Virus record (IMG/VR): IMGVR_UViG_3300027976_000261
Span: 1-20,624 of that record
Length of the DNA stretch: 20,624 nt
DNA from: a virus
Reading direction: 5' to 3' (one strand)
The translations under genes and the position numbers were made by a program. This document shows, piece by piece, positions 1 through 20,624 of this stretch. Numbering within the stretch: the first letter of the stretch is position 1; each line of letters opens with the position of its first letter. The notes beneath the pieces were generated by a model. That model had not been told where the DNA came from. It was given only the letters and a program-made list of their open reading frames with translations, and did not search any database.

Positions 1-687
1 AGCAGTACCCTCGTCTATCGCTGTCCCTTGATACGGCTTTTTGAGCGTGAGAGTCGTTGTGCTTCCAACTGACGCAATCTGATACCATGCTCCGTCTCCT
101 TTCTTTGCAGTATCGCTTTGTGTTATGCGTATCCATCGATTCGCCATAGACGTGGCCCACATCGTTTCCGTGCCGACGATTGCGGTACTTGTTGGGGTTG
201 CCGTCAATACGTTCCCTGTCGTGTAATCTGCGATAGAAAGGTCAGACACATTCAAGCGTCCGCGGACCGTAACCACATTTCCTGTTGAGGCAGGAATTGG
301 CTGAAAATAGAGACGGCTACCTCTTTGATAGGCATACCACGGCCAATTACTTGTACCAAGACGCCCGGCGAGGATCGTCTCCCAAGCCAGGGGATCAAAC
401 ACCATCTTAGGTAAAAATGTCGAATCTGTAAGAGGGTTCGTTCCATCCGTATAGCGGTACGAAATCACTTTACGAATGTTATTTGGTAGCTCAACATATT
501 CCTGACTTGCTACTGTTGATACCGTTTCTTCCGTCTCTAAAAACGGCCACTTTCCACCATTAATGGCACAGATGGTGCGTATTGAGTCGTTCCAAAACTG
601 AACCAGAGTAGCGGTATTCGTCGTATCCGAAGTGGGGACTTTCGTCATTTGCTGGAGAGTCGAGACACTTTGAGAATAGGAAAGCAT
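1..687 (-). CDS. Partial virion protein, possibly head-tail adaptor (runs off left edge)
   Basis: This frame opens with ATG at 687 and stays open for 229 codons to base 1, so the C-terminus is missing. The translation begins MLSYSQSVSTLQQMTKVPTS and continues with FWNDSIRTICAINGGKWPFLE and an 'EYVELPNNIRKVISYRY' stretch. A helical N-terminus followed by a Trp/Phe-rich turn and 'Y-x-LP-x-N-IRK' resembles the layout of phage neck or tail-adaptor proteins; this is pattern resemblance, not a firm family match. The start lies 6 nt beyond the stop of the preceding gene, in the same leftward operon as the fibre genes. There is no signal peptide or membrane segment. The reading frame is very likely real; the function is tentative. 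Confidence 0.8.
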   Translation of the reverse strand, partial: MLSYSQSVSTLQQMTKVPTSDTTNTATLVQFWNDSIRTICAINGGKWPFLETEETVSTVASQEYVELPNNIRKVISYRYTDGTNPLTDSTFLPKMVFDPLAWETILAGRLGTSNWPWYAYQRGSRLYFQPIPASTGNVVTVRGRLNVSDLSIADYTTGNVLTATPTSTAIVGTETMWATSMANRWIRITQSDTAKKGDGAWYQIASVGSTTTLTLKKPYQGTAIDEGTA

Positions 688-693
688 AAATGT

Positions 694-1209
694 TTACTGA
701 AATACTATCATATATACGGGGAATACAACGGTATTTGCCAGTGTTCCCGTTACGGTAGCCGTAATCAATATCACCTGCCCTCGATATACCTGGAGATTAT
801 TCGCGGTTCCTGACAGGGTAAGTTGCCGGGATTGCTCGGATAGAATAGCGGTACCTCCTGTGGTTTTCGTAGTATTTATCCCAGCTGGTGTAGTTGCTAG
901 CATTGCGATAGATATAGCAGCTCCGTTAGCATCTAAGCCAAGATTCGTCATTGTCCAGGTAATATAATTCGTATCTGACGTTACCAATCCCTGCCCTCCT
1001 GCGAAATAAAGAGACACAATCGACATATCGTATGGAGCTATGAAATACATAGATGTAACACCTGTTGTAGCTATGGTCGCCGAATGGACTTCGAGAGGAA
1101 ACGTATACAAGAAGAGGTCAGGAAAGTTAACGCGCAAAGCGTAATTACCATCATGAATATGACTACGGATTTTTTCGTCTATGTACTGTTGTGTTTCTTT
1201 ATCAATCAT
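694..1209 (-). CDS. Hypothetical virion/tail-associated protein (171 aa)
   Basis: A 171-residue protein with a short charged N-terminus (MIDKETQQYIDEKIRSHIHDG) followed by a Thr/Ala/Gly/Ile-rich, beta-strand-type body. The 'IRSHIHDG' segment is of a kind often seen at the N-terminus of small phage structural or fibre-attachment proteins; I do not recognise a named family. The ATG at 1209 overlaps the end of the upstream gene by 8 nt, which implies translational coupling and fixes the start. There are no cysteines, membrane spans or catalytic motifs. It is inferred to be a minor tail or fibre component from its composition and its place between a large tail-type protein and the adaptor-like gene at the left edge. 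Confidence 0.8.
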   Translation of the reverse strand: MIDKETQQYIDEKIRSHIHDGNYALRVNFPDLFLYTFPLEVHSATIATTGVTSMYFIAPYDMSIVSLYFAGGQGLVTSDTNYITWTMTNLGLDANGAAISIAMLATTPAGINTTKTTGGTAILSEQSRQLTLSGTANNLQVYRGQVILITATVTGTLANTVVFPVYMIVFQ

Positions 1210-2680
1210 ATTGATTTATGAAGAATGAAATCCTCTTTATTGCTACTTGTTGAGAAGCATTAAAAAGACACTGTAAAGAGCGTGTCGTTATCGTAGGGAA
1301 GTTATATGAAGTTTCGTATACATTGGAAACGATATTCGTCGCCCCGATAGCTATCTGCTTTGATGCAAGGATTCCGTATCCAAGAGTGCTATTATTTTCG
1401 ATTGCAATAATATTTATGTCAGCGTAATCAGAAGATGTTGGTAATGCCGCCGCGTATTCAATCACTAATGCATTGAAAGTAATGTTCTCCTCGAAGGAGT
1501 ATTCATTACTATAAAACTTTACATTGTTGTTCGTAAGTGTTGCCACGCTATTTACATCAAGCGTTGAAAACTTTTCTACCGCGCTTTGGTCTACCCAACC
1601 AAAGCCCAATAGTCCCGACCCTAAGTTGCATATAAGAGTCAAATCGTTTGCAACTAGATCCGCGTCCTTATTTACGAAGGCGTAGTAGAAAATATGTCCC
1701 GCCTTACCAATTACCGGCCCGTATGCAAGAATCTTATTACCTTCTACTACATAGAGCGTGTCGTCAATATTAGTGAAGTTATCCCTATAGGGAAGTTTAG
1801 TGCTAGTCAGACTCACATTAAGCGCCCGAAGAAATTGAATACCGGCTCCGTTCCATATTCCCAAGTTTGTGCCATAACCGATGTACATGACCGATCCGAC
1901 GGGATAGAAGGCCGTAATCATATCGTCAACGATAATGACCTTTGAAAACTTGTTAGAGAAACCATCGTGATACCCTACGCGACAGGTGCGTGATTTAGTG
2001 TCCGATGCGTTCACTCCATTCACCACGGAAACAAGCAATCTCCCCGTGCCTGGGTCAATTCCAAAGGCGGTTATGATTTGCTCCGTCGGTAGTGTGGTTA
2101 TAGTCACAGGCACTGAAGAGCCAGATGTCTGACGTTTTAGAAGATTCCCGTCACCGTAATACGCATTATTCTCAAATACTATAGCAGGGTGCGGAGCGGT
2201 TAGAACGGCCGTCGAACCATTAAATATCCACTCATGAAATGTTGCATTGAGAGCATCTCCGTTCATTTTAAGTTGCGTGAGACACTTAGAGTTCGTGGTA
2301 AAAATGATTGCCTCCGATCCATCAAGCCCATATGAAACCATCTGCGCAAGCCCCTTCGAGTATTTTGTGGGATTCGTTGCGTCGGTAGCAATAAGGTCAA
2401 GAAGAGTCCCATTGAAGGTATAATAGTGCCCCGCATCATCGACAAAAACTCTATCGAGGGTAGTGCCTAGAGTCCCATCTTCACATGAAGCGATGAGATC
2501 GTCAGTAAGTTCATCCGTTTGGTCCACTTTCTCAGCTGAGAAGTAGAAGGCCCCCGGTATCTTGGTCACATTGATACCTTCAGAAAGAGGAGAGAATCCT
2601 CCATCAGTTATGGAATCAGAGCTCGACATCCCTTTCAAGATGTCTTCCGCCGTCATTTCAAATACTTTTGACCCGATCAT
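1202..2680 (-). CDS. Putative tail protein, beta-rich (492 aa)
   Basis: A 492-residue protein without recognised catalytic motifs. The central part alternates short hydrophobic strands with Gly/Asn/Asp turns ('VMYIGYGTNLGIWNG', 'TLYVVEGNKILAYG', 'LLKRQTSGSSVP'). This is the texture of beta-propeller or repeated beta-sheet phage tail-hub and tail-tip proteins. The N-terminal 50 residues include an acidic segment that could attach to the particle. It follows the glycine-rich adhesin by 6 nt and overlaps the next gene by 8 nt, so it belongs to the tail block. The beta-propeller reading is an inference from sequence texture only. Confidence 0.8.
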   Translation of the reverse strand: MIGSKVFEMTAEDILKGMSSSDSITDGGFSPLSEGINVTKIPGAFYFSAEKVDQTDELTDDLIASCEDGTLGTTLDRVFVDDAGHYYTFNGTLLDLIATDATNPTKYSKGLAQMVSYGLDGSEAIIFTTNSKCLTQLKMNGDALNATFHEWIFNGSTAVLTAPHPAIVFENNAYYGDGNLLKRQTSGSSVPVTITTLPTEQIITAFGIDPGTGRLLVSVVNGVNASDTKSRTCRVGYHDGFSNKFSKVIIVDDMITAFYPVGSVMYIGYGTNLGIWNGAGIQFLRALNVSLTSTKLPYRDNFTNIDDTLYVVEGNKILAYGPVIGKAGHIFYYAFVNKDADLVANDLTLICNLGSGLLGFGWVDQSAVEKFSTLDVNSVATLTNNNVKFYSNEYSFEENITFNALVIEYAAALPTSSDYADINIIAIENNSTLGYGILASKQIAIGATNIVSNVYETSYNFPTITTRSLQCLFNASQQVAIKRISFFINQYD

Positions 2681-2686
2681 AACTGT

Positions 2687-3532
2687 TTACATGAACATTA
2701 AGAAGTTGCTGTTTACGGTTGCGGTTGCAAGAACAACAGTAAAGGTTCCACTTGAATTAAAAGTGTGGATAGTATCTCCACCCGAAGTTGTTATTGTTCC
2801 ACCTGTCGAAGAGTCTGAGACTCCGTCACTTCCATTTGTAGCATAAGCAAAAATTACTACACCAGAACCTCCAGCTCCTCCATTTCCTGCTATTGATCCA
2901 TTGCCTCCACCTCCTCCACCGCCACCAGTGTTAGCAGTGCCTGCACTGCCATTTCCATCGTTATTCGCACCATTTCCGCCTCCACCAGTGCCGCCTACGC
3001 CCGCTACGTCGGTAGAATAAGCTCCACCACCACCTCCTCCTGCACGGGTAACGGAACTTCCAGTAATGGAGTTAGCGGTTCCAGTGCCTCCATTTCCGTT
3101 ACTTTGGGCAATGCCTTGATTTCCTGCTGCCACTGCGCCGCCACCCCCGCCACCAGCAAGATTTCCACTAGTTCCTGCCGCTCCTCCTTGATTTCCTTGT
3201 GAGCCTGTACCACCAGTCCCCCCATTATAGTTCCCACCCCCACCAGAGCCGCCAGCACGTCCATTTGGAGCATTTCGTGCTCCACCACCACCACCGCCTG
3301 TAGAAGACATTGTGTCGAAGGAAGATGTATTACCATCATTACCAACTGTGTTCGTTGACGTTTGCGTTGCTCCTCCAGCACCGACCGTTATCGTATAACC
3401 TTGTGCAGTTACAGTATGAGCAGCTTCATACAAATACCCACCTGCTCCACCAGCAGCAGAACCAACACCAGCATTAATGTCTTTTCCTCCTCCTCCACCA
3501 CCAGCTATGACTAATGCCTTTACTGTTGCCAT
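2687..3532 (-). CDS. Glycine-rich tail adhesin-like protein (281 aa)
   Basis: The 281-residue product begins MATVKALVIAGGGGGGKD and contains at least seven runs of four to eight glycines ('STGGGGGGAR', 'NLAGGGGGGAV', 'TRAGGGGGGAY', 'TGGGGGGGGNG'). A 'GSGVVIFAYA' strand lies near residue 225, and a 'DTIHTFNSSGTFTV' segment near the C-terminus. This layout (hydrophobic strand, Gly-rich body, 'GSGVVI' and 'HTF-x-SSGTFTV' ending) is typical of the glycine-rich domain found in phage adhesins and bacterial surface proteins, which pack as polyglycine helices and form receptor-binding tips. It sits directly after the long fibre gene, which supports a receptor-binding role. The very biased composition creates long antisense and shifted open frames that are not genes. 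Confidence 0.85.
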   Translation of the reverse strand: MATVKALVIAGGGGGGKDINAGVGSAAGGAGGYLYEAAHTVTAQGYTITVGAGGATQTSTNTVGNDGNTSSFDTMSSTGGGGGGARNAPNGRAGGSGGGGNYNGGTGGTGSQGNQGGAAGTSGNLAGGGGGGAVAAGNQGIAQSNGNGGTGTANSITGSSVTRAGGGGGGAYSTDVAGVGGTGGGGNGANNDGNGSAGTANTGGGGGGGGNGSIAGNGGAGGSGVVIFAYATNGSDGVSDSSTGGTITTSGGDTIHTFNSSGTFTVVLATATVNSNFLMFM

Positions 3533-3535
3533 ATA

Positions 3536-3592
3536 TCAAGCATTCTGACCGATGAAATCTTCCCGACTAAGTGTGATGTGTTTTGTGGTCAT
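3536..3592 (-). CDS. Possible 18-aa micro-ORF filling the gap before the adhesin gene
   Basis: A tiny frame, MTTKHITLSREDFIGQNA, occupies almost the whole gap between the fibre stop (3598) and the adhesin ATG (3532). It starts 5 nt after one stop and ends 3 nt before the next start. The adhesin start has no clear Shine-Dalgarno, so translation of this peptide could deliver ribosomes to it. The peptide has no recognisable domain. It could equally be chance or a remnant of a fibre-domain boundary. Confidence 0.35.
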   Translation of the reverse strand: MTTKHITLSREDFIGQNA

Positions 3593-3597
3593 ATTGT

Positions 3598-5463
3598 TCA
3601 AGCTGACGCTACACATTGCCATAGCGTCTTACTCGTACTGTAGATGAATCCGATTGAGAGCGTTACTGTCGTTGCCGCAGTAGTCGTAGGGAGTGCCACA
3701 GTTGTTGCTCCGTAAAGAGTCCCATAAGTCAATGCTCTTGCTGCTGTTGTTGAAGAAGCTACGGTGATAATCAGTTTCTGACCGTCTACTGGCGTGCCTG
3801 TAGGATTCTCAAATTTCAATGCCCCTGTCTGCGCGGTGACAATGAACATGTCCTGTGTATCGCCTGCGATGGAAGTGCCCGTATTTGTAGTATATGAGGC
3901 GGCAGAAAGAATACGTGGAGTAATGCGCTTATTGGTGAAGGTTTGAGTCGCTGCAATCGCCGCTACAGTGTCCGTTACCGCTGGAAGAGTGAGTGTTACC
4001 GTGCCAAGCGCTCCCGTAGGAGGTTCAACAGTTATCGTACCTGAAGTGGCATTTCTAAACCCAACATTCCCCACTGCCGTGCCTGCTGTACCAAGAAGAA
4101 GAGATGTGGTTGATCCTGCCACGAGAGTTGTAAACACGCCGGTGGCTGGGGTTGTCGCTCCTACTGTTCCGTTGATGTTAATTGAAGCTGTCCCCGTAAG
4201 ATTTGTTACCGTACCGCTCGCCGGTGTTCCAAGTGCCGGAGCAACGAATGTTTTGTTGCTCATTGTTTGTGATTTTGTTTTGAAGGTGAACTCGTCTACT
4301 ACGTTGGCAAAGTCTGGAATGGTAAGAGTCGTTACGCCGACTGTTTGAGAAGTAAGTGCGATAGTAACGAGTTGTCCGTTCGTCAAAAGTAATGGAGATG
4401 CGGCAGATGTGGCAAGAGAGGTCGCTGAAGCTACTCCGAGTATGGGGGTTGTAAGTGTTGGAGACGTACTAAACACAAGGTTTGTGGAGGTGGTGCCTGT
4501 CGCACCAGCTGCGGTATAGCCTGTGATATTATTGAACGCTGTAATCGATGCGCTAGAAGCATTCGTACCACCATTCGCTACAGGAAGCACCCCAGTTACT
4601 CCAGTCGAGAGGGGAAGTCCAGTGAGATTGGTGGCAAGTCCCGATGTTGGTGTTCCAAGGACAGGAGCAACGAGTGTAAGCACCCCAGTGCTTGAGTTGA
4701 AAGTGAGGTTCGCATTTGTTTTAGGACCGAGGTTGCCAGTCGCGTCAGTAAAGAATCCTACAAAGCACGAAGTGTCAGTCGCTTCGTTTGCCACAGTGAT
4801 AGTGGTAGGAACGCTTGAAGAAGGGGTTTCCCACGTAGGGGCAACCGTAGTTCCACCAGAAGTAAGAACTTGCCCTACGCTTCCATTCGCAAGACGGGTA
4901 GCGACGCCAGAAGCACCACCATAAAGCACATCGCCGCCGGTTGTCATAGGGTTCGCCATTAAAGTACCCGTGGTAGGAAGCGTGACGTTTGTAGCTCCGG
5001 TAGATGTGAGTGTGATGCTATTTACACCAGACGTTACCAGTGTCGAGCCACTTGCGAGCGTGAGCGTTCCTGTTGTCGTTGTGATCGTAAGTCCGTTTAT
5101 TGAGGTTGCTGTAGCAACACCGAGTACAGGGGTTATAAGGGTGGGAGATGTTTGTAACACCACGGTTGATGTACTTCCTGTTGTAGTCGCAGCGGTAATA
5201 GCCGTACCATTTCCCGCAAGAACAGGAGCATTGATAGTCGTTGAAAGAGTAATAGCCGGAGTAGTCGTAGATGTAGCTACTGTACCGGCAAAGCCGTTAG
5301 CGCTTACAACCGACACACTTGTTACTGTTCCAGACCCTCCCGCGACATCAACAAATAATCGTCCTGTTGATTGATCTCCATGAACATTATACGTGCCTCC
5401 ATCGGTTCCGACGAAAAGCATTGATGTTACAAAATTTTGATCGCGCGAAGCTTGCTCGGACAT
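3598..5463 (-). CDS. Long repetitive tail fibre protein (621 aa)
   Basis: I place the start at ATG 5463 (MSEQASRDQNFVTSMLFVG), one base after the stop of the previous gene; the longer frame upstream only shadows that gene. An N-terminal module of about 45 residues is shared with the preceding protein. The rest is a Thr/Ser/Gly/Val-rich beta repeat region with recurrent blocks such as 'SPTLITPVLGVATATS' and 'SPTLTTPILGVASATS', 'LGTPTSGLATNLTG' and 'LGTPASGTVTNLTG', and one 'LPVANGGTNASS' motif that is common in phage tail fibres. The C-terminus is more varied and ends 'SIGFIYSTSKTLWQCVASA'. The protein probably forms a trimeric fibre or spike shaft. There are no catalytic motifs. Confidence 0.85.
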   Translation of the reverse strand: MSEQASRDQNFVTSMLFVGTDGGTYNVHGDQSTGRLFVDVAGGSGTVTSVSVVSANGFAGTVATSTTTPAITLSTTINAPVLAGNGTAITAATTTGSTSTVVLQTSPTLITPVLGVATATSINGLTITTTTGTLTLASGSTLVTSGVNSITLTSTGATNVTLPTTGTLMANPMTTGGDVLYGGASGVATRLANGSVGQVLTSGGTTVAPTWETPSSSVPTTITVANEATDTSCFVGFFTDATGNLGPKTNANLTFNSSTGVLTLVAPVLGTPTSGLATNLTGLPLSTGVTGVLPVANGGTNASSASITAFNNITGYTAAGATGTTSTNLVFSTSPTLTTPILGVASATSLATSAASPLLLTNGQLVTIALTSQTVGVTTLTIPDFANVVDEFTFKTKSQTMSNKTFVAPALGTPASGTVTNLTGTASININGTVGATTPATGVFTTLVAGSTTSLLLGTAGTAVGNVGFRNATSGTITVEPPTGALGTVTLTLPAVTDTVAAIAATQTFTNKRITPRILSAASYTTNTGTSIAGDTQDMFIVTAQTGALKFENPTGTPVDGQKLIITVASSTTAARALTYGTLYGATTVALPTTTAATTVTLSIGFIYSTSKTLWQCVASA

Positions 5464-5464
5464 A

Positions 5465-5740
5465 TTATCTATCAATGAGGACTTCCCCATCGGAATTAGA
5501 AACCCACGGATATGTAAGACCATCACTCCCAACCCACATCATGCAATTTACATAGTTTTCATCTTTAGAACCTATTGGAATCATAGTAAAAGAAATTGTA
5601 CCCACTTCATCTACCGCCATTCCACCACTAGTTTCGTTTATTCTAATACGCACTTTGTTCGTGCCTTGCACGGTATCAGTATTCAAAACTGCCAGCTTAC
5701 CGGGTACAAAGTTCTGATCGCGAACGGCTTGTTCTGTCAT
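5465..5740 (-). CDS. Small fibre-module protein with duplicated DQNFV motif (91 aa)
   Basis: Starts MTEQAVRDQNFVPGKL, nearly the same as the start of the downstream long fibre (MSEQASRDQNFV). It holds two related halves: residues 1-46 (RDQNFV ... RIRINETSGGMAVD) and residues 58-91 (KDENYVNCMMWVGSDGLTYPW ... GEVLIDR). The second half matches the fibre N-terminus ('RDQNFVTSMLFVGTDGGTY ... GRLFVDV'). It therefore looks like a free-standing copy of the fibre N-terminal module, perhaps an adaptor or a capping subunit. Its stop is one base from the fibre ATG, so the two are probably co-translated. Its own ATG overlaps the stop of a 21-residue micro-ORF in an ATGA arrangement. Confidence 0.8.
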   Translation of the reverse strand: MTEQAVRDQNFVPGKLAVLNTDTVQGTNKVRIRINETSGGMAVDEVGTISFTMIPIGSKDENYVNCMMWVGSDGLTYPWVSNSDGEVLIDR

Positions 5741-5802
5741 ACAGTTAGAATTATTTTTTTACACCAATCACAATCTTTTGTCATTTTAAGGCTTCGAGAC
5801 AT
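5737..5802 (-). CDS. Possible 21-aa micro-gene with a CxxC motif
   Basis: The ATG lies one base after the stop of the upstream gene, and the TGA overlaps the next gene's ATG as ATGA, so the frame exactly fills the gap. The peptide carries 'KDCDWCKK', a CxxC pair. An internal ATG (codon 7) gives a 15-residue alternative. The positional fit is stronger than chance would usually give, but no family is recognisable and a coupling leader is as likely as a functional peptide. Confidence 0.4.
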   Translation of the reverse strand: MSRSLKMTKDCDWCKKIILTV

Positions 5803-5803
5803 G

Positions 5804-6130
5804 TCAATATTCAATCACCGCAACTGCGCCTGTCGCCGCAGCCTCTATAACACTGATCACCGTTACCGCTTCAGGTTTAATAAAGACCCTTGAAGTATTC
5901 GCCGGAATAACTGCATCAAATACAGTCGTGGAAACGCTTGCTGCATATCGAAGTAGAACGGATTGTGTGAAAGCGCTCACTTCAAAAGATGTTGTTGACG
6001 CGTTGAGCGAGATTGAAGTAGCGCTAGAAATTGTAGCGTCATAGGTAACAGCAAGCGCATTCCCTGCTTGGTTGGCTCCCGCAATAGGTTTATAGTTGGC
6101 ATCTATCGGAGTAAAAGTTTTCGTTATCAT
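5804..6130 (-). CDS. Small structural protein, beta-rich (108 aa)
   Basis: A 108-residue Ala/Thr/Ser/Val-rich protein (MITKTFTPIDANYKPIAGAN ... AATGAVAVIEY) lacking cysteine and membrane segments. The ATG at 6130 is preceded by a good Shine-Dalgarno, GGAAGGATTTAAT, one of the better sites in this operon, which suggests strong translation. The composition, with alternating short strands, fits a small virion component such as a decoration or fibre-base protein. It sits between the coiled-coil gene and the fibre genes. I do not recognise a family. Confidence 0.75.
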   Translation of the reverse strand: MITKTFTPIDANYKPIAGANQAGNALAVTYDATISSATSISLNASTTSFEVSAFTQSVLLRYAASVSTTVFDAVIPANTSRVFIKPEAVTVISVIEAAATGAVAVIEY

Positions 6131-6131
6131 A

Positions 6132-6656
6132 TTAAATCCTTCCTTCCCTTAGCCGCTTAATCGCTCTTTCAAGCGTCCCGCGTTCGTCTGTTAATTTCCT
6201 CTCATGCGCCACAAGGAGTCTTTTTGCCGCTTCTATACCCTCCTTTTCGGAGTTCAGTAGTATTACCTGTGATTGTATCACCTTCTTTTCGTTTGCGACA
6301 TCTTCTTCCTGTTGTGTACATCTCGCTTCCCACGCTGCCGTCCTCTCGTCGTGGAGCTTGGAGTGTTCTTTAATGCTACCAATTGCCTTCTGGATTTGTT
6401 CCGAAGACTGGATAACCACGCCTGCAAAATCTTTGACCATTTCATAGTTTTTTACCGTCTGTTCTATTAAAGCAGAACTATCCTTAAACGCGTTTTCAAC
6501 CCTAAGAACGACCTTTTTCTCTCTTTCCAAGAGGTATTCCGTCTCATTTTTCTCAAGGGTTTGGAGCGATTCTCGTGCGTGAGAAATGGCCATATTCGTA
6601 TCGGAGAGCGAACGCAGCGCGTCCATCCTCGCTTTATCTACTTCTATTTCTTCCAT
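6132..6656 (-). CDS. Coiled-coil protein (174 aa)
   Basis: I prefer ATG 6656 (MEEIEVDKARMDALRSL), preceded by an AGGGAT Shine-Dalgarno-like site; a GTG at 6677 would add seven residues. The protein is almost wholly helical and charged, with heptad-like spacing of Leu, Ile, Val and Ala over residues 10-165 ('ESLQTLEKNETEYLLERE', 'SEQIQKAIGSIKEHSKL', 'ERKLTDERGTLERAIKRL'). It has one Cys and no membrane segment or catalytic motif. A long coiled coil between head and fibre genes could be a tail needle, a spacer or an internal virion protein. At 174 residues it is far too short for a normal tape measure. The next gene starts right at its stop (6130 against 6132). Confidence 0.75.
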   Translation of the reverse strand: MEEIEVDKARMDALRSLSDTNMAISHARESLQTLEKNETEYLLEREKKVVLRVENAFKDSSALIEQTVKNYEMVKDFAGVVIQSSEQIQKAIGSIKEHSKLHDERTAAWEARCTQQEEDVANEKKVIQSQVILLNSEKEGIEAAKRLLVAHERKLTDERGTLERAIKRLREGRI

Positions 6657-6708
6657 AATCCCTGTAGTGGCTTGCACACTTTTTCACGTCTTTGCGAGAG
6701 GGAGTGCT

Positions 6709-7317
6709 CTATTTCAAAAGAGCCTCTAACTTATCTTTTCCAAGGCGTTTGTCATGTGGAATGCCGCGCGTCTCTAACGCCGCAATCACATCTTGTTTGT
6801 CTGCGAAAACAGGAATTTGACCACTGACAGAATCCGTTGTTTGAAGCGGATCTACCGGAGAGTCAACGATCGATCCTTCAATAACCAGAGACTCCGCCCC
6901 TTTCTCCATCAACTGGTCCACCATCTTTTTATATTCCTCAACCTTCGCGAACAGCCTATCCGTTTCGGATACGGCTACCGGCTTCGTCTCAGAATACATC
7001 TCCTCAAGGTAGGACTGTTTCAGTTGCTCCAAGTCCTCAATAGACCATAGGGGAACTCCTGTTGGAATTCCGGCCTGGTCCACTGTGGGAGCTCGCCTCA
7101 ACTGGACTATCTTAGCGAGATTAGTGGCTAAACGCTGCGCGATATGATACGGCAGCACGATACTCTCCTCGCCGTTAATGCCGGGAGCACCTGTAATTCC
7201 AAAGATGGGGCGGCCATCGTACATGCAGCCCATTTCAGGTGTGAATCCAAAATCGTTTCGGTTCGTAAACTTGACGACTTTGAAGTCATTAGGGTTCGAA
7301 ACTGTTGCTGGTGGCAT
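6709..7317 (-). CDS. Hypothetical virion-associated protein with C-terminal HeH/SAP-like motif (202 aa)
   Basis: Starts at ATG 7317, preceded by AAGGGAAAAAACT, a usable Shine-Dalgarno. Residues 1-80 (MPPATVSNPNDFKVVKFTNR ... 'YHIAQRLATNLAKIVQLRR') look like a small mixed domain. Residues 95-140 are helical and charged. The last 32 residues ('KQDVIAALETRGIPHDKRLG', then KDKLEALLK) fit the short helix-extension-helix motif seen at the C-termini of many phage head-tail proteins, where it may touch DNA. Such proteins are often encoded near the capsid gene. The exact role is unknown. Confidence 0.8.
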   Translation of the reverse strand: MPPATVSNPNDFKVVKFTNRNDFGFTPEMGCMYDGRPIFGITGAPGINGEESIVLPYHIAQRLATNLAKIVQLRRAPTVDQAGIPTGVPLWSIEDLEQLKQSYLEEMYSETKPVAVSETDRLFAKVEEYKKMVDQLMEKGAESLVIEGSIVDSPVDPLQTTDSVSGQIPVFADKQDVIAALETRGIPHDKRLGKDKLEALLK

Positions 7318-7416
7318 AGTTTTTTCCCTTAATTAATAACCAGAGCTTTGTCATTCCCTGGACGGTTTTTAAGCCGTGTCTTGCAGAAAACTAGGGTTTT
7401 CTGCAAAGACGACCTA
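7318..7416. other. Intergenic gap holding two mRNA hairpins
   Basis: This 99-base gap carries a long near-perfect hairpin at 7378-7410 (listed separately). A second, weaker one lies just downstream in the leftward transcript at about 7361-7376 (ACGG/CCGT arms around an A-rich loop). After these come the Shine-Dalgarno and ATG of the next gene at 7317. No open frame of useful length was seen. Confidence 0.6.
7378..7410 (-). terminator. Perfect 11-bp stem-loop, terminator-like or mRNA-stability hairpin
   Basis: On the minus strand the arms TTGCAGAAAAC and GTTTTCTGCAA pair perfectly around the loop CCTA (core 7381-7406). GTC/GAC adds three more pairs with one bulged base. It lies 7-39 nt past the stop of the 231-residue structural protein. 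No T-tract follows, so intrinsic termination is doubtful; protection or processing of the 3' end of the upstream message is an alternative. Confidence 0.6.
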
Positions 7417-8112
7417 CTACCGAATATTGTACCGAACAAGCACCGCTTGGTCAGTGGCGCCCGCCATGATGGCATAGCCAAGAGGCTGAGCAGTAATAGC
7501 GGATTCAGTCGCAATATTCTTCACTACTTGCCCCGTAGTGTCATCGCCGGAGTTGAAGCCTCCGCCGATAGTGAGCGCCTCGCCGGTAACGGCACGGCCA
7601 TCACCGTTCACGAGTATCCAACCAAAGTCACCAGATACCGCAGCAACCTGGAAGGCTCCTTGCGTCATTTGAACTTTGGAAGTTACTGCTGCGATAACGA
7701 CTTTCGACATACCAATGTACATCAAGTCAGAATCAACGACAGCAAGCGCGGTTACGAGAGCGGTTTCAGGATAGAGCGTCAACTGAGTCGCACTGTTCGT
7801 ACGAATCTTAAACGTCTGTCCCGCACCTGTGCCCTCATTCACGTATCCGATAGCATCCTCATACTCGCCCACAGTGAGCGAATTAGCGGCACGGTTTACG
7901 TACACGATACGGCTTTGATTGTCCGTTGAGGACGACCAAAGATCGGTATCGACAACAGCAGCAGGAACGACAATGTTCCCATTCACTATGGTCGATCCAT
8001 TACTAACGAATGTCCACTCACGTCCATCTGGCGTCATGCCTCGTTCGCCGAGCTTAAACTCGCCGCGCGCGGTGATTGTCTGATAGACGTTCTGGAAAGT
8101 TACGGTGTTCAT
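7417..8112 (-). CDS. Virion structural / decoration-like protein (231 aa)
   Basis: I use ATG 8112 (MNTVTFQNVYQTITARGEFK), preceded by AAAAAAACAACT; an in-frame ATG at 8142 would add ten residues but has a Shine-Dalgarno too close to it. The body is rich in Val, Thr, Gly and Asp with alternating strands. It contains 'GEFKLGERGMTPDGREWTFV' near the N-terminus and ends 'PLGYAIMAGATDQAVLVRYN' plus IR. That closing pattern, a hydrophobic strand with an 'A-G-x-x-D-x-A-V-L-V' run, resembles small capsid-stabilising proteins encoded just after the capsid gene. The order here (capsid, repeat protein, small acidic protein, this) fits that placement. Family assignment is tentative. Confidence 0.8.
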   Translation of the reverse strand: MNTVTFQNVYQTITARGEFKLGERGMTPDGREWTFVSNGSTIVNGNIVVPAAVVDTDLWSSSTDNQSRIVYVNRAANSLTVGEYEDAIGYVNEGTGAGQTFKIRTNSATQLTLYPETALVTALAVVDSDLMYIGMSKVVIAAVTSKVQMTQGAFQVAAVSGDFGWILVNGDGRAVTGEALTIGGGFNSGDDTTGQVVKNIATESAITAQPLGYAIMAGATDQAVLVRYNIR

Positions 8113-8174
8113 AGTTGTTTTTTTCAGCCTTTGACTCTGCATCTCCGGCTATTTGGATTAGCAATCCTTTTTAA

Positions 8175-8372
8175 TTACTCAGTTTTCTCTTCTTCCGGTT
8201 CAACCTTTTCTTCAACCTCCACCTTCTTCTCTTCGTTTTCTTCAACCATAGGTGTTGGATTATCTTCTGTTAATACCCCGTCGACGACCACTCCCCGATA
8301 GTTTATCACTGTCTCAGTGCCATCGGAGAAGGTTATCGTCTGCTTCACCATATGCGGTTTAACTTCCTCCAT
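8175..8372 (-). CDS. Small Glu-rich protein (65 aa, start uncertain)
   Basis: The frame ends at 8175 with a strongly acidic tail (VEENEEKKVEVEEKVEPEEE and a few more residues). Its N-terminus is compact and beta-like ('MVKQTITFSDGTETVINYRG'). I choose ATG 8372 (MEEVKPHMVKQ), two bases after the stop of the repeat protein. ATG 8351 (MVKQTIT) is an alternative with a GGAGG about 14 nt upstream. Longer readings reach back into the repeat gene and are probably shadow. The acidic, disordered tail could serve in protein-protein contact. No family is recognised. Confidence 0.65.
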   Translation of the reverse strand: MEEVKPHMVKQTITFSDGTETVINYRGVVVDGVLTEDNPTPMVEENEEKKVEVEEKVEPEEEKTE

Positions 8373-8373
8373 A

Positions 8374-9474
8374 CTATGAAGCATCATAGTAAGGAACCCA
8401 TTGGTCTGTACCACCAATTCCAATCTTGAAGAATCCAATTGGAGCATTCGTCTGCGGAGCAGCTGTTGATCCAGTTGTACTATTCATATTGAAGTTTTGT
8501 TTGGTAGCTGCGATGCCTGTCGTGTCGATAGCCGCGCCTGTCGTAAGACCGGCGAGCGTAAAGACGAGTCCTTTACCACTTGTCAGAGACGCAGACGTAA
8601 GTTTTACCAACGTCCCCACCACTGTCGCTGTCGCCGCAAGATCAAGAAGAGTGCCGGTAGTTGTACCAGTATCTATCGATGTTGAGGTTAGGCGAAGTAG
8701 AGAGCCACCTGAAGCGATTGCTGCGGTCGTATGCGACAGATTCAACATAGAACCTGTAGTCATTCCCGTAGTAACTAGAGATACAAGAGATCCTGTCGTC
8801 GCTATCACACCTGAGGAAGTTACCACCACTGCATTTCCAGTCGTCAGACCGTTCCCGTTTACACGAAGAAGTCCCGCAGCAGTTGTTGCGCTATTCCCCG
8901 TAAGCGTGAGCAATCCCGCTGTTGTAGTCATCACCCCCGTTGAGGCAATAACAACTGCCACACCTGCTGTGGAAGCTCCATTACTGATGTTAAGCGCTCC
9001 ACCAGTCGTAAGATTTGCACCCCCAGAAGTAATCACCATGGCGAATCCTTCAGTGAGTCCTGTCGCACTAACACGTACAATACCTGTTGAGGTAGTCGCC
9101 GTGTTCGCCGCAACAGAGAGCACATCTCCTGTCGTTACAATGGTACCTGTGGACACAAGCGAAAGCACGTGACCAGAAGTTAAACCATTCGCTGTGATAA
9201 GAGATACTGTTCCCGTTGTTGCACTATTTGCCACCACAGAAGTAACACTTGCACCTGTGAAGATACCAGAGTTCGTGACTGTGAATGCTGCTGCTGTTGT
9301 CGAGGATGATGTAATGTTACCAAGAGCAACAACTGCCGATCCCCCAATTGTCGTTGTCGACGGTAGTGTTACTACCGCCCCTGTCGCGACAGTAAAAGCC
9401 AACTCGGTATAAATACCTTCGTTGTACTTCACAACTGGCACGAAATCCTCAATTCTTTTCGTTCCTAAAGCCAA
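8374..9474 (-). CDS. Beta-solenoid-like repeat protein, candidate head fibre or decoration (366 aa)
   Basis: The start is TTG at 9474 (read as Met; ALGTKRIEDFVPVVKYNEG follows); no ATG is available after the in-frame upstream stop. From about residue 60 to 315 the protein is built of some fifteen to seventeen degenerate repeats of 13-16 residues of the form T-T/S-G-x-x-L/V-x-L/V-x-x-T/A. Examples are 'TTGDVLSVAANTA', 'TTAGLLTLTGNSAT', 'TTGSLVSLVTTGM' and 'TTGSMLNLSHTTA'. This is the texture of a beta-solenoid. A non-repetitive C-terminus ends 'GFFKIGIGGTDQWVPYYDAS'. It is the first gene after the capsid gene, which suggests a capsid-bound fibre, but a tail fibre is possible. The repeat bias creates a long false frame on the other strand. 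Confidence 0.8.
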   Translation of the reverse strand: MALGTKRIEDFVPVVKYNEGIYTELAFTVATGAVVTLPSTTTIGGSAVVALGNITSSSTTAAAFTVTNSGIFTGASVTSVVANSATTGTVSLITANGLTSGHVLSLVSTGTIVTTGDVLSVAANTATTSTGIVRVSATGLTEGFAMVITSGGANLTTGGALNISNGASTAGVAVVIASTGVMTTTAGLLTLTGNSATTAAGLLRVNGNGLTTGNAVVVTSSGVIATTGSLVSLVTTGMTTGSMLNLSHTTAAIASGGSLLRLTSTSIDTGTTTGTLLDLAATATVVGTLVKLTSASLTSGKGLVFTLAGLTTGAAIDTTGIAATKQNFNMNSTTGSTAAPQTNAPIGFFKIGIGGTDQWVPYYDAS

Positions 9475-9580
9475 GTTAGTCTTTTGATACTGACACTAAT
9501 TCCAAAAAAGGAACTAGCCGTTTCTCTTCCGCTCTCTTTCTAGGAAAGTGAACGTGGCATAAAGTGATGCCATTATTTAT

Positions 9581-9610
9581 CTGATAACGAAGGTCTGGAA
9601 AATCTTTCAA
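9581..9610 (-). promoter_or_regulatory. Candidate sigma70-like promoter for the repeat-protein gene
   Basis: On the minus strand TTGAAA (9610-9605) is followed after 18 bases by TATCAG (9586-9581). The -35 box matches consensus at five of six positions, the -10 box at four. It would give a leader of about 100 nt before the TTG start at 9474. This is modest evidence, supported by lying after a terminator-like hairpin. Confidence 0.3.
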
Positions 9611-9706
9611 AGAAAGAATATGAGGTGCTTACACGCGCCCCTAGCAATTCTGGGCGGCAATTCTACACTTCCATCCATTCCTACTCTATCAGTTTTTGTA
9701 ATTTAA

Positions 9707-9740
9707 CCTTCTCGTGTAGTCATTAACTCACGGTAGAAGG
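9707..9740 (-). terminator. Stem-loop downstream of the capsid gene
   Basis: The minus-strand arms CCTTCT/AGAAGG and CGTGAGT/ACT-A-CACG pair around the loop TAATG, with small bulges, giving about 13 base pairs starting 12 nt past the capsid stop. The following bases are TTAAATTACAAAAACTG, a weak U-tract. It may be a partial terminator that raises capsid over downstream gene expression, or a 3'-end protector. Confidence 0.5.
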
Positions 9741-9751
9741 AGGTGGGCTAC

Positions 9752-10825
9752 TTACGACGTTCCTGCAAGCGTACCGTTCAGACGTGGTTCAACAGCGAGG
9801 AAGTTACCTGCATAAATCAGATACCCCACTTTTGTGAGCTGGTCTACGGGGCTCATCAACTTCCTGAACTGGAATCCGCGTGTTGACTTAACGTTGCCAG
9901 GTACGCCGGACGGAACCGCATCAGTAGTCTGCTTAAAGTTCGCAGTGATGATGTTTTCGTCCTCGTAATTGAATCCTACGAATCCGAAGCCCTTTGTGTT
10001 TACAAAGAAGAATTTGCCCGATGGGACTTGTTCATCTTTTGCAATCGGAGTGCCACGGAATGTAAGATACACGAAACCTTGCTGTGCTCCTTGACCCGGA
10101 GACGAAGGGACACCGCCCCATGCATTCATCTTCGGATAGCCGGCCGTCGAGAAGTTTGCGCGCACTGTAGGCGTGAGCAAGCTCTCATATGTTGACCAGA
10201 TAGCCTTAGTCGTGAGGGCCATATCAGGAGAGTCAACACCAATCGTTACCGCGTCGTCCGCTGTAGCGAGTTTCGCAAGCGTAAGCGCTCCCGTTGAAGC
10301 AAGATAGTACCCACTAAATGCTGAGTACGTCGATCGTGAGAGATCTCCGTATGTCGCATACAATGTTGAGTCTGATGCCGCGTTTGCGAGAGAGTCCCAA
10401 TCATTACCTGAACCGTTGCCAGTGTAAAGATTTTGAGCCAAGTTGTTCATCAAGGACTGTCCTTGAGAATCGAACTCAGTATCGAGAAGATTCACAATCT
10501 GCTCGTCCCCCATATTTACTGTCGTTTCAGCAATCGCAACAACGACCGGTTTATAGGTCATCTTGAGATTGAAGTTTGCCTGTACACGGACGTTCTGACG
10601 GTCGGTGTCTAACCTGTCTGCAATACCGGCATTTCCACCATTGGTGGTATCCTGGTATTTAATAGCGAATTTGTACGACGTACCTGTCGTCCATTCGCCA
10701 TTTGGGGCATTGAATCTCTTTTGCAAGAAAGTCATAAGCCCCGGAGTTCCTGTCGTCACCTGGTCGTACACACGAGGGACAATAAATTCCCTCGTTGTCG
10801 TAGTGACTGCTGCGTTGAATATCAT
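9752..10825 (-). CDS. Major capsid protein (HK97-fold type, 357 aa)
   Basis: The 357-residue product starts MIFNAAVTTTTREFIVPRVY. It has the layout of HK97-fold capsid proteins: an N-terminal arm, a 'WTTGTSYKFAIKYQD' to 'KMTYKPVVVAIAETTVNMGD' beta/E-loop-like region, a long central helix region ('QSLMNNLAQNLYTGNGSGND'), and a C-terminal beta section ('GKFFFVNTKGFGFVGFNYED', 'GFQFRKLMSPVDQLTKVGYL'). No long prohead-protease delta domain is visible, consistent with a separate scaffold gene directly upstream (10842-11564). It is flanked by a strong stem-loop downstream. The family assignment comes from synteny plus residue pattern and has not been checked by a profile search. Confidence 0.85.
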   Translation of the reverse strand: MIFNAAVTTTTREFIVPRVYDQVTTGTPGLMTFLQKRFNAPNGEWTTGTSYKFAIKYQDTTNGGNAGIADRLDTDRQNVRVQANFNLKMTYKPVVVAIAETTVNMGDEQIVNLLDTEFDSQGQSLMNNLAQNLYTGNGSGNDWDSLANAASDSTLYATYGDLSRSTYSAFSGYYLASTGALTLAKLATADDAVTIGVDSPDMALTTKAIWSTYESLLTPTVRANFSTAGYPKMNAWGGVPSSPGQGAQQGFVYLTFRGTPIAKDEQVPSGKFFFVNTKGFGFVGFNYEDENIITANFKQTTDAVPSGVPGNVKSTRGFQFRKLMSPVDQLTKVGYLIYAGNFLAVEPRLNGTLAGTS

Positions 10826-10841
10826 AGTGTTTTAAGCCCTA

Positions 10842-11564
10842 TCACTGACCTTTGAGCGCACGGAGATAATCGACTCCGCTCGCGAACGCACTCGGATTGA
10901 GTTTTGTTCCCGACGCTCCTGGATTGATACTTACCGGATCCCCCCGCTTGGTGACATCAGCCGCAGTTTGTTTCTGGACTTTCTTCGCCGTTTCACTCAT
11001 GTCTTTCATGTTTTGATGTGCGAACCGGAGATCCCGGAACCCATACTTTGTAGCATGAAGAAATAGAGCATTTTCATTTACGTTAGGATCAGTTTTTTTC
11101 ACTGCTTCCAGCTGGCTTCCTACCTCCGTTTCAAGCGCAAGGCGCGCTTTTTCCGATTCTTGCTCTTTTTGAAGCTGTCTTTGCTCAGCAATATCAGCCG
11201 CTTTCGAGAGCAATTCTGAGTAAGATTTCGGTTGCCAGTCAGGGTCATCAATCGGACTTTTTTCTACGTTGTTAATGTCGTCTCTAGCCGCAAGCGCCTG
11301 AGATTTCTTAGTATAGTCCGGATAGAAGTTATCTTTCCATTCTTTACTAAGGGTCGCTGCGTCAACCTTTCTCCCGTCCGGAAGCTCGAAGAGCTCTGGT
11401 TCGGCAACGGCAGATTTGGCCGGATCCACTGCGGCAGGATCATCTTCCGTTTTGGCTGGGTCGCTTGGTGTAGGATCGACAACCTCCGCTGGGGCGTTAC
11501 CATTATCCTCACTGGGAACCACCTCCACACTTTCTCCTATAGTCATAGTTTTTTCGTCTGCCAT
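10842..11564 (-). CDS. Scaffolding protein (240 aa)
   Basis: Starts MADEKTMTIGESVEVVPSED at 11564; the internal ATG at 11546 (MTIGES) is preceded by GAAAAAACT and is an alternative start. Residues 1-75 are acidic and Pro/Ala-rich, hence probably disordered. Residues 110-205 are charged and helical ('SELLSKAADIAEQRQLQKEQ', 'NMKDMSETAKKVQKQTAAD'). The C-terminus is 'NPSAFASGVDYLRALKGQ'. An acidic N-terminus, coiled middle and short C-terminal capsid-binding segment immediately before the capsid gene is the usual form of a phage scaffold, which shapes the procapsid and then leaves. No protease motif is seen. Confidence 0.8.
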   Translation of the reverse strand: MADEKTMTIGESVEVVPSEDNGNAPAEVVDPTPSDPAKTEDDPAAVDPAKSAVAEPELFELPDGRKVDAATLSKEWKDNFYPDYTKKSQALAARDDINNVEKSPIDDPDWQPKSYSELLSKAADIAEQRQLQKEQESEKARLALETEVGSQLEAVKKTDPNVNENALFLHATKYGFRDLRFAHQNMKDMSETAKKVQKQTAADVTKRGDPVSINPGASGTKLNPSAFASGVDYLRALKGQ

Positions 11565-11618
11565 TCCCTTGATTGGTCTTTCGACTTCTTGGGACTGCTT
11601 GGACGCTTATGCTATTAA

Positions 11619-11634
11619 TCCAGGTTTTCCTGGA
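11619..11634 (-). other. Small stem-loop in the portal-scaffold gap
   Basis: TCCAGG and CCTGGA pair perfectly around AAAA. It lies in the 137-base gap between the portal stop and the scaffold start, just downstream of a candidate promoter. A second inverted repeat (GGCAAG/CTTGCC, 11642-11673) surrounds the promoter's -10 box. There is no T-tract. Its role could be leader structure. Confidence 0.45.
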
Positions 11635-11656
11635 GAGAAAGGGCAAGTCTCTATAT

Positions 11657-11685
11657 TTTATATGTGTCTTGCCTCCTCTCTCCAA
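11657..11685 (-). promoter_or_regulatory. Candidate promoter for scaffold-capsid genes
   Basis: On the minus strand TTGGAG (11685-11680), a 17-base spacer and TATAAA (11662-11657) form a plausible sigma70-like promoter with a good -10 and a weak -35. It is the only AT-rich gap before the scaffold and capsid genes, which need high expression. Expected start of transcription is about 11650. Confidence 0.4.
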
Positions 11686-11701
11686 GAAAACTACTCAAAG
11701 A

Positions 11702-13669
11702 TCATTTCTTCTGCAAATTACTCTTATCCTGCACCTGCTTTTGCGTAGCCATCTTTTCAGCAATAAGTATCGCAGGATTCGCCTGTATCCCTATCTTAGC
11801 AAGAAGTTGAAGTTGAGCATCCGGTGGCAAATCTGCATAACCAATCGACACCGACGGGGGCTTCTCTTCCGGTTTTGGTTTCAAGGCGGCTGCGTCTTGT
11901 TCCGAAATACCCGTTGCCACAACTGGTGCCAGGTGATATTTCACTGCGTTCTGTGCTTTTGTCTTCGGGTCGTCATAGTTACCTGCCTCGAGATAATCAG
12001 TGAGTCCTAGAGCCCCTTGTTTGAAATCTACTTGCGCTTGTTCGAATCGGAATTCATCATCAATTGGCAGTGACTTGCCAGCGATAACTTTCGCTTCAAG
12101 CCCATTCTCAAGATCGTCTTGCATAAGATCAATAACTTCTCGCGCACCTTCTTTCCCTACCCATTTTGCATAGTGAGGCTCTGTGTAGCGTGTCTTTGCA
12201 AGCTGGAGCGCCCATGAAAACATTTCCTGTGCGACGAAATCGTTAACTTGTACAAGCTCATTAAGCCGTAAAAATGACTGCTGGATCAATGCAAGTCGTC
12301 CGGCCTTTGTTTCTTGCCCCTCGCGCACACCTCGAAAAGCACTCGTAGCAGCCATTATATTATCAATTTCTTGCCTTGAATCAACCATGTCCTCAAACAC
12401 AAATTGTGGGAGTGGAGTACCCATTTCACGGGAAACACCATTTTTTACATTCTTTCCCCAAATAATTCCTTTCGTCTCAAATCTAATACGCTGTGCCTCA
12501 GCCTTACTCATCACTGTGGCATCCACTTTAAGAATACCGTTCACCAGTTCTGCGTTCTCGTCTATGTCACACTTGCGCTTATCAATACCGCGTTGCAAAG
12601 ACGAAGAAAGCGTGATCATGTCGGTACGACCAATAGGCTTATTTTCATTATTGAAAAGCGTGGCAAAGATATATGGCTTACGTGGGGCATCAAAATAGTT
12701 GAAAAAGTATGGTTTATATTTAGGCGATTGTGGTTGTACGGTACCCGTTGCTCCTTGAGACGGCTCAATTTCTCCTTCAGGCATCTCCACTACCTCTTGT
12801 TGCATTGATGCTTTTCTACTCTCTTGGTCTAGCTTTATAGCCTGCAAGTAATCACGACGGGCTGGTCCCTCAAGTCCCTGAAACTTTCCACTCGCATCAG
12901 TCTTATCAAGCTGTTCCTCTTCGTCTTCAGTGATGAGGACCCCTTCCCAATCCCAATACGGATTCTTTATTTTCCCTAGCACTATATCCTCGAGCTTAAA
13001 CACAACATAATCCTGTATCCACGACTCTTTGTATTTCACGTCTGGATTCTTGATATACAAATCTGCTTCGTCCGTAATCCCGTATTTTTTCATCAAAACA
13101 TCCTTCTTTGTTGGAAAACGCTGACACAACGCACAAAGATTGTCGTCAATCTCTTCAATCGCAAATTCTGAATCCTGCTCCTTACGAGCAAATTTACTGA
13201 AACGTACCTTGTTCGGCTCTATCGATCGAAAATCAAAATCATCAATGACTGGATTCCAAAACGCCTTAATAACGAAGAGACGTCCAAAATACAGGTTACG
13301 GTTAGCCATTCGCACAGTCTCTTTTGTGTTTAAGTCAGTGAATTTCTTACGCAGATAACTCTCAAGGCGTCGCGCAAATTGCTGCGCTAATTCACCATCG
13401 CGCGTCGGAATCATATTGAGGCCCGGTGGATTAGCAATGACGGCATTTATCACTGACTCTACATTCACAAAAATTCTGTTCGCCTGAACTGCAAAGTTGC
13501 GCCGACGCTCTGGAAGAAGGTCAAGCCACGCCCCTTTATTCTCATAAATCGCAGTATTTTGTTTATATACTTTCTCTATTGTGTCCCAAATATCTTTCGA
13601 TGATTCCCATCGATTATCAACAAGACGGCTTAGTTCTGTATCTTCGAATGTGGCAATATCAATTTTCAT
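11702..13669 (-). CDS. Portal protein (655 aa)
   Basis: Starts MKIDIATFEDTELSRLVDNR. The N-terminal half has portal-like features: 'RRNFAVQANRIFVNVESVIN' followed by AVIANPP, a typical clip/stem lead-in, and 'FGRLFVIKAFWNP'. The C-terminal half has a long helix region with 'FRGVREGQETKAGRLALIQQ' and 'SFLRLNELVQVNDFVAQEMF', similar to the stem and wing helices of large portals (P22-like size class). The portal forms the dodecameric DNA channel at the head vertex and docks the terminase. Synteny is classic: terminase large subunit, small gene, portal, scaffold, capsid. The start is preceded by a hairpin that buries the only strong Shine-Dalgarno. Confidence 0.88.
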   Translation of the reverse strand: MKIDIATFEDTELSRLVDNRWESSKDIWDTIEKVYKQNTAIYENKGAWLDLLPERRRNFAVQANRIFVNVESVINAVIANPPGLNMIPTRDGELAQQFARRLESYLRKKFTDLNTKETVRMANRNLYFGRLFVIKAFWNPVIDDFDFRSIEPNKVRFSKFARKEQDSEFAIEEIDDNLCALCQRFPTKKDVLMKKYGITDEADLYIKNPDVKYKESWIQDYVVFKLEDIVLGKIKNPYWDWEGVLITEDEEEQLDKTDASGKFQGLEGPARRDYLQAIKLDQESRKASMQQEVVEMPEGEIEPSQGATGTVQPQSPKYKPYFFNYFDAPRKPYIFATLFNNENKPIGRTDMITLSSSLQRGIDKRKCDIDENAELVNGILKVDATVMSKAEAQRIRFETKGIIWGKNVKNGVSREMGTPLPQFVFEDMVDSRQEIDNIMAATSAFRGVREGQETKAGRLALIQQSFLRLNELVQVNDFVAQEMFSWALQLAKTRYTEPHYAKWVGKEGAREVIDLMQDDLENGLEAKVIAGKSLPIDDEFRFEQAQVDFKQGALGLTDYLEAGNYDDPKTKAQNAVKYHLAPVVATGISEQDAAALKPKPEEKPPSVSIGYADLPPDAQLQLLAKIGIQANPAILIAEKMATQKQVQDKSNLQKK

Positions 13670-13674
13670 AGAAA

Positions 13675-13708
13675 AAGAAGAGCTGCCCGTTTAGGGACAG
13701 CCCTCCTT
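13675..13708 (-). promoter_or_regulatory. Hairpin sequestering the portal Shine-Dalgarno (or terminator before portal)
   Basis: In the leftward transcript AAGGAGGGCTG (13708-13698) can pair with CAGCTCTTCTT (13685-13675). After a bulged U, CCC pairs with GGG around the loop UAAAC, giving about 14 base pairs including G-U pairs. The perfect Shine-Dalgarno AAGGAGG (13708-13702) lies in the 5' arm, about 32 nt before the portal ATG at 13669, and the 3' arm ends 5 nt before the ATG. The inner GC-rich stem followed by TTCTTTTTCT also looks like an intrinsic terminator. Either reading makes this a control point for portal expression. Confidence 0.55.
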
Positions 13709-13736
13709 GGTTTGGATAGGGCATGTATGTAAAGAA

Positions 13737-13745
13737 ACTATAACA
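13737..13745 (-). promoter_or_regulatory. Candidate extended -10 promoter for the portal operon
   Basis: The minus strand reads TGTTATAGT, an extended -10 (TGn before TATAGT), just after the stop of the 72-residue gene. No good -35 is present. The predicted transcript would start near 13730 and begin with the SD-sequestering hairpin. Confidence 0.4.
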
Positions 13746-13750
13746 CACTT

Positions 13751-13969
13751 TTATTCATGCAAGTGCCTGCGCGAATACAACCTATCCTTCCTTTCGATAA
13801 CCTGAAGCACGCCGTTGTTGTCAAAATTAAGTACGATCGAGGCATTGTGCTGTTCGAATACATGAGCTTCAACAAGCGTTATGAACACATCAAAATGCTC
13901 TTTGAACAGCAGAAACTGTCGAGCCTCATTATCAGGCATGTATACTGCGACTTCAATTTTCGGGGGCAT
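13751..13969 (-). CDS. Small conserved-type protein between terminase and portal (72 aa)
   Basis: I take ATG 13969 (MPPKIEVAVYMPDNEARQFL), which overlaps the end of the terminase large subunit by 17 nt; ATG 13978 would add three residues. Longer upstream readings are out-of-frame shadow of the terminase. The protein pairs a beta strand ('KIEVAVYMP'), a helix with a Phe/Leu-rich face ('ARQFLLFKEHFDVFITLVEA') and a second strand pair ('ASIVLNFDNNGVLQVIERKD'). A small gene of this kind commonly sits between terminase and portal in phages. No family name or function is known to me. Confidence 0.7.
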   Translation of the reverse strand: MPPKIEVAVYMPDNEARQFLLFKEHFDVFITLVEAHVFEQHNASIVLNFDNNGVLQVIERKDRLYSRRHLHE

Positions 13970-15533
13970 AGTTCGCATTATTATCGCTAAACGCACGGGA
14001 AACGTCGTATACATTATCTGCACCCAATACCGACGGCTTATCCGACGCTGTAGTTTCGGCGAAGAACGTGCCTGATCCCGATCCCAACATGGCCAGATAA
14101 CTATACAGGTCTGCAAAGACATAGTGGTCCACCCCCGTTGTAGACGCCCAGATATATCGCTCTATTCCCTTACTATTCACCACTTTCTCACGTCGAAGCG
14201 TCTCGTAATGCTTGATATATTCTCGAAACTGCGCGTCCGTCGACACGGCTATAAGGAATTTCGCTTCAAGCATATCAGTGAACATGCGGTCCAAAATACG
14301 ATCACGGTGTGAATACACAATGCCGTATTTATCATTCTCTCCCCACCATACGATTGTCTGTGGATTGTTCGCATTTTCTTGAAAATAACTCATCTTCATG
14401 AACGGGTATGTGGAGACGTAATGATTCGCGGCTGTATTATCAGGCATAGCATCGATTACCCCCGCAGTCGGCTTCCAGATGGAGATAATATCGTCCAAAT
14501 CCTTCCATTCCGTGAAACGCCCTATTTTAAGGATACCTTTCTCACTACGCACCGAGTAATGTTTCATGTTCCCCACGTCCACACCGAGAAAAACGTTACC
14601 CGTTCGTAGGTCTTTTGGTGTCCAAATGTCAAGGATAGTTGACTTCGAAATTGATAGGTCCCCAGGAGAATATGTCTTCCCAAGAATGAAGTTGTTAAAG
14701 TATGCAGGATCGCCCTCCGAATCTTTGATAATGTCATCAGCAGACACTTTTAAGAACATTAAGTGTGATATGTGGTATCCATGAATTTTTGAGCCTGTAT
14801 TCTGTGCTACCCACTTTCCACGGCGTCGGGTTTCATCACTTATGATTGCCCTACAGTTTCGACAGATAAATACTCGTTTCTCCTTATCAATGCTATCAGG
14901 CCACACCATGACGTGTTGGTCCTTACATTCCGAACACGTTATCTCCCACTCCCTTTGGTCGCTCTTTTGCCACGCGAGATCGAGCTCATCGCGCTCTGAT
15001 CCGGGATTGCTAAATAACCATCGGCCCTTGTAATCGCTTGCTTTAGTGCGAGATTTATAGGTCTCTATAGCAAGCTGGTCCGACCGGGACACTTCGTCAT
15101 GAACGAGCAAGTCAGCTGTGGTCGAAATAGCGGCTGTTTTTGATATAGTTCCCTTAAAGAAAATAAATCGTCCGTTTATCTCCTTTCTTTCTATAGAATC
15201 CGAGTCCATCCCCCTGAACTCATGTGAATTCGCTTGTATAAGTTTATTAAACTTTGAAGAGACAAATTCGTTAGTATCGGACTCTGTGGGGAATGTATAA
15301 ATAACATTCATGCCAAGATGCTTTACCGCAAACAGTGTCTTTAACGAAAACACAATAGACTTTCCCACCTGTGCACACGCTGCGACAACTATATCTGGAT
15401 GAAAGTCTGTCAAAATATCCAGTAAAAAGGCACGATCTTTATAGTCGAACAGCTCTCCCTTTTCACTCACAATGCCCCTCTCCAATATCCAATGAAGCAC
15501 CGAGAAATACTGCTTATTTGCTTGTTTTGTCAT
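13953..15533 (-). CDS. terL: Terminase large subunit, GpA-type (526 aa)
   Basis: This is the ATP-driven motor and nuclease that cuts and packages phage DNA. The ATPase part has a Walker A 'AQVGKS' (residues 54-59), the form seen in lambda-gpA-type terminases, and a Walker B 'LLVHDE' with Asp146-Glu147. Two Cys pairs (C200/C203, C224/C227) make the zinc-binding insertion typical of this family between ATPase and nuclease. Candidate nuclease acidic residues are Asp319 ('FLGVDVGN'), Asp361 ('GVIDAMPD') and Asp469/Asp475 ('GVDHYVFADLYSYL'). Length is a little below the usual 600-640 residues for GpA. The ATG overlaps the end of groEL by 20 nt, so the two are probably translated together. Confidence 0.92.
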   Translation of the reverse strand: MTKQANKQYFSVLHWILERGIVSEKGELFDYKDRAFLLDILTDFHPDIVVAACAQVGKSIVFSLKTLFAVKHLGMNVIYTFPTESDTNEFVSSKFNKLIQANSHEFRGMDSDSIERKEINGRFIFFKGTISKTAAISTTADLLVHDEVSRSDQLAIETYKSRTKASDYKGRWLFSNPGSERDELDLAWQKSDQREWEITCSECKDQHVMVWPDSIDKEKRVFICRNCRAIISDETRRRGKWVAQNTGSKIHGYHISHLMFLKVSADDIIKDSEGDPAYFNNFILGKTYSPGDLSISKSTILDIWTPKDLRTGNVFLGVDVGNMKHYSVRSEKGILKIGRFTEWKDLDDIISIWKPTAGVIDAMPDNTAANHYVSTYPFMKMSYFQENANNPQTIVWWGENDKYGIVYSHRDRILDRMFTDMLEAKFLIAVSTDAQFREYIKHYETLRREKVVNSKGIERYIWASTTGVDHYVFADLYSYLAMLGSGSGTFFAETTASDKPSVLGADNVYDVSRAFSDNNANYAPEN

Positions 15534-17037
15534 CTTCTTTTACGGTAACAATGGCCGTTTCCATACCGACAATTTGCATGGCGATCGCTGTCGCTGATTC
15601 GAGCGCGAGGCGAGTGACTTTGTAAGGATCAATGATACCGGCATCAAACATGTTGACCCTTTCTCTAGTCTTAAAATCAGTACCCCAACCAGAAGTATTG
15701 CCTACATTTAAGAGAACGTTAGCATTCTTCGCCATCTGTTCTAGTGGTGCGAATAAGGCCACTTTGAACATACTTTCTTCCACACGCGGGACGATATCTA
15801 CTAAAGCAACACCCCCGCCCGCTAGTATCCCCTCCTGCAAAGCGGCTTGTGTCGCATTGATACCGTTTTCGAACTTGTATTTCTTTGTATTGAACTCCGT
15901 GTCCGTGTATGCTCCCACACGAATGACGCCGATACCGCCCGTAAGTGAAGCGAGTCTGTCCTCAAGCATACCTTTCTGATACTCGCTCGTCGTTGCGGCA
16001 ATTTCCATCTGAATAGTAACAACCCTTTCCAATGTGTCGCCACGACCTCCGATAATAGTCGTAGTATCACGAGTAACAATCACCTTATCCGCTCGTCCGC
16101 ATAACGTTATATCCGCCTTTTCAAGCATCATTCCCATCTCTTCGCTGATTACTGTCGCCCCTGTTAGTGAGGCCATATCAAATAAGAATTCTCTAGACGG
16201 GCTTGCGGTATACGGATTACGTACGCACGCGATGTCTGCGATCTTATTTACTGCATTCTGTGCGAGTGATCCGAGCGCTACTCCCTCGACATCTGTCGCA
16301 ATGAATAATATGTCCTTCCCCGTGCCAATAGACTGCAAGAGCGGTAGTATCTGCTCGTTTGTAGATATCTTTCGGTCCACAAGCACTATGTATGCATCCT
16401 CAAGCACTGTCTGCTTGCGCTCATGGTCGTTGATAAAGAACGGCGATATAAGTCCTTTATCAAACCGAGCACCCTTTACCACCTCCTGTGAGTAGCCTAG
16501 CTCTGCACCACGCTCCACCGAGACTACACCATCAATACCGACCATTTTAATCACGTCCGCTATATGCTTCGCGACATCGGAATCGAGCGAGGATATTGCC
16601 GCTATCTTCTCAATATCGTCCTCCGACACATCGCGCTTGATCTTTGAAAGCTCTTTGAGCGTCTCCGCAAGCCCTATCTCGAGACGTTCACGCACTTGGC
16701 GAATCTTCGATGAGTCATTTTCAACCTCCTTTAATGCCTCCATTGCAAGACATCGTGTCAAGACTGTCGTCGTAGCAGTGCCGTCTCCACCCTCTACACT
16801 CGTTCTGATAGCGGCTTTGCGCAGCATCTGAAGGCCCATCTGTTCGTATGCGTCGCCAAACTCTAAACTCTTTAGAATAGTCACCCCGTCGTCCGCAATT
16901 ATAGGATCGAGGCCGGGAAACTCAATCATTGCCGTCATTCCTACTGGCCCGAGCGTTGGCGCAACCGCATCAGTTGCCTTCTGGATACCATCCATCACCT
17001 TTTGTCGCGCGCTCGGACCTTGCATTATTTCTTTCAT
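15514..17037 (-). CDS. groEL: Phage-encoded GroEL-type chaperonin with altered catalytic and inter-ring residues (507 aa)
   Basis: A group I chaperonin by end-to-end similarity to GroEL: 'TLGPVGM' at 28-34, 'DDGVTI' at 49-54, 'GDGTATTTVL' at 84-93 (Asp85 = E. coli Asp87), apical 'FDKGLISPFFIN', 'ATLTGG'-like 'ASLTGATVISEEMG', 'AGGGVAL' at 406-412, and 'DPYKVTRLAL' with Asp470 = Asp495. Oddities by hand alignment: Asn391 replaces the catalytic Asp398 ('FENGINATQAA' against 'VEDALHATRAA'); Glu433 replaces Arg452 ('APLEQM' against 'APLRQI'); the stretches around Glu434 and Glu461 are shortened or absent; Val263-Val264 in the substrate groove become Ala-Gln; there is no C-terminal GGM tail (it ends DDKTSK). 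The start overlaps the upstream 95-residue gene by 68 nt; AAAAGGA lies 13 nt before ATG. It shares an operon with groES and terminase. Confidence 0.95.
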   Translation of the reverse strand: MKEIMQGPSARQKVMDGIQKATDAVAPTLGPVGMTAMIEFPGLDPIIADDGVTILKSLEFGDAYEQMGLQMLRKAAIRTSVEGGDGTATTTVLTRCLAMEALKEVENDSSKIRQVRERLEIGLAETLKELSKIKRDVSEDDIEKIAAISSLDSDVAKHIADVIKMVGIDGVVSVERGAELGYSQEVVKGARFDKGLISPFFINDHERKQTVLEDAYIVLVDRKISTNEQILPLLQSIGTGKDILFIATDVEGVALGSLAQNAVNKIADIACVRNPYTASPSREFLFDMASLTGATVISEEMGMMLEKADITLCGRADKVIVTRDTTTIIGGRGDTLERVVTIQMEIAATTSEYQKGMLEDRLASLTGGIGVIRVGAYTDTEFNTKKYKFENGINATQAALQEGILAGGGVALVDIVPRVEESMFKVALFAPLEQMAKNANVLLNVGNTSGWGTDFKTRERVNMFDAGIIDPYKVTRLALESATAIAMQIVGMETAIVTVKEDDKTSK

Positions 17038-17257
17038 ATGTACTAAAGATTCCTTTTAACGTAGTAATATCCTTTGCTCGCATACTCACCTCCTCACTTA
17101 ATGGCATAAACACGATGTACTCACCCTTATGCAGAACGCCCCCTATCGTGACATCAGGCTTCTTGAAAGCAAATCCATCCGGTATTCCCTGGACCTGCGT
17201 CTCATCGTAACCCTTTCCATCTATAAACCTCTCCACACTGGCGCGCGTCGTTATCAT
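16970..17257 (-). CDS. Unknown 95-aa protein between groES and groEL
   Basis: The ATG at 17257 overlaps the groES stop as ATGA, and the frame runs 68 nt into groEL, so the three genes are interlocked. The protein begins MITTRASVERFIDGKGYDET and has a central 'IGGVLHKGEYIVFMPLSEEV' stretch and a charged C-terminus (NARSERATKGDGWYPEGN). The central part faintly recalls the 'RVGDIILFAKYSPDTQEV' strand region of the neighbouring GroES, which could mean a diverged GroES-like fold, but the similarity is too short to trust. No known family is recognised. Its position suggests an accessory factor of the phage chaperonin; this is inference from context only. Confidence 0.75.
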   Translation of the reverse strand: MITTRASVERFIDGKGYDETQVQGIPDGFAFKKPDVTIGGVLHKGEYIVFMPLSEEVSMRAKDITTLKGIFSTYERNNARSERATKGDGWYPEGN

Positions 17258-17511
17258 AGTACGGCAAGCACATCCTCAACGCGCACGATCTTCATCTTCG
17301 TGCCCTTATAATCAACCTCTTGTGTGTCCGGTGAGTATTTAGCGAATAAAATAATATCACCTACCCTGAACGGCATATCACCCTCCGGAAACGGGGACAC
17401 CTCCACTTTCCCCTTATACACAAAGCTATCCTGCACCTCGACCGTTGTGAATCCCTCCTTAACCAAATCTTCAATCTTCGACACCAACACCCTATTGCCA
17501 AGTAACCTCAT
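17254..17511 (-). CDS. groES: Phage-encoded GroES-type co-chaperonin (85 aa)
   Basis: The lid of the chaperonin cage. 'NRVLVSKIED' at 6-15 matches GroES 'DRVIVKRKEV', 'YKGKVEVS' matches 'TRGEVLAV', 'RVGDIILFAKY' at 49-59 matches 'KVGDIVIFNDG', and 'IVRVEDVLAVL' matches 'IMSESDILAIV'. At 85 residues it is about 12 shorter than E. coli GroES, mainly in the roof hairpin (reduced to about 'PFPEGDMP'). The mobile loop (residues 12-33) is present, but the Ile-Val-Leu tripeptide that docks on GroEL is replaced by Phe-Thr-Thr-Val or similar. The ATG is 3 nt after the previous stop, without a strong Shine-Dalgarno. It overlaps the next gene by ATGA. Confidence 0.9.
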   Translation of the reverse strand: MRLLGNRVLVSKIEDLVKEGFTTVEVQDSFVYKGKVEVSPFPEGDMPFRVGDIILFAKYSPDTQEVDYKGTKMKIVRVEDVLAVL

Positions 17512-17514
17512 ATG

Positions 17515-17958
17515 TTATGTATTCTTACGCCCATAAAGTAATTGAAACCCGCTCTCCCCTGGCTGGACCATATCTGCATAGTGCGAGCCCCGATCCTTAT
17601 GCACTGCGCGCGAACGATACCAGAAGGCATCCTTACTCTTGTCCGTTATCAGTCTCATGCACCAATGTCCTTGAAAGCATTTTGTCTTATAGAACGCGAT
17701 GTTCTGTCCGTTACGTGACCAATCGACTTCTTCCTGTTTCACCGCTACACCCTTAAAGTCTTTAGAACATTTCTCACACCAAAAGTCTGTCAACGTAACA
17801 TTCTTTGCGTCCTTTATAATCTCACCGCGCTCTGCTCCCACTCTTTCTCTGTCCTTGAAAACTGTCCGATCAGCCGCTCGCTTGTCTTGTGTCTCAATAA
17901 GTTGCCTAATATGTGGATGGTATTCGATGCCCGGGCGTGGCGTATGTTCGTATTTCAT
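17515..17958 (-). CDS. Putative zinc-binding protein of unknown function (147 aa)
   Basis: A basic, hydrophilic protein with a Cys/His cluster likely to bind zinc: C61-x2-C64 ('WCEKCSKDF') and C94-x3-H98-x-C100 ('TKCFQGHWCMRL'). The spacing of about 30 residues between the pairs is like a treble-clef or zinc-ribbon unit. Residues 1-55 are charged and helical ('RQLIETQDKRAADRTVFKDR'). The C-terminus has aromatic patches ('AFWYRSRAVHKD', 'GFQLLYGRKN'). The ATG overlaps the stop of the upstream gene (ATGA). Location inside the packaging operon suggests a nucleic-acid or assembly role, but no family is recognised. Confidence 0.75.
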   Translation of the reverse strand: MKYEHTPRPGIEYHPHIRQLIETQDKRAADRTVFKDRERVGAERGEIIKDAKNVTLTDFWCEKCSKDFKGVAVKQEEVDWSRNGQNIAFYKTKCFQGHWCMRLITDKSKDAFWYRSRAVHKDRGSHYADMVQPGESGFQLLYGRKNT

Positions 17959-18170
17959 ATCAAGTTTTTAATTCGCTCATACCACGGCGCCATACCCTCA
18001 TCGATACGCGTCTGCTCAATGAATTCTTCGTGCGTCCCCTCACCGAGAAAAACAGCGCTCTCATCCCCGGCGTCCGGTATCTGTTCAACATCGGACATTA
18101 CCTCAAGCGCTTTGAGCGCCTCCGGCTCCTTCCGGCTTAACTTCCACGCTTGTTTGAGCCTGTTCAACAT
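17955..18170 (-). CDS. Small acidic protein of unknown function (71 aa)
   Basis: Begins MLNRLKQAWKLSRKEPEALK, an amphipathic basic helix, then turns acidic ('DAGDESAVFLGEGTHEEFIE'), and ends 'EGMAPWYERIKNLI'. The 5' end overlaps the terminase small subunit gene by 68 nt. ATG 18098, just after the terminase stop, would give a 47-residue alternative that keeps the acidic part. The 'FLGEGT-x-EEF' segment looks like a conserved motif of small phage proteins, but I cannot name it. It is tied to the next gene by ATGA overlap. Confidence 0.65.
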   Translation of the reverse strand: MLNRLKQAWKLSRKEPEALKALEVMSDVEQIPDAGDESAVFLGEGTHEEFIEQTRIDEGMAPWYERIKNLI

Positions 18171-18633
18171 TTGCGAGTAACTTAACTTTTAATGTGTCTT
18201 CAAGAGCCTTAACGGCCTCTTGAGTATCCGATGAAAAGAGAATGTTGTATGTGTTTCCACCGACAGGTTTCATCTGATCCTCCGCTAAACCGTAAATTTT
18301 TGTTGCATGTGCTAGACCCCGGTCCACCGCTTGATACCCTTTCGTTTTTAAGAGTTGTTTCACTTTCTGTGCTAAAAATTGAGGACCCACTCCCTCCCTC
18401 TCCAGCGCTTCGCGTAGAGTTAGAGCCACTCTTGCCTCCTCGACCTTGACAGCTTCCGCGATATATGGCTTTAACAAGTTTTCTGATGCGACATTACTTG
18501 CAACAAAATTATTCTTCAAATTATAATTTCTCATCGCAGACTGTGTCCCATTTCCCGTCAAAACATAATCACGAACAAAGCCGAATTGTTTTTTAGTCAG
18601 CTTTATTGGAGCCACCGTCGGAATCTCCGACAT
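18103..18633 (-). CDS. terS: Terminase small subunit (176 aa)
   Basis: The small subunit recognises phage DNA and guides the large subunit. Residues 11-65 ('LTKKQFGFVRDYVLTGNGTQ', then 'SAMRNYNLKN ... ASENLLKPYIAEAVKVEEAR') follow the usual terminase_2-type pattern: 'LT-x-KQ-x-x-FV-x-x-Y', a 'G-N-x-T-Q-A' helix-turn-helix, and 'LL-x-x-P-x-I-x-x-A'. After it come a basic helix ('QFLAQKVKQLLKTKGYQ') and a flexible Ala/Gly/Glu C-terminus. It is the fourth-from-last large packaging gene upstream of terL rather than adjacent: five genes, including groES and groEL, separate the two subunits, which is unusual. The ATG at 18633 lies within the preceding 56-residue gene. Confidence 0.85.
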   Translation of the reverse strand: MSEIPTVAPIKLTKKQFGFVRDYVLTGNGTQSAMRNYNLKNNFVASNVASENLLKPYIAEAVKVEEARVALTLREALEREGVGPQFLAQKVKQLLKTKGYQAVDRGLAHATKIYGLAEDQMKPVGGNTYNILFSSDTQEAVKALEDTLKVKLLANVEQAQTSVEVKPEGAGGAQSA

Positions 18634-18763
18634 ATTTCATTAATTCTATCACACTGCGTACACCCATCTCGCAGTTATGCTTTTCTAATATCTTCTGCAA
18701 ATCCTTCGTAAGAGCCTTCGCCTCGTCCGGTGTAAGTTCCCTAGTAGCATGTTCGACAGGCAT
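18593..18763 (-). CDS. Small phage protein (56 aa), unknown function
   Basis: A short frame starting MPVEHATRELTPDEAKALTK and continuing 'DLQKILEKHNCEMGVRSVIE', then LMKYVGDSDGG. Two helices with a conserved-looking 'H-N-C-E-M-G-V' centre resemble small phage proteins that begin 'LT-x-EE-x-K' and contain 'LEKHN', seen next to terminase genes. The ATG is two bases after the stop of the upstream gene, which supplies AAAGAG as a ribosome site, and the end overlaps terS by 41 nt. It is easily missed because of its size. Function unknown. Confidence 0.7.
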   Translation of the reverse strand: MPVEHATRELTPDEAKALTKDLQKILEKHNCEMGVRSVIELMKYVGDSDGGSNKAD

Positions 18764-18764
18764 A

Positions 18765-19061
18765 CTACTCTTTTACACGCTCTAGCAGCTGTAATGCTTG
18801 ACCGAGAATAAGCGCATTACCATTGTACGCCTTCGTCCCATCGAACGAACGCTTGATCGTCGTCATATCCGCTGCGTCCACCTCCATCTCCTCTCCCTTA
18901 TACGCACGCTCTGCGAGCGAGTACAGTTTCATTTTGCCTCCCGTCTGATCCATCGCAAGCACTTCTGCAACAACATCTCCGAGGACCAAATGCTTCCCAT
19001 CAGCGTCCTTATACGGATCGCCCTTCAATGTATGAAGTTCCACCGAGCAGTCTATTTTCAT
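18765..19061 (-). CDS. First gene of leftward operon, unknown (98 aa)
   Basis: I use ATG 19061 (MKIDCSVELHTLKGDPYKDA). A TTG at 19121 would add a hydrophobic stretch, but that DNA is the promoter, so the shorter form is preferred. The protein has 'LVLGDVVAEVLAMDQTGGKM', 'KLYSLAERAYKGEEMEVDAA' and 'NALILGQALQLLERVKE'. A 'G-K-x-K-L-Y-x-L-A' plus 'V-D-A-A-D' pattern occurs in small uncharacterised phage proteins; I know of no function. The leader is AU-rich (TTTTTTATTTTTTAATC) and has no Shine-Dalgarno. Confidence 0.75.
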   Translation of the reverse strand: MKIDCSVELHTLKGDPYKDADGKHLVLGDVVAEVLAMDQTGGKMKLYSLAERAYKGEEMEVDAADMTTIKRSFDGTKAYNGNALILGQALQLLERVKE

Positions 19062-19092
19062 GATTAAAAAATAAAAAACTAATAATGAAGTA

Positions 19093-19121
19093 AATATACC
19101 ACATACGCCACAACTTGACAA
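19093..19121 (-). promoter_or_regulatory. Strong leftward promoter of the packaging/chaperonin operon
   Basis: On the minus strand TTGTCA (19121-19116), a 17-base spacer and TATATT (19098-19093) form a near-consensus sigma70-type promoter. The -10 is extended (TGG before TATATT). Transcription would start near 19086, about 25 nt before the ATG at 19061. Its -35 box overlaps, on the opposite strand, a perfect TTGACA belonging to the rightward side. Confidence 0.75.
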
Positions 19122-19183
19122 TGTTAACCTATTGTTTCATATACATAGGATATCTATTGACATCCTTTAATATCCATTATAGG
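19115..19183 (+). promoter_or_regulatory. Rightward promoter region with two TTGACA boxes and an inverted repeat
   Basis: There are two perfect -35 hexamers on the plus strand: TTGACA at 19115-19120 (with CATATA at 17 bases or TATACA at 19) and TTGACA at 19157-19162 (with TATAGG at 15 bases). Neither -10 is ideal. GGATAT (19148-19153) and ATATCC (19170-19175) form an inverted repeat around the second box, a possible operator. The first box overlaps the leftward -35, so only one polymerase could bind at a time. Confidence 0.5.
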
Positions 19184-19203
19184 TTGAAGAAATACACAAA
19201 TTC

Positions 19204-19389
19204 ATGAACAAAATTCTTATTACCTTAATAATTATTATCTTCGCGCTCCTCATCATTCGCGCTGATAGATATGATACCGCCCTCCGCTACATAGGCGCCT
19301 GCGTAGACATAGCCGCAGATAAAGATGGTATGCGTGGCACACCGAAAGAAAAATGGGACCTTTACGTAATGTATTGTCAACAGAAATAA
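19204..19389 (+). CDS. Small membrane-anchored protein (61 aa)
   Basis: Begins MNKILITLIIIIFALLIIRA: a single very hydrophobic segment (residues 4-18) followed by a charged soluble part ('DRYDTALRYIGACVDIAADK', then 'DGMRGTPKEKWDLYVMYCQQ' and K). The segment may be an uncleaved signal anchor with the C-terminal 40 residues outside the membrane; two cysteines (C33, C58) could pair there. Start ATG 19204 follows GAAGAA. It is the first gene of a rightward three-gene operon opposite to the late genes. Superinfection exclusion or a lysis role are possibilities with no direct support. Confidence 0.7.
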   Translation: MNKILITLIIIIFALLIIRADRYDTALRYIGACVDIAADKDGMRGTPKEKWDLYVMYCQQK

Positions 19390-19390
19390 T

Positions 19391-19534
19391 ATGCACCTTC
19401 ACTATTACGACCGGAACAAAGAAAAATTAGAGAAAGAAGCTAGATTTTGGGAACAGGTACATGAATCGGTATATTGGCTCTTATGGCTCAATGCATTCTT
19501 CACCTTCCTACACATAACCGGGATAGGAATATGA
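19391..19534 (+). CDS. Tiny membrane protein (47 aa)
   Basis: The ATG lies one base after the previous stop, and the TGA overlaps the next ATG (ATGA), so the frame is locked between its neighbours. The N-terminal half is charged (MHLHYYDRNKEKLEKEARFW). The second half is a Trp/Phe/Leu-rich membrane-type segment ('SVYWLLWLNAFFTFLHITGI' plus GI). No family is recognised. Its small size and pairing with another membrane peptide suggest a membrane-acting module. Confidence 0.6.
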   Translation: MHLHYYDRNKEKLEKEARFWEQVHESVYWLLWLNAFFTFLHITGIGI

Positions 19535-19683
19535 AACTACTCATAACTCTCTCAAACGAGCAGGGGGTGGCACTTAAAGAGCTTATGGCGCAAGACCTTT
19601 TGACCAACAAGAGCGCCTTTATAGCCTCACTCATAGGGGCAGAACGCAAACGCCGATCTCCTGACAAAAAGCCTACCGCATAA
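19531..19683 (+). CDS. Ribbon-helix-helix-like small protein, candidate regulator (50 aa)
   Basis: I use ATG 19531, preceded by GGATAGGAAT and overlapping the upstream stop; a TTG at 19474 would only add shadow residues. The fold pattern is beta strand ('MKLLITLSNEQ'), helix ('GVALKELMAQDLL'), turn and helix ('NKSAFIASLIGAERKRR'). This matches CopG/Arc-type DNA-binding proteins in length and in the 'KS-x-F-I' second-helix start. The basic tail (RSPDKKPTA) is also usual. It may regulate the divergent promoters upstream. Its stop codon forms the loop of a terminator. Confidence 0.65.
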   Translation: MKLLITLSNEQGVALKELMAQDLLTNKSAFIASLIGAERKRRSPDKKPTA

Positions 19684-19694
19684 TGCGGTAGGCT
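19670..19694. terminator. Bidirectional intrinsic terminator with a stop codon in its loop
   Basis: A perfect 11-bp stem (AGCCTACCGCA / TGCGGTAGGCT) around the three-base loop TAA, which is the stop codon of the rightward gene. For the leftward transcript the stem is followed by a T-run (19669-19666, then GTC); for the rightward one by TGTTTCTT. It separates convergent genes ending at 19683 (+) and 19709 (-). Confidence 0.85.
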
Positions 19695-19708
19695 GTTTCT
19701 TAGAGATC

Positions 19709-20167
19709 CTACTCCACGTAATTATCCTCCTCCACGGGATTACTCTCCACCACGTCGTGATGAGGCGCGGTAGCCTTCACCGTCGCTGCCGTTGCGTTAC
19801 CACGAGGGCCGTTCAACTTCGAGAAAATCACCATAGACTTTGCAGGATGAAATCCCTTTGTCTTAGGCGGTATCTCCTTTTCGAACTTAATCCCGAGCAC
19901 ATCCCCCATCTGAAGGGCATCTGTACGGCTCAAAATGTACGCTGTACGCTTCAAACCGACATTAATCAGCCCATCGTCCGTTTTGAGCGTAAAACAGCGC
20001 TGTGCGGGCATTGCGTCCCTCATAGGCATCTCGAAGATATCCGCTATCTCACCCCCCACCTTGTCACCAACCTTCTCGAACCTGAACCATCCCTCCGCCA
20101 TATCACGCGGGAGCCTGTTCGCGTCGTCGAAGATATCTGCCTCCTCCGTCTTTTTGTCTTTGGTCAT
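19709..20167 (-). CDS. Unknown protein, possibly an OB-fold ssDNA-binding-like protein (152 aa)
   Basis: Begins MTKDKKTEEADIFDDANRLP. The core (residues 25-120) is beta-rich: 'GWFRFEKVGDKVGGEIADIF', 'AQRCFTLKTDDGLINVGLKR', 'LQMGDVLGIKFEKEIPPKTK', then 'GFHPAKSMVIFSKL'. Residues 121-152 form a flexible tail that turns acidic (VVESNPVEEDNYVE). A strand-rich core with a low-complexity acidic end is the general plan of phage single-strand DNA-binding proteins. The segment 'F-x-L-K-x-x-D-G-x-x-N-V-G' also looks like a conserved family of unknown phage proteins. I rate the OB-fold idea as tentative. It ends at the bidirectional terminator. Confidence 0.7.
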   Translation of the reverse strand: MTKDKKTEEADIFDDANRLPRDMAEGWFRFEKVGDKVGGEIADIFEMPMRDAMPAQRCFTLKTDDGLINVGLKRTAYILSRTDALQMGDVLGIKFEKEIPPKTKGFHPAKSMVIFSKLNGPRGNATAATVKATAPHHDVVESNPVEEDNYVE

Positions 20168-20308
20168 ATTGTTACTTTGTTATTTTGTAATCTTGTAATG
20201 ATTCGACCTTTCCTACTCGCAACAATAGCGCGTCCATTTCGGGCGGTCAAGTGACGCGGAAAAACACACCATTTTATTTCACCATAACGTGTCAATGGTT
20301 ACCGCGCG

Positions 20309-20570
20309 GCGTGGAAACCCCCCGCGCACAAAAACCCTCGTGCGCGCGCGTCATCATATATTTATTTTTACCTTTTTTCTATATATATAGCCATATTCTA
20401 GTCATTTGACATACCCCACATCCGCGTGTTGAAATACCCCAGACCTCGTGCGCACGATGCGTGGCAACCTATTTTGCGTGGCAACCCCCCTTTTTTAGGT
20501 AAAGCGTGGCTGTGTTGAGCCGTATTTTAGTATTCGCGGCAACCTCCTTTTTCATGTGTGGCAACCCCCC
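20309..20570 (+). repeat. Iteron-like GTGGCAACC repeats
   Basis: Copies of the form GCGTGGCAACCCCCC occur at 20309-20323 (GCGTGGAAACCCCCC), 20459-20469 (GCGTGGCAACC), 20476-20490 (exact), 20535-20547 (CGCGGCAACCTCC) and 20556-20570 (GTGTGGCAACCCCCC), with a half copy at 20504-20510 (GCGTGGC). Three of them are followed by a T-rich run. All lie in the same orientation, with irregular spacing of about 17-30 bases for the right-hand group. They are probably protein-binding sites. Confidence 0.7.
20446..20457. repeat. 12-bp perfect palindrome
   Basis: TCGTGCGCACGA reads the same on both strands and lies two bases before the first of the clustered GGCAACC repeats. A related CTCGTGCGCGCG occurs at about 20338-20349. 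It is a possible dimer-binding site. Confidence 0.6.
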
Positions 20571-20590
20571 ACGAACCAAAAAATGGCTTT

Positions 20591-20619
20591 GTTGCGCGCT
20601 GGATTCACGGTTGCGCGCT
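20591..20619 (+). repeat. Direct repeat GTTGCGCGCT (two copies)
   Basis: Identical ten-base copies lie at 20591-20600 and 20610-20619, 19 bases apart start to start (nearly two helical turns), at the very edge of the window. The array may continue beyond it. Confidence 0.6.
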
Positions 20620-20624
20620 AACCC

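Follow-up and report, generated by a model that had tools for sequence, protein, structure and literature searches.

Asp398 of helix M in Escherichia coli GroEL has been treated as indispensable for ATP hydrolysis, and it is invariant even in the aligned jumbo-phage GroELs of ~23% identity. The E. coli D398A variant binds ATP normally, has 2-3% of the wild-type ATPase activity, and retains GroES binding, encapsulation, and folding (PMC3326522, PMC3813556). Single-ring GroEL is arrested by tightly bound GroES and becomes functional once the GroES anchor is weakened (PMC5575113). For Plasmodium Cpn60, exchange of the same aspartate (D474A) was reported to give mostly single rings, with hydrolysis estimated to take ~40 min (PMC7960994); human mitochondrial Hsp60 also shows single-ring behaviour, but the wild types of these two non-viral proteins keep the aspartate. 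The chaperonin of phage EL keeps the catalytic aspartate as Asp412 (PMC7185714), and chaperonins of the EL/OBP/AR9 type work without a co-chaperonin (PMC7185714, PMC9598537). The need for hydrolysis and for coupled rings has so far been approached via engineered mutants. One of these is the single-ring mutant SR1, in which the inter-ring contact residues R452, E461, S463, and V464 are altered. Phages T4 and RB49 encode lids, gp31 and CocO, which are adapted to capsid-protein folding. In the literature searched, outside which lies the virioplankton survey of Marine et al. 2017 (ISME J), we found no paper on a GroEL D398N variant, natural or engineered, and a paper on soil viral chaperonins (PMC8390657) does not discuss the site.

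The window, i.e., the whole stretch of DNA that was analysed (20,624 nucleotides), is a 20.6-kb uncultured virus record. It contains a packaging/head operon on the minus strand in which a groES-groEL pair sits between two terminase genes:

18103-18633, minus strand: terminase small subunit, with which the packaging operon starts (Pfam Terminase_2, E = 9e-9)
No coordinates, minus strand: 71-aa ORF, listed in operon order between the terminase small subunit and the 147-aa ORF
17515-17958, minus strand: 147-aa Cys/His-rich ORF, putative zinc ribbon, lying upstream of groES in those relatives that were read
17254-17511, minus strand: GroES-like co-chaperonin, 85 aa, with a mobile loop GFxTV versus GGIVL and a KYSPD motif
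16970-17257, minus strand: small ORF of 95 aa between groES and groEL, with a 'VQ(I/V)(D/E)GIP.G.(A/S)F'-like motif
15514-17037, minus strand: phage GroEL, 507 aa, Asn391 variant
13953-15533, minus strand: terminase large subunit, GpA type, directly downstream of groEL (Pfam GpA_ATPase, E = 2e-19; PHROG 675)
11702-13669, minus strand: portal, same operon
9752-10825, minus strand: major capsid protein, candidate client, whose closest isolate-phage relative is a TM7 phage

The ORF at 15514-17037 was identified as GroEL by matches to Pfam Cpn60_TCP1 (PF00118, E = 5e-40) and PHROG chaperonin groEL (E = 2e-104) and by an AlphaFold model. Three positions of its nucleotide pocket are considered below:

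15865-15867, minus strand: codon AAC, Asn391, in the column of E. coli GroEL Asp398
16774-16776, minus strand: Ala88 within the Mg/phosphate motif GDGT(T/A)T, at the place of Thr90 in E. coli (codon located by counting from the start of the ORF)
16888-16893, minus strand: Asp49-Asp50, opposite Lys51-Asp52 of E. coli; the second catalytic acid is Asp50, and Asp49 is also found in Doudnabacteria GroELs

Residue 391 is Asn with the codon AAC, as originally predicted, but the codon lies one base away from the positions 15864-15866 given at that time. The gapless alignment proposed for the site was confirmed by HMMER pairwise comparison with three solved GroELs, which placed N391 on the catalytic Asp, with FENGINATQAA opposite FEDALNATRAA-type motifs. 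The same assignment was obtained in a family-wide alignment including E. coli K-12 GroEL. A wrong alignment, or a different Asp occupying the site, was ruled out, as the motif is gapless over 279 sequences and no acid was gained at the site.

Two scans of viral contigs gave relatives of this GroEL at ~40 loci, leaving 39 distinct sequences after removal of duplicates, the window included; two independent contigs, L001 and the partial L008, carried an identical sequence (100% identity). All 39 sequences, down to 55% identity, had Asn in the Asp398 column, encoded by AAC in 18 and by AAT in 14 of the 32 codons read. Outside the clade, the alignment showed Asp in 240 of 240 GroELs: 66 bacterial ones including E. 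coli, 23 from annotated phage-collection records, a few of which are probably bacterial contigs, and 151 from further viral contigs. This is the sole column that is invariant on both sides and yet switched. Outside the clade, conservation reaches at least 98% in twenty-nine columns, six of which (38, 57, 90, 282, 398, and 509) are changed inside, column 398 being the only one without an exception on either side. At position 90, Ala was present in 37/37 clade members covering the site.

Pairs of clade GroELs showed dN/dS values of about 0.05-0.14 where computable, and the gene is therefore under strong purifying selection. This and the use of both Asn codons point to maintenance of the Asn, even though a single transition would give Asp; no reversion was found in the clade. 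Bias from the search patterns was ruled out, since the Asn column lies outside the peptides PFF[IV]NDH and N[AT][KM][KQ]YKF, and wider scans using different patterns gave Asp every time outside the clade. Intermediates combining phage-like loops with Asp398 were absent from the viral-contig scans, in which identity jumped from at least 56% to at most 38% with an empty gap between.

The original statement on the remaining nucleotide residues, that they are conserved, holds for Asp50 (D52), Asp85 (D87), the D495 equivalent, and the GGG turn (414-416) but is incomplete, since T90 is Ala. Throughout the clade G32, D52, G53, D87, G88, T89, T91, G414-416, and D495, all ATP-binding residues, are invariant with the exception of T90. 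T90A, K51D, and variability at P33 are changes of the same pocket that had been missed before. The combination of Asn at the Asp398 column with otherwise kept ligands is stronger than first claimed, because Asn is fixed throughout the clade. By fold and family the phage GroEL is a group I chaperonin minus one hallmark, the catalytic Asp398 on helix M, in place of which all members carry Asn.

The AlphaFold model of the GroEL, based on a 50-sequence alignment, had a mean pLDDT of 89.4. In this model residues 379-402 form a single helix, helix M, with N391 within it. The best PDB match was GroEL-ADP (4ki8; Z score 43.5, 499 residues), followed by single-ring human Hsp60 (9shk; Z score 42.6). The predicted fold is an ordinary GroEL fold with helix M intact.

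Differences were found in the region that makes the ring contacts:

15664-15801, minus strand: shortened, variable equatorial region, approximately residues 413-458, with the E434 loop deleted and inter-ring contacts unconserved

The loop bearing E434 is absent from 39/39 clade GroELs, and the contacts removed in SR1 are likewise deleted or unconserved: R452, E461, S463, and V464 all vary, R452 being replaced by Lys, Asn, Ile, Val, Glu, and others (Glu in the window). Because the loop aligns poorly, and R452/E461-type contacts are frequently lost in other phage GroELs too, we go no further than to propose that the clade GroEL probably forms single rings or loosely joined pairs of rings. Within the apical domain, Gln or Lys mostly takes the place of V264 and Ala that of V263, the E257 position is hydrophobic, and the R268 position is polar. 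The equivalents of E257 and R268 are lost together, beside V263A and V264Q/K, and the joint changes suggest a re-engineered lid or substrate surface.

Wherever the sequence of a relative extended far enough upstream, the GroES gene adjoined groEL, and a Cpn10 match (PF00166) was obtained for the GroES of 26/26 relatives, which argues that the lid was retained, unlike in EL, OBP, and AR9. The GroES model matched the structures of GroES and T4 gp31, with low confidence at the mobile loop, as expected for a disordered loop. In the clade this loop reads G-F/Y-x-x-V in place of G-G-I-V-L, so that the anchor tripeptide IVL is missing. Judged from the residues, both the lid (IVL to Fxx(V)) and the lid-binding surface of GroEL (V264 to Gln/Lys, V263 to Ala) are altered. 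T4 encodes the lid alone and uses the host GroEL, whereas the clade phages encode both parts.

EL gp146, OBP gp246, and AR9 gp228 resemble the clade protein in being phage-encoded, GroEL-like, and weak or lacking in inter-ring contacts. However, EL keeps the catalytic Asp, as do 23/23 aligned phage-collection GroELs, these chaperonins have no co-chaperonin in contrast to the conserved GroES next to groEL, and identity to the EL type is only about 20-25%. The clade GroEL is not an EL/OBP/AR9-type chaperonin and groups instead with Doudnabacteria GroELs. This grouping, with GroELs that share Asp51, was obtained in a quick and in a careful tree, the latter calculated without EL-type rows and giving a support of 100/100. 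A long stem branch, with about 1.6-1.8 changes per column, leads to the clade, and the placement could reflect long-branch effects. Among cellular proteins, those of Doudnabacteria come closest in the trees; they have D51 and F480 in common with the clade but keep Asp398, Thr90, and the R452 contact and have a GGM-type tail (seen in L043). Identity between the two groups is only about 40%, and K51D was present in 27 Doudnabacteria-type GroELs, every one with Asp398.

The KYSPD motif of the clade GroES also occurs in Patescibacteria GroES. The major capsid protein has its nearest isolate-phage relative in the TM7 (Saccharibacteria) phage DolZOral124_53_65 (27% identity), whose own GroEL keeps Asp398. 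Tree, KYSPD motif, and capsid protein agree in pointing to a Patescibacteria (Doudnabacteria-type) origin of the groES-groEL pair, hinting at a Patescibacteria host and linking these uncultured phages to such hosts. A search for the terminase large subunit in 49 Doudnabacteria-class genomes gave only matches of 31-33% in three genomes, with no other window gene in the short flanking loci, and showed no prophage in these genomes.

A degenerate-DNA survey of 380 Patescibacteria genomes detected the Asp motif in 288 and gave five matches to the Asn motif, of which two were real GroELs. These, L297 (genome G150, IENAVASTKAA) and L298 (genome G291, VENAVNATRAA), are full-length Patescibacteria proteins with GGM tails and are distant from the phage clade in the tree. 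An Asp-type GroEL motif was absent from both genomes in this survey. The sole order-mate of L298 in the collection has Asp, and L297 has no order-mates; the two are either real exceptions or errors of metagenome-assembled genomes. In the phylum of an Acidobacteria bin (G004), where the Asn motif alone was run, it was found in 0/297 genomes. Asn is thus a rare, sporadic state in cells and fixed in the phage clade, nearly but not strictly phage-only, and L297 and L298 indicate that it may be compatible with a housekeeping function.

The data as a whole are best explained, with slightly better than even confidence, by a private cage of clade GroEL and GroES that binds ATP and its own lid and hydrolyses slowly. 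An uncultured tailed-phage clade would have obtained both genes, groES and groEL, from a host of the Patescibacteria (Doudnabacteria type) and remodelled them into a folding cage of its own, whose clients are probably virion proteins. Since the GroEL retains its fold and phosphate loops as well as Asp85, which binds Mg2+, and Asp50, the second acid of catalysis, ATP binding, closure of helix M, and acceptance of the phage's own lid are expected. The fixed exchanges of Asp398, the general-base/water-positioning residue, for Asn and of T90 for Ala would strongly slow hydrolysis, as in D398A, and so lead to long encapsulation. As inter-ring contacts are missing or not conserved, and Phe-x-x-Val, facing altered helix-I residues, has replaced Ile-Val-Leu as the anchor of the lid, release would be set by the slow timer and a weaker lid affinity, not by ATP binding to an opposite ring. 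Such a slow-timer cage, encoded in a packaging operon, would have head proteins as its probable clients. More tentatively, and with clearly lower confidence, we propose that the cycle is independent of fast hydrolysis, ATP binding and the weak private lid causing capsid protein to be enclosed in a single ring for a very long time or in a nearly one-shot manner.

At the level of sequence, the clade unites three features: helix M lacks its carboxylate, the inter-ring contacts are lost, and the anchor of the lid is altered. It shares with D398A and SR1-D398A the lost carboxylate and the kept nucleotide ligands, but differs from them in being natural, in having Asn instead of Ala, in T90A, in a co-evolved lid, and in clade-wide fixation. 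If the proposal is true, the clade GroEL is a natural counterpart of the engineered SR1-D398A, evolved in phages of Patescibacteria. An Asn-fixed clade with its own lid makes the need for hydrolysis and for two coupled rings directly testable, and if the slow-cycling reading is true it offers ready-made slow-cycling cages for structural work.

The original prediction had left two outcomes, that the protein binds ATP but cycles slowly or that it uses another residue. We regard the first as the best-supported mechanism. The second has been weakened, as the clade has acquired no carboxylate of its own at the site and Asp49 (K51D) is common to Doudnabacteria GroELs that keep Asp398. A related possibility, rather doubtful but the strongest of the alternatives, is that ATPase activity is useful and near normal, with Asn391 positioning the water and Asp50, together with Asp49, serving as the base, so that cycling is little affected. 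The D398A precedent concerns Ala, and Asn could still hold the attacking water; the kept Asp50, which is invariant, could bear more of the catalysis, and the neighbouring Asp49 provides a second acid in all members. Compensation would also fit the two bacterial GroELs with Asn, apparently sole copies, and the clade-fixed pocket changes T90A, I454M, and V396F could be co-adaptive. However, since D51 occurs together with Asp398 in Doudnabacteria-type GroELs, it did not come in as compensation when Asp398 was lost, which rules out K51D as a unique substitute acid. Moreover, E. coli D398A falls to the low ATPase activity given above, and T90A takes away another phosphate-site hydroxyl.

Interference with the host chaperonin, in which the phage subunit co-assembles or competes with host GroEL and slows it without a folding cycle of its own, appears unlikely. 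Descent from a host-type GroEL would allow it, and a hydrolysis-poor subunit could be dominant negative, but the low identity to Doudnabacteria GroEL, the diverged ring contacts, the adapted GroES, and the position in a packaging operon speak for a private cage. Poisoning of host GroEL is possible yet less likely given the private GroES. We consider it very improbable that the Asn391-Gly392 pair deamidates spontaneously to Asp or isoAsp, restoring the catalytic acid after translation and acting as a timer. Asn-Gly is the fastest deamidating pair and is present in the window and three relatives (L002, L007, and L018), but the remaining members have Asn-Ala, which deamidates far more slowly, and are still Asn, and the site lies inside a helix; as a general mechanism this was ruled out. 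A sequencing or assembly error, a pseudogene, or relaxed selection behind Asn391, for which nothing speaks beyond the unusual residue itself, is practically excluded by 39 distinct sequences from many metagenomes with intact ORFs, two Asn codons, and low dN/dS.

Some further genes of the window deserve mention. The 147-aa Cys/His-rich ORF belongs to no Pfam family and matched none of 50,697 annotated phage records. A small ORF at the position between groES and groEL, with a conserved VQ(I/V)(D/E)GIP.GF-like motif, is present in many relatives (L002, L011, L013, L022, L025, L026, and L039), and the 95-aa ORF of the window is a possible third component of the chaperonin operon. Elsewhere in the window, a glycine-rich protein is encoded at 2687-3532 (Pfam Gly_rich_2, E = 3e-17), next to repetitive proteins rich in Thr/Ser at 3598-5532 and 8374-9474; these are probably tail or fibre proteins.
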